A stretch of 64,000 nt of DNA from Histomonas meleagridis. Taxonomy: Eukaryota > Parabasalia > Tritrichomonadida > Dientamoebidae. The DNA lies in NCBI GenBank assembly GCA_020186115.1, contig WSYJ01000118.1, forward strand, positions 1-64,000, read 5' to 3'. How positions within the stretch are numbered: position 1 is the first letter of the stretch; the number at the start of each line of letters is the position of its first letter. Under the pieces are notes generated by a model, which was given only the letters and a program-made list of their open reading frames with translations, was not told where the DNA came from and ran no database searches. Shown here one piece after another: positions 1-64,000 of the stretch. Position numbers and translations under genes: made by a program.

Positions 1-204
1 TGGGGTATTATTAAACGAAATTAAAAAAAGCTTAAATTGAAGAAAGAAGACGATCTTTTTACAGCTATAAATCAATTTTGGATTACGATTGATGATAAAA
101 TTGTCGATGCGCTTGTTGGAGATTTTATCAGAAGATGCGAAATGATAAGAGATCTTGCAGGAGAAAGCCCAAAAACCGTTATTTTGAATTCAATTAACTT
201 CTGA
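1..204 (+). mobile_element. Tc1/mariner-like transposase C-terminal remnant
   Basis: An open frame at about 25-204 ends in TGA and encodes a segment with Trp, then an acidic stretch, then LVGDFIRRCEMIRDLAG. This resembles the C-terminal tail of Tc1/mariner-type DDE transposases (W..I...I..LV...RR...V....G). Upstream, the first 24 bases fit only in another frame, so a frameshift or the window edge interrupts it. There is no start codon and no visible inverted repeat here. The family call rests on a short motif only. Confidence 0.45.
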
Positions 205-1971
205 GTTATGATATCCAGTGAATAGGCCAACATAGTCCTTGTGATTTTTGGTTTTTAGGACACCGTAAAGAACTTTTAGAGGATTAGGAAATAACAAATT
301 CTGAAATGCTTGTCGATTAATTAATCTATATATGGAATGAGATATCTTTGGAGGAAATTTGATCGGTTTATTGTAAATGGGGAAGAAAGTGTATATGGAT
401 TATTGAACACGAAGTAAGGTACTATCAATCTCAATGAACAAACATAGTTTTCATTCATCAGAATAGGGGTGGGAGCTCATTATATTTTGCCTTTCCTGTA
501 ATACATAAGGGATAATTTAGCTATTTTATTTATGACCATTTACAAATGCCAAATTATATGTTGTTTTATAATATAATTTAAATAATTTTCAAATATTATT
601 ATGAAATACCAATTTATTAAAATAAGTTATATATAAAATAAATAAACATCGATGTCGGAATAGGAATTCCTTGGTGGCTGCAAAAATGGCATTTTTTGAA
701 AGAATTGTGATGTGAAAATGATCGTTGCCATATGTCACGTAACTTGATAAAAACTTCAATATTGCACGATTGATACCGGTTGGAAGTGTTTAAAATGTAA
801 ATTTATATTCAAAAGAAAATTGGAATTTATTTTTTATATCTTATCATGCAATTTGTGCTCATGAATTAGTCATGTATCAAATGAAAGTCAGTGTATTCCG
901 GGGGATTGCTCTTTTTTCTCTTCTTCTTGTTCTCTTTTTTTGATTAATTGTCATATGATCTTTATTTCAATTGGATGCCTTTCCATTTCGTCTTCATTTA
1001 ACTTCGAAATACCAATCATGAAATTTACACAATTGTTCTAATCCAGATCTCCGATCTTCTATATTCTTCTTGTCTTTCTATTTCTTTTTATTTTCTTGCT
1101 TTCCTGTAATTCTTTTTTTGGACTTTTTTTCGAACGGATTTTCTTGGTGTCAAGCAATCAAATAACCGTTAAATTCACGGTTATTTTCTACGAGACAAAA
1201 AATTCAATTTTTGAAAAGTGAAAATAACATCATGAATTTTAATTTAATTATGCTGCAAATCAGAAATAAATGTATATATATAAAATAAAAAAAAAGGTCA
1301 TAGGGCAGACCAAGTTTATTTTTTCTTAATTTCGAAATATTTGCATTCCAAAAAAGTGAAGTGAAATGCTTTTTTTGATAATTTTATTGAAAGAAATGAA
1401 ACGAGAAACTTCGAAGTGAGCAAGCACACAGTTTTTTGTTTTTTATAATCCTTAATTCAAAAAATATCTTTTATTATGGATTTCTTTAATGTTGAATGAT
1501 ACCACTAAAATAAAATTCATTAAATGTGAACTATATAATCACAATAAAGAATCTCTTTCTCTTGGAATTCCAAATACAAGCATTCAACATTTTATATATC
1601 TTATGTTAATAGAGTTCACTTTTGACAAAGAAAATTTTCAAGATATATTAACGAATATTTTTATTGAACTTTGTTTGTTTCACCGGCATTCTAGAATAAA
1701 GGCAAAATAATCGGATAGCAATATACTAAATTAAAGGTGTTATTAGATGGTTCGATGTGATTTTTGTTTAATTTTGGCTGTACAGTCAAACCGTTGGCCG
1801 CAAATTTTAGCAAACGATAGACAAATTAAATGAACAGTTTCACAGAAAAAAATTATCGTCATTCTGAAATTTCTATCGTTTCCCGGTTAACGTTATTTTG
1901 ACTGTTGCATTCAAACCATTTGAAAATTTTGTTCACAAAATTGTGAAGGAAAATTTTTCTCAATTTGCAAC
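205..1971. other. AT-rich intergenic stretch, no supported gene
   Basis: I see no convincing gene here. A 73-codon frame at 1489-1710 has no recognisable domain and no clear initiator upstream, so it is not called. Short A and T runs are frequent. AACCGTT-like and GGTTAACG-like words at about 1789 and 1887 lie within 200 bp of the next start codon and may belong to its promoter. Confidence 0.5.
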
Positions 1972-4251
1972 ATGATCTTATTCATTGCACTCTGCCTTGC
2001 TTTCGAATCAAATTATGTTACGAACCCTTCATTTGAATCAGGGCTGTCAAATTGGGGGTTTGATTACAGCACATGTAAAGTAACATCTGAAGTATCACAT
2101 TCTGGAAATAGTTCAATTTATTGTCATGATACATCAGGAGAGAGGAATGCACTTGCATACCAATTTAAATCCAAAGGATCATTACCAAGTGGATATTATT
2201 ATAAACTTTCAGCATGGATTCGAATGAAGGACTGCACATCAAGATTATTAGTTTATGCTGAAGGCCAATGGAATGCATACACAATTGGTCTATATGTTTA
2301 TAATGATAAAAATCGTTCATGTTCAAAAAATGATAATCAACTCTATAATTGTGATGATGATTGGTATTATATTGAAGGCACCACATTAGAACCATTAGAA
2401 TCCACACAACCATGCACCATTGGATTTGGTCTTCGTGATAAAGGCACTGGCGAATTTTGGATTGACGACATCACATTTACACCTGTTATGACGACCACAT
2501 TACTCAACAGCGCCGATGTTACATGTTGGCGTCAAGAAGCGTATCGAGACAAGACCAATGTAATTGTTGATCTAGCAGTCAAAAACACGCATTGGGAGAA
2601 TGGCGATGATTTAGCATTCGATGTTGATTTCATTAACCAAGAAACAGGGGAAACAGAGTTAACACTTCATGAATTTACGATCAAACGTAACATCGAAAAC
2701 ATTTATGCTAACTTTGAATTAGATCCAACACTTTTAACGCCAGGTTATTATAATGTTAGTGTTACATTATATAATCTTTTGTTTAATATTACTGAGAAAA
2801 CTCAAACATACATTCACATCTTATCTGAAAAACGTGATTATGCCATTTATATTGATGATAGGATGCGTACTATTGATCATGGGAAAGTTTTCTTTCCACT
2901 TGGCGTATACTATGATTATTGCGATTATTCCGAAGATATCATTCGTGACTATATTGCATCTGATGACAGTCCATTTAATTTAGTTATAGGCGGCGGACGT
3001 AGTAAAGCAGCGATGGATCGTGTATATAACATTACAAATGGTAAAATCCGTGTTATAGACTTAGGCACATCAAATAAAGTTGCGTATAGTAATGTTACAC
3101 AACGTAAAGAAATTGCAAAACAACTTGCTGATTATGCGAGAACAGTCAAAGATTCGCCAGGTTTATTTGCATATTATCATCAAGATGAGCCTACGTCACA
3201 AGTAGTTCCATCAATGCATGAGAATGTTATAGCATTACGTGAAGCAGATCCTGATCATCCTGTTTATACTGCAGTTAATCGACGATTAGAGTTACATTAT
3301 ATTAAAGAAGGCTTAGATTGTTACGGAAGTGATATTTATCCCGTACAACATTACGACGATTTCCATGCAGTGTATACAGTGACTTATCAAGGACGGAATA
3401 GTGTTATAAATAATAGAGCGAATTGGGGAATTCCACAATTCTTTAGTTGGAAAATAATTGATGAAAAACAATTTCCTAATGAATTACCTCCAACTTATGA
3501 TCAGTTACGTCAAATGACATATCAAATGATTGTCGGCGGCGCAAATGGAATTATATATTATGACTTTAGTGCGACAATGTGTGGGCCACAACAGCCATGG
3601 CAAGATGAATGGGAGAAGTTAAAGAAAGTCGCAAATGAACTAATGAATGATTACGTGCCAATTATATTATCTGGTAATGACGTTGATCCAGGTTATGCAC
3701 AGCCAACGTATGAAAAGGAACTTAATGTTGGCAGAGAATGCGCTGTACGATTCTTTAATTATGATGGATATGATTACGTTTTGGCGGTGAACATTTGGCA
3801 ATATAATGCAAAGGAATGCACTTTCTTTAAGCCAAATACTACTTCAGATATTGAAATAGTTTCAGGTAACTCAAAAGTTACAAAGCAAACAAATACAACT
3901 TTGACTTTGAGTATGCCGGCAATGGACGTGACATGGCTTAAGATTACGAACGAGCCTTACAACGAGAAATTAACAGAGGCTCAAAGCGAACAAGTTAAAA
4001 CAGGTGAAGAAGAAGAAGGAGGAAAACAAAGTGAAGAAGAAGAAGGAGGAAAACAAAGCGATGTAAAGGAAAGCAGTGAAGAAATAAGTGGAGGACCCGA
4101 CAGCGGAGAAGGAGAAGGAGACGGAATGTCAGAGACAACAAAAATTATTATCGGAGTCGTCGTGGCCGCAGTTGTGGTGATTGCTGTGATCGTCGGAGTT
4201 GTTGTCGGCTTGAAAAGAAGGAACAAAAAGGAACAGTCGGTTTCCGTTTGA
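1972..4251 (+). CDS. Surface-anchored glycoside-hydrolase-like protein with N-terminal carbohydrate-binding module
   Basis: The 759-residue protein starts with a signal peptide (MILFIALCLAFES). Residues about 15-165 look like a CBM4/9-type beta-sandwich (NPSFESGLSNW near the start, GEFWIDDITF at the end). Residues about 290-620 look like a TIM-barrel glycosidase: FFPLGVYYDY opens it, YYHQDEP is a plausible acid/base site, and YGSDIYPV and GGANGIIYYDFS follow. A Glu/Gly/Ser-rich linker with two EEEEGGKQS copies leads to a Val/Ile-rich transmembrane helix (about 725-745) and a 14-residue basic tail. This is a type I plasma-membrane layout with an extracellular enzyme. Start choice: an initiator-like CTCAATTTG lies 13 bp upstream of the ATG. 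The exact GH family is not clear, and a lectin-only role is possible. Confidence 0.75.
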   Translation: MILFIALCLAFESNYVTNPSFESGLSNWGFDYSTCKVTSEVSHSGNSSIYCHDTSGERNALAYQFKSKGSLPSGYYYKLSAWIRMKDCTSRLLVYAEGQWNAYTIGLYVYNDKNRSCSKNDNQLYNCDDDWYYIEGTTLEPLESTQPCTIGFGLRDKGTGEFWIDDITFTPVMTTTLLNSADVTCWRQEAYRDKTNVIVDLAVKNTHWENGDDLAFDVDFINQETGETELTLHEFTIKRNIENIYANFELDPTLLTPGYYNVSVTLYNLLFNITEKTQTYIHILSEKRDYAIYIDDRMRTIDHGKVFFPLGVYYDYCDYSEDIIRDYIASDDSPFNLVIGGGRSKAAMDRVYNITNGKIRVIDLGTSNKVAYSNVTQRKEIAKQLADYARTVKDSPGLFAYYHQDEPTSQVVPSMHENVIALREADPDHPVYTAVNRRLELHYIKEGLDCYGSDIYPVQHYDDFHAVYTVTYQGRNSVINNRANWGIPQFFSWKIIDEKQFPNELPPTYDQLRQMTYQMIVGGANGIIYYDFSATMCGPQQPWQDEWEKLKKVANELMNDYVPIILSGNDVDPGYAQPTYEKELNVGRECAVRFFNYDGYDYVLAVNIWQYNAKECTFFKPNTTSDIEIVSGNSKVTKQTNTTLTLSMPAMDVTWLKITNEPYNEKLTEAQSEQVKTGEEEEGGKQSEEEEGGKQSDVKESSEEISGGPDSGEGEGDGMSETTKIIIGVVVAAVVVIAVIVGVVVGLKRRNKKEQSVSV

Positions 4252-4574
4252 TTAAATAAATTCTCTCATTGTCTCTGAAATGTACTTTTAGATTTCTGAA
4301 GAATTATTTCCATTGTATTTGTAACATTTCACTGAATAACGTTTTCGTGTTATTTTAAAATGAAATGAATTTTTGTAACAGATGATGCAGATGCAAAAAT
4401 TAATATTTACGAACGAATTACATAAAAACGTTGTGATTGGTAATATCCAAATTCATGCACAGTAAATATTGAAAAAATACTAAGATAAGTTTATTATATA
4501 TTAAATAATTTTTTGTTTTATGTTCATTTAGCAAACAAAATTTTGTATTCTTTGATACAGAAATATGAAGAGGA
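4252..4574. other. Convergent intergenic region
   Basis: This is the 3' flank shared by two convergent genes. It is AT-rich and I see no gene, RNA or repeat in it. Confidence 0.4.
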
Positions 4575-5183
4575 TTAACAACATTTTTTGCTTTCTTTCT
4601 CTGGCACCACTTGTTCTATTTGTATTTCAATGTTCTGGTGTAACTTCTGGCGTCTGTTGTCAATCACTTGTTCTGTTAGAGTTTGAAACATCCTTTTGAT
4701 TCCGGTTCCATCTAATGAACTTGTTTCAAAGTATTGAATTCCTAGCTCAGCTGCTTTGTCGTTGGCATCAGCCGTTGATACACTGCGTTGTTCATTTGGG
4801 ATATCGCACATATTTCCACATAAAGCAATAATTGCCTGATCATTAGAACTTGAAACTTCATTATACCAGTTTGTAACAGATTCAAATGTGCTAACCGGGT
4901 TAAACTTTTGTATGTTGGAAGGATTTCCTAATGCAAAAAAAATTATGAAAATAGATGCATAATTATAATAAAATCTAGGAATTGATTTATATGACTCTTG
5001 TCCAGCAGTGTCCCAAATACTTACATCCATTTTCATTCCTTTTACATTCATTTTAATTTCAAATGTATCATTTGCTACTGTTGGTGGAGCAAAAGTATAT
5101 GCTCCTTTAACAAGCCAAAGAGCAGCTGCAGTCTTCCCAACACATGCATCACCAACAAGAACAATGTTTATTCGTTGTTGCAT
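4575..5183 (-). CDS. Rab-like small GTPase
   Basis: The 202-residue protein has the small GTPase motifs: P-loop GDACVGKT near residue 11, switch II WDTAGQE at about 58, a G5-like ETSS at about 153, and a C-terminal KKCC suited to geranylgeranylation. It should therefore act on vesicle membranes in trafficking. The guanine-specificity motif reads GNMCD rather than the usual GNKxD, so the Lys is replaced by Met. The effector region is not close enough to any one Rab to name it. Its start codon lies 177 bp from the divergent RPS2 start. Confidence 0.88.
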   Translation of the reverse strand: MQQRINIVLVGDACVGKTAAALWLVKGAYTFAPPTVANDTFEIKMNVKGMKMDVSIWDTAGQESYKSIPRFYYNYASIFIIFFALGNPSNIQKFNPVSTFESVTNWYNEVSSSNDQAIIALCGNMCDIPNEQRSVSTADANDKAAELGIQYFETSSLDGTGIKRMFQTLTEQVIDNRRQKLHQNIEIQIEQVVPEKESKKCC

Positions 5184-5333
5184 ATGAGCAAAAACTTGCT
5201 CCTGAACGCTTTTTGACTTTTTGATATATCTTTATGAAAATGTTGAAAATTTCGGCTATTTATAAAAATGCCGATTTGTAAACCATTTTTATTTTTGACC
5301 GTTTATTCGGACTTTTGATATGAAAAAGGAATT

Positions 5334-5354
5334 GGCGGTTTTGGTCGGGCCTTT
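5334..5354 (+). promoter_or_regulatory. RPS2 core promoter: M3-like box plus CCTTT
   Basis: GGCGGTTT (5334-5341) fits the M3 consensus of Trichomonas vaginalis. CCTTT (5350-5354) fits the M5 motif that overlaps transcription starts in that species. The ATG lies 6 bp after CCTTT. The word TGGTCG between them recurs in the RPS23 promoter of this window. Confidence 0.55.
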
Positions 5355-5360
5355 AGGAAG

Positions 5361-6161
5361 ATGTCTGAAGTGAAACAAAATGCTGATGGACAACGTCGTG
5401 GCGGAATGCGCGGCCGCCAACAACGCGAGCGCCCACAGAGAAATGCACAAAACAGAGGAAAAGACACATGGCAACCAAAGACTAAATTAGGTCGTTTAGT
5501 TGCTTCTGGTCGTATTACATCTATCGAACAGATTTACCTCCACGCTATGCCAATTAAAGAACCAGAAATTATTGACAGACTTTTAGGTGATAACTTAAAG
5601 GATGAAGTCATGAAGATAATGCCAGTTCAGAAACAAACACGTGCAGGTCAACGTACTCGCTTTAAGGCTGTTGTTGCTGTCGGTGATTATGATGGACATG
5701 TTGGTCTTGGTATCAAAACATCTGCCGAAGTTGCTAACGCAATTAAAGGCGCTTTAATTTATGCCAAGCTTTCTATTCTTCCAGTACGTCGTGGTTATTG
5801 GGGTAACAAGATCGGACAGCCTCACACTGTTCCAAATACAGTTACAGGAAAATGCGGATCTGTTAGAGTACGTCTCATCCCAGCTCCACGTGGTTCTGGA
5901 ATTGTCGCAGGTTCAGTTGCTAAGAAGCTCTTAGCTATGGCAGGTTTCGAAGATCTTTTCACATCTTCAATTGGTAACACAAAGACATCTGCAAACTTCC
6001 TCGTTGCAACATACAAAGCAATAGAAGCTACGTATTCATTCCTTACTCCTGACCAATGGGAGCAGAAGGAACCAGAAGCACATCCATTTGTTCAATATAG
6101 TGATATCCTCGCAAAAGACAACGAATTCAAAGTCACAAAGGTAAATATCAATTTGGAGTAA
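5361..6161 (+). CDS. RPS2: 40S ribosomal protein S2 (uS5)
   Basis: The 266-residue protein matches eukaryotic uS5 across its length. A basic Arg/Gly-rich N-terminus is followed by [11 protein letters not shown], the S5 double-stranded RNA-binding motif ([20 protein letters not shown]), the [26 protein letters not shown] segment in pieces, and a C-terminal domain with APRGSGIVA. It is part of the small-subunit decoding and mRNA-entry region. Length is normal for the family. Start is fixed by the M3/CCTTT promoter just upstream. Codon use is richer in G and C than the neighbouring accessory loci, as expected for a highly expressed gene. Confidence 0.97.
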
Positions 6162-6570
6162 ACATTATCTCCTTTTTTTATTTGGTTTTAAGAAATAAAT
6201 TAAAATTTTATCAATTAAACAGCCTAATTCTTAAAATGAATAACCGGTGAAGTTGTTTTATCTGTGTATAAATAAATAATCAACGAAAAAACGGTTTTCT
6301 ATATAGAAAATTCAGTTATTAAAAAGTCAAATAACTGCCGTTTAGCTGTGAGTAATGTTATCAATTTTTGTTTTTCTGAAGAATATGGTCTGCCAGAAAA
6401 TTTTTTTGAATTAAAAATTGAAATGAATTTATTTTTGCGTATGTTGCACAATTCACATTATATACGGGAAATAAATCATACCCAATATTTTACTTATTAA
6501 AAAATTTTAAAGTAATGATTTTATTGATGGTCTAAACTCAAAAATTATATTTTAATACACAAATGAATAA
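6162..6570. other. Intergenic region upstream of ankyrin locus A
   Basis: AT-rich, with no gene seen. An isolated AACGGTTT word lies near 6290. Confidence 0.4.
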
Positions 6571-6605
6571 ACGGTTATTCATAACCGTCAAGTGCGCTTC
6601 ACTTT
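6571..6605 (+). promoter_or_regulatory. Palindromic M3-like box and Inr before ankyrin locus A
   Basis: ACGGTTAT (6571-6578) and its exact reverse complement ATAACCGT (6581-6588) flank a TC spacer, giving a palindrome built from two M3-like half sites. TCACTTT (6599-6605) fits the trichomonad initiator TCAYTW and lies 17 bp before the ATG at 6623. The same Inr word sits 2 bp before the start of the paralogue at 40680. Confidence 0.55.
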
Positions 6606-6622
6606 GTGTATTATTTTAAGAA

Positions 6623-8044
6623 ATGAGCTTCTATGGGAGAACTACAACAAATTATCGTGGGCATAGTTATGTCCAACCAAATTCATTTTTACCAAAACAA
6701 AAAGAATACTTGTCAAAACTTAAATCAATGCAAAAAATTATTTTTGAATTAAAAAATGAAAACATAGAAGAATCAGTCAGTTCGATGTTAGGTTTTTTTG
6801 ATAAAGAGTTTTTAGATTCAATGAATATTATTGTTTATCGATTAATTTATTCATCAGTTCAATCGCTAAAGGAAATCGATGTATATCTTAAATATTTACA
6901 ATTACTTGAAACAAAAGAAAAAGAAATTTATAAAGATGAGGAATATTCAGAAATTATTCAGCTTTTTTCTGAGTTTTTAAAAAAAAATAGATCACAAGAA
7001 AGTTATTACATTCTTGAAAATATGATTGAACAAAAATTAATTCCATCTGATTTCATGACTGGTCTGAGAATTCCTTATTTTGTTCATTATGAAACGAAAG
7101 AAGAAATAAAAAAGTATATAAACACAACTTATTTTTATTCCCCTAATGATGTAAAATTTATTTCTGAAAATTTTGAAGAATTATCAAAGAATAATTGGGA
7201 ACTTCATAAGAAATATATTAAAGAAGGACACAGTCCAAGTGAAATTGCGAAAATAATTCGAAATGATGAAGTAGATAAACTTCAAGAAATATCATCTAAT
7301 ACAAAATTTAATTTTAATCAAACAATTGAGCCATCACTTTATGAAAGATGTTCTTTTATTAATAAGCAAAGTGTTACATTAATTGATTATGCAGCATTTT
7401 TTGGATCAATTAAATGTTTTAAATATTTACTTATGAATAATGCAAATGTATCAGACACAGGTAAATATGCAGTTGCATGTGGGAATGAAGAAATCATTCA
7501 TTTATGTGAACAAAATCATTCATCATTTGAAGGTGCATATGAAACAGCAATTGAATTTCATCGAAATAAAATTTTTCAATATCTTTATGAAAATAAAATA
7601 CATACTTCTCCATCTTTCATTGTACCATGTATGAAATCATCTAATTATGAAATTATATCATTTTTTGAAAAACAATATATTTCTGAGTCTGAAGCTCAAC
7701 AATCATTTGAAGTTAAAAATATATTTATTGTTAAATATTTCTTAGAAGGAAATGTTATTTCAAATAATCTTCTTTTTGCTTTAATAAATACACAAAATAT
7801 TAAACTTATTAAATATGCTCTTAATCAACAAATTCAAGATATAAATGCTAGTGATAAATTTTTAATTAATCATTTAATATTTTTTAATATTTGGTGGATT
7901 TTATTCATATTTTTTGAAACTATTCTTTCTATGGCATTAAGTTTTGGCTTAACTGAAATTGTTGAGATACTTTTAAATAAAAAAGATCTTCATTTATATG
8001 GTAATTATTTTTGTTTATTATTTATATTGTCTTTAATAATTTGA
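6623..8044 (+). CDS. DUF3447-type ankyrin protein, locus A, 5' open frame
   Basis: The 473-codon frame opens a much longer locus that runs to 12140. Residues about 30-180 are a helical family-specific head. Residues about 195-330 contain the trichomonad DUF3447-type core (NNWELHKKYIKEG, EIAKIIRNDEV, LIDYAAFFGSIKCFKYLL, then GNEEIIHLCEQNH). Ankyrin-like units follow. The frame ends only because the spacer between ankyrin units (63 nt at about 7857, then 74 nt) brings a stop, not because the gene ends. Homologous spacers stop the paralogues at 27642, 40680 and 50543 in the same way. Function is unknown; ankyrin repeats usually bind proteins. No signal peptide is seen. Confidence 0.75.
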   Translation: MSFYGRTTTNYRGHSYVQPNSFLPKQKEYLSKLKSMQKIIFELKNENIEESVSSMLGFFDKEFLDSMNIIVYRLIYSSVQSLKEIDVYLKYLQLLETKEKEIYKDEEYSEIIQLFSEFLKKNRSQESYYILENMIEQKLIPSDFMTGLRIPYFVHYETKEEIKKYINTTYFYSPNDVKFISENFEELSKNNWELHKKYIKEGHSPSEIAKIIRNDEVDKLQEISSNTKFNFNQTIEPSLYERCSFINKQSVTLIDYAAFFGSIKCFKYLLMNNANVSDTGKYAVACGNEEIIHLCEQNHSSFEGAYETAIEFHRNKIFQYLYENKIHTSPSFIVPCMKSSNYEIISFFEKQYISESEAQQSFEVKNIFIVKYFLEGNVISNNLLFALINTQNIKLIKYALNQQIQDINASDKFLINHLIFFNIWWILFIFFETILSMALSFGLTEIVEILLNKKDLHLYGNYFCLLFILSLII

Positions 8045-11000
8045 AATTTTATATTATTTGGCATTTATCATAGTTATTTTATATTGCGCTTTCAAATGCA
8101 GTAAACAAGAATAATTTTGAAATTTTCAAGTCAATCCTGGAAAAAATGGATGAGAAATTTGAAGAAAGTTTTGTCTATTTGGTTAATATAGTTTTTTTTA
8201 TAAATAGATGGGATTAATCTCAATAATTTTTTAAGATATGTATAAAAGCAATCCAAGATGATAGATATGATATTCTTAAGTACTTATTGGATCGAAAAAA
8301 AATCAATTTAAAATTAAAAGATATTTCTCTATTTTCCTTTCTGTTTACTGAAAATTGGTGTATGTTAATAATAATTGGTGTTCATTTAGAATACTTGAAA
8401 CACTTTTAATTTCTGCTGCAAAATATAATAGAGTTAAAATAATGGAGTTACTCATAACACTCAAAGAAACTGATGTGAACGCTAGTGATATTTTTTTAAA
8501 TATAAAGATGTTTATTCGAAATATGACTTGTAAAAATTTAATATTTGATATTCGAATTCAATATTTCATACAGATCTAATGATTGCTTCAAAATTAGGAA
8601 ATATTGAAAGTGTTCAATTTCTCACAAAATTAGATAAAGTTGATATTAATCTTCAAAATTTTTCTTTATTAAATATTATAATGTTTAAAAATATTTGATA
8701 AATTATATACATATTATTTGAAACAGCGCTTATGCTTGCTATTCAAGAAAACAAATTCGAAGTAATCCAAGAACTTATTAATCAAAGTAAAATCGATATT
8801 AATGAAAAAAATATTATTAAATATCATATAAAATTTTTGAAACTATTATACTGTTCATATGAAAAATTTGGATTATATTCTTTAATTTTGAAACAGCCTT
8901 AACCATAGCAATAAAGGGGGAGAAAATTGAAATTGTTAAAATGTTGCTTGAACACAAAAATATTGATGTTAATGCAAAAGAAGTTTAATATTTTTGTTTG
9001 AAGTTTGTTTTTATATTTCCATATTTGTTTAATGATTTTGGAAATTGTTTAATCAATTTTATACACCATTAATGGTTGCAAATGGATGTAATAATATAGA
9101 AATAGCTAAATTACTTCTAGCACATGATAAAATCGATATTAACAACAAAAATTTTTGTTAATATCCTAAAAATTTGGAATTTTTAGAAATGTTTTCAAAC
9201 TGTATTAATTTTAGCAGCTAAAACTGGAAACTTTAAGTTTGCACAAATTCTTCTTGAAAATAAAGAACCTGAATCAAATATAAAACTTATTGAAATTTAT
9301 TTTAATTTTTTGAGGTTCAATTTATTTATTTGAATCAAGCATTCCTAATAACGAAGCGCATTTCAACGAAAATAAAAAATTTCACAAACAAAAAATCGAT
9401 ATCAATTTAAAAGATATTAATTAGTTATATTCAATATTTTCTTATTATATAAGAAGTTAAATATTAACTCTTGGAATATCTTCACCTGATTTAAAACAGC
9501 ACTTATAGTAGCAGCTGAGCTAAATAATTCTTTAATTGTTCAATTACTTCTTTCACAAAAAGGAATTGATATCAATGCTAGAGATATTATTTCATAATTT
9601 TTAATGTTTTTTCATCTAACTTTCTATTTGAATGAATTTTTTGGAATAATTTTTAAATATTTAAATCTGCACTTATGGCATCAGAATCTAAAAATAAAAT
9701 TGGAATTGTTAAGATGTTACTTGCAATGAAAGGAATTGATGTTAACACTCGAGACATTTCATTGATAATTTTAATATTTATTTAAGTATTTCAATGTTTT
9801 TATATAAAATTTGGAATTTGCTTTAATTTTTTTACTACAGTATTGAAAAATGCATTGTTCAATGATCACAAAGATATTGTAAATTTATTAATGGAACAAA
9901 AAGGTATTAATATCAATGCTAAAAATATTATTTTGATATTTTTAATATTGAAATCAAATATTTGATTTTTTCTAAATATTTTTGGTGTTTTCTAAAATGA
10001 TTTGATACTATATTAATTAGTGCAGTTAATAAAGAAAAGAAAGATATTGTGGATTTCCTTTTATCGCAAAAAGGAATTGATATCAATGCTAAAAATATTT
10101 ATTTATTTAATTTAATTTATATTTTTCTTATTTGTGGTTTCAAAATGAAATTAGGAATTTGAGTTTTTATCTTAGGACAGCACTTATGAATGCATGCGTT
10201 ATTGGTAATTTATTTGGAGCTTGTATTTATTTAAGATTACTTCTTAATAGAAAAGAAATAGATATTAATGCAAAAGATATTTATAATTTTTATTTATTGT
10301 AAATTTAATTAATTTCATATTTAAAAATAATGTTTGGTATTTTTTAGATATAGTTATGACAGCATTGATGTATGCATGTATAAATAATATATATAATGTT
10401 AAAACACTTCTTAATCACAACAGAATTAATATTGATATAGTGGATATTATTTTACAATTTATAATGATTGCGTGAAAGATTTTTAATTTGAAAATTATTT
10501 TTGGGAATTATTTGATCAATTTCGAACAGCATTTATGTATGCATGTGAATATTGCAGTACCAAAATTGCTTCAACACTTTTTAAAATAGGAGCTGATATT
10601 AATTTTAAAGATGTTAACTCAATTTTTTTAAAATTTTTTATTAATACATAAAATTTCAAAAATATATTTGGAACTTATTTTTGTATTTTAAGACGGCGCT
10701 TATTTTAGCAATCAAAGGGTGTCAATCAGATATTATAGAATTTCTTCTTCAACAAAAAGACATAAATGTTAATATACAAAATATTTTAATTTTTATTTAT
10801 AATTTTTCTATTAATAATTTAATGTTTTAACATTATTTTTGGTATTTGTTATTAATATTTAGAACAGCACTAATTATTGCTTCTAAAAAAGGAAACATGG
10901 AATTTATCAAATTACTTCTTCAACATAAAGAACTCGATTTAAATCTACAAGATAAATATATATTTTTATTAATGTTTTACTAAAAAAATTGGTCTTCAAA

Positions 11001-12140
11001 ACTAATATTTGGTATAAATTCATAATATTTTATACAGCACTTATGTATGCATCTCGATATGGGTATTATGAAATTGTTGAATTACTTCTTGAAGAAGGAG
11101 TTGATTATAACACAAAGAATATTTATAAATTTTGTTTGTAATTTGTTTTAATAAAATGAAGTTTCAAAATAACTTTTGGAGATAGTTTATATAATATGAA
11201 ACAGCATTTACAATTGCATGTGAAAAAGAACATATTGATATTGTTGAATTACTTCTTTCACAAAAAAGAACAAATATTATTACAACTAATATTTATTTTA
11301 TTTATTTATTATTAATTTCATTTATTATTTGTTTTAAAATGTTATTTGGAATTTAAATATTTTTAATGAAACAGCTTTAATGATTGTAGCACAAAATGGT
11401 AATGTAGAAATAATGAAAATTCTTCTTAATAAAAATATTTTTGAAATAAATTCCAAAAACGTATTTTTATATTATCTAGAATTTGTTTAATATATTTTGG
11501 GTTTCATTTAATAAATTGGAATTTATCAAATATTAAAGAAACAGCACTTATACTTGCATGCAAAAAAGGAAATGAAGAAATTGTTAAAATGCTTTTGGAA
11601 CAAAAAGGAATTCAAGTTCATACGAAAAATATTTATTTTATTAATTTAATGATTGTTTTTATAAATTAATGATCAAATATTATATTTGGAAGATAATTAA
11701 AATATTTAAAACTACACTTTTTATTGCAGCTAAAAATGGAAACAAAAAAATTGTCAGTTTACTACTTGAAATTAAAGGATTCGAAATTAATGCAAGAGAT
11801 ATTTCATTTAATTATTTGTAGTTTAATTTGATCATTTCTTGTTTTAATAAGATATTTGGAATTCATCCCATCTATATAATACAGCATTAATGGTAGCATG
11901 TGAAAAAGGAAAAAAAGAAGCAGTTGAAATTCTTTTAAAACAAGAAGGAATTGATCTAAATGCTCGAAATATTTCTTTATTTATCTTAATAATTATTAAT
12001 AATACTTCGAATTTTATAATCATATTTAGAATTTAAATTTAATATTTTTTAATGCACTTATGATTGCATGTGAAAATAATCACCCTGATATTGCCGAATT
12101 AATTCACAAGCAAATCGATCTTAATTTTAAACGTAAATAA
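7857..12140 (+). repeat. Ankyrin-unit array of locus A with fixed-length spacers
   Basis: About 27 ankyrin units (TALxxA...EIVxLLLxxKGIDINAKD) alternate with AT-rich spacers. Of 25 spacers I counted (from after the Asp/Asn codon of NAKD to before the Thr codon of TAL), 17 are exactly 80 nt, for example 11801-11880 and 11971-12050. Others are 63, 63, 74, 77, 81, 81, 46 and 47. Spacers begin mostly with ATTT, have (G/A)TTTCAAAAT near position 41-50 and TTTGG near 55-59. They lack GT...AG ends. Unit reading frames remain open apart from one unit near 9350 with an apparent frameshift. The last unit ends in its own TAA (12138-12140) after NFKRK. Confidence 0.85.
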
Positions 12141-12287
12141 AAATATTTCTTAAAATCAAATTTATCATATTAGCATAATGTGAAAGTTACATAAATAACT
12201 TTTAAGAAATTTTATTATTTTATGAAACTAAACAAAGCAAGTCAATTCGATTCGAACAAAGTCCAGTCAATTTATGCGACTGGTCGT

Positions 12288-12292
12288 CCTTT
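12288..12292 (+). promoter_or_regulatory. CCTTT initiator of RPS23
   Basis: CCTTT lies 5 bp before the ATG at 12298 in the context TGGTCGTCCTTT, nearly the same as TGGTCGGGCCTTT before RPS2. This supports 12298, and not the upstream in-frame ATG at 12274, as the start. Confidence 0.5.
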
Positions 12293-12297
12293 TCGCA

Positions 12298-12732
12298 ATG
12301 GGTAAATCCAAAGCATGCGGACGTCAAGCAGCTCGCAAACTTCGAGTTGCACATAGAAATAACCTCTGGGCAAGCAAGAAATATCGTAAGAGGCAAAGCA
12401 CTACAATTTATAAGACTCCATTAGAAGGTGTTGCCATGGCTTCAGGCATTGTTACACAAAAAGTTGCTGTCGAAGCCAAGCAACCAAACTCTGCTATTCG
12501 TAAAGCTGTTCGTGTCCAACTTAAGAAAAATAGCAAAGTCATCACAGCATTTGTTCCACGTGATGGTTCCCTACGTTTAATTGATGATAATGACCGTGTT
12601 CTTGTTGCAGGTCTTGGTCGTTCAAACCGTTCTGTTGGTGATCTTCCAGGAGTTCGTTTCCAAGTTATCAAAGTAGCCGGTTTCTCACTTCTTGCCTTAT
12701 GGCTTGGAAAGAAGGAAAAGCCAAGGAGCTAA
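12298..12732 (+). CDS. RPS23: 40S ribosomal protein S23 (uS12)
   Basis: This 144-residue protein is eukaryotic uS12. It starts [16 protein letters not shown]. The conserved decoding-centre loop [20 protein letters not shown] and ITAFVPRDG follow, and the protein ends in a basic KKEKPRS. It lines the decoding site of the small subunit and takes part in tRNA selection. Length matches the family (about 143). An in-frame ATG at 12274 would add MRLVVLFA, which no uS12 has, and would overlap the CCTTT promoter element, so 12298 is preferred. It follows the end of the ankyrin array by about 160 bp. Confidence 0.96.
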
Positions 12733-12977
12733 ATAAATACTTTTTTCTTCAAGTGATTAATCATTGGGAAAAATTGCATTTTTTTTTAAACAGTCACTCT
12801 AAAATCCGAATAATCCCAACACAGTGAAATAGAATTACAATTCATACGATCTGTTTAACAAATCGCTGAATTAGATAAATTGTGTAATGAAAATGACATT
12901 TTTTGAAGAAATCTTTTTTCATGTCGAGAAGTCAAAGAAATTCACATTTTATTATTTTAACACTTAAGTAACAAACA

Positions 12978-15900
12978 TTAGTCCACTGATACTGATCTGT
13001 CAATCATTTTGACCTGCCCCAACAACCGTTCGTAAGAATCCAAAAGTGTCGCGACCAATTGTTTTTGTTCGTCTTTTGCCGATAAGTCCATCAAAATCTT
13101 AATTAACGGCATCAAAAATTTGATGGCGTATTGAATTGATTGCTGAACATTATTTAGTATTGTCGCCTCAAGCAAGTAGTTAAGTTGCAGCTCTGATAGC
13201 CTTAAGTATGCAGTGTCACCTTGTTGAACGAAATTCGTCAAATCTACAGCTATGCCACTAATGTGATCTTGATTTTCTCTTACTTTTCCTCGAATTAAAA
13301 TCCATCTGACTACAGAATCAAATACAAGTGGAATTAGGATATTACAACTTTGCCTTTTCTCAAATGCGGCCATTATCGCAGCATGCGTTGAGTTGATGAA
13401 ATCTTTTCGAACATTCTGATTGATAGTTGTCCAATTAAATACAATGGTTTTATGAGCATTCGGTTGCGTGGAGAAAGTTCTTTCAGGGTAATTTGCATTT
13501 TCGAAAGCGAACATTAACATCTTACTATTATGGAACGAAGTATTAGTAATTGCCAAAGTTTCATTAATACTATTAAACTTATTCACCAAATCGTCGACAT
13601 TAAACAACAACAGAATCATTTTTTGTGGTGCGCCAAATAAGTACAAATAGAAATGCATATAATTGCCACTACTTGTTAAGAACCTTAAGTTGAAATGTGT
13701 TTCCAAAATTCTCTTTTCTTTAATTTGCAAACATGAATCATTAAATTGTTCATAATCATCTGGATAAATATAATCCTTCAAATTAATCAAATAAAATGAC
13801 TTAATGTTACTCAATATAGAATCATTAGTCACAACACTTTCCATAAATCCGCTATCATAATCAATGCTTGCGATAAAGAATGAGTCGCTATTGAAGCTCG
13901 TGTTCTCTTTAATGTTACGATCGGGATAACAAATCGCTTGCATTTGACTTAATTCGCGAGATGAAAAGATGAAAAATCCATTTTGTAACTTGGTGCGTAT
14001 CGCAGAATACCAAACAAGATGTCCCAAAGATGATATGATTCGGAATTTGATCTTTTGGTCATCTTTGGAAAACAATTCTTTATCTTCCGGATATATGATC
14101 TCGTCAATAGACGTAATCGGTTCACTATACCCCAATTCTTTGGATAATGAGATCGGATCAACTAATGTATGGTCTTCACGAACTTTATGGAATCCTAATA
14201 ATGCTGATACCATTTTGCCATCTTCATGTGCTTCGTTTAATTGGATTGTCTTCTGATTCAACGTTGTGACATCTTCAATTAGATACATATAAATTTGTTT
14301 CTCTAACGTTATATCATAATAACTTAACGAAGCCATTGATATCCAGACATCACCGATCTTTGGATGCTTTAAGGATAAGATATGTGTCTTACATTCTTGT
14401 CGATTCTCGATCTTTAAGAACTCATTAATAATATTTTTATCACTATTTTTCATGATAAAGTCAAAGATGTCCTTTGTCATACTTTCGCCGAATAACATTC
14501 CATGTGAGTCGAAGTATTCATTAGGTTTGTCCATACATTCGACAATTGCAAAACATTTTGATGTTTCCAATAACTTATAAATTCTTGACAACACACCCGA
14601 TTCACTATTTAACGATATTATTGAATGATGATATGCAACTAATATTGATAAGAAGAAATGGAAACGTCTTTCTGATGATCTAAAGACTATTAAATCTGAT
14701 CGGATGACCGTTATGATGTAATATTCGACATCGGCAACCGCAAAACGGTTACATGCCAATCTGAATTTTGGATAGTTTACAAGCTGGAAGACGTTAGAGG
14801 ATACGTTAGCCTTTATATTTGGCAAAGTTTCTTGGATTGCATCAGCTACTTCTTGATCATGGACAACACTGGCTATAGTTTCATACTCACCTTGTTTTGT
14901 CATCATATTTACTGATATTGCTATGAAGTCCAATTTTTCACAAATCAGTTCAATGTATTCTTGGAATGCATTAATAGTAGGAGTTAAAGAAATACCTTCG
15001 TTAAATATATTAATATGTAAGCAATCCAAATAACTTAAATATAATGATATCATTCCAAGTGGTAACTTCGACTCATCGTTTGGTTTCAATGTGAATTTGC
15101 AGTTTGCATCGTCTATTTTGAATTCGATGTCGGTTGTGATGTGTTCGTTCGGTTTGAAATGTGATGTGATAAGGGCGTCCGTTACGGTGCCATAATCGTT
15201 GAGCTTCAACTTGCCGTTTTCGATGCGGTAATCAGTGCTATCATGAAGCTCTTTGTAGATGTCGTCCCATAAGATTACCATGTATATGTCATTGATGATG
15301 TAATAGACATGAAGTTTGGTGAAGATGATCTCATTAGGTCGTTGAATTGTTCGAATGCTTTCCATGGAATTCTTTTTGGTATTGGAGACTTCTTTAATGA
15401 GGTTTAACAAATGAGTTTTGTATGGAGTAGATGTAAATGGTCGAAATGATAAAGGTGATCCGGTGGATGTACAAAACCAAACAATTTGACTTTCTTTGAT
15501 GTTGTCAAGAACCTTGCGGTAGAGGAGAATCAGTCTTAAGAGCAACAAGATGAGGAAAAGAAAAGTAAGCATGAGGGATAAATATTTGATGTGCTTTGAA
15601 AAGCTATGGCTTGGACAAAAATTCGTAATGCTATGTGAATAAACAAATGCAGTGGTTTCGTTTTGAAGATATGGTTCAATTAATGTGAAATTTGATGAAA
15701 TTTCAAAATTCGGATTTTCCATTCTTTGATACGTGATAACAAACTGCGCATAGTTAACACAGTTCGTACAATACGTCAGCTGTGTAGATAAGTTTTGAAG
15801 CATTAATGGGAAAAAATCATTATTTCCAACAAAAGTAATGAAATTTCGTTGATAATTACTACCATGATTCTCATAAATATATGGGAAATCAATGGGAATA

Positions 15901-16088
15901 CGTATGGTACATTGTGGTTTTCTTCCTTCGAGTAAATTTTTTGAGATAAATATATCTGGCTTTAAATTTGTTGAAGATACTTTAGTGGCATCAGAAAAAG
16001 GTGAATTTGAACTCATGCTTGTGAGTTTGGTGTCAATACTTATGTATTTTTTGTTGCAAAGGAAGCTAAATAGAACAAACATCACCAT
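12978..16088 (-). CDS. Large single-pass membrane protein with PAS-like cytoplasmic modules
   Basis: I do not recognise this 1036-residue protein by name. It starts with a hydrophobic stretch (MVMFVLFSFLC), has an ectodomain to about residue 165 with several Cys and N-glycosylation sequons, and a strong transmembrane helix at about 168-190 (LSLMLTFLFLILLLLRLILL). The long cytoplasmic part contains PAS/PAC-like pieces, for example YLIEDVTTLNQ near 635 and IIYPEDKELF followed by RIISSLGHLVWY near 680-710. At least two similar modules follow. The C-terminus is helical. No kinase, cyclase or phosphatase motif is visible. A sensor or scaffold role is inference only. Confidence 0.65.
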   Translation of the reverse strand: MVMFVLFSFLCNKKYISIDTKLTSMSSNSPFSDATKVSSTNLKPDIFISKNLLEGRKPQCTIRIPIDFPYIYENHGSNYQRNFITFVGNNDFFPLMLQNLSTQLTYCTNCVNYAQFVITYQRMENPNFEISSNFTLIEPYLQNETTAFVYSHSITNFCPSHSFSKHIKYLSLMLTFLFLILLLLRLILLYRKVLDNIKESQIVWFCTSTGSPLSFRPFTSTPYKTHLLNLIKEVSNTKKNSMESIRTIQRPNEIIFTKLHVYYIINDIYMVILWDDIYKELHDSTDYRIENGKLKLNDYGTVTDALITSHFKPNEHITTDIEFKIDDANCKFTLKPNDESKLPLGMISLYLSYLDCLHINIFNEGISLTPTINAFQEYIELICEKLDFIAISVNMMTKQGEYETIASVVHDQEVADAIQETLPNIKANVSSNVFQLVNYPKFRLACNRFAVADVEYYIITVIRSDLIVFRSSERRFHFFLSILVAYHHSIISLNSESGVLSRIYKLLETSKCFAIVECMDKPNEYFDSHGMLFGESMTKDIFDFIMKNSDKNIINEFLKIENRQECKTHILSLKHPKIGDVWISMASLSYYDITLEKQIYMYLIEDVTTLNQKTIQLNEAHEDGKMVSALLGFHKVREDHTLVDPISLSKELGYSEPITSIDEIIYPEDKELFSKDDQKIKFRIISSLGHLVWYSAIRTKLQNGFFIFSSRELSQMQAICYPDRNIKENTSFNSDSFFIASIDYDSGFMESVVTNDSILSNIKSFYLINLKDYIYPDDYEQFNDSCLQIKEKRILETHFNLRFLTSSGNYMHFYLYLFGAPQKMILLLFNVDDLVNKFNSINETLAITNTSFHNSKMLMFAFENANYPERTFSTQPNAHKTIVFNWTTINQNVRKDFINSTHAAIMAAFEKRQSCNILIPLVFDSVVRWILIRGKVRENQDHISGIAVDLTNFVQQGDTAYLRLSELQLNYLLEATILNNVQQSIQYAIKFLMPLIKILMDLSAKDEQKQLVATLLDSYERLLGQVKMIDRSVSVD

Positions 16089-16430
16089 TACTTTTACATA
16101 AGTTTACATTCCATACAAAATTCTCGTTACATACAAAAGTCAAAAGAAAAATGTAAATTGAATACGAGATAAAGGAGGAGGAAAATACGTATATTCCATT
16201 TATTATATTCGTTCAGATGAAAATAATGAAGAATATATATTCTCATATGCATGCATGTTTGAAATTATCTGATATCAAAATTATGATATATCATAATATT
16301 ATGAAGATATTTTAAGTTAAACTTTTTATCGTAATCATAGAATTTTTCAAACGTCAGGAACAGAATTTGGATAAACTTTTTCGGTTATTAGCCGTTGTAA
16401 AAAATTTAGCAATTTGTGTTTTCGGATCAA
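16089..16430. other. Intergenic region
   Basis: AT-rich flank between the membrane-protein start and the 3' end of ankyrin locus B. No gene seen. Confidence 0.4.
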
Positions 16431-16808
16431 TTAAGAATAATCTAAAGTCTTGTTACCTTCAGGGTTCTTAGTTTCTTTTTGTTTTGTTATTAATTTGCAA
16501 GGGTAAAGACAATTTCCAGCACCACAATCACAGATGAATTGATGATTATTTGGTGCAACAACTTCATAGACATCATGACCTTTGTGACATACTTTTTCAC
16601 ATTTAGAACATATGCAATTGGGAGGAAGGACGCCACATGTGTTACATAAGTAATAATGTTTTTTGTGTACTTTTTGATGGTTGGCAATTTCATAAGTACA
16701 ATGTTTAGATGTGACATTAATTCCTTTTTGTGCAAACAATGATTTAACAATTTTCATGTCACCTCTTTTAGATGCTTTTCGAAGTGCTTCAATAAATATT
16801 TTGAACAA
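16431..16808 (-). CDS. Terminal ankyrin unit fused to a UBR-type zinc finger, locus B
   Basis: The frame encodes one ankyrin unit (EALRKASKRGDMKIVKSLFAQKGINV) that runs without a spacer into a UBR box: CTYEI, YYLCNTCG, CICSKCEKVCHKGHDV, then FICDCG and a final Cys. The order of Cys/His ligands (C, CxxC, CxxC, CHxGH, CDCG) matches the N-recognin UBR zinc finger, which binds destabilising N-terminal residues. The frame ends in TAA at 16431-16433. Upstream, an 80-nt spacer separates it from the preceding ankyrin unit, so it is the last exon-like block of locus B rather than an independent gene. The start Met shown by the open frame lies inside the spacer and is probably not used. Confidence 0.7.
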   Translation of the reverse strand: MFKIFIEALRKASKRGDMKIVKSLFAQKGINVTSKHCTYEIANHQKVHKKHYYLCNTCGVLPPNCICSKCEKVCHKGHDVYEVVAPNNHQFICDCGAGNCLYPCKLITKQKETKNPEGNKTLDYS

Positions 16809-18444
16809 TTTTCAAATATTATTTAGATATATCAAATTATTAAATTGAATTGATAATGAAATAAATAAACATCTAAAGCATTAATATCTATTCCAGCTCT
16901 TTTAAGATGTACTTTAACTATTTCCATGGAATTAACAAATATTTCTTACATTAATACCAATTCTTTTTTGTGCAAGAAGAGGTTTGTCTATTTCACCAAT
17001 TTTAGAATTTATAAGTGCTGTATTAAATAATTCAAATAATTTCCAAATATTGTTTTGAAATAAAAAATGATTAAAATAAATTTCAAATTAAATAAATGTA
17101 TATCTTTATAAATAATATCAATTCCTTCTTGTTCAAGAAGTAATTTAACTATTTCTGTATTAGCACTCCAAGATGCTTTCATAAGTGCTGTTTTAAATAA
17201 TTTAAATAATTTCCAAATATTATTTTGAAATAAACAATACATCAGTAACTCTGTTTGCAGGTTTCCAATTTCCAAAATTTCTTTCTCATCAAATATACAA
17301 AATAACCATCAAATCATATTTTCATTTTCCAAAAACGATAAAATTTCATAATTTCCATATTTTCTACAGGCTTCAATAAGTTGAATCTTTATCTGTTCAT
17401 TAGAAGAAATTTTCTGCGTTGAACTATAACGAGAACCATATCTAGACGCACCATTTGAAGTAGTTCTATTTCCATCTATTTTTTCTAGTTTGTTTTCATA
17501 AATATAATGAAAGATATCATTTTGATGAAATTTAATTGCTGCTTTCAATAACCCTTTAAATTGCGCATGATTTTGCACACATAAATGAATGATTTCTTCA
17601 TTTCCACCTGCAACTGCATATTTACCTGTATTTGTTAACTCAGAATTATTTAATAATAAATATTTAAAACATTTAATTGATCCAAAAAATGCTGCATAAT
17701 CAATTAATGTAACACTTTGCTTATTAATAAAAGAACATCTTTCATAAAGTGATGGCTCAATTGTTTGATTAAAATTAAATTTTGTATTAGATGATATTTC
17801 TTGATGTTTATCTACTTCATCATTTCGAATTATTTTCGCAATTTTACTTGGACTGTGTCCTTCTTTAATATATTTCTTATGAAGTTCCCAATTATTCTGT
17901 GAAAGCTGTCTATAATTTGATGTAAATGCTCTTTCAATTTTCTGATCAGTATTATTGCTTTCTCCAGATGTATTACTGGGGCCCCATTGGTTACCCTGAT
18001 TATTATTTCCTCTATATGTTGTACAAGTTATAACTGTGAATTATTTCCTTTATCTTTTTTATAATGTATAAAATATTTTGATTGAATATTTTTAACTATA
18101 TCTTCATCTGCTAATTGTTGTTGTATCATTTTATCAAGTAAATAATATGCTTCTTGTGATGTAATTCCTAAAATATAATTTTTAAATTATGCTTGGATTA
18201 GTTTGAATTATTTCTTCTTCTTTCTTTTGAATTCCTTTTAAATAATCAAAATATAAATCATATGGGGTTTGTTGAGATAAAAATGCTGAATATACTAAAT
18301 TACATTAAAAGAAAAGTAGAAATTCTTATCGAAAAAATTCATTGTTTGTTGGATGGAAAGATCTAAATTTTCTTTATTTAAGCTAAATATTATGTTTTCA
18401 AGATTATTTAATGTTTCTGTGTTTGGGGAAGTGGAAGTGTTCAT
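16809..18444 (-). pseudogene. DUF3447/ankyrin locus B, decayed N-terminal part and array
   Basis: Read on the minus strand, an ATG at 18442-18444 begins MNTSTSPNTETLNNLE, followed by family sequence with several stops and frameshifts (for example TAG in place of a conserved Gln at about 18300). The DUF3447-type core LIDYAAFFGSIKCFKYLL is present but broken into frames. A frame around 17309-17640 is open. The array has spacers of exactly 80 nt between its intact units, but near 16920-16960 a deletion joins a spacer directly to the middle of a unit. The UBR block at 16431-16808 still looks intact. Probably a pseudogene, or a locus of which only the 3' part survives. Confidence 0.65.
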
Positions 18445-18988
18445 CAGAATTGGGCAACGTTAAAAAAACGGAACGAAAAAAACGCCCCTTTTTCTAACGA
18501 TAAAAAAAAAAGTAATGTGTCTTCGTTACGATTTTTGCACGCCCAACGTTGAAAAGTGGAAAAAACAATCAAAAAATTTGACGTTGACCATGTCTGCTAT
18601 TCATACCAAATGAAGTGATAAATGGCAAAGATTTCATGAATCACAGAAAAGATGAGGAATAACTTAATACAGATCAAAATTTTTATAAATTTTTTTTCCC
18701 GCTAATTTTTAGAACCTTTAAAGGTTCAAACTAACCTATATCTAAAAAATATGTATAAATATTATATTTTCAAATGAAATTGTTAAAATACTTCTTGGGC
18801 TTTATATGCATATAGAGAATCTTCTAGAACATTTCATCAGAATTCCCAAATGATTAAAAAAATTTTAAAGATAAAGATTAAATTGAGAATATATTACAAA
18901 AAAAATGATCTCATAATATTATGTTTCTTATACCATGAATCCATTTTTTATTTGATATCGAAAAAGCAAAAAAATTTTATTTTTTCAG
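18445..18988. other. Intergenic region before iPGM-like gene
   Basis: AT-rich. A 20-bp trace resembling the EIVKILL part of an ankyrin unit lies near 18777. No gene seen. Confidence 0.4.
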
Positions 18989-20698
18989 ATGTTTGGGCTT
19001 TTTATTTTCTTTCTTCAAATTAGACAAAAACCAGATGGCGCAGTTCTTTGTATCATTGATGGTACGGGAGAAAGTGCGTGGCCTCAAGGGAATGGCCTTG
19101 GAGGAGCTCGAACACCAAATCTTGATTTTCTTAAATTTAATTATCCTTATGCTTCTTTAGTTGCAGCACAGCAACCTGTTGGATTAATTCGTGGAGAACC
19201 AGGAAGTAGTGCTGTTGGCCATCAAACTATTGGTCTTGGTCGAACAACACCAAGTTATTTTCAATATCTTGAAACATCACTTCAACCAAATGCTAAAACT
19301 TCACTTATCAATAATACTCTTCTAAGACAATCGTTTAGGCAAGCCAAAAGCAAAAATTCAAGAGTTCACTTTTTTGGTGAATGTACAAATTCCGCTGTTT
19401 TCGCCCATTCCAAATTTCTTAATCCGATGTTTCAAGCAGCAAAAGAAGAAGGTATTTCCAGGGTTTATGTTCATTGTATGATTAATAGTCTCACTCATCC
19501 AACTTCTTATTATTTCCAATATCTCCAAGAACAAGCCCCATCAAACTTTACAGCCGAAATTGCTTCGGTCCATAGCAGTTCGACGGCAATGGATAAAAAC
19601 TTCAACTGGCATAAAACAGCAGAATCATATCAATCTCTTCTTGATCCCAAATATGCAAACTTAACGAACCAAAAATCAGCAGAAGTATTCATTGATTCAT
19701 TTCATGTTCCATCTCCTGTCTTTAAACCAATTCTTTTTGATAAAGATGCAATTATTAGGAATGATGATGTCCTTGTTATTTTCAACTTTAGAGAGGATAA
19801 AACATATCAAATTGCAAAAGCTTTCATTAGGGGTTTAGATGGTTGTCCTCCTCTTCCAAATAACGTCAAAATTGTTCCTCTTATATTATATGATAAGTCA
19901 TTTCAAGATATTCCGACTGTAATCCCAGCAGTGGAATATCCGAATAGCCTTGGATCTTGGATATCCCAAAAAGGTTTTCGTCAACTTCGAATAGCTGAAA
20001 AATACAAAAGACCACATGTCACCACATTTTTCTCTGGTGGTATTTTACAGCCAATATTCCCATTAGAAGAACGAATCATAGACATAGAATCTGTCCCTGA
20101 TGATCAAGCAGATCTTCACCCACAAATGAATGCTTCACTTGTCGCATCGCGTGTCATAACCGCCATCAAACAGAAAAAGTTCAAACTGATCGTTGTAAAC
20201 TTTGCAAATGTTGATGCAACAGGTCACCTCGGCAACCTTACTGCAGTGAAGAAAGCGATTGAATTTGTAGATGAGAAAGTCGGCGAAATCTATAATGCGT
20301 GTGAAGGCAATGGTTATGCTTTGTTTGTAACAGGTGATCATGGAAATGGAGAAGAAAATATTAATCTTGATGGAAGCAAACAAACAGATCATACAGTAAA
20401 CAACGTTCCTTTCCTAACTAACCTTAAAGGGTTTAGGATTAAACAACTAAAATATGGAAAGGCGCCATTCTTGGGAAACATTGCTGCATCAATACTTACA
20501 GCATTGGATATTGATGTGCCACCAGAAATGGAACCTTCGATACTGGAAAAAGATGATGTGTACAACTATAGTACGGTCTTAGATAGAAGTCCTGTTGCAA
20601 TTTTGTTGTTTTTGGCTTTGGTAATGCTGATTGTGGCGATTTTCATGAAAAACATCAGAAGGGAAAAGAGCAATTATCAAAATAAATTTGTATTATAA
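18989..20698 (+). CDS. Membrane-anchored cofactor-independent phosphoglycerate mutase-like protein
   Basis: The 569-residue protein matches iPGM (alkaline phosphatase superfamily). The first metal Asp is in IIDGTGE, the nucleophile loop reads GSSAVGHQTIG where typical iPGM has GNSEVGH, so the Ser is kept. FNFREDK carries the Arg pair, VNFANVDATGHLGN and VTGDHGNGEEN carry metal ligands, and DHTVNNVPF closes the site. Known iPGM converts 3- to 2-phosphoglycerate in cytosolic glycolysis. Here a hydrophobic N-terminus (MFGLFIFFLQ) and a C-terminal transmembrane helix (about 532-553) with a basic tail predict a type I membrane protein with the catalytic domain outside the cytosol. TTTTTTCAG precedes the ATG, consistent with a very short leader. 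A different phosphomonoester substrate is possible. Confidence 0.88.
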   Translation: MFGLFIFFLQIRQKPDGAVLCIIDGTGESAWPQGNGLGGARTPNLDFLKFNYPYASLVAAQQPVGLIRGEPGSSAVGHQTIGLGRTTPSYFQYLETSLQPNAKTSLINNTLLRQSFRQAKSKNSRVHFFGECTNSAVFAHSKFLNPMFQAAKEEGISRVYVHCMINSLTHPTSYYFQYLQEQAPSNFTAEIASVHSSSTAMDKNFNWHKTAESYQSLLDPKYANLTNQKSAEVFIDSFHVPSPVFKPILFDKDAIIRNDDVLVIFNFREDKTYQIAKAFIRGLDGCPPLPNNVKIVPLILYDKSFQDIPTVIPAVEYPNSLGSWISQKGFRQLRIAEKYKRPHVTTFFSGGILQPIFPLEERIIDIESVPDDQADLHPQMNASLVASRVITAIKQKKFKLIVVNFANVDATGHLGNLTAVKKAIEFVDEKVGEIYNACEGNGYALFVTGDHGNGEENINLDGSKQTDHTVNNVPFLTNLKGFRIKQLKYGKAPFLGNIAASILTALDIDVPPEMEPSILEKDDVYNYSTVLDRSPVAILLFLALVMLIVAIFMKNIRREKSNYQNKFVL

Positions 20699-20742
20699 AA
20701 ATAAAAATAAATTTATTTGTTTTGTTTGAAATTCCATTTTGT

Positions 20743-21096
20743 AAGAAACCCGAAGATAATGTTAATCAACAACCATTACTTATTACGACTGATGAAAAAG
20801 AAGGGAATAAATAAAAGATAGTTTTATATAAAAGACAACATAATATTTTATTATCATTTTTATAAATTTCTTTAACTAAAATAGTAGAGAATAAATATAT
20901 ACAAAAATTTCTAAATATAAACCATTATTATTAATGATATATTAATTATACTCTAAAGTAAACAGAAATCGCTGATAGTGTAATGGTTATCATGTAGGAT
21001 TGTCGTTCCTGTGATCCGGGTTCGATTCCCGGTCAGCGAGTTTTTTATTTCTTTTTTTAATTATTATGATTTTTTATTCTATTCCTATTTTAAAAT
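20743..21096 (+). repeat. Left arm of a 354-bp perfect inverted repeat
   Basis: Every base of 20743-21096 that I compared is the exact reverse complement of 21565-21918. The arm contains tRNA-Asp and a duplicated 3' end (24 codons through the stop) of the SLC35F-like gene, which in this arm has no gene body attached. The 468-bp centre (21097-21564) is not symmetrical. Confidence 0.95.
20969..21040 (+). tRNA. tRNA-Asp (anticodon GTC)
   Basis: A full cloverleaf is visible. The acceptor stem TCGCTGA pairs perfectly with TCAGCGA, the D-arm is GTGT..TCAT-like, the anticodon loop is TTGTCGT with GTC at the anticodon, and the T-loop is TTCGATT. A TTTTTT run directly after the gene is a good Pol III terminator. 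An identical copy lies on the other strand at 21621-21692. Confidence 0.97.
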
Positions 21097-21564
21097 GTAT
21101 GTGATTTTCCATTAAATTTTAATGATCTAAATTTAAATTAGTCTTTGATCATATCTTTGCTTTTCGATAAAAAAAAATTTCTTTTATTATTTTTTCGATT
21201 TTTACTTACTCAGTATAATTTACAATTAACTTTATTGTGGTTTTGAATTGTTTTTTGATAATTAAGTCTTTCAATTATCATCAATTTTTTTGGAAAACAT
21301 GTGAATCTGATAATAGAAATAAAATATAAATACTTACAAGTAAAATGTTATTAGAAAAATTTGTTTTAACAAGTGAACAAATATTATTTTGTAGGTACAC
21401 AAAAATGATTTCATGTATCATATAGAGAATGAAAAATTACGAAGTAGCTACTTAGGTTTGGTTATAAACCAATTGAAATTAATCCTGATCAAAAATATTA
21501 TATCAAGCCTCTTTCAAACAGAAAGTCAATTATTTTTTATTGAAATTTATCGATCGATTGATCG
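21097..21564. other. Asymmetric centre of the inverted repeat
   Basis: 468 bp of AT-rich sequence with no gene seen. Near the right edge (about 21552-21565) a short ATCGATCGATTGATCGAT run adjoins the arm boundary. Confidence 0.6.
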
Positions 21565-21918
21565 ATTTTAAAATAGGAATAGAATAAAAAATCATAATAA
21601 TTAAAAAAAGAAATAAAAAACTCGCTGACCGGGAATCGAACCCGGATCACAGGAACGACAATCCTACATGATAACCATTACACTATCAGCGATTTCTGTT
21701 TACTTTAGAGTATAATTAATATATCATTAATAATAATGGTTTATATTTAGAAATTTTTGTATATATTTATTCTCTACTATTTTAGTTAAAGAAATTTATA
21801 AAAATGATAATAAAATATTATGTTGTCTTTTATATAAAACTATCTTTTATTTATTCCCTTCTTTTTCATCAGTCGTAATAAGTAATGGTTGTTGATTAAC
21901 ATTATCTTCGGGTTTCTT
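21565..21918 (-). repeat. Right arm of a 354-bp perfect inverted repeat
   Basis: Exact reverse complement of 20743-21096. This arm is the likely source copy, because it contains the 3' end of a complete gene (21847-23085). The arm ends inside that coding sequence. Confidence 0.95.
21621..21692 (-). tRNA. tRNA-Asp (anticodon GTC), second copy
   Basis: Identical to the tRNA at 20969-21040 including its T-run terminator, but on the minus strand as part of the inverted repeat. Confidence 0.97.
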
Positions 21919-23085
21919 GCAGCATGAAGTAATTTTCACGCCGAAGTTTGCGATGTTATTGTGTGTTGTTGTACCTAACATCATAAGTACAAAACCGAAA
22001 CATTGCAAAATCGAATATAATGAAACGCCTTCGCCATATATCCTACTTGGGACAGAGTAAAAGACAATAACCATAACAATCCAAACCAAAATAGTTCTGC
22101 AAGCATCCACAAGCGTACGAGCTGTTGCTGAAAGAGCCTTTGAATAAACAAATGAAAACCAGTTAAAGAATGCAATGGAAACGAAATAAAGGAATTGCAA
22201 ACCTGTAATTAATGGATTATGGAACATCATATAAAATGAGTTTTTCATATTTTCATATGAACCATGGTCATTGCCAGGGATAGCATTTGTTACTGGTAAT
22301 GCAACAGCTATACTTAATATGGCGCCTGCAATACCTTCGGAACCAACAAGAAATAGTGATGGAATTGGTCCGGTCTTGCTGGTGTTTTGCTTAAGAAGTT
22401 TCTCTTCAAAGACAAACTGAATGGAACTGAAGATTTGTGCAACTATAACAAGTCCAATTCCAAGAAAGGTATCTTTGATGCTATGTCCGCTAGAACTCTT
22501 GTCGCTGAGAACTGCTGAGGTACCGACAATAGCAAGACCAACAATGGCAAAAACAACACCTAAAATATGATGAAGTGTTGGAATACGCTTAAGAAATATG
22601 CGGCCATTGATCATGGTGAAAACTATAACAAAGCCACGAAGAATTTGTACAACAGAGGCGTTGCAATAAACAAGACCAATACCAGTAAGAGTGGTAGATA
22701 ATAAATCGCAAAGTGCAAATAATGTTACACAGAATGGAAACTTCCAACGCAGACCACCAGTAGGATCTGAATTAACTTCTTCACGTGAAACAAAAACAAT
22801 TTTGGCTTCATTGCTTTCTGGCGCAATCTCAGAAATTGAACTAACTGTGCCACCATCGGTTGGTTTCGTGCATTTATAGTAAAGCGCAAACAAATAGAAT
22901 ATTACCATGCACATAGATTCACCACAAAACATAACAAATGTACATAGCCATGGTTTCGAATAATATTCAAGCTCTCCATCTATATTCTTTCCTTTCGTTT
23001 GATACATGATCTTCTTTGCAATCGTGTTCAGAGATCCTGAAGCAAGCATGGCTGCAGCAAGCAAGATTTCGGCCAAGAAACCCAT
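21847..23085 (-). CDS. SLC35F-type drug/metabolite transporter superfamily protein
   Basis: The 412-residue polytopic protein has about ten hydrophobic helices in the EamA-like arrangement. Features recalling SLC35F6-like proteins are FALCDLLSTTLTGIGLVYCNASVVQILRGFVIVFT in helices 3-4 and the following LGVVFAIVGLAIVGTSAVLSD. The C-terminal half ends with SVPSRIYGEG, then a last helix and a hydrophilic tail with PLLITTDEKEGNK. It is probably in Golgi, lysosome or plasma membrane. Substrate cannot be told; nucleotide-sugar transport is possible. The start is supported by TCCAATTTTTCTC just before the ATG. Its last 24 codons are duplicated in inverted orientation at 20743-20814. Confidence 0.85.
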   Translation of the reverse strand: MGFLAEILLAAAMLASGSLNTIAKKIMYQTKGKNIDGELEYYSKPWLCTFVMFCGESMCMVIFYLFALYYKCTKPTDGGTVSSISEIAPESNEAKIVFVSREEVNSDPTGGLRWKFPFCVTLFALCDLLSTTLTGIGLVYCNASVVQILRGFVIVFTMINGRIFLKRIPTLHHILGVVFAIVGLAIVGTSAVLSDKSSSGHSIKDTFLGIGLVIVAQIFSSIQFVFEEKLLKQNTSKTGPIPSLFLVGSEGIAGAILSIAVALPVTNAIPGNDHGSYENMKNSFYMMFHNPLITGLQFLYFVSIAFFNWFSFVYSKALSATARTLVDACRTILVWIVMVIVFYSVPSRIYGEGVSLYSILQCFGFVLMMLGTTTHNNIANFGVKITSCCKKPEDNVNQQPLLITTDEKEGNK

Positions 23086-23269
23086 GAGAAAAATTGGACG
23101 AAAACGATGAACCGTATTTGAATAGATATTGAAATTTCTATGCTTTATTTTACCAGTGAAAAATTAACGTACTAATTTACAACATGTCAGTTTTGACGAT
23201 CAACCCACTTCGATACAAAATGTAAAGTATCTAAATTACTTTATCGTATTAATAACCCAAGTAAAAAAA

Positions 23270-23506
23270 ATGTTGCTTTTGTTTTTGGCTTATATGGCAG
23301 AAAATACAACAACCCCTACTCCACAGCCAACAGCAATATCAGGAGTTCCTTCAACATTAGGTGTTATGTTAGTATGTGCATTTGGAATTTTATTAATGTT
23401 GGGCTCTGTTCTTATTTTATGCATTAAGCCACTTAGCACAGGTGGAGCTTTATCAACACAACCATTGCTTTCGGTTAATAATGATACTGAACAAAAAATT
23501 GATTAG
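23270..23506 (+). CDS. Small single-pass membrane protein
   Basis: 78 codons: a short hydrophobic leader (MLLLFLAYM), a Thr/Pro-rich segment (TTTPTPQPTA), one strong transmembrane helix (about 31-53) and a hydrophilic tail containing QPLL, a possible dileucine-type sorting signal. CCCAAG lies 10 bp before the ATG, resembling other starts here. No homologue recognised. A TM-bearing small protein with similar layout lies at 56502-56789. Confidence 0.55.
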   Translation: MLLLFLAYMAENTTTPTPQPTAISGVPSTLGVMLVCAFGILLMLGSVLILCIKPLSTGGALSTQPLLSVNNDTEQKID

Positions 23507-23553
23507 GTTATTATTTTTATAAATAAACACAACTTTACAATACTTATTTCAAA

Positions 23554-24252
23554 TCACGCAAATGAAGAAACCAAACGAGAGTAATATGAAATATCAGGAA
23601 ATGAAATTTGCTGTTCATTGGGATTTTGTTGATAGTAGTTTTCGATAAGATTTTGCTCATATCGAATTGTTTCTATTGAACATTTAGCTGTGGTAACTAA
23701 AATTCCTTTTGCTTTGTCTAGAAGTCTGAGATGTTCTTCTAGAATTTGATTCTGCTTTTCAACATTTTCAACATCTTTTCGGAATTTTCTTATCGCTTCT
23801 TTAATAACTCTAACGTCCCCAACATTTTTGATATCATTGATATCTGATAGGTTAGAATTGAAAGAATTTTTTTTGGAAATCCGAGCATAATCAACTTTTG
23901 CAAGTCCTTTAGCTTTTGCACGAATCCTATTGTATTCTTCTTTTGTTAGATCAATAGGAACAGATTTTCGTTTTTTTGATTTGATATCTTTTTCTGTGAC
24001 AAAATTACTAAAATCATGAAACTTAACATTATCAAAATGAGGTATTAAAACAAGTTGATCTACTTCTTCTTGAGTGGGGTTATATACTCCTTGTTCAACT
24101 TCTTTTTCGAAACTTTTATGTAATGATACATTTGGCTTATATAACCTTTTTTTGGTCGGCTTTCCTTCTTTTCCATCACCCATTACAGATTCTCTTATCC
24201 TGACATTTCTTTCATTGTAAGCAGCCAGGTTATCTGAAATGTTATTTTCCAT
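23554..24252 (-). CDS. Hypothetical basic protein with C-terminal coiled coil
   Basis: I do not recognise this 232-residue protein. It is rich in Lys and Glu. A region at about 165-205 is predicted coiled coil (EAIRKFRKDVENVEKQNQIL). The frame could start at 24303, but MENNISD at 24252 is preferred because TCATGTA sits directly before it, like the initiators of neighbouring genes. It is head-to-head with the ZMYND10-like gene (120 bp between starts). Any link to flagellar function is guesswork from this pairing. Confidence 0.65.
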   Translation of the reverse strand: MENNISDNLAAYNERNVRIRESVMGDGKEGKPTKKRLYKPNVSLHKSFEKEVEQGVYNPTQEEVDQLVLIPHFDNVKFHDFSNFVTEKDIKSKKRKSVPIDLTKEEYNRIRAKAKGLAKVDYARISKKNSFNSNLSDINDIKNVGDVRVIKEAIRKFRKDVENVEKQNQILEEHLRLLDKAKGILVTTAKCSIETIRYEQNLIENYYQQNPNEQQISFPDISYYSRLVSSFA

Positions 24253-24372
24253 TACATGAAAACTAACGTATTTAAAGTGACAAAAATTGATAATCACATA
24301 CAATTTTTTGTAAGGAAATGTTGTTGAATAGTTTATGTAAAAGAGAAAAAAACGTACAAAAAGTAGAAATTA

Positions 24373-25455
24373 ATGGCTAATCTCTCAAACAGCGAAATAG
24401 AGCATTATGTTGAAAACTTACGTAAATTTCCGATTGAAGAAATTGGGAGCCCAGCTTGGCTTCAGCAAACGCTGAATATTGAAAGATTAAACGTTTGTGC
24501 ACATGCTCAAGCTGCAAATAATCAATTCGAAAAAGTGGTTGATGCCATCAATTCTTTTGATAAATTTGAAGTTCTTGTTCATGAGCTTCTTGCTGTTGAT
24601 TTATGGCTTAAGAATTGTATGTCATCAATCAAAGAGCATTCACCAAAAATGGCATTTGCTCGCATTTATATGACAGAAAGAAGTGCCATTTCCATTATGA
24701 ATCTGTTGGAACTTGTTGTTTTTCATCCAGATGATCTTTCTAGTGAAGGTTTACTTCCATTAATTGATTTTTGCAATAACAAAATGGCTCAAGTCCTTAA
24801 CCATGATCTTTCTGAACTTCTCACCGAGAACCCAAGTGAAGAAGTACGCAATATATTTTCATTTGGATTTTCATCCTTATCCATTATTTGGTGTCTTGCA
24901 AGTTGTCCTGACATATCTATTACTGTTACTAAGCGTCTAGTTTCCGAAGACGATGTTGTTATGACCATTTGTGCACTTATCATGAAACAACCATGGCGAA
25001 CTGTTCGTCGAGGAAAAGTCATAAAATGGTTTAATGGTGAGCTTAAAGAACTCAAACCTGCTGAAGCTTTACGCGTTTGTCCACCTGAAGCACATGCATG
25101 GACATCACTACAACAACTTCTTGAGCCGAGATGCCTTGAGTTAACAAAGTGGAACGATCACAGAAAGCAAGCAATTATTGACGTCGAGAGTTTGCTAAGC
25201 GAAGTTTTGATTGATCAGTTGCCTCCTCTTAACGGTCTCCGCCGAATGATACAATATCTCAGAGTGAACGAAGTTCCACAGCCTAAGTTCTCAGCTATAA
25301 TAGAGCAATACCCTGAGATGCTCGAAGAATTCGAAAAAAAGAGAGATTGGAAAAAGATTACAGAAAACGCAATCGAAAAGTTCTTCAACCCTCCAATGCA
25401 AGTGCTTCAAAGAGAGCTGATGGAAATTTCACAATTCTTCGATATATATCAGTGA
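24373..25455 (+). CDS. ZMYND10: ZMYND10-like axonemal dynein assembly factor lacking the MYND finger
   Basis: The 360-residue protein aligns by eye with the helical body of ZMYND10 (BLU). Residues about 8-30 (YVENLRKFPIEEIGSPAWLQQ) match the family's LRSFPLREMGS..W.QQ. Later pieces match too: ERSAISIMNLLE, MKQPWRTVRRGKVIKWFNGEL near 200-220, the DQLPPL stretch, and QYPEMLEEFE. In animals and algae the protein chaperones assembly of axonemal dynein arms in the cytoplasm, which fits flagellated trichomonads. Family members normally end with a C-terminal MYND zinc finger; here a TGA follows FDIYQ and no Cys-rich segment appears in any frame downstream. The finger is thus absent. Confidence 0.78.
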   Translation: MANLSNSEIEHYVENLRKFPIEEIGSPAWLQQTLNIERLNVCAHAQAANNQFEKVVDAINSFDKFEVLVHELLAVDLWLKNCMSSIKEHSPKMAFARIYMTERSAISIMNLLELVVFHPDDLSSEGLLPLIDFCNNKMAQVLNHDLSELLTENPSEEVRNIFSFGFSSLSIIWCLASCPDISITVTKRLVSEDDVVMTICALIMKQPWRTVRRGKVIKWFNGELKELKPAEALRVCPPEAHAWTSLQQLLEPRCLELTKWNDHRKQAIIDVESLLSEVLIDQLPPLNGLRRMIQYLRVNEVPQPKFSAIIEQYPEMLEEFEKKRDWKKITENAIEKFFNPPMQVLQRELMEISQFFDIYQ

Positions 25456-25869
25456 GTGAATTATTAAAAATGTGATAAGATACGAATTGGATTTATTCTT
25501 TTCATTTTTAATTGCATTTTATCGTCGTTACTAAGTGAAGCTTCAGAGGTAATTTTGGTATTACATCAATTTTGCAAAGGTTTTTTCTTTTCTTAACTTT
25601 AAGATTTACTTTTCGTTAAATTAAAATCTTGTAATAATATGTAAATTTTAGTTAAATTTGATTCTCACTTGCTTTGAGAAGATTACTATGATTCTGAATG
25701 AATAAAAAAATATTGATCGATGAGATCATATGAAAAATTGAATTTATTTCCATACCTCATGACATGCTAATATGGGTTTATTTTTGCTTATGGGAATTTC
25801 GTCAAATAATGATATAATGACAAAAATAATTTTCGCTATTGATGTTAACGTTCTCTTGGTCAAGTAAAA
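25456..25869. other. Intergenic region
   Basis: AT-rich, no gene seen. I looked here for the missing MYND finger of the preceding gene and found no CxxC pairs in frame. Confidence 0.45.
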
Positions 25870-26295
25870 ATGAGCAAAAAAGAAACAAAAAAGAAGAAAG
25901 ATCAACCAAAAGTTATAGATCCGGCATTAGTGAAGGCCGCACAAATGCTGGTTCGTGAAGATGTTGATTTATCAATATTACCAGATTCTAAATTAAAATC
26001 AGAATTTTTTGAATTAGCAGATCTCGCATTAAAAGGGAAAATCAGATCACTTCAAAAGGTGCGCCTTGAGTACCTTTGTGGGAAAATGGCTGAATATTAT
26101 GATAATATTAAAAATAGAGAAATTATTGAAAAACGTAAAAAAGAAGCAGAAATTCTACGCCAAAAGAGAGAAAAAACACGTGAGATGTTAAGAAAGAAAA
26201 CAAAAAAAGGACAACCAGTTCTAAGGAACTTGGCTAAAGTTCAGCTCATGCAGATTCAAGAGATGCTTGAAAAAGAAAATCAAGCAAATAATTAA
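25870..26295 (+). CDS. Small basic coiled-coil protein, possibly Fyv7/TAP26-like
   Basis: The 141-residue protein has a Lys-rich N-terminus (MSKKETKKKKDQPK), a helical middle and a strongly charged coiled coil ending in KKTKKGQPVLRNLAKVQLMQIQ when read in two parts. The TKKGQP...L..Q motif near the C-terminus resembles the end of the Fyv7/TAP26 (CCDC59) family linked to rRNA processing; this is one short motif only. GGTCAAGTAAAA just before the ATG looks like a local initiator. Otherwise unrecognised. Confidence 0.6.
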   Translation: MSKKETKKKKDQPKVIDPALVKAAQMLVREDVDLSILPDSKLKSEFFELADLALKGKIRSLQKVRLEYLCGKMAEYYDNIKNREIIEKRKKEAEILRQKREKTREMLRKKTKKGQPVLRNLAKVQLMQIQEMLEKENQANN

Positions 26296-26336
26296 ATGTA
26301 TTATTCATAAAACCTTGGTTTATATTAGAAATAATG

Positions 26337-26360
26337 AATGTTTTTTTTTTTTTTTTTTAA
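26337..26360. repeat. Homopolymer T tract
   Basis: About 19 consecutive T residues between two convergent genes. Possibly part of 3' ends; prone to length change. Confidence 0.8.
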
Positions 26361-26396
26361 ATTTATTGAATTTATTGATTTTTTATTTTTGAGTTT

Positions 26397-26852
26397 TTAG
26401 TCAGTTATTTTATCAGCGTAGCTAGCTTTCTCCTCTTCTGTAAGTGCTTGCCATGCTTTTCCGGCCTGTTTGAAACGTTGTGTATAATCAATTTCTGGAT
26501 GTTCTTTACTCCAGATACGTACAAAATTTGTATACGGTGTGGGTTTCTTTGGTGAGCTTTCTTTAGTCTTCTGCTGTTTTACGTTTTGATAGCGAGCTCT
26601 TGGGATGGCTGTTAAATCGGGTCCATAATTATCTGGAATTGCATTATAGTCTGACAGAGACAATACTATTGGTGATTTTTCCTTAACCTTTAGTTCCCAC
26701 TTTCGCAAAATAAATTCTTGATAAACAAGATTATTGCAGACTGATATTGGAACGTCAGGCGATTTTTCAGATATCTCAGCGATCCTAGGAGCATACAATT
26801 GATTCCAAAGTTCTTTTTCTTTGTTATTGAATCCAGATATGATTTGCTTCAT
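26397..26852 (-). CDS. HMG-box protein
   Basis: The 151-residue protein ends in an HMG-box-like segment (about 105-150): PTPYTNFVRIW, then GKAWQALTEEEKASYADK, which matches the box's PY..F, W..L...EK..Y pattern. The N-terminal half (ELWNQLYAPRIAEIS) may be a second, more diverged helical domain. HMG boxes bend DNA, so a chromatin role in the nucleus is likely. TTTTCATTTGG directly before the ATG fits the Inr consensus TCAYTW. Confidence 0.72.
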   Translation of the reverse strand: MKQIISGFNNKEKELWNQLYAPRIAEISEKSPDVPISVCNNLVYQEFILRKWELKVKEKSPIVLSLSDYNAIPDNYGPDLTAIPRARYQNVKQQKTKESSPKKPTPYTNFVRIWSKEHPEIDYTQRFKQAGKAWQALTEEEKASYADKITD

Positions 26853-27027
26853 CCAAATGAAAAGTGTTTTCTATCGCCTTCACTTCGCAGGTGTCACTTT
26901 TAATATAAACCTAACAATAACGAAAACAAAATGATGAGATTAAGAATTGCTTGATTATAATTTATTATTTTTGATAATTTTTATATGTTTATGCGTGATT
27001 TTCTTTTTCTTAGAAATCATTTTAAGA

Positions 27028-27860
27028 TTATTCTTGATCAAGAAGCAACAGCATTATTTCTTTGTGTCCATTTGCACATGCATATTCAATTGCTGTTTTA
27101 AATAAATAATTTAATTTCCAAATTTTGTTTTAAAATACCTAAAAATATTTGAAATAAACATTAAACAATTTGAATAATTATCTTTAATATTAATATCAAT
27201 TCCTTTTTTATTAAGAAGTAATTTAACTATTTCTGTATAACCACTTTGAGATGCCAATATAAGTGCTGTTCTAAATTATTATGAAAATTTCCAAATTTTA
27301 TTTTGATATTTCAAATCATAAAAACAAAAAATATCGATAGAATTCACATCAATTCTATTATGTTCAAGAAGTAATATTACTACTTCTTTATGACCATTTT
27401 GAGTTGCATTTGTTAGTGCTGTTTGGAATAATTTAAAGAATTTCCAAGAATGAAATATAAATTGCATGTTAATTATATAAATATAGAATAAAATAAATAT
27501 ATATCTTTTTTATTAACATCAATTTCTTTTTGCTTCAGAAGTAATTTCACAATATCAACATAACCTTTTATAGATGCTGAAATTAGTGCAGTTTGAAATA
27601 ATTTAAATAATTTCCAAATGTTATTTTGAATTATCAAATCTTTAAAAAAGATATTGAAGAAAACAAAAAAATATTTTGCGCATTAAAATTAATTCCTTTT
27701 TGTTCAAGAAGGAATTTAACCATTTCAGTATAACCCGATTGAGAAGCATAAATAAGTGCTGTATTAAACAATTTAAATAAATTCTAAATATTAAATAGAA
27801 ACCCAAAAATAATAAAATAAATTTTGAATATAAAAAATCGATATCTTTAACATTAACATC
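27028..27860 (-). repeat. Ankyrin-unit array of locus C with spacers
   Basis: Six ankyrin units are separated by five spacers, which I counted as 80, 80, 80, 63 and 83 nt. The units are open and keep TAL...GHKE(V/I)V.LLLEQ...ID(V/I)N. The final unit ends LLLLDQE and a TAA (27028-27030), almost the same ending (LLLEQE stop) as locus E. The array belongs to the gene whose 5' part is 27642-28991. Confidence 0.85.
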
Positions 27861-28991
27861 AGCTCCTTTTTGTTCTAAAATGTATTTCAAAAGTTCCCAA
27901 TTTCCTGATTCAGAAGAAAACAAGAGAACATATTTAGGAAGTTGATTTTCCTTCAGAAAATGTTTAACAAGAAATATATTACCATTTTTTGCTGATTCAT
28001 TTATAATATCATCATTAATTTTCATTCCTTCCTTCTGCAAAAATGAAAAAATTTTATAGTTATGATATAAAATACATAACATTCCGAATTCTTCTAAATC
28101 ATTAATTTTTTCTAATTTGTTTTCATAAATATATTTAAAGATCTCATTTCGATGATATTCAATTGTTATTTGATATGAGTTTTTAAACGATGAATGATTT
28201 TGTTTACACAAATGAATGATTTCAAGATTTCCACCTGCAATTGCATATTTACCTGTGTTTTCTACTTTTGCATTATTCATAAGTAAATATTTAAAACATT
28301 TAACTGCTGAAAAAAATGCTGCATAATCAATTAAAGTGACATTGTTTTGATTAATAAATGAACATCTTTCATAAAGTGATGATTTAATTTTTTGATTATA
28401 ATCAAAATCATTTTGTGATGATATTTCTTGAAGCTTTTTTACTTCATCATTTCGAATTATTTTTGCAATTTCTAATGGATTAACTCCTTCTTTTATTAAC
28501 TTCTTATGGAGTTCCCAATTATTATTTGATAAGTCACTTAGAGAATAAGTTTGTTTAGGAAAATAAGTAACTCTTTTTCTTACTGATTCATAATGTAAAA
28601 AGTATGGATGTTGAATATTTTTTAATACTTCTATCCCCACTAGATTATTTTGGATTAGATTCTCAATGATATAATATGATTCTTGAGTGCGCCTTCTTAA
28701 AAGAAAATCAGTGAATACATTTAATATATCAGATTTAATATTATTGTTTTCTTCAAATTTTTTTATCTCTTTAATAAAATCAATATATACTTCAACGTCA
28801 ACTCTTCGTACGGCAAAAGAAAAATATATCATTTGACTAACAATTAAATTAAAAGAATATGAATAATTAATATCAAATTTATTATTTATTGTACCCATTG
28901 CAACTGAAATATTTTCCTCAGTGAGATCGAAAATATTTTGTTGAATCAATTGAAGAGTTTCCCATTCATTTGAATTTTGGGTTTTATTCAT
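27642..28991 (-). CDS. DUF3447-type ankyrin protein, locus C, 5' open frame
   Basis: The frame from ATG 28989-28991 (MNKTQNSNEWETL) encodes about 449 residues. It has the family head, then SNNNWELHKKLIKEGVNP, EIAKIIRNDEVKKLQEIS, LYERCSFINQNNVTLIDYAAFF and GNLEIIHLCKQNHSS. Ankyrin-like units follow up to DVNVKDI, after which the first spacer breaks the frame. An upstream extension of the frame to 29084 is possible but aligns with nothing in the paralogues. It is head-to-head with the Vta1-like gene (111 bp between starts), so both may share a promoter. Function unknown. Confidence 0.75.
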   Translation of the reverse strand: MNKTQNSNEWETLQLIQQNIFDLTEENISVAMGTINNKFDINYSYSFNLIVSQMIYFSFAVRRVDVEVYIDFIKEIKKFEENNNIKSDILNVFTDFLLRRRTQESYYIIENLIQNNLVGIEVLKNIQHPYFLHYESVRKRVTYFPKQTYSLSDLSNNNWELHKKLIKEGVNPLEIAKIIRNDEVKKLQEISSQNDFDYNQKIKSSLYERCSFINQNNVTLIDYAAFFSAVKCFKYLLMNNAKVENTGKYAIAGGNLEIIHLCKQNHSSFKNSYQITIEYHRNEIFKYIYENKLEKINDLEEFGMLCILYHNYKIFSFLQKEGMKINDDIINESAKNGNIFLVKHFLKENQLPKYVLLFSSESGNWELLKYILEQKGADVNVKDIDFLYSKFILLFLGFYLIFRIYLNCLIQHLFMLLNRVILKWLNSFLNKKELILMRKIFFCFLQYLF

Positions 28992-29102
28992 CAAGCAAAT
29001 AATTAACGTTCGACTGACATTTTTTATTATTTTGGGGCACACCGTTTGTGAATTCCGACGGTTTAACGGTGATTTTATAAGCAAACAAAGTCAATTTCAT
29101 AA

Positions 29103-30551
29103 ATGACAAGAGTACCAGCAGAATTTAAGCGATACCAATTGCTTTATGCCACCTCATTACTCCTTAAAAAGGAGCAGCCGGTAGTGTCAGCAGTTCTCGA
29201 TAACTTTTTTTGTATGCAAGTTGAACCTGATGACATGTCAACTTTATCACCAGAGGCACAAACATTTTTAACAACACTCCAAGCAAATTTGCCTGAATTG
29301 ACGGACACTTCCGTCGAAGAGACAAAACAATATGCCGACCAATTATTTGACGAACTAAACCTTTACATTCAGGTCGGAGAAATCAAGCCTGACATCCCTA
29401 AGCGCCTTTGCATGTGCGAACAAATTTATTCCATTTTCGACGACGACGAATCAGCTAAAAAAGTTCAACTATGCAGAACACTTTCCTCTCAAGTCAAAGG
29501 CCAAATGGCGTTAATCAGACAACAGGCAGCAGGGAAGCCAGCGCCACCCGCTGCCCAACAAAAGCCTACAGCACCTCCTGCAGCTGCAAAGCCAGCGCCA
29601 TCAGGTCCACCAGTTTTCACGCCAAATAATGCACCGCCTCCAAGTCAGCCAAAGCCTACAGGACCACCAGTCTTCACACCAAATGCTTCATCTGCTGGAG
29701 GACCTCCTGTTTTCACACCAAATGCTTCTTCTGCTGGTGGTCCACCAGTGTTTACACCAAATACTTCTAATGCTGGAGGTCCACCAGTGTTCACGCCGAA
29801 CAACGCACCGCCTCCAAGTCAGCCAAAGCCATCAGGGCCACCTGTTTTCACACCTAATACTTCTAATGCTGGAGGGCCACCAGTGTTTACACCGAATAAT
29901 GCACCACCTCCAAGTCAGCCAAAGCCATCAGGGCCACCTGTTTTCACACCTAATACTTCTAATGCTGGAGGGCCACCAGTGTTCACACCGAATAATGCAC
30001 CACCTCCAAGTCAACCAAAGCCATCAGGTCCGCCAGTCTTCACACCAAATACTTCGAATGCTGGAGGACCTCCTGTGTTCACGCCTAATACTTCTAATGC
30101 TGGAGGGCCACCAGTCTTCACACCGAATAATACTCCTCCTCCAAGCCAGCCAAAGCCAGCTGGTCCGCCAGTGTTCACGCCAAGTCCATCTGATACTGCA
30201 CCTGTATTTACTCCAAACGCTCAGCCTGATCAACCAAGTAACATTCCAAGTATTGATGAACTACCATTAGACCAAAGTATTCCAAAGATTGAACCTCTTC
30301 CAACAGATGATTCATCATTGAGTAGTTCTGCTAAAGGTAAGTTCGACCTTTCCACTGGTCTTTCTGTTCTTGATGCTAAAGGACTCCATTTGTTAATTGA
30401 TGTTCCCGAGGTTCATAATGAACTTTGTCGCATTACAATCAAAAATTATCTCAAAATTGCGCTTGACAAATTGCAGAAAGGAGACACACTTCAATCGCTC
30501 GGGTTATTGGAAGACGCATTGTTCACATGGGCCAAAGGAAAACCTCAATAA
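29103..30551 (+). CDS. Vta1/LIP5-like ESCRT-associated protein with VFTPN repeats
   Basis: The 482-residue protein has an N-terminal helical domain (VPAEFKRYQLLYATSLLLKK, then PVVSAVLDNFF) resembling the Vta1/LIP5 MIT-like domain. A Pro-rich linker and a short C-terminal helical hairpin (about 435-480, ALDKLQKGD..SLGLLEDAL) resembling the Vta1 dimerisation domain follow. In known systems Vta1 activates the Vps4 ATPase at multivesicular bodies. The linker (about 165-360) has 13 copies of GPPVFTP, alternating between short units ending NTSNA and long units ending NNAPPPSQPKP. GTCAATTTC lies 8 bp before the ATG. The Vta1 assignment is by pattern, not by strong identity. Confidence 0.6.
   Translation: MTRVPAEFKRYQLLYATSLLLKKEQPVVSAVLDNFFCMQVEPDDMSTLSPEAQTFLTTLQANLPELTDTSVEETKQYADQLFDELNLYIQVGEIKPDIPKRLCMCEQIYSIFDDDESAKKVQLCRTLSSQVKGQMALIRQQAAGKPAPPAAQQKPTAPPAAAKPAPSGPPVFTPNNAPPPSQPKPTGPPVFTPNASSAGGPPVFTPNASSAGGPPVFTPNTSNAGGPPVFTPNNAPPPSQPKPSGPPVFTPNTSNAGGPPVFTPNNAPPPSQPKPSGPPVFTPNTSNAGGPPVFTPNNAPPPSQPKPSGPPVFTPNTSNAGGPPVFTPNTSNAGGPPVFTPNNTPPPSQPKPAGPPVFTPSPSDTAPVFTPNAQPDQPSNIPSIDELPLDQSIPKIEPLPTDDSSLSSSAKGKFDLSTGLSVLDAKGLHLLIDVPEVHNELCRITIKNYLKIALDKLQKGDTLQSLGLLEDALFTWAKGKPQ
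29604..30195 (+). repeat. Coding minisatellite (GPPVFTPN units)
   Basis: Thirteen tandem units of 39 or 57 nt encode GPPVFTPN plus either TSNAG/ASSAG or NAPPPSQPKP. Neighbouring units are nearly identical in DNA, so unit number is probably variable between strains. All are multiples of three and keep frame. Confidence 0.9.
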
Positions 30552-30703
30552 ATAAGATGTAATTTCAACATCAAAGATTTGATGTTGTCACTTTTGTTTC
30601 AAAAACAAAATTTTTTGAAATTCGAAAACGTTTTATATCATTTGCAAAAATCGGCTTCACGCACATTAATTTTATCGCAGATTACCGATTTAATGTCAAT
30701 AGA

Positions 30704-32230
30704 ATGTTCCATCATCTAAAAAAAGATTTCGTTTTCTTTTGCAGTCAAAAATATCTATCGTCAAAATTCACGCCGCCAAATACAAAAGTGGCAAACGGTT
30801 TTGTCAGTTTATACCAAATGCAATATGATATTAAGCAAGGAATATGCACAATAAAAGCAACTAAAGATCTTATTGACCAAATAAAAGAAGAGGTGTTTTC
30901 TCAAGTCGGACAAAGCATTGATGATTCGATAATGCAAATCATCCTTCAAAAAAAAGTTGTAAAAAATGAATTGCCAAGAAAGGTAGAAAACAAGGACAAC
31001 ACAATTTCACAAGCAATTCAAGATTTAATTAAAAAATATAACATTGAATCCAACGACGGAAAACGTTATACCTTGACATACGGAGAAAATGAAGCTGCAA
31101 CCATTGATAAAACGTTCAACGGTAAAAATAGGTATGTGGTACATGAAGATAATACAGATTCAAACTCTTTAATTTATATGTTTGATCTCGATTCCGCCAA
31201 TAAGAAGATCAAAATCCGAAGGAGCCCTAAAGACAAAAACGACACCCACTTCTACACCACGTCTTTATCATTACTAGGACTTTATTCTTCCAATAAGATT
31301 GTTCTTAATTCCTTTACCAAGCGTGCTGCATCATATCTTTCCTTTTCACTTGAAAATCCATTTGAATTTACTGATGATGTTGATGTATCTACCATCCCAG
31401 AATTCCTTCCAGATCTAATTGGGAAAGTCTATGATCCCATTGAAATCTCATCCTTTACAAAACTTACCTTTACAATACCTATTCCTAAAGCCATATTCAT
31501 AATTGAGATATATGCCACCAATCAACCAGAAGAAGAAAAGTGTAATTTCAACAAAATTTTTATGGACAAAAAGTACGTTTACACCCTTTCAATTCTTGGC
31601 ACTTTTCCGGTTTTATTCGAATTAAACGGCTCCTCTGTAAACCTTTCATTTGCCGACACAAGCATTGCCACTGCGGAGACCATTAAGGGTCAAGTTGAAC
31701 TTGCTTTAAACATTTTTAACAATGTCAAGATGGATATAGCCCGATTTATTAATGTCGATGCATTTAATTATGACATTGGATATGCCCAAAAAATGTCACG
31801 CGAACTTGGGTATGCATTAATACGAGGAGATAACATTGAGAATGAACAGTCCCTTGGTAGTTTCATGATTTGGTGCGTCCCAAGTGCGCCAGGACCTGAA
31901 GCGCGAAACAAGTTTGAAGAAAAATGTCGAAAAGATTACGAAGAGATCAAAATGTATTTATGTAGTAAGTGTTGCAAATATATCTCTAAAGGTTATAGCG
32001 GCGAATGCTTCTTGCAAGAACATCTCGGCGAAAAAATTCCGTTCGATGACGGGAAAATGGAACAAACGGAGTATACACCGGACGGAGAGATAACGCTCGT
32101 GAAATACTCGTGCTGCGGCCAGATACCGAAGTTCATGGAAGCGGAGGGCTGCTCGAAAATGGTGTTCCCTTGCCACATGATGACGGAGCAATCGCCTTCG
32201 CAGCTCGAGTTCATGTGCTCGTCGTGCTAA
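30704..32230 (+). CDS. Hypothetical protein with Cys-rich C-terminus
   Basis: I do not recognise this 508-residue protein. Most of it is mixed alpha/beta without membrane segments. The last 90 residues are Cys-rich: YLCSKCCKYI, a Cys in GECF, YSCCGQIP, GCSKM, FPCH and a final MCSSC. The spacing suggests two or more zinc sites, but matches no finger I know. DNA in the last 200 bp is clearly richer in G and C than the rest. GTCAATAG sits just before the ATG. Confidence 0.7.
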   Translation: MFHHLKKDFVFFCSQKYLSSKFTPPNTKVANGFVSLYQMQYDIKQGICTIKATKDLIDQIKEEVFSQVGQSIDDSIMQIILQKKVVKNELPRKVENKDNTISQAIQDLIKKYNIESNDGKRYTLTYGENEAATIDKTFNGKNRYVVHEDNTDSNSLIYMFDLDSANKKIKIRRSPKDKNDTHFYTTSLSLLGLYSSNKIVLNSFTKRAASYLSFSLENPFEFTDDVDVSTIPEFLPDLIGKVYDPIEISSFTKLTFTIPIPKAIFIIEIYATNQPEEEKCNFNKIFMDKKYVYTLSILGTFPVLFELNGSSVNLSFADTSIATAETIKGQVELALNIFNNVKMDIARFINVDAFNYDIGYAQKMSRELGYALIRGDNIENEQSLGSFMIWCVPSAPGPEARNKFEEKCRKDYEEIKMYLCSKCCKYISKGYSGECFLQEHLGEKIPFDDGKMEQTEYTPDGEITLVKYSCCGQIPKFMEAEGCSKMVFPCHMMTEQSPSQLEFMCSSC

Positions 32231-32968
32231 ACAATTTATTTCATTTTTCTTGTGCTGTAACGTTTTTAGAGAGTGTTTTTGTTGTTTTGATGGAATTTGA
32301 GGAAAGAAAAGGAAAGTTGGCTCAGCTATGAGGGATTAATGGCGCTGAGCATGCTGAAAAAATTCGTAGTGTGTCAACAATATGAACTGTCACAAAAGCA
32401 TTATCAAGGACTTTAGTAAATAATTCATTTTGATCGATGTGATAAGTGTTCGAATGATGCTTGAGCATCTATATATAAAGACACAACGAATTTCATTTTG
32501 TATAAAAATATACAAAATAGAGAACAAGGTATAAAATGTATATGAATGTGAACGACAATAAAGAAGTGGTAAACTAGAGATGCAGTCAAATAAATGAGCT
32601 TTGTTCCCTTGTATAAACTCAGCTATTAGAACTCGTAGCCTTTGAATATTTAAAACGAGGATTATTCAAATTTATATTGTCATGTTAGGAGAAAGAGATT
32701 ATATACTATAAAAGACAGTCTTTCCTGAATAAAACTATTTTCCATAACGTTATGGAAGATGAAAAATTTTAGAAATTACAAAAAATAATCATAATTTCTA
32801 CATATGATTTATCACAGTAATTGCACAATTGTATGTTATACTTTACCAAATTAATACACAATACACAATGCGATCAGAGTTGGATGTGATACCAATCTAA
32901 TCGTTTCAAAACAAAGACGTGGCACTACGCCAGATGAAACGAAAAGGTAATGATGGTCTGTAATCAAT
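32231..32968. other. Intergenic region
   Basis: 738 bp without a supported gene, tRNA or repeat. Only short AT-rich frames are present. Confidence 0.5.
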
Positions 32969-33487
32969 TTATTTCAGAAGTGTTCCTTGGAATTTTTGGA
33001 TATACCATTCTTTGGCTTCTTCCTTTGTGACCCTTTGCTTGGGGCCAATCCTTGATCTGCAATGCTTCCTTTTAGCAACACGTGCTCCTGGTCTTTCAAG
33101 AACAACATAAAGATCCATACCATGAATACCAATATCACGGTCATATTTAAGGCCAAGATCAATGTGTTCTTTGATACCGAATCCAAAGTTACCTGTGCTT
33201 GAAAAACAGTGGGAACTGATTTCAAAATCATGAACTTGGAGAGCATCGTTTAAGATCTTAAGAGCATTTTGGCCGCGAACAGTGACGTAAGCAGCAATTT
33301 TATCATTACGACGAACACCGAACTTTGGGATTGTTCTGTGTGAACGTGCAAGCATTGCTTTTTGCTTTGTCAATTGTTCAATGACACGAGAAGCACGTGT
33401 TACTTGATCACCAACTGAGCCAGGATTAATGTTAATGCAAAGCTTAGAAACGCGGATTTCGTTAAGCTTGTTTTGTTTTACGGACAT
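32969..33487 (-). CDS. RPL11: 60S ribosomal protein L11 (uL5)
   Basis: The 172-residue protein matches eukaryotic uL5: NEIRVSKLCININPGSVGD, LTKQKAMLARSHRTI, FGVRRNDKIA, STGNFGFGIKEHIDLG, YDRDIGIHGMDLYVVLERPG and EEAKEWYIQKF. It binds 5S rRNA in the large subunit. An upstream ATG at 33508 would add MVMPLYP, but GACGGTTTGGTC and CCACTTT lie over that region like the M3 and initiator of other ribosomal genes, so MSVKQNK at 33487 is preferred. It is head-to-head with TRM112 (124 bp between starts). Confidence 0.95.
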   Translation of the reverse strand: MSVKQNKLNEIRVSKLCININPGSVGDQVTRASRVIEQLTKQKAMLARSHRTIPKFGVRRNDKIAAYVTVRGQNALKILNDALQVHDFEISSHCFSSTGNFGFGIKEHIDLGLKYDRDIGIHGMDLYVVLERPGARVAKRKHCRSRIGPKQRVTKEEAKEWYIQKFQGTLLK

Positions 33488-33514
33488 CGGATAAAGTGGC
33501 ATGACCAAACCGTC
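33488..33514 (-). promoter_or_regulatory. RPL11 core promoter
   Basis: On the minus strand GACGGTTT (33507-33514) fits the M3 consensus, followed by GGTC and, about 10 bp later, CCACTTT. The GGTTTGGTC core is shared with the RPS2 promoter (GGTTTTGGTC). Confidence 0.5.
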
Positions 33515-33611
33515 GTGAATTGAATGCTTTTATTCATAGCCTCGAATTTTCTGTGTTTTTATGGTTTGCCAGTAATATATTCTCACAAAAATAGGTTTGC
33601 CAAATTAGATA

Positions 33612-33998
33612 ATGAAACTTTACCTTCATAACTTTCTTCAGGATAATTTTCAAGGAAAAACATACTACCCACTAAAAATAATAAACCCACAAGCACAAGA
33701 TGTAACAGTTGAATATAACCAAGAGATGATACAAAATTTTGTAAGAAGAATTGACTTCCATGCTTTAAAAGAAGCATGTGATGATTTACATGTAGAATTA
33801 AATATTCCAGAAGATTTAGATCATCTGGATGAACAACAATGCAAACATTTACATCATATTCTTTTCGAAATTGAGATTGTTGCCGGTGAACTTCATTCAC
33901 CATCAGGACGTGTGTTCCCAATCATTTCTGGTATACCAGATATGTGCCCACATATTGAACCAATTCAAAATCAAGCAGAAGAAGATATGAATGAATAA
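33612..33998 (+). CDS. TRM112: TRM112 methyltransferase activator
   Basis: The 128-residue protein matches TRM112: it starts MKLYLHNFL like the family's MKLLTHN, has YPLKI, and ends in the zinc-binding-type domain with LHHILFEIEIVAGELHSPSGR and FPIISGIPDM (family: MHHLLLEVEV..G.L.CP.SGR.FPI..GIPNML). The protein partners and stabilises several methyltransferases acting on tRNA, rRNA and eRF1. The Cys usually found before P.SGR is His/Ser here, and no N-terminal Cys pair is seen, so the zinc site is probably lost. Length is normal. Confidence 0.9.
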   Translation: MKLYLHNFLQDNFQGKTYYPLKIINPQAQDVTVEYNQEMIQNFVRRIDFHALKEACDDLHVELNIPEDLDHLDEQQCKHLHHILFEIEIVAGELHSPSGRVFPIISGIPDMCPHIEPIQNQAEEDMNE

Positions 33999-34081
33999 AT
34001 AATTTCAGATATAAAACACTTTATGTTTGTTTATGATTCTGTAAAATTTTACTGAATATTATTACCTTTCATCTTTTTTTC

Positions 34082-34216
34082 ATGAAGGATCATTTAGAAC
34101 TTCGTATTTACAAACGTGTTACTGATTTTGTTGGTACACTTGCAGCTGTTAAACAAGTAACACAAATTGGTCTCGAACCAGAAGTTCACGTCGAAGTTTC
34201 CGTAATAACAGAATAA
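34082..34216 (+). pseudogene. 3' fragment of 40S ribosomal protein S20 (uS10)
   Basis: The 44-codon frame encodes LRIYKRVTDFV, VKQVTQIGLEPEVHVEVSV, matching the C-terminal third of uS10 (MRIHKRLIDL..EIVKQITSISIEPGVEVEV). The first two thirds of a normal 115-120 residue protein are absent upstream. A CCTTTCAT word and an ATG precede the fragment, so a short peptide could be made, but a truncated duplicate of a gene elsewhere is more likely. The frame itself has no stop or frameshift, so the event may be recent. Confidence 0.75.
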
Positions 34217-34248
34217 ACGAATTCTTAACAATTAAATTTAAAAACTTT

Positions 34249-35136
34249 TTACAAATTAAATCTCCTCATTTTCAACTTGAACATGTCTATGGTCAACAGC
34301 TCACGTACTAGTTTGTCGCCTACTCCGGTTATGATTGCAATTGCTTGTTATGCTTGTATAGTTCCAACAATTGAACATATTCCTGGAACGACTGGAGGTG
34401 GCGATGGCAATTGTTGTGGAACCTGTGGGTGAATACATGAAATACATGGGGATTTTGGATCTGATTCCAAATCACAATAAACAGAAACTTGACCTTGACC
34501 TGCTGTAATAGAGCCAAAAGCCATGGGAACTGAAGCTCTGACACATGCATGGTTAACTGCATACCTAACTTCAAAGTTATCTGTGCAATCCATTAAAACA
34601 TTTGGTTGATGTTCTTCGATTAATTGATAAGCTGTATCTTTATCAATGTGAGTAATAACTGGAACGTTATCTGATAAACAAAGAAGTGGTGATGAAGTTG
34701 CTGTTTTGGATTTTGATTTACCAATATCATTTTGTGTATATAAAAATCGACGATGAATATTAGATATAGATACTTCGTCACAATCAATAAGAATAAGATG
34801 ACCAACACCAGAACGAGAAAGAATAGTTGAACATGTGCTTCCAAATCCACCACATCCTACAATCATGACTGTTGCGTCTTTGAGCTTGGCTTGACCTTCC
34901 CATAAACAGGGAGTTGGCGAGAAAATATTGTTTCCAAATCGCTTTCCATTTAAAAATGGAATTCGTTGATTGCAATCTGTGTACTGTTCATCTGTACATT
35001 TAGAAATCCATGTAATAAATTTCTGCATAAGTTTGTCCTTTTTTAAATACAACGCCAAGTACATGCATTTTCGTCCTTTTCTATTTGAAAAGCTTTTAAC
35101 CGAATTTAGATTGAACATTATTCTTTTTATATTCAA
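34249..35136 (-). CDS. ThiF/MoeB-family E1-like enzyme with an in-frame TAA
   Basis: The ATP-binding loop VMIVGCGGFGS, LILIDCDEVSISNIHRRFLY and LMDCTDNFEVRYAVN identify the ThiF/MoeB/UBA4 adenylating fold, which activates the C-terminus of ubiquitin-like or sulfur-carrier proteins. CISC and PGICSIVGTIQA follow, then TAA at 34348-34350. Past it, the same frame runs 32 codons (QAIAIITGVGDKLV, LLTIDMFKLKMRRFNL) to a second TAA at 34249-34251, exactly the expected family C-terminus. No catalytic Cys is placed with confidence. The stop may be a null mutation, a read-through site or a sequencing error. The N-terminal 35 residues look unlike the family, so MQKFITW may be the true start. Confidence 0.72.
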
Positions 35137-35155
35137 TAAATATTGTTTGGGATAA

Positions 35156-35740
35156 GCTTTACAAAGTCTATTCCTTGCTACTACAAGAAAGGTTAACTGT
35201 GTGGATCAATACTGATATTTACAAAAATAATTATTAACTCGAATAACCAAAATATTCAACTTATTGGAAGCAAATTACTGAAAATTCCAAACCAAATTAA
35301 TCCTTTTTGTATAGAAGAAAAAGAAAAATAATTGTAATATCATTAATTACAGTATGAATAAATATAGAAACAATTGCTTTTCTTGTAACATGCTACATTT
35401 TCTAAATAAAAGACCTATTTAATTTATAATTTGGTAATCATGAGCTTCATTATGATCAAAACAACAGTTTTATGGTGAATTAGCAAATTATGGCACTCGG
35501 ATTATGTTTTGGTCAGTATCAAGATTCTTTAGCTTTAACCTAATAGATAGCTCAAACGATTGTTTAATATAATTCAAAAGTGTTAAAACTGAATTTTCAG
35601 TTTCTTGAAATTAAACAAAAAAATTGTTCATAGTTGGTTTTTCCAAACAATATGAATCATGAATGAAAACAATGAATTTACTTTAAAAAAATATTCCTTC
35701 AGAGTATAACTGTTTATTTTGTGTTATTAAATTTCGAATT
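35156..35740. other. Intergenic region
   Basis: AT-rich, no gene or repeat seen. Confidence 0.4.
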
Positions 35741-36840
35741 TTATTTGGTTTTACTCTTTTTCTCATGAAATAATTTTACGATTTCTATGTAACCCTTTAC
35801 AGATGCAATTGTAGGCGCTGCATAAAATAATTTAATTAATCTCCATGTATTATTTTGGAACAAAAAATAATCAAAATTTTTATCAAATCAAATCTATAAA
35901 TATCTTTAACATTAATATTAATTCCTTTTTGTTCAAGAAGTAATTTAACTATTTCCGTGTGATGAATTCTAGTTGCTAAATTAAGTGCTGTTTTAAATAA
36001 TTTAAATAATTACCAAATATTATTTTGAAATATAAAATTATTAAAACAAATACCAAATAAAATAAATAAATATCTTTAGCATTAATATTAATTCCTTTTT
36101 GTTCAAGAAGTAATTTAACGATTTCTGTATGTCCTTTTGAAGATGCACAAATAAGTGCTGTATTAAATAATTTAAATAATTTTTAAATATTATTTTGAAA
36201 TAATAAATTATTATAACAAATATCAAATAAAATAAATAAATATCTTTAGCATTAATATTGATTCCTTTTTGTTCAAGAAGCAATTTAACTATTTCTGTAT
36301 GACCATATTCAGATGCATATTTTTGTGCTGTATTAAATAATTTAAATAATTTCCAAATATTATTTCGAAATAATAAATTATTAAAACAAATATAAAATAA
36401 AATATTTAAATATTTTTAGCATTAATATCAATTCCTTTTTGTTCTAAAATGTATTTTATAAGTTCAATGTTTTCTGACTTTGTAGAAAATAGAATTATAT
36501 TTTTTGGGAATTGATTTTTTGATAGGAAATATTTTATAAGATATAAATTTCCAATTTTAGCTGTTTTATTCATTATTAAGAAACTAAATAATTTCTAAAT
36601 ATTTTAATAATGTTTGGGTTATATTTATTGATTTCTTCTTCTTTGAGTTTAATATTCTCTATAAAATTTATATAAATATAATTTAATTCTTTCTTTGAAT
36701 CAAATGCATAATAAACTAAATTACAAATTATCAAATTAAATGAATATGGAAAATTTAGATCAAATTATTTCATTGTTTGTTCATTTGATATTTCAAAATT
36801 TTCTTGTGTTAAATTAAATATAATTTGTTTGAGTTTTATA
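35741..36840 (-). pseudogene. DUF3447/ankyrin locus D, internally deleted
   Basis: On the minus strand, family head sequence (about 36600-36840, with several stops) joins directly to the last pre-array unit (NLYLIKYFLSKNQFPKNIILFSTKSE), so the DUF3447 core is missing. Five ankyrin units follow with four spacers, and all four spacers count exactly 80 nt. The last unit is diverged (AAPTIASVKGYIEIVKLF) and ends HEKKSKTK then TAA (35741-35743). The array units are well preserved although the head is ruined. Confidence 0.7.
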
Positions 36841-37239
36841 AATTTTTTTACAATAACAGAAAGTTTCCTTTTTCTTGTTTTCCTGTGTGATTTATGCCTT
36901 GCTTTCTGCATTCAAAGATGAAATAATTTTTTGACATCTTTTATTAACATTACAAAAAGTGTTAAATAATTATGCTACCTTCCCCTTTAAAAAAAGCTAG
37001 CTTAACAGATCCCTTAGCAAGTTTGAATTTGGAATCAACATAACGAAAACATGGAAAAAAATGAATTTTCTTTGATGCTAAACGTTATCATTTTTACAAT
37101 TTTCTTACCTTATAACATAAAAAGTTTTGCATTCGAAAAAAAAATTAATAAACCAAAAAATTAATTATTTTATAAACTATGGTAAAATCAAAAAAGAATT
37201 TTATGTTTATTTTTTGTACTGGTGACTTGTTAATGCTAT
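36841..37239. other. Intergenic region
   Basis: AT-rich; possible degraded remains of the locus D 5' end. Nothing else recognised. Confidence 0.35.
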
Positions 37240-38129
37240 GGATGAAAACAAAAACATATAAACAAATGAAAATCAAAAAAGGAAAAAATTCAAAAACTTA
37301 AAAGGAATATTAAAAATATTTCATCAAATGAAAATACTTTTAATGAAAATGAAACATTAAATAAGTTAAAAGAACAATTAATAGAATATCAATTACAAAA
37401 TAAAAATTCTCTTCAAGAAAAACGAAACATTAAATTTCGAAGTTCATAAAACACAAAACGAAATTAAAGATTTAATTGAACAAAACAAGAAATTAAATTC
37501 CGAAATAAAGAATTTCGATGAAGAAAAAGAGAAAATTATAAAGGAAAAAAATGAACAAATTATTAAATTACAAGAAATATCTGAAAATCAACAAAATAAT
37601 ATCGAAAAGTTGACTAAAAAGATCGATAATTCAAACGACGAATTACAAAAAAGTAAAAACTTAATTCATGAGTTACAACAAAGTGATAATAAAAAAGAAG
37701 ATTTAAATAATCAAATAAATTCATCAAAAGATTTAATTAAAAAACTCGAGTTAAAAATTAATGAACAAAAAGAAGAAATTAAAAATTTACAAAATAAAGT
37801 TTCAAATGATAATAAAAATGAAAAAATATCAAAAATTGAAGCACAAATAAAGCAACAAAATAAAGAAATAGAAATACAGAAAGAACTTTTAAATAAAACA
37901 AAACAAAAGAATCAGAAACTAAAAACAGAAATATTAAATATTCAAGCAAATTCAAATAAAGACAACGATTTCCATAAAATAATTAAAGAAAAAGATAAAA
38001 ATGAATCAGAAATTTGGCGAATCAGAAAGAAATCAGGCGGAACTGAGAGAAAAACATCAGTCTGCATTGAGATTGATCGGGGAATTATGGACTAAGAACC
38101 AAACATTGGCTCGAAATGCTAAGAAATGA
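37240..38129 (+). pseudogene. Coiled-coil protein pseudogene
   Basis: Heptad-rich Lys/Glu/Asn/Ile sequence is open from about 37425 to 38010 (EIKDLIEQNKKLNSEIKNF and similar). Upstream, matching coiled-coil text (NENTFNENETLNKLKEQ) is in another frame up to about 37425. At about 38015 the best continuation shifts frame again: ESERNQAELREKHQSALRL, GELWTKNQTLARNAKK and TGA (38127-38129). Two frameshifts and a missing N-terminus point to a pseudogene of a long cytoskeletal coiled-coil protein. The open part has no ATG at its start. Confidence 0.6.
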
Positions 38130-38208
38130 TCTTAAATTATCAATAAATACTTACTGTAGAACATTTTACTTTTAGCAAATTTTTCATTTCCAAATGGAAA
38201 CAAAAGTT

Positions 38209-39250
38209 TCAGAAATAAATTACAATATTCAAATCTTCATGATACAAAATGAACGAGATAGAAAAATTAAGTAAAAATATTTTATTAATAACAATAAATG
38301 ATTTGTGAATTTTCATATCGAAAGTTTTTTGAACTTTGATATCCAATGCCATATTCGCTCCAAATATCTTTATTCTATTTGTATTTACCATGTTCGATTG
38401 CAGGTTCAATCATTATTGCTTATTAAAAGAGTTTATTAACACAGCGGGTGGATTTGCTTCAATTGCAGCTTTCCACATTTGATTGTAATATTCACCATTT
38501 TCACGACTACGTTTGTGTATTGTTGAAACCAGGTGATACTGTGGGAATAAAGAACATGTTTTTTCTTTAGGATGAAATCGAACTAATCAATTTCCAATCC
38601 GAAATTGTGGATGCATAAATATGACCTTCTGAAGCATCTAGTGTGAAAATACCATCATAACCCTCCTCCATTGATGCTCTAACATCACTTGAATAAGAGA
38701 TTGTATTGAAAAGAAAAGATTTGGAAATTGAGATATCAAAGTTGGAAGAAAAGACGAATTGATGAAATTGGACTCTGAAAATAATATAACAGGTTTGTTA
38801 TCAATAGAGAATACAGATGGATTATCTTTATAGTTTTGACAAAAATAATTGATATCTGATTCTAAAGAATAATAATTTTGTGAATTGTAAAAAGGTATAA
38901 AAATTCCTACTTTAATGTTTAGTCAGGTACAATATTTATTAAAAGACCAAGTGTTTGTATTGAAAACTTATCAAAACCAACATTAAAGAAATCAGAATGG
39001 TTGGTTCCAAAATAACATAAAAACATAGCATCAATTCCAATTGATGATAGGATAGAACAGTGATGTCTTAGGATAAATTCATTATGTGACGAATATTCCT
39101 AATTTAGGATATAAAGTTGATGGTATATCGGGTGGAACAATTCTTTCTGGTGAAGAAGAGCGAATTTGATAAGACCAAAATACTAAAGCTTTATCATTTT
39201 CTATTGTGCCCCAACATCCAAAGTTATGCATAACTTTTTAATTTGGTAAA
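38209..39250 (-). pseudogene. GH99 endo-alpha-mannosidase-like pseudogene
   Basis: Read on the minus strand, pieces of a GH99 (MANEA-like) enzyme appear in order: MHNFGCWGTIEND and VFWSYQIRSS near 39230-39150, a weak middle, then DGIFTLDASEGHIYASTISDW near 38650, KKKHVLFIPTVSPGFNNTQT, RSRENGEYYNQMWKAAIEANP and INSFNK near 38430. The last corresponds to the family's catalytic ITSFNEWHEGT, where the frame runs into two stops. Several frameshifts lie between pieces. Intact members cleave alpha-mannosidic bonds in the secretory pathway. Here no full protein can be made. Confidence 0.7.
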
Positions 39251-39323
39251 TTTTCCAATATATTGATAAATACATTAATTTCATGAAAGTCTTTAGATCT
39301 GAATTTGATTATTACTTTGGTTA

Positions 39324-40001
39324 ATGAAGAAAGGTAAAATTTTACAATCGAACAAAGTTTCACAAAATATTATGTTTTGGGAAAAAACAAGATTTCCCAT
39401 TTCTAGAATATTATTAGTTATCTCACTCATTTTTTCATTTCTCATTTATTTCAAGATTTTTACAATCCCACAACTATACTTCAATTTTGATCTGATATTC
39501 AGACATAAAGAATGGTGGAGAATTTTCACAGCATTATTTTGCTTTGGATCTATTAGTAGTTCTTCACTGTGTCGTATTTCTACTTTTATATTTTTTTCAG
39601 CTGAAGTCGAAATTAATTATTTTTCAAGTAAGCCATTTGATTATATTATTTTCCTACTTTTTGGCTTTACTGGCATTTTTATATATGCGTTATTTTCACC
39701 TACAGTAATGCTTTTTGATCAAATGATATCAATGTACATAATTTGTTATTGGCTCCGGAAAGAACCAACAAAACATTTTAATTTAAATGGACATAGGATC
39801 TCTGACAAATTGATATACTTTGTTTTTAGTGTTCCAAGTTTAATAAATAGTCGTTTTTCAGAGCTGATTTCGGAATTAATTATTTATTTGTTAGCTCTTT
39901 CATACTTCTTTATAAAGGACGTAGTCAATGCAAAGTACAAATTAAATATGTTCTGCTTTTCACAGGATATCAATTCAAAGCTCAATGAGTTAATCAATTG
40001 A
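39324..40001 (+). CDS. Derlin-like ER membrane protein
   Basis: The 225-residue protein fits the Der1/derlin family. After FPISRILLVISLIFSF (first helix) comes IPQLYFNFDLIFRHKEWWRIFTALFCFG, which matches the derlin P.QLY.N...IF...E.WR..T.F.FFG segment including the WR motif. Four further hydrophobic segments follow. Derlins assist retrotranslocation of misfolded proteins from the ER. It is diverged: the GxxxG of helix 3 is not clear and the C-terminal tail has no obvious SHP box. An internal Met (MFWEKTRFP) may be the real start, since derlins usually begin close to this segment. Confidence 0.75.
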   Translation: MKKGKILQSNKVSQNIMFWEKTRFPISRILLVISLIFSFLIYFKIFTIPQLYFNFDLIFRHKEWWRIFTALFCFGSISSSSLCRISTFIFFSAEVEINYFSSKPFDYIIFLLFGFTGIFIYALFSPTVMLFDQMISMYIICYWLRKEPTKHFNLNGHRISDKLIYFVFSVPSLINSRFSELISELIIYLLALSYFFIKDVVNAKYKLNMFCFSQDINSKLNELIN

Positions 40002-40658
40002 CCAAAATTTTTCATGATTTTAACATGTTTTTATTTAAAAAATAGAGTAAACAATTGTTTGATCATATGTTTTTTAATATGAATGTAGAATTAATTTTTT
40101 TTTTAATTTTCAAATTAAATTAACTTTTAACAAATTTACTTTTAAATTAACTTTTAACAAATTAACTTTTCGAAAAAAAAATTGTTTCATGGTGACTCAT
40201 TTTATTCATGAATTTTTGCACTTGTAAAATCATGTTACACTGAAATAATTAGAGATCAAAGTTAAAGCGTATTTATACACTATTGGAATTTCTTCATGCA
40301 TGTACCTCTTTAGTGAGATCAGTAAGAATTTATGGGAACCCTTCAAGCATTTTGAAAATTGGAGCATGTTTTAACTCATCAAAAATAATAGGGAAAACAA
40401 TTATAAAATTGTGCTATTCGGGTGGTTTATGTGTTATAAGCTAACACCAAATACATTTTAGTATATTTGGTGTGTTAAGGAAATATTTCAAATTTTTTAA
40501 ACTTAAAAAGAATATTCATTTTGTTTTTAATTAGAATATTTCCATTTTTATTTGAATTAAAAAGAATTTTTTATTTTGATGATTTCTAAGTAAGTTTATT
40601 AGATATCAATTTGTTTAAAAGCAGTTAAAAATTCGGGGTGGTTCGTAGCGCCGATACT
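40002..40658. other. Intergenic region with short tandem and inverted repeats
   Basis: No gene. TTAACTTTTAACAAATT occurs twice in tandem near 40120-40180. ACACCAAATA (40444-40453) and TATTTGGTGT (40464-40473) form a perfect 10-bp stem with a 10-nt loop. Confidence 0.55.
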
Positions 40659-40677
40659 TAACCGTTGATATCACTTT
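40659..40677 (+). promoter_or_regulatory. M3-like box and Inr before ankyrin locus E
   Basis: TAACCGTTG (M3 consensus on the minus strand) is followed by TCACTTT (40671-40677), an Inr match 2 bp before the ATG at 40680. The leader would be only a few nucleotides long. Confidence 0.5.
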
Positions 40678-40679
40678 AA

Positions 40680-42023
40680 ATGGAAAAAAAGAATTTTATA
40701 AACATCTGGCAGAATGGATGGGAAATCCTTACTTCAATCACAAAAAAAGTTTCTGAACTAAATGAAGAAAATATTGAATATTCAATAAATTCGATAATTA
40801 ATAATTTCGAAGAAAATTATTCGTTATCTTTTAATATAATTATAAGTCAAATTGTATTTTTATTTTATTCTTTGAGAAAAAATAACTTCCAAATTTATTT
40901 TGAATTCTTGAAGAAAATTGAAACATTTGAAGAAAACAACAAAAGCAAATCTAAAATATTTGATGTATTTACGCGTTATCTTCTAAAACAGCGAAATGAA
41001 GAATCAAAATATCTTCTTGAAAAGATGATTAAAAACAATTTACTTGAACCCAAAATCGTTCAAAATGAAGAATATGTTTATTTTATACATTATATGCCAG
41101 AAAACGAAATCGATAAATTACGTTTACAAATTTCTTTCGCTAAAAATCCTTACTTTATAGAAGATAGAGTTTCCCCATTAGGATCTGAGCAATTAAAAAG
41201 ATTTTTTGCACATTTTGAGGAACTTTCAGCAAATGATTTTGAACTTCATAAAAAATTAATTAACGAAGGAGTTAATCCAAATGAAATTGCGAGAATCATT
41301 CGAAATGATGATATCGAAAAGCTTCAAGAAATATCATCACAAGAAAATTTTGATTTTAAACAATGTATTAAACCATCAATATATGAAAGATATTCATTTA
41401 TTAATCAATGGAATGTTTCATTAACTGATTATGCAGCATTTTTTGGATCAATTAAATGTTTTAAATATTTGTTTTTAAATAATGCAAAAATGATTTTTGT
41501 TCGGAATGCAATTGCAGGTGGAAATGAAGAAATATTTCACATATATGAACAAAATCATTTATCATTTAAAGATGCATATGAAACAGCAATTAAATATCAT
41601 CGAAATGATATCTTTAAGTATATTTACGAAAACAAATTGGAAGAAGTATACAATGATGATATATTAAGAACATACAGTTTAGAAGAATTAGGAAAAATTT
41701 GTATTTTGTATCATAATTATGAAATATTTTCATTTTTACAAGAAAAAGGAATGAAAATTAACAACTATATTATCAATGAATCATCAAGAATTGGAAATTT
41801 GCTTCTCACTAAATATTTTCTTAAATTTTATCAAATTCCAAATGATATTTTAGTTTTCTCAGCAGAATCAGGAAACATTGAACTTGTTAATTATATCTTA
41901 CAGCAAAAAGGAATTAATATTAATGCTAAAGATATTTATTTATTTTATTTGATATTTGTTTTAATAATTTTATATTTCAAAATAATATTTGGAAATTATT
42001 TAAATTATTTAATACAGCACTAA
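40680..42023 (+). CDS. DUF3447-type ankyrin protein, locus E, 5' open frame
   Basis: The 447-codon frame has the family head, NDFELHKKLINEGVNP, EIARIIRNDDIEKLQEIS, SLTDYAAFFGSIKCFKYLF and GNEEIFHIYEQNHLS. Ankyrin-like units follow to GININAKDIY. The first spacer (41934-42013, exactly 80 nt) then breaks the frame; the last residues LFYLIF... are spacer translation. The real locus appears to run on to the stop at 42893-42895. Start is fixed by the TCACTTT initiator. Function unknown. Confidence 0.75.
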   Translation: MEKKNFINIWQNGWEILTSITKKVSELNEENIEYSINSIINNFEENYSLSFNIIISQIVFLFYSLRKNNFQIYFEFLKKIETFEENNKSKSKIFDVFTRYLLKQRNEESKYLLEKMIKNNLLEPKIVQNEEYVYFIHYMPENEIDKLRLQISFAKNPYFIEDRVSPLGSEQLKRFFAHFEELSANDFELHKKLINEGVNPNEIARIIRNDDIEKLQEISSQENFDFKQCIKPSIYERYSFINQWNVSLTDYAAFFGSIKCFKYLFLNNAKMIFVRNAIAGGNEEIFHIYEQNHLSFKDAYETAIKYHRNDIFKYIYENKLEEVYNDDILRTYSLEELGKICILYHNYEIFSFLQEKGMKINNYIINESSRIGNLLLTKYFLKFYQIPNDILVFSAESGNIELVNYILQQKGININAKDIYLFYLIFVLIILYFKIIFGNYLNYLIQH

Positions 42024-42895
42024 AATATGCATCTGAATATGGTCATACAGAAATAGTTAAATTACTTCTTGAACAAGAAGGAATTGATGTAAATGCTAAA
42101 GATTATTTATTTTATTTAATGTTCGTTTTAGTAATTTTCTGTTTCGAAATAATATTTGGAAATTATTTAAATTATATGATACAGCACTTATTATTGCGTC
42201 TTTTTATGGTATAATTGAAATAGTTAAATTACTTCTTGGAAAAGAAGGAATTGATGTAAATGCTAAAAATATTTATTTGTTTTATTTCCAATATATTTTA
42301 ATAATTTGGATTTTCAAAATATTATTTGGAATTTTTTCAAATTATTTTTTACAGCACTTATGAAAGCAACTGATAATGGTCATAAAGAAATTATTAAATT
42401 ACTTCTTGAACAAGAAGGAATTGATGTAAATGCTAAAGATATAATTTGTTTTAATAATTTTATATTTCAAAATAATATTTGGAAATTATTTAAATTATTT
42501 GATACAGCACTTAATTTAGCAACTAGATATCATCACACGGAAATAGTTAAATTACTTCTTGAACAAGAAGGAATTGATATTAATGCTAAAAATATAATTT
42601 ATATTAATAATTTAATATTTCAAAATAATATTTGGAAATTATTCAAAATATTTAATACAGCACTAAAATATGCATCTGAATATGGTTATACAGAAATAGT
42701 TAAATTACTTCTTGAACAAAAAGGAATTAATATTAATGCTAAAGATATTTATTTATTTTATTTGATATTTGTTTTAATAATTTTATATTTCAAAATAATA
42801 TTTGGAAATTATTTAAATTATTTAATACAGCACTAGAATATGCATCTGAATATGGTCATACAGAAATAGTTAAATTACTTCTTGAACAAGAATGA
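41934..42895 (+). repeat. Ankyrin-unit array of locus E with spacers
   Basis: Six spacers (80, 77, 80, 63, 63, 80 nt) alternate with six units. Where the spacer is 63 nt (divisible by three) the frame reads through two units (42306-42836), inserting KDI..FNNFIFQNNIWKLFK-like text between them. Units are close to identical (TALKYASEYGHTEIVKLLLEQ), so this is the youngest array in the window. The last unit ends LLLEQE and TGA (42893-42895). The pogo-like element starts 18 bp beyond. Confidence 0.88.
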
Positions 42896-42913
42896 AATTA
42901 CATTTTGTATATA

Positions 42914-44651
42914 CAGATATGAATAAAAATGTACTAACCCCTGTTGCACTTTTTCACTTCACTTTTTTGAGAAAAATGTAAAAAACAAGCGATCTACGCA
43001 AAGCTCCAGCTATCTCGATTGATATCTTAAGAGAAAGGCTAAATCACACTAGCTTAAGCCTATCAGATCGAAGAGCTTCATTAAGAAATCCTGATTTTTT
43101 GGAGCTACAAACTAGAAACGAACAAGTCATTTTTATACGGGTATTGCAAATCAGAATGCCATACTTTGCTAAATAACAAAAGATTAAAAGAAATATTTGG
43201 CACAAGTCATGGTGTAATCGCAAATATCAGAAAAAAGGCAAAAAACATAAAAAAAGAGTTGGGACGTCCCAAAATTTTTTATGATGAAGAAAAAGAACAA
43301 ATATTGAAATATATATTTGATATGGCAGATAAAAACAAATTTGTTACAAAATAAGAACTTCTGCACTACATAAGAGAGCAGTTTCATCAAGAAATATCAA
43401 AAGGATGGCTCTCGGGATTATTTGGAAAAAACGTTTAACAAATCGGTTTCACAAAAGCAATTCCCCAAGATAACACAAGATTGAGCGTACCAAGAATTTT
43501 TTTGGACAAACATATTGAAAATATAAAGAAATATTTGTTCGGGGAAGCTTTCTGCTGAACTTGTGTTTGACATTGATGAAATGGGGTCAAGTGAGTGGGA
43601 AGATAAGATAATAAAAACTGTTATTGCTCCTAGAAATTTATGCCAAAAATCAGTAATGGTTCCAGTAAAGCGCTCAGTAAGTCATCAAACATAACTAGCA
43701 TGCGTTAGCGCAGCAGGGGATGCAATTGTGCCAATGGTTATTGCTACCAGCCCCCAAGCGAAACAAATTTTTTGAACATGTGTGAAGGAAGATATAGATT
43801 TAAAAATATCGATATATAATTCACCTTATGTGACAAAAGATATATTTTATGAATACATAACCAAAGTATTTCTATTATAATATGTGAGTAGTCATAGGAG
43901 TATCCATCGATGGATTTTCAAATGAATTCGCAGTTTTATCAATATATAATCATTCAACACATTGTGACCCCGAGATTTTGAAAATACTCGCTAAAAATCG
44001 AGTAATTGTAATTACATTTCTTTTCCATACCTCAAACATTTTCCAGATGCTTGATCTTGTAATATTTGGTGAACTAAAAAATGTAAAAAAGGGACTTACT
44101 CCAAAGGAAACTTTGAATGATGTTGCTGCTTTAATCGAAAAAATATTTCGGGCTTATGAACAGGTTACGACCAGCACAAATGTGCGCGCTAGCTGTGAAA
44201 GAGCTGGAATTATGTCTGAACTTGATGATAACTTAAGGAGAATCATTTTTGATGAGGAAAAAGTGAGAAATTCATTCGAATTACTTGGAATATGGAACAT
44301 CAATTTTGATGAATCAACTTTATCTTAAAAACGAAGAAACACCAAGTGGAGATTTATTAACAAGGAATACTTCCCAGAAGGTTCTTTTGAATAAACACAC
44401 AAATAATTTAAAATATCTGATGTGTGAAGAAAGAAAGTGAAAATATTAATATTTCTAAAAATTAACATATCACTTCACTTGAGGACAATATTAAGTTATA
44501 AACATAAAAACAACAAAATCTAAAAAAATTGACAACAAACATATAAGTTTATTTTCTCATCAAATAAGTAGATAAAAGGATATTTTTGTTTTTTTCAAAA
44601 AAGTGAATTGAAAAAGTGCAACAGGGGTTAGTACATTTTTATTCAAATCTG
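42914..44651 (+). mobile_element. pogo-like Tc1/mariner-superfamily transposon with TA duplication
   Basis: The two ends are inverted repeats of about 60 bp with a few mismatches: the left reads CAGATATGAATAAAAATG then TACTAACCCCTGTTGCAC, and the right end is its near-exact reverse complement. Both are flanked by TA, the target duplication of Tc1/mariner-type elements, and begin with CAG as many members do. Inside is a broken DDE transposase. Total length is 1738 bp. It lies 18 bp downstream of the ankyrin locus E stop. Confidence 0.9.
42978..44328 (+). pseudogene. pogo/CENP-B-like DDE transposase, disrupted
   Basis: Frames carry a helix-turn-helix-like N-terminus (KRLKEIFGTSHGVIANI, GRPKIFYDEEKEQIL), FDIDEMGSSEWEDK with the first catalytic Asp, and a C-terminal segment HTSNIFQMLDLVIFGELK that corresponds to the HTSH..QPLDV.VFGPLK signature of pogo/Tigger DDE_1 transposases. 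Stops and frameshifts occur at about 43352, 43437, 43555 and 43695. The last open piece is 43978-44328. It is non-autonomous as it stands. Confidence 0.82.
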
Positions 44652-44783
44652 TAAAGAATGAATTTAAACATTTATATAAAGAAATTCTATCTCATCAATA
44701 TATATGATAGTATATATGAATTAATATTTTGTCTTCAATGCTCAAAAATGAACAGACATTCGGTATACAATTTCTATATTTTT

Positions 44784-44863
44784 TATATTTACTCAACATA
44801 AAATTGTAATATACTCAATTTTTTTATATTTCCTCGGAAGTCATAAATATGGAAATCACGGAA
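44784..44863 (-). repeat. 80-bp dispersed repeat, copy 1
   Basis: The reverse complement of 44784-44863 matches 55352-55431 with about two mismatches in 80 bp. It lies 25 bp beyond the 3' end of the uridine-kinase-like gene. Origin unknown; possibly an end of a mobile element. Confidence 0.85.
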
Positions 44864-44887
44864 GCAAAGCAGAATCATTGATTTATT

Positions 44888-46396
44888 TCAGTACTTTAGA
44901 TCGGAACCGCCAACGAACTCTCTTAAACAAGAGGTGTGTGGAACTATTTCAACAGAGAGTGGGTAAAAGAAGTTAAGGAATCCTTGAAGCCTCAAAGCCT
45001 CCTTTGTTACCTCTTGTGATTGAGGAGAATCGGGATCTTCATCAGGACCAGGAATTGATGCTTCAGCCAAAAGTCCTTTTGCGTAAATCGACAAAACTGG
45101 AAGCTCATAAACCAATGCCGAGTTAAAGAATAACTCCGCGTTTGCCTGGAATGGGAATATATTATTTTCTTCTCCTTTACGGACGCTTACCCATCTTTGG
45201 AGAGTTTTACGTGGTGAATGACCACGGAACTTAAAGTCACGAACGAGTCTTCTTATCAAACGTAATGACGCTGTTGGGAATCTATGAGTTGAGTCTATAT
45301 TAATTGGAGTAAGTGCTGATACATATATTGGACAAACTCGATCTGCTCCAAATGCGTTAAGAAGAATAGGATTAAGTCCGTGGATGCCTTCAAGTATAAG
45401 GAAGCAGTTGGGAGGAAGAGTGATGAACTCAGTGGTGCTGTCTTCGCCAACACCCTTTTTGAATACAAATTTGCGGCGCGGAACGGTTTTGCCACTCAGG
45501 AGATCGTTAACTCGCTCACTCAAAAGTTTGATGTTGAGAGTGGAAACATGCTCAAAATCTTGAAGGCCGTCGGGGCCGAACGGGATCTCGGAGTTGTCCT
45601 TGAAGTAGTCGTCCATTTCGATGATGACTGATTGATAGCCGACAACACGAAGTGAGATTGCAAGACGTTTGGCAAATGTGGTCTTGTTAGAGGATGATGG
45701 ACCGGCAATGGTAATGATCTTCTTCTTGTCGAAATTAGCTACAAGATGATCTGCAATTGTGGCTAGTTTTTGCTCATGAAGACCTTCAGCAACCCATTTG
45801 ATTCCATCTACTTTACGATCAAAGATCAGTTGGTTGAGGTTTGAAGCATACTCACACTTGAGAAGTTTGGCCCATTCTGAATATTCTTGGAACATTTGAT
45901 GAAGTACTTCTGGATCTTTGAATTCTGGAATTACATCTCCTGCGAAAAATGTTGGTGATCGTAAAACAAGTCCATCTGCATATTTTCTAATTTCGAATAT
46001 TTTGAGTCGATCTTTATCAGTTGAACATGGCTCTATGATGTAATCAAGAAAGTCTTCATACTTAATACATGAGATTTCATTGTCTTGCCATGTTTTCAAC
46101 ACATTAACTTTGTCAATTTGATTTCGCTCTTGGAAATAATCGCAAAGTTTTGAGTGCTTCATTGTGACTATCTCGATAGGTTGATCGCTTTCAAGGATCT
46201 CATTAATTGAAGCTGTCAACTTTTGGCACATTTCTTCGGTTATTGGATTCCTTGCCAAATCAGTACAATAAATTCCATCGTTTAAAGTATGCTCTACTTT
46301 TATGTTTCTTTTGAAGTTCTTCCAGTATTGGCACGAGAGAAGAAAGGTTAGTGTTACTGTTTCTGCATGAAGCTGCGAGCGAGGAGTTTTGCTCAT
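44888..46396 (-). CDS. Uridine kinase-family protein with tRNA-synthetase-like N-terminal region
   Basis: The protein (about 502 residues) has a C-terminal P-loop kinase domain of the uridine kinase/phosphoribulokinase family: ITIAGPSSSNKTTFAKRLAISL, IIEMDDYFKD, GPDGLQDFEHVSTLN, FLILEGIHGLNP and RLIRRLVRDFKFRGHSP. The N-terminal 250 residues resemble the synthetase second-additional-domain-like part seen in similar long bacterial and protist proteins (YADGLVLRSPTFFAG). The Walker A motif reads GPSSSNKTT; the family usually has Gly before the Lys. Start: MSKTPRS at 46396 follows the Inr TCACTTTTCATA; an upstream TTG frame extension is not used. Head-to-head with the exosome gene, 77 bp apart. 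Confidence 0.85.
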   Translation of the reverse strand: MSKTPRSQLHAETVTLTFLLSCQYWKNFKRNIKVEHTLNDGIYCTDLARNPITEEMCQKLTASINEILESDQPIEIVTMKHSKLCDYFQERNQIDKVNVLKTWQDNEISCIKYEDFLDYIIEPCSTDKDRLKIFEIRKYADGLVLRSPTFFAGDVIPEFKDPEVLHQMFQEYSEWAKLLKCEYASNLNQLIFDRKVDGIKWVAEGLHEQKLATIADHLVANFDKKKIITIAGPSSSNKTTFAKRLAISLRVVGYQSVIIEMDDYFKDNSEIPFGPDGLQDFEHVSTLNIKLLSERVNDLLSGKTVPRRKFVFKKGVGEDSTTEFITLPPNCFLILEGIHGLNPILLNAFGADRVCPIYVSALTPINIDSTHRFPTASLRLIRRLVRDFKFRGHSPRKTLQRWVSVRKGEENNIFPFQANAELFFNSALVYELPVLSIYAKGLLAEASIPGPDEDPDSPQSQEVTKEALRLQGFLNFFYPLSVEIVPHTSCLREFVGGSDLKY

Positions 46397-46473
46397 TATG
46401 AAAAGTGACACTTTCAAATCGGTTTCTGATAATTCAATGGTTTATTTTCATCTGACCAAAGCTTCTGATTTAG

Positions 46474-47076
46474 ATGACACAACTTGGGCTTAGGATTGGA
46501 GATATTAAAGGAGCTGCTGGTTCTTCTTATGTTGAACTAAATGGCACAAAAGTATTTGCTGCTGTTTATGGGCCAATTGAACCCGAAAATCAACAAGATT
46601 CTTCAAAAACAGGAATTATTGATTGTGTTATTGAAGACGCTTGGGATCAAAATGCTCCTCTAGAAGGGCTACAACATAAATTTTTACATATTTTTTCATC
46701 TGCTATTTGTAACGATGTTTATTTTAAAACTTTAATCAGAGTTTCAATTACAATAATTTCAAGAGGAGGCTCTATCGCTGATGCTACCACACTCGCAGGC
46801 TCATTGGCTCTTTTAGATGCTGGAATTCAAATGAGCGATTTTGTTATATCTTGTACAGTCGGATTGGTCAATGGGAATTTCGTACCATTTGCCCCAAGTG
46901 AAACCACAATTCGTGTGGCATTACTTCCGTCAAAAGATGAAATTGTTGAAACTGAAGTTATTGGAAGCATTGATTCACAATTTGTAGTTAACGCAGTTAA
47001 TGTAGCAATAACAGGCTGCAAAGAATTAATGCAATCTGTACGGCAATTTATGAATACACAAATTACAAAGAATTGA
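46474..47076 (+). CDS. Exosome RNase PH-like subunit (RRP46-like)
   Basis: The 200-residue protein is a single RNase PH fold: AGSSYVELNGTKVFAAVYGPIEP opens it, ISRGGSIADATTLAGSLALLDAGIQMSDFVISCTVGLV in pieces is the phosphate-site and hydrophobic-core region, and a C-terminal helix closes it. Length and the short N-terminus fit eukaryotic core exosome subunits RRP46 or MTR3, which are usually catalytically inactive ring members for RNA processing and decay. Which one cannot be decided by eye. It ends 20 bp before the converging coiled-coil gene. Confidence 0.85.
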   Translation: MTQLGLRIGDIKGAAGSSYVELNGTKVFAAVYGPIEPENQQDSSKTGIIDCVIEDAWDQNAPLEGLQHKFLHIFSSAICNDVYFKTLIRVSITIISRGGSIADATTLAGSLALLDAGIQMSDFVISCTVGLVNGNFVPFAPSETTIRVALLPSKDEIVETEVIGSIDSQFVVNAVNVAITGCKELMQSVRQFMNTQITKN

Positions 47077-47095
47077 TAAATGTACAATAATTTAT

Positions 47096-47617
47096 TCACT
47101 TCTGATTTTCGGATCTTTCTTTTTTTTCTTTCTTTTGTTGCTCAATAATTTCTCTGAGGACTTTGTTTGACTCGAGAAAGAGTCTTTTATATCTGTTTTT
47201 GGATTCAATTGCTGCTCTTAATTCAGCATCTGATTTTGTAAGTTCTTCTTCGAGTTTTTGTATCTCAAGACGAAGTGAATGAATGTTACTAAGTCGTTCG
47301 TTTCTGGTATTATCAACTTTTATTTTTTGAATTTTTTCATATTCAACTTCCAAATCTTTTAATTGTTTTTCAAGAGATTTTTGTTCTGATGTAGCTGCTT
47401 TAAAATCATTTATAAGTGACTCAATTTTAGAAAATCCATCATATATCATGCTTTCTTTTTGTTCCCATTCTTTTGAAACTGATGCTTGTTGTGCATTCCA
47501 TTGCGTCCTAATCTTTTTAATAAATATATCCATTTCTTTTCTTTGTAGTTGCTTTATTCTTTCTGCTTCTTTTTGTTTCCATACTTCAAGCGAAACAGCT
47601 CTTGTTTTAGATTCCAT
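47096..47617 (-). CDS. Coiled-coil protein
   Basis: I do not recognise this 173-residue protein beyond its structure: nearly all of it is charged alpha-helix with heptads (about 50-165), with RIKQLQRKEMDIFIKKIRTQW near the start and RYKRLFLESNKVLREII near the end. Such layouts occur in basal body and centrosomal proteins, which is only a guess here. It converges with the RRP46-like gene. Confidence 0.7.
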   Translation of the reverse strand: MESKTRAVSLEVWKQKEAERIKQLQRKEMDIFIKKIRTQWNAQQASVSKEWEQKESMIYDGFSKIESLINDFKAATSEQKSLEKQLKDLEVEYEKIQKIKVDNTRNERLSNIHSLRLEIQKLEEELTKSDAELRAAIESKNRYKRLFLESNKVLREIIEQQKKEKKERSENQK

Positions 47618-47756
47618 TTCTGGCGCGTTTATTTTTAAATGAATTCGTGTAAACCATTGAAATCTTTAAATAAATCATAGAATTCCTTGTTGAAAAAAAA
47701 CGAATTTTTTCTTATTAATTTTATTAAATTAACATATAAATCCTTAATTATTACAA

Positions 47757-50700
47757 TCATAGACCTTTTAACCTTATTATTTTTCGTAGTTCAACTTCTT
47801 GGATAGATGAATTTAAAAACTTACCTACAAAAATATCCTTATGATTAAGAAGCATTTCCTGAATTTCGCGAACTCCGTTAGCTAAATGAAGTGCTGTTTT
47901 AAGTTAAATCAAAAAATTCCAAAAATAACAATGAAACTTGATATTATTAAAAACAAATATTTTATAAAATATTAAAATATTTTTTGCATTTACATCTATT
48001 CCTTTTTGCTTAAGAAGTAATTCGACAATTTCTATATGTCCTTTAGAACTTGCAACTATCAGAGCTGTATCAAGTATAAAAACTAAATTCCAAACAATTT
48101 ACTAAAAAATTTTCAAATTAAACAAATTAATGTTTTTTGCATTAAGATCAATATCTTTCATTCTAATCAATATCTTAACTATTTCAAGATGTTTATCCAT
48201 GCAAGCCAACATAAGAGGTGTATAAAACAACAAAAATAAATTCCAAATTTTTGTTTAAAACTTTAAATTATTTCTATAAATATTTTTTGAGTTAAATTAA
48301 CTGTTGTAATATTTACATCAACATCTTTTTGTTTAAGAATTAATTTAGCTGTCTCTGAATATCCTAATTTACATGCACATGTAAGCGCTGACCAATGTAT
48401 TTTAAACAAATTCCAAAAATTTAATGATAACTTTAAAATAATAAAATAAAGTACAAGTAATTAAATCAAACTTCTTTAACATTAACATCTATTCCATCAA
48501 TTTTTAAAAGTAATCTAACGATTTCTGTGAAGCCAAATCCACTTGCTAACAATAATGGCGTCCAAACACTTCATAATAAAATCCAAAACATTAATGAAAA
48601 CATCAATTCTTTTATATAAACTTTAAATAATATTGAAAAATATCTGTTGAATTGATATCATATTGATTTTGTTCAAGAAGAAATTCAACAATTTCATCAA
48701 ATCCATTTCGACATGCACTTAAAAGAGGTGTTTTATTTATTTAGAACAAAATCCAAAAATAACTTAAAAACATTAAAACTATTAAACAAATTATAAAATT
48801 AATCATTAAATATCTTTGATTGTAACATCTGTGTCTTTATGTGTAAAAAGTAATTTAACAATTTCATAATAACCATATCTACAAGCAATTAAAAGAGGAG
48901 CACAAAATTTTGGTAATTAATATCAAAAAATGATTTTAAAATGAAAAAGAATGAAATACTTTTTGATCAAAATAGTTAAACATATTTTGTATTAAGTTCA
49001 ATTAATTCAAATGTAAGAAGAAATGCAACAACATCAGTACAACCATTTTTGCATGCCCAGAAAAGTGCAGTTCCAAAAATTATTTTCGAATTCCAAATAA
49101 TTTTATAAATCATCAAATAATTCTATAAAATATTAAAATGTATATATAAATATCTTTCTTATTAATATCAATTCCTTCTTGTTCAACTAATAATTTAACA
49201 ACTTCAAGATTTCCTGTTCTACTTGAGCATATCAAAGGTGTTATATAATATTTTAATAAAATCCATGTTTTCTTTATAAATACTAAAATACAAAAACAAA
49301 ATCTAAATAAATGTTATTGATATCACTAAGATTAATATCGATACCATCTTGTTCAAGAAGTATTTGAACAATTTCTTTATTTCCATTTTCACATGCAAAC
49401 ATTAAAGCAGTAAAATATATAAGAATGAAACTCCTTATTATTTAAAAAAAACGAAAAATTATCAAAATAATTATTAATAAAATTGATTTTATATCATGAT
49501 CATTTATGTTTATTCCATCTTGTTCCAGAAGTAACTTTACAATTTCAATATGATTATCTCTACACGCATACATTAATGCTGATCCATATACATTAAAACA
49601 ATTCCAAATATTAATATAAAATATAAAATTTAATAAATTAACATGATTTTATATAAATAAATATCTTTTGCGATTGGGTTAATTCCTTCTTGATCAAGAA
49701 TCATTTTAACTACTTCTGTGTTTTCTATTTCATATTTTACAAATAATTCATTTTCGAAAGATTAAAATAAATATCAAAAATAAATATTAAACATCAAATA
49801 TTTAGAATTAATATCTGGTTTTTTCTGTTTAGCAATGTTTTTCATAGAACAACCTTGACATGCACATATCAATGCAGTAGAAAATAATTTGATTAAATTC
49901 CAAAATTTAAAGATAAACTTCAAATTTAAAAATTTAATATCAAATATTATACATAATCATTACGAGCATTAATATTAATTCCGTTTCGATTTAGAAGAAG
50001 TTTTACAATATCAAAATGTTTATTAATACATGAAAACATTAAAGGTGTCCAAAATTATTGAGATAAATATCGAATACTTGAATTTAATATTAAATATTTT
50101 AAATGTATATTAAAAATATAATTTAAATATTTTTTGTATTTAAGTCAAGATCATTTCGATTAAGAAGTAACTTAGCAACTTCTATTAAACCATCTTCACT
50201 AGCAATTGAAATCGGTGACCAAAATATATTAAATAAATTCCAAATATTTTTATAATATTCTAAATTTCCATAACAAAAATTAACTAATTCAAAAAAACAC
50301 TTTTAGTATTTACATTAATTCCTTCATGATTAAGTAAGAGCTTTATAATTTCTAAATGTCCATTCTCAGTAGCATGCATAATCGGAGACCAAAAAATAAA
50401 ATTTAAATTCCGAATATTAAAATTAAACTTTATTCTTCCGAAAAAAACATCAAACCAAAATTTTAAACATTTTTCAAATTAACATCAATTTCTTTATGTT
50501 CAAGAAGTAATTTAACAATATCTATTTTATTATCTCTACTAGCTATAAGAAGTGGTGTAGAAAATCAAATGAACAAAATCCAAATATTAGCTTAAAACAT
50601 CTTTTAACAAAAATCAATGTGAAATATTTTAAATAATAATCTTTGGTATTTACATCGATTCCATTTTGTTCAAGAAGCAATTTTACAATTTCGATTTGAT

Positions 50701-50760
50701 TATCGATACATGCTTTCATTAATGGAGATTCAAATAATACATTTTTTGTATTTAGTTTAA
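47757..50760 (-). repeat. Ankyrin-unit array of locus F with spacers
   Basis: About 18 units lie on the minus strand. Of five spacers counted (near 50560, 50390, 50215, 48225, 48065), four are exactly 80 nt and one is 63. In contrast, the junction between the first two units (50729-50740) has only 12 nt, coding VLFE between NTKN and SPLMKA, which is the normal four-residue ankyrin loop. The last unit (TALHLANGVREIQEMLLNHKD) continues IFVGKFLNSSIQEVELRK and stops with TGA (47757-47759). Confidence 0.82.
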
Positions 50761-51946
50761 TGTCTTTTTGTTTAAGAACATATTTTACTAATTCAATGTT
50801 TCCTGAAGAAACAGAATTAACTAAAATTTGTTTTGGCAAGTTATAACTTTTAGAAAAATATTTCAATAAAAATAAATTTCCGATTTTTGCACATTTTTTA
50901 ATAATTGATTTTTTAACTATCATTCCTTCTTTTAATAAAAAAGAAAGAATTTCGAAATTATTATTTATGATACAAGTTTTTCCTAATTTTTTAAGTTTTG
51001 TTGAGTTTCTTTGAAAAGTTTTGCTTTGATAAAGATAATAAAAGATATCATTATGATGGAATTCTATTGCTATTTCAGGAGAATCTTCAAACGCTGCATG
51101 ATTTTGTTCACAGATATGTATAATCTCAATGTTTCCACCCGCTACAGCAAATTTTCCTGTATTTGTTAAATTTGTTGAACCATTCATAATTAAGAATTTA
51201 AAACATTTAATTGAACCAAAAAATGCTGAATAATCAATAAGCGAAACATCGTTTTGATTAATGAATGTAAATTTTTCATAAAGTGATGGTTCAATTATTT
51301 GATTAAAGTTAAAGTTTGTTTGTGTTGATAATTTTTGAAGTTTTTCGATTTCATCATTTCGAATAATTTTTGCTATTTTTAAAGGATTAATTCCTTCATG
51401 AACATATTTCTTATGAAGTTGCCAATCATTTTCTTCTAAGCTTTTAATGTTAGAAATGAATTGTTGATAAAAAGGATCTTTGTTTTGTAAACATTTGATT
51501 TCTTCTTTTGTTTTATAATGCGCAAAATATAATGAATTTTGATTGGAAATTAAATCAGATGAAATTATATTTTGCTCAATCTTTTCCTCAAGAAGATAAT
51601 ATGATTCCGATCTTTTAAGCGATAAAAGAAAATGCAAAAAAATATCAATGATTTTATTGTAACTTTGAATGTTATATGTTTCTTCTTTAGTTTGAACTGA
51701 TTGCAAAAAATCAAAATATGTTTTTGGTTCTTTCTTTTGGGAAATAAAAGATGAAAATATTAATTTACAAATAATAAGGTTAAAAGAATATATATAATTT
51801 AAATCAAGTAAATTTATGGTTGATTCAACTGATGCTTGGATATTAGTCTCATCCAAATTTAAAATAATAGTTTCAAGGCTTTCACATATTTGTAAGTTCT
51901 TGTCTTCTTGGTTTTCAACAATATCTTCTTCTGAATTTTGGAGCAT
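50543..51946 (-). CDS. DUF3447-type ankyrin protein, locus F, 5' open frame
   Basis: The 467-codon frame begins MLQNSEEDIVENQEDK. Family landmarks follow: ENDWQLHKKYVHEGINPLKIAKIIRNDEI in pieces, LYEKFTFINQNDVSLIDYSAFFGSIKCFKFL, GNIEIIHICEQNHAA, and two full ankyrin units joined without a spacer. The frame ends in spacer-derived FLHHFL. A possible Inr (TTCATTAAC) lies about 30 bp upstream. The locus continues as an array to 47757. Function unknown. Confidence 0.75.
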   Translation of the reverse strand: MLQNSEEDIVENQEDKNLQICESLETIILNLDETNIQASVESTINLLDLNYIYSFNLIICKLIFSSFISQKKEPKTYFDFLQSVQTKEETYNIQSYNKIIDIFLHFLLSLKRSESYYLLEEKIEQNIISSDLISNQNSLYFAHYKTKEEIKCLQNKDPFYQQFISNIKSLEENDWQLHKKYVHEGINPLKIAKIIRNDEIEKLQKLSTQTNFNFNQIIEPSLYEKFTFINQNDVSLIDYSAFFGSIKCFKFLIMNGSTNLTNTGKFAVAGGNIEIIHICEQNHAAFEDSPEIAIEFHHNDIFYYLYQSKTFQRNSTKLKKLGKTCIINNNFEILSFLLKEGMIVKKSIIKKCAKIGNLFLLKYFSKSYNLPKQILVNSVSSGNIELVKYVLKQKDIKLNTKNVLFESPLMKACIDNQIEIVKLLLEQNGIDVNTKDYYLKYFTLIFVKRCFKLIFGFCSFDFLHHFL

Positions 51947-52117
51947 TTAAATAAACAAAGTAGAATAAAAGTTAATGAAGACGGTTGTAATCGTTCCATC
52001 AGAAAAAGTCATATCGTTGGTTTTATTTATGAGATTGGAAAAAGAAACAAAATGCAAAATATGTTTATAAATCCATTTAAGAAAATAAAACAATGTAAAG
52101 ATATATTTAAAAGTTAT

Positions 52118-52627
52118 TTATTCACCTGTGACAATCCTATTTCCTTCTGTAACGAACAATAATGAATTCTTTGGATCCTTGCTGTAATTGTCAAAATGCC
52201 AGATTAAATATCCTGATAAGGCTGCAGCTATGAAAATAATCCAGACAACTATATTTACCCAAAATGTACTCATTTGACTAAATGATGCTGCCTTCTCAAG
52301 GAAAAAGAATTTAACAGTGTATCCTTGGTCGGCGTATTGAGAAATGTTTGAAACTGGATCGACAATCGAATTCAATGAAGCTCTTAATTCTGCTAATTCC
52401 TGTGTTGTTCCAGTAACCTTGTAAAATGTGTAATTTGACCCATCTTCTCTTTCACCAGAATCTCTCATTACATAAACTGTCTTATTAATATTATATGATG
52501 AAGTTTCAACAGCATACTGTTGGCTTTGCGTATTCATTTGATATTGCATCTGAATAAAATCAGTCACTGAAATTGTTATATAATTTGGAGCTGTTGAGCT
52601 AACCAAAAAAACCAGAATATGAAACAT
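52118..52627 (-). CDS. Type I membrane protein, possibly ATP6AP2-like
   Basis: The 169-residue protein has a signal peptide (MFHILVFLVSS), a lumenal part with N-glycosylation sequons (NKTV, NYTF, NISQ), one transmembrane helix (about 122-143, FWVNIVVWIIFIAAALSGYLIW) and a short tail with DPKNSLLFVTEGNRIV. The tail resembles the conserved C-terminus of ATP6AP2/renin-receptor proteins (W.MDP..DS..Y..T..KI), which join V-ATPase assembly; the match is short. An M3-like AACGGTTT lies about 30 bp upstream. Head-to-head with the lectin gene, 128 bp apart. Confidence 0.6.
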   Translation of the reverse strand: MFHILVFLVSSTAPNYITISVTDFIQMQYQMNTQSQQYAVETSSYNINKTVYVMRDSGEREDGSNYTFYKVTGTTQELAELRASLNSIVDPVSNISQYADQGYTVKFFFLEKAASFSQMSTFWVNIVVWIIFIAAALSGYLIWHFDNYSKDPKNSLLFVTEGNRIVTGE

Positions 52628-52755
52628 TTTGGTCCAAAAGTGTATAAAAAACCGTTTTTTATCATTTCGTGTAAAAGTGACTTATCCACAAGCAAAGTAA
52701 ACCATTCAAATCCGTTATAAATAATTTCACATGACACTTCCAAAAAAACAAACAA

Positions 52756-54039
52756 ATGTTTACCATCTTTTTTTTCCTTTCTTCATCAGGTAACTCAGAA
52801 AATTTGTCACCGCCATTCGAACCTACAGAACAAGGGGATGTTGGTTATTGGGAAGTTGGTGGTTCAACAGTAATTTATCCAGACAAAATTATGTTAATTC
52901 CACCAATTCAATATCGACAAGGATTTTTATGGGCAAAATTTATGTCTCCACGTGGCCCTTGGTCTGTTTCTTTTCAAATTGATTTTGGTTATGGAAATGA
53001 TGGTGGTGGATTCAACTTTTTAATTAACAACAAATTTGGTGACTATGGTCCTATTTTTGGTGGGCCTTCAAAGTTTGTTGGTATTTCATTTATTGGATCG
53101 CTTACAACAAATCAGAAAACAGATTTTCTAAATTTAAGATTAATTCAATCAACAGGAGAAAAATCATATACGGTAGACAATCTCCCAGATCCAATGGTGT
53201 CAATTGCTATCCAAAAAAATAATCCTCTTTTAATCAAACTTGAGATTAAAAATGGAAACATTTCAGCTTATATTGACAGCGTCCAATACATTTCTCAACC
53301 ACTACAAATCACTCCTTTTGACCATTTCATTGGATTAACTGCATCTAGTGATACGTATTTTACAGAAATTTATCTCCATCAAATTTCAATCGAAGCTCAA
53401 AAATTATCAATGCATAACCACACTCTTGGTGATCATAAGAATCAAAGGAGCATTGATCATGACAGAATTACAAGTTATCGAAATCCAATTTTTAATAATA
53501 CTGTTTCTGAGCTTCAAAAACTTCATAGCATTAATCCCAAAGGCTTATCTGATGTTACAGAAACGACCGATGCATCAGTAGATAAAGTCTTAAACGTAAT
53601 TGACGAGATCAACGAGGTGACATTTGACATCCCATCGTTCTCGGAATTGACTGGGTTTGTTCAGGACAACTTGATGACAACCGTTCGACGATGGCAACGT
53701 CGAACTCTGAAAATCGTTGAGCGAGCCCAAGATGCGCGTAATGTTGCAGGCTCAGCAATTGAATCTACTGAAGAAGTACTTGACTTTTTTAATTATACAT
53801 TACGATCAAAAGTCTTTAAAACTAATGAACAAATAATGGAATTTCAAGAACTGTTAGTACAGCTTGCATTAGATGGCATAGACGAAGGAGATGTGATGTC
53901 TAAAATGGCTGACAGAGTTAATAAGTCAAGTGCGATACGTATTGTTGTGCTCGGATCTATTATAGAACTTTTACTGTTGGCGGGATTCTTCGCTGCGTTG
54001 AACATTCCGGCAATAAGAAGAAAATTACTCTCATGGTAA
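52756..54039 (+). CDS. L-type lectin cargo receptor (ERGIC-53/VIP36-like)
   Basis: The 427-residue protein has a signal peptide, then an L-type lectin-like domain at about 20-220 (PPFEPTEQGDVGYWEVGG, SFQIDFGYGNDGGGFNFLINN, FVGISFIG). A helical stalk (about 245-395) follows, then a transmembrane helix (about 398-418, IRIVVLGSIIELLLLAGFF) and a short basic tail RRKLLSW. This layout matches LMAN1-type receptors that carry glycoproteins between ER and Golgi. No KKxx ER-retrieval signal is present at the very end. Calcium-binding Asp/Asn residues cannot be placed with certainty. Confidence 0.78.
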   Translation: MFTIFFFLSSSGNSENLSPPFEPTEQGDVGYWEVGGSTVIYPDKIMLIPPIQYRQGFLWAKFMSPRGPWSVSFQIDFGYGNDGGGFNFLINNKFGDYGPIFGGPSKFVGISFIGSLTTNQKTDFLNLRLIQSTGEKSYTVDNLPDPMVSIAIQKNNPLLIKLEIKNGNISAYIDSVQYISQPLQITPFDHFIGLTASSDTYFTEIYLHQISIEAQKLSMHNHTLGDHKNQRSIDHDRITSYRNPIFNNTVSELQKLHSINPKGLSDVTETTDASVDKVLNVIDEINEVTFDIPSFSELTGFVQDNLMTTVRRWQRRTLKIVERAQDARNVAGSAIESTEEVLDFFNYTLRSKVFKTNEQIMEFQELLVQLALDGIDEGDVMSKMADRVNKSSAIRIVVLGSIIELLLLAGFFAALNIPAIRRKLLSW

Positions 54040-54467
54040 ATAAATATACTTTCATGAAATAAAATTTTGCGATAATTTGTCAATTATGATGCTTTTGAAA
54101 TTACGACCACATATCGAACTTTAAGCCTGTGATTTTTTTCTATTGAGAATCTGAAATCAATGGTTAGACTTGCTAAAATTTTTCAGTAAAATTATTTGAA
54201 TTTATACTATTTTTTAGAATGCATCAGATGTCAATATTGTTTTAATATGAATGGAGTTTCTAAAATTTTTAAAAGTATTATTTAAAGTGTTTTTGTTTTT
54301 TTAAACATTGATTATTGTTTTAGGAAAATATTGATATTTATTACACAAATTTCCCCTCATAAAAATTGACAAGGTTAATTAACTGTAAAAACACATTTAT
54401 CAATAATTCCAGTCAAATTTTGAATGAAATGTTGGCGTTTTTAATGATCCTACCCAAAGAAATAAAA
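54040..54467. other. Intergenic region
   Basis: AT-rich, no gene seen. Confidence 0.4.
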
Positions 54468-55128
54468 ATGAGAGAGATCTCCTATAATTTAATCATATTT
54501 TCCATCCTTTTTGTGATGCACATCTCAAGTATTTTTGCATCTGTCACCCCAATTTCAGATAATGTGACTAATCAACGCTGTGATTTATATTCAAAATTAA
54601 ATCAATTTCCTTTAAATCATAAAAATATACAATACACTCTTACTCCACTCACACAAGGTTTTTCAAAACATTTTCATTATGACGATATTAATAACATCAT
54701 ATTTTCAAACTTATAGTAATTCATTTTTTATTTCAAAATTTGGATCATTAAATACTTATGTTCAAACAGAAATAATTTATTATGATTATACAATTGTTTT
54801 ATATTCGTATTACCATAGCTTTTATTATAGTTTCTTTACTTTTATTTATTATGCACATGAATCAAATGATGATACAGATAATACCAAAACAATAATTATA
54901 GCTGTTGTTGTTTCGGTCGTCGCTGTTATTGTTGTTGTTACACTTGTGGTGGTTTTGATCCGTATTAGAAATAAACGAATATATATCCAATCTTCATCAA
55001 CTGTCAAAGAAAAAGAAACAGAAAATACATTCGGAACAGGCGTAACTATTTCGAATATAGAAGAAGATCCATTTGCAAAAGATTTCAACGAAGATAATGA
55101 AATAAAATTTGATTCAAATGAAATGTAA
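54468..55128 (+). pseudogene. Surface membrane protein remnant (signal peptide plus TM tail)
   Basis: One frame from ATG 54468 gives a signal peptide (LIIFSILFVMHISSIFA) and about 60 further residues, then stops at 54716. An overlapping frame ending at 55128 contains a Val/Ile-rich helix (TIIIAVVVSVVAVIVVV) and a 60-residue acidic tail, like the C-terminus of trichomonad surface proteins and of the glycosidase-like protein at 1972. The ectodomain expected between them is nearly missing and the frames do not join, so this is probably a frameshifted, internally deleted surface gene. Confidence 0.55.
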
Positions 55129-56060
55129 TAGAAACATAGATAAAATTCTGAAATATATGAAAAAAAGGATTTAATTTGTTGATTACTAAAAAATTGTTTT
55201 TAATAGAACTAAAATCTATTGTTTATTAACTTTTTTATTTCTAAAGTTTGGTCGAAATTTTTTGATTTTAATTTGTTAAGAGAATTTAGTAAAATTATGT
55301 TAATTTTAGTACTTCCAAACTTTGTATCCAACGATCAACATTTTTGTTTGTTTCCGTGATTTCCATAATTATGACTTCCGAGGAAATATAAAAAAATTGA
55401 GTATATTACATTTTTATGTTGAGTAAATATATATTCATCAAAATAACGTGTAATGTTTATTTTTCTCTTGATTGGCAGATATGTAATTCATTATCACATT
55501 ATTAAAATTATATATGACATTGAATTAAGGTGAAGTGGTTTATGATGTATTTATTTTTGATTCGAATTCATTAAAATACTTATCTTAACTTAGATTGACA
55601 ATGTTAATTTGTATTGGTTTCATTGAAAAAACGAAATAAAATTTTAAAATGTAATAAATTATTTGTAGTATATTTCATATAATATGTTACATAAAAACTG
55701 AATTCATCAAATTCAGGCGGGTTTTCTTCAAACAGGCCATCAAAAATCCATTAAAAATATGTACAATGTTAAAGAAGTTGGTAGAGCTAGATATAACCTG
55801 GAGTAATGAAATCCAACAGAGGGAAATCTTGGAATGGAATGTTGTATAAAAATGTTATTTCTAACAAAATTCTTTTGGGCTTAAAGAAATAAAAAGTTTA
55901 TTTCACTAAATTTGAATCTAATGTTATATTAAATATGTGAAATCATATCTTTATTCGATGCATGATGTAATTTAGAAAAATTACATTTTGGATCTGAATA
56001 AATAAAGACGTTAACTAACTTCACATTTACTTCTCTGTCATGTAAAGCAAACAATTCCAA
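55129..56060. other. Intergenic region with dispersed repeat
   Basis: About 930 bp without a gene. It holds the second copy of the 80-bp repeat (55352-55431). Confidence 0.5.
55352..55431 (+). repeat. 80-bp dispersed repeat, copy 2
   Basis: Near-identical to the reverse complement of 44784-44863. It starts TTCCGTGATTTCC and ends GAGTAAATATA. Confidence 0.85.
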
Positions 56061-56278
56061 TTAACGTTCTTCGTCATTATCTTTGAGTAAATTACAAGCT
56101 GCATACAGTCTGTATCATCTGGTTGTTTACAATGATCAGGATGTACTTTCTTTGAAATATTAAGATATGCAATTCGAATTTCTCTTTTATTACAATTCTG
56201 TGCTAAACCTAAAACCTCATACGGTGTTTCAGCTTCTTGGATTTGTTCAATAATTTCATCATCAATGTCTTGAACCAT
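56061..56278 (-). pseudogene. J-domain protein with a frameshift
   Basis: The frame from ATG 56278 encodes a J-domain start: TPYEVLGL, helix II with REIRIAYLNISKKVHPD, including the HPD motif that stimulates Hsp70. After CKQPDDTD the frame turns to unlikely sequence, while a shifted frame gives LYAACNLLKDNDEER and TAA (56061-56063), the expected helix III and IV end. One lost or gained base near 56105 explains this. Either a pseudogene or a sequencing error in a short J-protein. Confidence 0.65.
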
Positions 56279-56349
56279 TTGATGAATGAAAAAAAATATT
56301 TTCTCTAAGAAACATGGATTAAATACTTAATAATTTTTTGATATCCGAA

Positions 56350-56422
56350 GGTCTCGTAGCTCAGTCGGTAGAGCGTTGTGCTGATAACGCAAAGGTCTAG
56401 GGTTCAAGTCCCTGCGGGACCA
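56350..56422 (+). tRNA. tRNA-Ile (anticodon GAT)
   Basis: The cloverleaf is complete: acceptor GGTCTCG with CGGGACC, D-loop AGTCGGTAG, anticodon stem TTGTG with CGCAA, loop CTGATAA, T-loop TTCAAGT, discriminator A, then a T run as Pol III terminator. Anticodon GAT reads ATC/ATT as Ile. Most eukaryotic nuclear genomes use AAT (inosine) for this box. Confidence 0.95.
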
Positions 56423-56501
56423 TTTTTTTCATTTTTTTGTTTTTATGTTCTGATTTATGAATAAACGGTCGCTGGAGTCAAAATAATTAAATGCTTTATA
56501 T

Positions 56502-56789
56502 ATGATGGTGGAAATACTTTTTTTCCCTGTATTGGTTGCATCACTCTCTGATACTGTTGTTTTCGCAATCACTGCAGGCTCTATCTTTCTTGTTATTATT
56601 GGGATTATGTTAATTATTTGCTGTTGTGGAAAAAAAAGTAAATTCTGCAAGAAAAATCAAGAAGAGAGTACAGATTTTGACATGTCATCAAACAAGCGTG
56701 TTATAGATCAAAGATTACTTCCACCAATTTTTTTTATGCCTAATGAAAATCCACTTTCTCAAGATGATATTCCAAATGTTGAGTATTAA
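56502..56789 (+). CDS. Small single-pass membrane protein
   Basis: 95 codons: a short hydrophobic start (MMVEILFFPVLVASL), one transmembrane helix (about 22-42) ending in ICCCGKKSKFCKK, where the Cys could be palmitoylated, and a hydrophilic tail with a DFD and a C-terminal VEY. Layout resembles the 78-residue protein at 23270. No homologue recognised. Confidence 0.5.
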   Translation: MMVEILFFPVLVASLSDTVVFAITAGSIFLVIIGIMLIICCCGKKSKFCKKNQEESTDFDMSSNKRVIDQRLLPPIFFMPNENPLSQDDIPNVEY

Positions 56790-56950
56790 GGCGAAGAATG
56801 GGTATTTTTAACAAATGTGTGGCGCCTAATACGTATGCTTGGTTTAAATTTTTCATAAAATTGTTATTTTCAGAATTTATATTTTAAACACAATAATTTG
56901 TAAAACTAAATTGTTTGAGAAAAGAAATGATGGGCTAACGCCGTAGTTCT

Positions 56951-57349
56951 TTATTTTTTATTTATCGAGTAAAATCTCATTTCTCTTTCCAAATTGATAA
57001 TTTCCTTATTTTCATCACGGAGATGAATCCGTGGAAGTAAGGGAAATATTTGCTCCCAGTTATTAGAGAACCACTGCATTAGCACACGACTATCTCTTTG
57101 CTCAAGTCTTGTCATCTTCAAATTCGGAATTTGAAGACATATAAGAGTTGCAATGCTTTTGAGTTCGTTATGGGTAACACCAGAACTGAAGAAATAATAC
57201 AACGCATCTTTTGCCACACAATTCTCTGGATCGAACGTACCCAATTGATTGATGACTTTTTGCGCTTCGACACCTTGTCCGCGTACAGGCTTATGGATAG
57301 AATTCAAATTGGGTATGTTCAACTGAGTTGAAACTTCATCATCAAACAT
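56951..57349 (-). CDS. Hypothetical helical protein
   Basis: 132 residues from MFDDEVSTQL, mostly helical, with VEAQKVINQLGTFDP and VLMQWFSNNWEQIFPLLPRI. An ATG at 57373 would add eight residues (MYVRCSLC), but TCATTGTG just before 57349 looks like an initiator. I recognise no domain. It is divergent from the 788-codon gene. Confidence 0.6.
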   Translation of the reverse strand: MFDDEVSTQLNIPNLNSIHKPVRGQGVEAQKVINQLGTFDPENCVAKDALYYFFSSGVTHNELKSIATLICLQIPNLKMTRLEQRDSRVLMQWFSNNWEQIFPLLPRIHLRDENKEIINLEREMRFYSINKK

Positions 57350-57857
57350 ACACAATGAACACCTCACATACACTTTCCAACTTTCTTTTTAAAATTTTTT
57401 GCAATTGAAAGCAAAATCTTGAAGTTTTCTGTGGGAAATACGGTTTGTGGCCAGTAATTCAAATCCACAAAAAACCGTTGTATCGGAACAAACATTTTAA
57501 TGACCGTTAAAAATCAAAAATTGGAATTTCTTATTGATTTTATGTTAAAAAATGAGCATATACCAATATTTTTACTAAAAACTGATTTTTTCGAAATGCT
57601 TTAATTTTACTGAGCTGACCTAAATATATTCAAGTGATTTATTAAATTTTTAAAACTAATCAATTTCAAATTGGAATAACAATCATGTTTAAATATAAAA
57701 AAATCAATTTGATATTTGAAAAATCCATTTATAATGATTTGCAAATAATCTTGAAGAAAAAATAGCTTTTTTCGTCCATAAAAAAATGAAGAACGACCGT
57801 TAATGTCAGGGTGCCCTAAAATGCCAAAATCGATTTTCCAAAAATTAAATTTCCTCA
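57350..57857. other. Divergent intergenic region with promoter motifs
   Basis: 508 bp between divergent genes. GACCGTTA (M3-like) lies at about 57795 and GGTGCCCTAAAATGCC starts at 57810, 48 bp before the ATG of the next gene. The rest is AT-rich. Confidence 0.5.
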
Positions 57858-60224
57858 ATGTCAACCAATCTAGAAACAATTCTAAATGAAATAGAAAAAA
57901 ATGATATAGCCCTTGGAGCTTCAGAAGGAATGGACCGAGAACTTTCACAATATATTTCTAATTTTCATGAAAAAGATATAATCTTAAGAAAAGAAGTCAA
58001 TCTTCTTTTTTATATATGTCGTTTTATACCAACAAAAAAATCTTTTAAAAAACCAATGCCAATTATGGCGCAACCAATTTCTTCTCCAAATAATATTTCT
58101 TTATCTTTATCTTATCTTTACCTCAATGAAAAGAAAACCATAGTGGCTCGTGCCCTAGCTGAATATTTTAAGGACAAAGATGAAGAAGTCAAGCAATATT
58201 TTGTTTCATGCACATTCCCATCATTATTTAATCAATTTTCTTCATCAGACTACACTAAAGCAGCATACAAATTTATTGAGTGTTATATGAATGTATTTAA
58301 AGGCTCAGGTTCATTGCTTACTCCATCTGAACTTGTGGGATCATTTATTCTTCAATCATATGTATTCCAAGAAAACTTCAATAATTCATTCTTTTTCAAG
58401 CTTTCACAGCTTCCAGTTCTCGAAGGTTCAGAACCAAATCCTGCACAAATCAAAGAACTTGCAAATATATTATTTCAATCTTTTCGTGATTCTCTTCGTT
58501 TTCTTTCCAAGCATCAAATAAAAGCCTTTAGGTTAATGGTTAATATGTCCAAAGAAGAAACCTCAATAATGATAATGGAACATATTTTCAAACCAATAAT
58601 TAGTCTCTGGTTCTACACTCCAGAATTTTCGTTTAACAAATACATTTTCCAGTATAGCGTTGCACGTGGTGAAGATCAAAAATATACTTTTGATGGTATT
58701 TCGATCAAGTTTGCATTCCAAAAGTTCTTAAACGGTCTCTCATATCAAACACACCGCGAACTTTTTGATAGCGTATTTGGTTGCATTGAAAATTCTTCAT
58801 TTTCTGAATCATTTTATCTTTGCGATATTTTTTCGACGGACAAGATATGTTTTTCATATTTGGATGTATGGTTATATGATGAAATACTCCATTCAGCCAA
58901 AGATTCTGGAATCACCAATTTTCCAATGCGCAAGGCAATATGTCAACCTGAATTCACAGACTTCGATAATGCCTTTACATTCTTTAATATAAACTTTGCG
59001 TTTAAAGCTACAACAAAACCAACAAGTTCAAAATCATTAACTCAACTTGCAGAAAACAACGTTACATATCAAACACTAGAAAACGTTGACAATGAAACAC
59101 AACAATTATATCTTAAGCGATGGGAAATAATCAAAAACCAATCAATCACAAAAGGTATTCATCCATTAGCACAATTACAAAATTATGATGAACAATTTCA
59201 GTTATTTGCACATGAAGCATATAAAAATGATTTAGAGTCGGCCTCGAAATCAATTGAATCATTATCAACTCGAATTGTTTCAGCGCGACCCATCAAAGAA
59301 TCGATTCAATGTGTAACGGATGTCTTTTCAAAAGTTTTAATATTTTACGCAAAAGTGCGACCTGTTTCGGTTGAGGGCACCCTAATAAAAGTGCCAAAGG
59401 AGTACAAAAATAACGTTCCCCTTATATTTTCGATGGTATTAAATTTGTTGTTTGTTGAACAACTTAAGAATTATGGTTCTGCCAGAATTAAGATGATGAT
59501 TTCTGACAACAACTTATTTGAGGAAAGAAATGGTGAAAAATTATTTTTTAAGAAATTAGAATCAGAGAATTTTTCACCAGATACGAATGATCGTGTAATG
59601 CGATATTTAAATGTTGTTATTAAGTCAGCCAATGAAATTATGGGTTCCGAAACATTTGTAGCTAACAACAATTTAATTGATGAATTTACATTTTTCTTTG
59701 ATAACTTCGATAAGTTTGAATTTGGACAAGTGATCAATTTCATGAATGAACAATTGATTGAAATTGCTCTGAAAAATTTCTTCGAAGTTAAAATGTTTCA
59801 TCCTACTGATGCGCAAAGGAAATTGTTGCAACAATTTAAGTTCTTAGACAAAGCGACAGTACAACCGAAGTCATTACTATCAAACTACGCGAGTATATTT
59901 AACGAAATGAAGTTTAAGTCGGAGCCAAATTTGTATTACACTGGAACAATACTTTTGGCGTTCGAAAAGATCTCAAAGTATATAAATGAAATAGCAAAAA
60001 TTTTAAAGAAAAAATGCCCAAACGAAAAAGATATCGGTAAAATCTTCGTGACATCATTGATGGAAGGAAAGGCAAAGGAAGTATGCTACTGCTCGTTCAT
60101 AAAGGTGGCGAGAATGGCGAAAAGATTCCACTTGCAATACCACTTGAAAATGCCCCACGAACTATCGGAGAATATTCTGTCGGCGTTCGACCTGTTTGAT
60201 TACCCATTGGATGTATCATCTTAA
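57858..60224 (+). CDS. Large helical hypothetical protein
   Basis: I do not recognise this 788-residue protein. It has no membrane segment and is predicted almost wholly alpha-helical, with a pattern like HEAT or RasGAP-type folds (AYKFIECYMNVFKGSGSLLTP, then SFILQSYVFQENF). The middle carries LSKHQIKAFRLMVNMSKEE. The C-terminal 40 codons are richer in G and C. A regulatory or trafficking scaffold is only a guess. TTTCCAAAAATTAAATTTCC precedes the ATG. Confidence 0.7.
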   Translation: MSTNLETILNEIEKNDIALGASEGMDRELSQYISNFHEKDIILRKEVNLLFYICRFIPTKKSFKKPMPIMAQPISSPNNISLSLSYLYLNEKKTIVARALAEYFKDKDEEVKQYFVSCTFPSLFNQFSSSDYTKAAYKFIECYMNVFKGSGSLLTPSELVGSFILQSYVFQENFNNSFFFKLSQLPVLEGSEPNPAQIKELANILFQSFRDSLRFLSKHQIKAFRLMVNMSKEETSIMIMEHIFKPIISLWFYTPEFSFNKYIFQYSVARGEDQKYTFDGISIKFAFQKFLNGLSYQTHRELFDSVFGCIENSSFSESFYLCDIFSTDKICFSYLDVWLYDEILHSAKDSGITNFPMRKAICQPEFTDFDNAFTFFNINFAFKATTKPTSSKSLTQLAENNVTYQTLENVDNETQQLYLKRWEIIKNQSITKGIHPLAQLQNYDEQFQLFAHEAYKNDLESASKSIESLSTRIVSARPIKESIQCVTDVFSKVLIFYAKVRPVSVEGTLIKVPKEYKNNVPLIFSMVLNLLFVEQLKNYGSARIKMMISDNNLFEERNGEKLFFKKLESENFSPDTNDRVMRYLNVVIKSANEIMGSETFVANNNLIDEFTFFFDNFDKFEFGQVINFMNEQLIEIALKNFFEVKMFHPTDAQRKLLQQFKFLDKATVQPKSLLSNYASIFNEMKFKSEPNLYYTGTILLAFEKISKYINEIAKILKKKCPNEKDIGKIFVTSLMEGKAKEVCYCSFIKVARMAKRFHLQYHLKMPHELSENILSAFDLFDYPLDVSS

Positions 60225-60231
60225 AAAATGC

Positions 60232-60320
60232 ATTTTTTTTTTTGTTTGTTTGTTTGTTTGTTTGTTTGTTTGTTTGTTTGTTTGTTTGTTTGTTTTGTTT
60301 TGTTTTGCTTTGTTTTTTTT
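60232..60320. repeat. TTTG microsatellite
   Basis: A T run followed by about 14 TTTG units and then imperfect TTTTG units, directly after the stop of the 788-codon gene. Likely length-variable. Confidence 0.95.
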
Positions 60321-60518
60321 GTGTTTATGGAATTAATTATAATTAACTTATTTTAAAAAAATAATTTATTTTAAATTCCAGTCTTTTTTGAGAGAAACAA
60401 AAAACAGAATCACTACAAATGTTCAGCGCATTTCAGAAATACGATTATTTGATGACTAATTTTAAAAATAAGGGATTTTCTTCTTAATTAGATATATTAT
60501 TTCGAAATTTGTAAATGG

Positions 60519-60534
60519 GGTGCCCTGAATTTGC
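60519..60534 (+). promoter_or_regulatory. GGTGCCCTGAA promoter-like element
   Basis: GGTGCCCTGAATTTGCCC starts 47 bp before the SNARE gene ATG. The preceding gene has GGTGCCCTAAAATGCC 48 bp before its ATG, so the word is shared at the same distance. Confidence 0.5.
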
Positions 60535-60565
60535 CCAAAGTTTTTGGAGACGTTAATCTTGTAAG

Positions 60566-61417
60566 ATGTACTTGGCAACAAATGGAGCAAATAGAGACAG
60601 AACCCTCGAAGTTGTCAATTATAGAGGCTCTTCATCACCGCGCCCTGTGAGTTCACCTTCTTATTCGGATACAGAACTTCTTTTATCTGGGAATGGATCT
60701 TCTGAATCCCTTCTTCAACCATATTTTGACCTTGCAAACGAAATAAAAATGGACATTTCTCGCCTAGATACAGCATATGATACAATTCTCAAAAAGCAAA
60801 AAGAATGTTTACGACCTACTTTTGTTGATTCCTCCGATTTAATTAGTGAAATCAACACACTTACATCAAATATAAATTCAAAGCTGCAAGATATTTATCA
60901 AAGGATTTCGTATCTCACACTATCAGATGATCATCCTGATCGAAAACGAATATTAGAAAATATTCGGAGCAACCTATTAGAGCAATACAAACAATTCTCC
61001 TTCAAATTCAAGATGGCTCAACAAACATTTTCGATGAGTTTCACAAAGAAAACAAAGCCCAAGAAACGGAAGCAAGTCACAAATGATTTTGAGCCATTTG
61101 ATTTTGGAGAGCCTGGAAGCGAACGACGCCAAGCGCAACTGCAAGATCAGCGTAGTAATGAACAAATAGAACAGATCGCTCAAAGAGCTGAAGAAGTTCG
61201 ATCTATATTTATGGAGTTGTCAACGATCATCGCTGAGCAAGGAACTGTCATTGACCGTATTGACTACAACATCAATGAATCACTGTCGAACGCAATCGAA
61301 GCACACAAAAGTATTGAAAAAGCTGCGAAATATCAGAAAAAGTCGCGAATGTGGATTTGTGCTGTTGTGCTTGCGGTGATGGTTGTTCTGTTGTTTGTTT
61401 TAGCTTTAACAAAATAA
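60566..61417 (+). CDS. Qa-SNARE, syntaxin-16/Tlg2-like
   Basis: The 283-residue protein is a tail-anchored syntaxin. The N-terminal part (about 55-150) is helical like an Habc domain. The SNARE helix at about 200-255 contains VRSIFMELSTIIAEQGTVIDRIDYNINESL, in pieces, with the central Gln in AEQGT. KAAKYQKKSRMW leads into a transmembrane helix (about 262-281). The EQGT..DRIDYN signature and YQKK before the membrane are typical of syntaxin 16/Tlg2, which acts in endosome-to-Golgi fusion. Confidence 0.88.
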   Translation: MYLATNGANRDRTLEVVNYRGSSSPRPVSSPSYSDTELLLSGNGSSESLLQPYFDLANEIKMDISRLDTAYDTILKKQKECLRPTFVDSSDLISEINTLTSNINSKLQDIYQRISYLTLSDDHPDRKRILENIRSNLLEQYKQFSFKFKMAQQTFSMSFTKKTKPKKRKQVTNDFEPFDFGEPGSERRQAQLQDQRSNEQIEQIAQRAEEVRSIFMELSTIIAEQGTVIDRIDYNINESLSNAIEAHKSIEKAAKYQKKSRMWICAVVLAVMVVLLFVLALTK

Positions 61418-62169
61418 AAAATCTATCTTATTGTGTTAATGCCAATTTTTAATTTTTTGAGTTTTAAATGTGAAAACAGAATTATAAGTAATTTAAAAAA
61501 AAATACTCAAACAAGAAATAGCAAAAAGTTCGTTTGCTCATTTACTCATATAATCATTAATTTAAATCTGAGGAGCAAATCATTTCTTCATCTTCAAGGA
61601 AGCATAAAAATATTGAAACAAACACACTAAAATCCCTATTTGTAAAATAAGAAGTAATTGCAACAATTACTGCAAAAGTTACACTATTACCTGGTTTAAA
61701 TAAAAAAATCGAAATTTCAGTCACAAATTTGATCAAGAAACAAAGTAAAATCAGTAACAATTCAAATAAGCATCAAGTTCTGGATTTCTTAATAATAAAC
61801 CAAAAGCAGAAATTCAAACCTAAAAGAAATCATTGCATAGGATTATAACAATAAGCATTTATATTCAATTATTAAAGAAGATATCATAGAATACATAAAA
61901 ATCAACATTTTGATCATTGGTGCCATTTTTTATTAATCTAAAGTTCAAGATCATTATCTCTTTATTCAGAGGAAAATATTGGTTATTAAAAACAATGGTA
62001 AACTAAATGTTTCCACTATTTAAACATTGGATGGCATCAATGTTATTATTTGAGGTTCGAATAACTGTAATATTTGTGAGCTCAGTACATTCTACAAAAA
62101 CATATACGCTTTCACTTATAAGATTATCTCTAATGAAAACTTTTGCCAAAGCAATGCAGTTCTTAAACG
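61418..62169. other. Intergenic region
   Basis: AT-rich, no gene seen. Its right end may include decayed ankyrin-locus sequence. Confidence 0.4.
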
Positions 62170-62648
62170 TCGTCGTTTGTATGTTTTCTAAATTTTTTTG
62201 ATATTTTACAACTTAATTTGGTGTTTTATTATTTTTATTGAAACAGCTTTAATGCATGCATGTAGATATGGATTTATTGAAGTCACAAAATTACTTCTTG
62301 CATATGATGGAATTAATGTGAATCTTCAAACAATTTATTCAATTTACAAAAGGTTAATTAATTTATATTAAAATATATTTAAATAAAATGGAGTTTGCTT
62401 AAATAATATGAAACAGCATTGATATGGGCTTGTATGAAAAACAAAATCGATATTGTGCATTTGCTTTTGAATAGAGAAGATATAGATGTTACAATCAAAG
62501 ATGTTTTTTTGTTTGTTAAAATATCCATTTATTTGTTTCAGTATTCTTTTTTAAATACTGGTATTTCAATTAATTTTTCAAAACAGCTTATGAATATGTG
62601 GATAGTAATTTTGAAGAGATTAGAATGCTTTTGGAAAGGAAACAATAA
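62170..62648 (+). repeat. Orphan 3' end of an ankyrin array, locus G
   Basis: Three ankyrin units survive: TALMHACRYGFIEVTKLLL, TALIWACMKNKIDIVHLLL and TAYEYVDSNFEEIRMLLERKQ. The spacers between them are 80 and 79 nt. The last unit ends in TAA (62646-62648). No DUF3447 head is found upstream, so this is a remnant, yet the units remain open. Confidence 0.75.
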
Positions 62649-62989
62649 AAAATTATAAATAAAATCCTTTCACTATATATATTTTAATTTTTCAATTTCC
62701 GTCTAATTAGTTTTTGCTCTTAATAATAAATTATAAACTTTATTCTTCACTTTAAGTTAAACATAAAAATGAAAACATGAAAAATGTATTTTCCTTTTAT
62801 TTCACTAAAATCAAATAAGAAGAAATATTATTATAATTTAGCTAGCATTCAACAATTATGACGAAAGTAGACATGGAATGGTAAAATAAATCATATTTGA
62901 AAACATTATCAAACATGTTGATGCAAAATTTAGATAATTTATGTTTATAAGAAATCCAAAAAAAAAAAAATGCATTGAAAGAAAATTTC
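62649..62989. other. Convergent intergenic region
   Basis: AT-rich with an A run near 62958. No gene seen. Confidence 0.4.
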
Positions 62990-63679
62990 TCACTCCAGCG
63001 CTTTTAATGCAGCTTTTTCTGCATGAATAAATGTGGTATCAAACACATGTAATGGCGAATCTGATTGGTGAATTAGCAGTCCGATTTCTGTACAGCCAAG
63101 TATTACAGCTTCAGCACCTATCTTTTCCAGTTTCTTGATGATTTCCACATATTTTGCCCGTGATTCAGGAGAAATAATACCTCGACATAGTTCATCATAA
63201 ATTACAGTGTTAACAGTTTCAATATCATTCTGCTCAGGAACTAAAACTTTGATTCCATGACCTTCTAATTTGCTTTTATAAAAATCTTGCGTCATCGTAT
63301 ATTTGGTACCAAGTAATGCAACAGTATGATGGCCAGCGAGAAGTAAGGCTTCTGCAGTAGCATCTGCAATATGAACAATAGGTATTGAAATCTGCTCTTG
63401 AATCTGTGGTGCTACTTTGTGCATTGTATTTGTACAGATTACAATAAAATCAGCACCTGCTTTCTGTAGGTTAGAAGCGGCCTTTCCCAATACTTCGGCG
63501 CTTTTATCCCAATCTCCATCTGACTGGTATTTTTCAATTTCAGCAAAGTCGACACTGTACAGAAGGATTTTCGCTGAGTGAAGACCTCCAAGCTTTTGCT
63601 TTATTGTTTCGTTGATTATTTGGTAGTATGTAACAGTGCTTTCCCAACTCATACCACCTAAAAGACCAATTGTTTTCAT
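62990..63679 (-). CDS. Aspartate/glutamate racemase family enzyme
   Basis: The 229-residue protein is a complete Asp/Glu racemase-family enzyme of bacterial YgeA type. It starts MKTIGLLGGMSWESTVTYY. The first catalytic Cys is in VICTNTMHK (about 82) and the second in VILGCTEIGLL (about 195). The family interconverts D- and L-amino acids without cofactor. Text this close to bacterial proteins in a eukaryotic genome suggests horizontal transfer. The upstream CTCAACAAA-ATG context is like native genes here, so it has probably gained a host promoter. Confidence 0.92.
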   Translation of the reverse strand: MKTIGLLGGMSWESTVTYYQIINETIKQKLGGLHSAKILLYSVDFAEIEKYQSDGDWDKSAEVLGKAASNLQKAGADFIVICTNTMHKVAPQIQEQISIPIVHIADATAEALLLAGHHTVALLGTKYTMTQDFYKSKLEGHGIKVLVPEQNDIETVNTVIYDELCRGIISPESRAKYVEIIKKLEKIGAEAVILGCTEIGLLIHQSDSPLHVFDTTFIHAEKAALKALE

Positions 63680-64000
63680 TTTGTTGAGGTGAAGTGATTT
63701 AACGTATTTTCTATCGTTTGTTTGTTGTTTATTTATAACTCGACAAAAAAAAGTAATTAACAGTCACAATACCATCATGGAATTTTAAAAATGATACATC
63801 TAGTTTGTAAATATTTTTTGTAATTACTCATAATAGTAATTTTGAGAGGATTCTTTATTCAATCACGTTATTTTTTTAATATAGATTTTTTATTTTAAGC
63901 ATTCATGTTCCTTAATTTTATTTTAATATCTTAGTATTAATACATAACATAGCAAATAATGCGTATGATTATTCTATAACTTCCTGTTCAACTTAATAAT
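63680..64000. other. AT-rich window end
   Basis: No gene seen in the last 321 bp. Confidence 0.4.

Follow-up and report, generated by a model that had tools for sequence, protein, structure and literature searches.

In Histomonas meleagridis, the linkers between consecutive ankyrin units of a gene family alternate single codons with 17-nt AT-rich elements, and the pattern of conservation indicates that these codons are very probably decoded and the 17-mers skipped. The layout reads D [17] x [17] x [17] Gly [17] x followed by Thr-Ala-Leu, with slot codons at spacer positions 18-20, 38-40, 58-60 and 78-80 and with element ends of the form R-TTT ... ATTT. It is the 17 nt, repeated, that stays constant, and the 80 nt of a spacer equal 4x17 + 4x3. 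Selection on the sequence strongly supports this anatomy, and RNA excision seems the most likely way in which the 17-mers are omitted, while ribosomal hopping seems to fit poorly. The window is the whole stretch of DNA analysed, i.e. the 64,000 nucleotides of contig WSYJ01000118.1 from position 1. Its relevant features are collected in Table 1.

Table 1. Ankyrin loci, linker junctions and slot codons in the window
Feature	Position	Strand	Remarks	Basis
Locus A, DUF3447-like N-terminal domain and first ankyrin segment	6623..7855	+	uninterrupted up to Asp	ORF
Locus A, first junction, 63-nt form	7856..7918	+	AAA [17] AAT [17] GGA [17] GAA; linker KNGE; element 1 absent	
Locus A array	7919..12140	+	about 26 ankyrin units; element-bearing linkers; TAA after last unit	hand list (units)
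Junction	9416..9495	+	AAT GAA GGA AAA and four 17-mers; linker NEGK	profile search
Junction	9586..9665	+	linker NSGK	profile search
Junction	10097..10176	+	linker NVGR	profile search
Junction	10279..10358	+	linker IHGM	profile search
Junction	10613..10692	+	linker KKGK	profile search
Junction	10954..11033	+	linker NGGY	profile search
Junction	11121..11200	+	linker VEGE	profile search
Junction	11291..11370	+	linker IFGE	profile search
Junction	11461..11540	+	linker RWGE	profile search
Example junction 11631-11710, 17-nt element 1	11631..11647	+		profile search
Same, slot codon 1	11648..11650	+	AAT, Asn	profile search
Same, 17-nt element 2	11651..11667	+		profile search
Same, slot codon 2	11668..11670	+	AAT, Asn	profile search
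Same, 17-nt element 3	11671..11687	+		profile search
Same, slot codon 3	11688..11690	+	GGA, conserved ankyrin Gly	profile search
Same, 17-nt element 4	11691..11707	+		profile search
Same, slot codon 4	11708..11710	+	AAA, Lys, adjoins Thr of next unit	profile search
Junction	11801..11880	+	linker VLGN	profile search
Junction	11971..12050	+	linker NRRF, Gly replaced	profile search
Lone junction match near window start	571..650	-		profile search
Second locus	16782..17233	-	three junction matches	profile search
Family gene	27089..29084	-	five junction matches; N-terminal ORF 27642-29084	ORF and profile search
Array	35812..36423	-	four junctions (DFGY, GYGK, DIKN, YIGN)	profile search
Family gene	40680..42836	+	six junction matches, two of 63 nt (IYGD, INGN; element 1 absent)	
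Family gene	47889..51946	-	14 junction matches; diverged elements, same grid	ORF and profile search

The sequence-only reading of this DNA had described spacers of invariant 80-nt length that differ at about half of their positions. The constancy was confirmed, 35 of the 39 complete non-array junctions in the window being exactly 80 nt long and the others 63, 77, 81 and 83 nt, in a profile search (52 matches in the window) whose profile was built from 80-nt junctions and is hence biased towards 80, shorter forms being lost. The divergence was also found, the 13 window 80-nt spacers averaging 57% identity, but the exact tallies of 34/49 and 17/25 were not reproduced. The supposed single 80-nt element kept its constant length and lost its unity, as it is a composite of four 17-mers and four single codons. 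The wider proposal, that a length-constrained element is removed or bypassed and lets the ankyrin units join, was supported in its core but had missed the codon/17-mer architecture. Across all fetched loci, which are part of the gene family, 136 of the 157 non-array junctions were exactly 80 nt; the profile search there gave 403 matches, reduced to 191 that were both distinct and complete (157 non-array, 34 array) after rows from overlapping locus ids had been de-duplicated by sequence. A regular-expression search untied to 80 returned 137 unit pairs, of which 61 measure 80 nt and 10 measure 63 nt, the remaining lengths including mis-set unit ends; the window contributed 22 pairs, 13 of 80 nt. 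Twenty 80-nt window junctions could be aligned free of gaps.

The 63-nt spacers are explained by one missing 17-mer (80-63=17): element 1 is absent, slot 1 stands directly after Asp and the pattern becomes c[17]c[17]G[17]c. The ten such junctions from the regular-expression search have Gly in slot 3 in 9/10 cases and no stop in 40 slots. A second junction class is made of tandem 20-mers (17 nt plus one codon). Lengths that break the grid were found in about 6-7 of the 157 non-array junctions (64, 71, 75, 79 and three of 81); those viewed by eye (79, 64 and one 81) have an odd base in an A/T run, which reads as assembly error or real damage.

The position of the codons was scored against natural ankyrin linkers. 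With a small profile of 25 in-frame linkers, from 16 database proteins found via the N-terminal domain alone, positions 18/38/58/78 ranked 1 of 1,028,790 ordered four-triplet choices over 56 junctions, and came fourth in two subsets (43 and 13 junctions). A large profile (708 linkers of 120 ankyrin proteins) placed the grid at rank 1 in three overlapping sets of 56, 134 and 35 junctions, the 35 coming from the window only. The 63-nt set (n=10) reached ranks 102 and 41 of 341,055. The slot codons give the DxxGx that precedes Thr-Ala-Leu in ankyrin linkers, and Gly occupies slot 3 in 114/134 distinct junctions vs 80% of the 708 natural linkers. No stop occurs in the 536 slots of these 134 junctions, where about 36 would be expected, although the junctions are related by duplication and the stop and rate counts are non-independent. 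Slots 1-3 account for 0/402 (mean 15.1, minimum 8 in 300 shuffles) and slot 4 for 0/134 (shuffle mean 20.9, minimum 14). One base upstream of the slots, observed and expected stops were 90/87.6, 56/50.7, 13/19.5 and 68/63.0, and certain non-slot windows are also stop-poor, e.g. window 44 with 15 vs 23.5 expected. The array class had no stop in 261 slots (25.1 expected) and, one base earlier, 124 vs 125.6 expected. Of 61 80-nt spacers, 40 were freely parsed into precisely this alternation, and in 18 the same letters were read in another way. A free-skip alignment of an ankyrin profile to the DNA chose 17 nt in 6 of 369 skips and favoured fewer, longer skips because of its flat cost per skip.

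Rates of change separate the same positions. Seven of the nine fastest of the 80 spacer positions are slot positions, and c1, c2 and c4 change at a mean rate of 0.48 vs 0.135 for the elements (p=4e-6), a roughly 3.5-fold higher rate in the three variable slots. Over 304 pairs, element change was 0.118 vs 0.189 at unit third positions. In two diverged window loci the elements are 54% identical (composition expectation 44%) with both ends kept, and Gly is retained in 21 of 23 cases.

The statement that the spacers lack GT..AG and the trichomonad GTATGT signals was borne out in the 224 elements of 56 junctions: none combines a GT start with an AG end (19 start with GT, 2 end with AG) and none contains GTATGT or CTAAC. 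The rejection of ordinary GT..AG introns by the sequence-only reading is supported, and canonical intron motifs were rejected for the elements, GTATGT N5-35 ACTAACACACAG having no match genome-wide; ACTAACACACAG itself was found three times. Read-through translation, which it had also ruled out, was rejected, as 42 of 56 junctions have a stop in frame within element 3. Ordinary introns in three kinase genes carry the GTATGT 5' motif and the CTAAC branch motif, in the form GTATGTTTTT..CTAACACATAG/ACACAG. Together with a U6-like match of 43.7 bits, just under the family cut-off of 44, these introns make an ordinary spliceosome likely to be present. Among 133 kinase domain rows none had a domain split into two parts with 17 nt between them. 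Of the seven rows with in-frame stops two were read, as was one truncated row, and all three contained ordinary introns.

Of the ways in which the linker codons could come together, removal of the 17-mers from RNA is the one we consider probable. The 17-mers would be ultra-short intron-like sequences, excised singly by a length-keeping process that dispenses with both GT..AG and the trichomonad branch/3' motif, and the single-codon exons left would be joined in frame; the cutter might be a relaxed spliceosome or some different enzyme. Ordinary coding DNA, too, contains element-like 17-mers, defined by a score no lower than the lower quartile of the elements: there are 18 across 24.5 kb of the window's other CDS and 14 across 4.8 kb of N-terminal CDS from the family. 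Therefore sequence alone cannot specify removal. Against excision counts the slot evidence, which puts the elements at codon boundaries (phase 0), a placement that splicing does not require. The elements and the 80-nt layout persist in at least one relative, P0003, from an ENA contig, and if that contig is RNA-derived this speaks against excision. A bolder reading, which we offer tentatively and regard as rather doubtful, is that a dedicated Histomonas system outside canonical splicing measures and omits 17-nt elements between ankyrin linker codons, thousands of them by extrapolation, with the codon/element alternation running dozens of times and growing by 20-nt units (17 + codon), each of which adds one codon to the linker.

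Phase 0 placement is what a codon-aware machine would need, and a ribosome jumping 17 nt each time it has read a linker codon has a parallel in yeast mitochondria, where, according to PMC5009743, many short inserts are hopped and the take-off codon does not always match the landing codon. Such bypassing is nevertheless unlikely here: landing triplet and take-off codon are identical at only 10 of 536 elements and agree in their first two bases at 14 of 536, locus L049 would demand 32 consecutive hops one codon apart, and the contigs look nuclear, judging from size and gene content. Nor was a shared fold or hairpin predicted, with 0 pairs in 20 window junctions; single-sequence folding energies of junctions equalled those of shuffles (-7.4 and -7.5), and RNAalifold, run on 56 junctions, returned zero both for the real sequences and for every shuffle and so was uninformative. 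One excised intron of about 77-80 nt per spacer, with non-coding inner triplets, draws on the fact that much of the stop signal comes from slot 4, which abuts Thr, but was rejected as highly improbable since the inner slots are stop-free (0/402 vs 15.1 in shuffles). The slot-3 Gly (114/134), slot 1 lying straight after Asp in the 63-nt form and the stop-free, mostly inner, array slots also speak against it.

Dead arrays, with units open through recent duplication or gene conversion and with neutral spacers, would be consistent with the merely moderately low unit pN/pS (0.545), with internal stops in 10 of the 104 rows of a genome search with the N-terminal region and with a single family protein appearing under an NCBI Histomonas name. 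Neutral DNA would, however, have lost the slot-3 Gly and let stops into the slots once element identity had fallen to about 54%, and P0003, from another source, retains the layout. The dismissal of neutral unit duplication by the sequence-only reading is supported, and we consider dead arrays improbable. Ciliates excise short AT-rich elements from DNA, and an element-free processed copy, present in certain cells or a separate genome compartment, would account for weak RNA signals. This is very improbable, although the argument is weak: the loci read, which cover part of the genome, contain no element-free family copy, and the 13 element-free linker rows, some repeated, lie in L002 and L004-L008, loci that came from a general ankyrin search.

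The favoured RNA excision can be compared with known systems. Stentor has very many ultra-short spliceosomal introns of 15-16 nt, most GU..AG, according to PMC9505925, and Trichomonas vaginalis has type B introns of 23-25 nt, all 63 introns being GU..AG according to PMC12316389. The 17-mers resemble both in being tiny and of near-fixed length, although that length is 17 nt and not the 15-16 nt of Stentor (136/157 non-array junctions being exactly 80 = 4x17+12), and differ in GT..AG at 0/224, in lying at codon boundaries and in leaving single-codon exons. Bypassing in T4 gene 60 and Magnusiomyces mitochondria likewise concerns short frame-breaking inserts absent from the protein (PMC5009743); the elements found here differ in that codons match in 10/536, no shared hairpin is predicted, the contigs look nuclear and the inserts number one to 32, spaced by a single codon. 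Non-canonical borders are shared with euglenid non-conventional introns, whose removal route, like that of the 17-mers, is unknown according to PMC4770533; these introns pair their ends in RNA structure, whereas no shared pairing was predicted for 20 of our junctions. Unit, linker consensus and N-terminal domain are those of ordinary DxxGxTAL ankyrin repeats (DUF3447 family of trichomonads), in which linker codons are not interrupted by 17-mers. We know of no counterpart to the codon/17-mer alternation. If confirmed, it would mean that 17-nt elements devoid of splice signals can separate one codon of a gene from the next, and do so in very many copies, and would point to a route of RNA processing or decoding not known so far, or to a limit of spliceosome capability. 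It would also suggest that a large Histomonas gene family is missed or truncated in the present annotation.

The N-terminal region of locus A has 101 further places in the genome (47-58% identity), and Pfam PF11929 is present in many of its database relatives. When the joined reading was searched against the database, no near-identical transcript product was found among the 120 listed of 4280 matches at the cut-off, the best identity being 60%. A search for 17-mers outside junctions (29 sources, judged by eye) gave no clear non-ankyrin gene; the matches were array copies, further ankyrin linkers in L004, L050 and L058, and scattered sites.

Alignment of 56 distinct 80-nt spacers, the stretches between the Asp of one ankyrin unit and the Thr-Ala-Leu of the next, revealed a 20-nt rhythm. 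Positions 1-17, 21-37, 41-57 and 61-77 are AT-rich 17-mers resembling one another (elements 1-4). The triplets at 18-20, 38-40, 58-60 and 78-80 (slots 1-4, or c1, c2, Gly and c4) are unlike the 17-mers, GGA standing at 58-60 in 44 of the 56 spacers and the other three being variable. In an ordinary ankyrin repeat, four residues, x-x-Gly-x, lie between Asp and Thr-Ala-Leu. On the basis of this linker and the 20-nt rhythm the spacer was read as D [17] x [17] x [17] G [17] x followed by T A L, which gives joined linkers such as NDGW, KYGW, EDGY and DDGD. Free parsing of 61 80-nt spacers returned the alternation in 40 and the same letters through an alternative reading in 18; the free parser penalised stop codons and was therefore left out of the stop test. 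The 63-nt spacers correspond to x [17] x [17] G [17] x, with element 1 absent and codon 1 adjoining Asp; on this grid slot 3 is Gly in 9/10 and none of 40 slots contains a stop.

The pattern of selection makes it highly probable that the slot codons are decoded and the 17-mers skipped. All 1,028,790 choices of four ordered triplets in 80 nt were scored against a linker profile. With a small profile (25 in-frame linkers from 16 database proteins, the N-terminal domain being the sole retrieval query), positions 18/38/58/78 ranked 1 of 1,028,790, and 4 both in the 43 junctions without the window and in the 13 window junctions. With a large profile (708 linkers, 120 ankyrin proteins) the same positions ranked 1 in overlapping sets of 56, 134 and 35 (window only) junctions, with a mild circularity, of which the small profile is free, since the 120 proteins were retrieved by a query containing the joined linkers of one gene. 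In the 63-nt set (n=10) the grid ranked 102 (small profile) and 41 (large profile) of 341,055.

No stop codon was found in 536 slots (134 distinct junctions, 26 locus ids), whereas 300 column shuffles gave 15.1 stops for slots 1-3 (minimum 8) and 20.9 for slot 4 (minimum 14); stop counts are not independent because units duplicate. The windows one base before the slots contained 90, 56, 13 and 68 stops against 87.6, 50.7, 19.5 and 63.0 expected, and the largest deficit listed for other windows was 15 against 23.5, at window 44. Among 558 related pairs the difference rate was 0.48 in c1, c2 and c4, 0.12 in the Gly slot and 0.135 in the elements. In the 304 pairs with 80-90% identity the elements differed at 0.118, compared with 0.189 for unit third positions, which argues that the elements themselves are constrained.

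The constant 80-nt length proposed in the sequence-only reading was borne out by 136 of 157 non-array junctions being exactly 80 nt long. Other lengths came in one-codon steps (83 nt in eight, 77 nt in two and 86 nt in one), and in four of the five 83-nt spacers parsed the extra codon adjoins a slot or the Asp; about 6-7 of the 157 break the grid. Tandem 20-mers, each the 17-mer ATATGTTTTAATAATTT plus one codon, form a second class, which ranges from one element (locus L058) to 32 consecutive ones (locus L049). Stops were absent from all 261 array slots (25.1 expected) and from 290 under looser matching. The third base is mostly A, but not after TA or TG, where A gives a stop. A longer repeat period inside the L049 array suggests recent duplication.

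In a diverged set of 23 junctions (92 elements), picked by eye from locus A and the 48-50 kb locus, element identity was 54%, against 44% from composition, Gly was retained in 21/23 and no slot contained a stop. Position 1 of these elements is A or G in 89% and positions 2-4 are T in 77-89%; position 14 is A in 68% and positions 15-17 are T in 74-91%. Since similarity between elements is barely higher within one slot (0.56) than across different slots (0.53), the common ends look like a functional signal.

In 42 of 56 spacers element 3 carries an in-frame stop that blocks straight translation, in agreement with the earlier claim that no read-through is possible. Hopping through codon re-pairing is unlikely, as it fitted just 10 of 536 elements. 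The reported lack of intron signals was likewise confirmed, none of 224 elements having GT..AG, GTATGT or CTAAC. Ordinary introns were found in three kinase genes, with GTATGTTTTT ... CTAACACATAG in two and ... ACTAACACACAG in one, and a U6-like RNA scored 43.7 bits, slightly below the family cut-off of 44. In 43 Mb the exact string ACTAACACACAG was matched just 3 times. A report on the virulent H. meleagridis strain gives 573 introns, at most one per gene, with annotation by AUGUSTUS trained on a transcriptome (PMC8529796).

The 17-mers would probably be taken out of the RNA stepwise, by a process that keeps to 17 nt. Their placement at codon boundaries would fit a single origin followed by copying of 20-nt units; alternatively, a codon-aware machine could account for it. 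Ordinary coding sequence contains element-like 17-mers too (18 in 24.5 kb), as do the family's own N-terminal coding parts (14 in 4.8 kb), so some context beyond 17 nt must mark the elements. No common base pairing was predicted across 20 window junctions, and RNAalifold on 56 junctions returned zero not only for the data but for the shuffles as well, and was thus uninformative. No description of such codon-separating 17-nt elements was found in the open-licence papers searched.

The N-terminal domain matched the window gene and at least 101 other places in the 43.3-Mb genome, plus second pieces at two; the fetched loci make up roughly half of the family. The strict element-4 pattern (ATTTGGAATTT N{8,24} ACAGCA) occurred 213 times and the control 0 times, and among the matches listed exactly 16 nt, judged by eye, separate the halves in all but five. 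Elements are present in another ankyrin gene too (L004); none were seen in 133 kinase-domain entries. Fifteen proteins from ENA contigs (P0001-P0015) belong to the same family, with at most about 60% identity to the fetched loci. One of them, P0003, aligns with locus L014 across the spacer, and its back-translation by hand has Gly at nt 58-60, 17 nt and then a His or Tyr codon, after which Thr-Ala-Leu is allowed but not forced. Among 69 relatives, drawn from proteins 0.55-1.75 times the query length only, P0016 is the sole NCBI entry named Histomonas, while the genome has more than 100 such N-terminal domains. One ankyrin-domain protein is listed in an H. meleagridis proteomics table (PMC10063853).

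Coordinates of spacer forms, comparison genes and neighbouring features
Feature	Location	Strand	Detail
Locus A	window 6623-12140	+	
48-50 kb locus, family gene	window 47889..51946	-	
First junction of locus A, 63-nt form	window 7856-7918	+	AAA-AAT-GGA-GAA
32 20-mers in a single linker	L049 4804-5424	-	stops in 0/32 slots
Single-element linker	L058 1371	+	N-A-K-Y [17] G T-A-L-H; shortest form seen
Kinase genes with ordinary introns	L062, L063, L064		
Further junction match	window 571-650	-	near window start, away from other listed loci
Protein kinase domain	G000:C78:376002-376739		inside an ORF with a listed length of 22,955 amino acids
ORF, presumably E1/ThiF-like	window 34348-35136	-	TAA stop within in-frame continuing stretch, SIVGTIQA*QAIAIITGVGDKL
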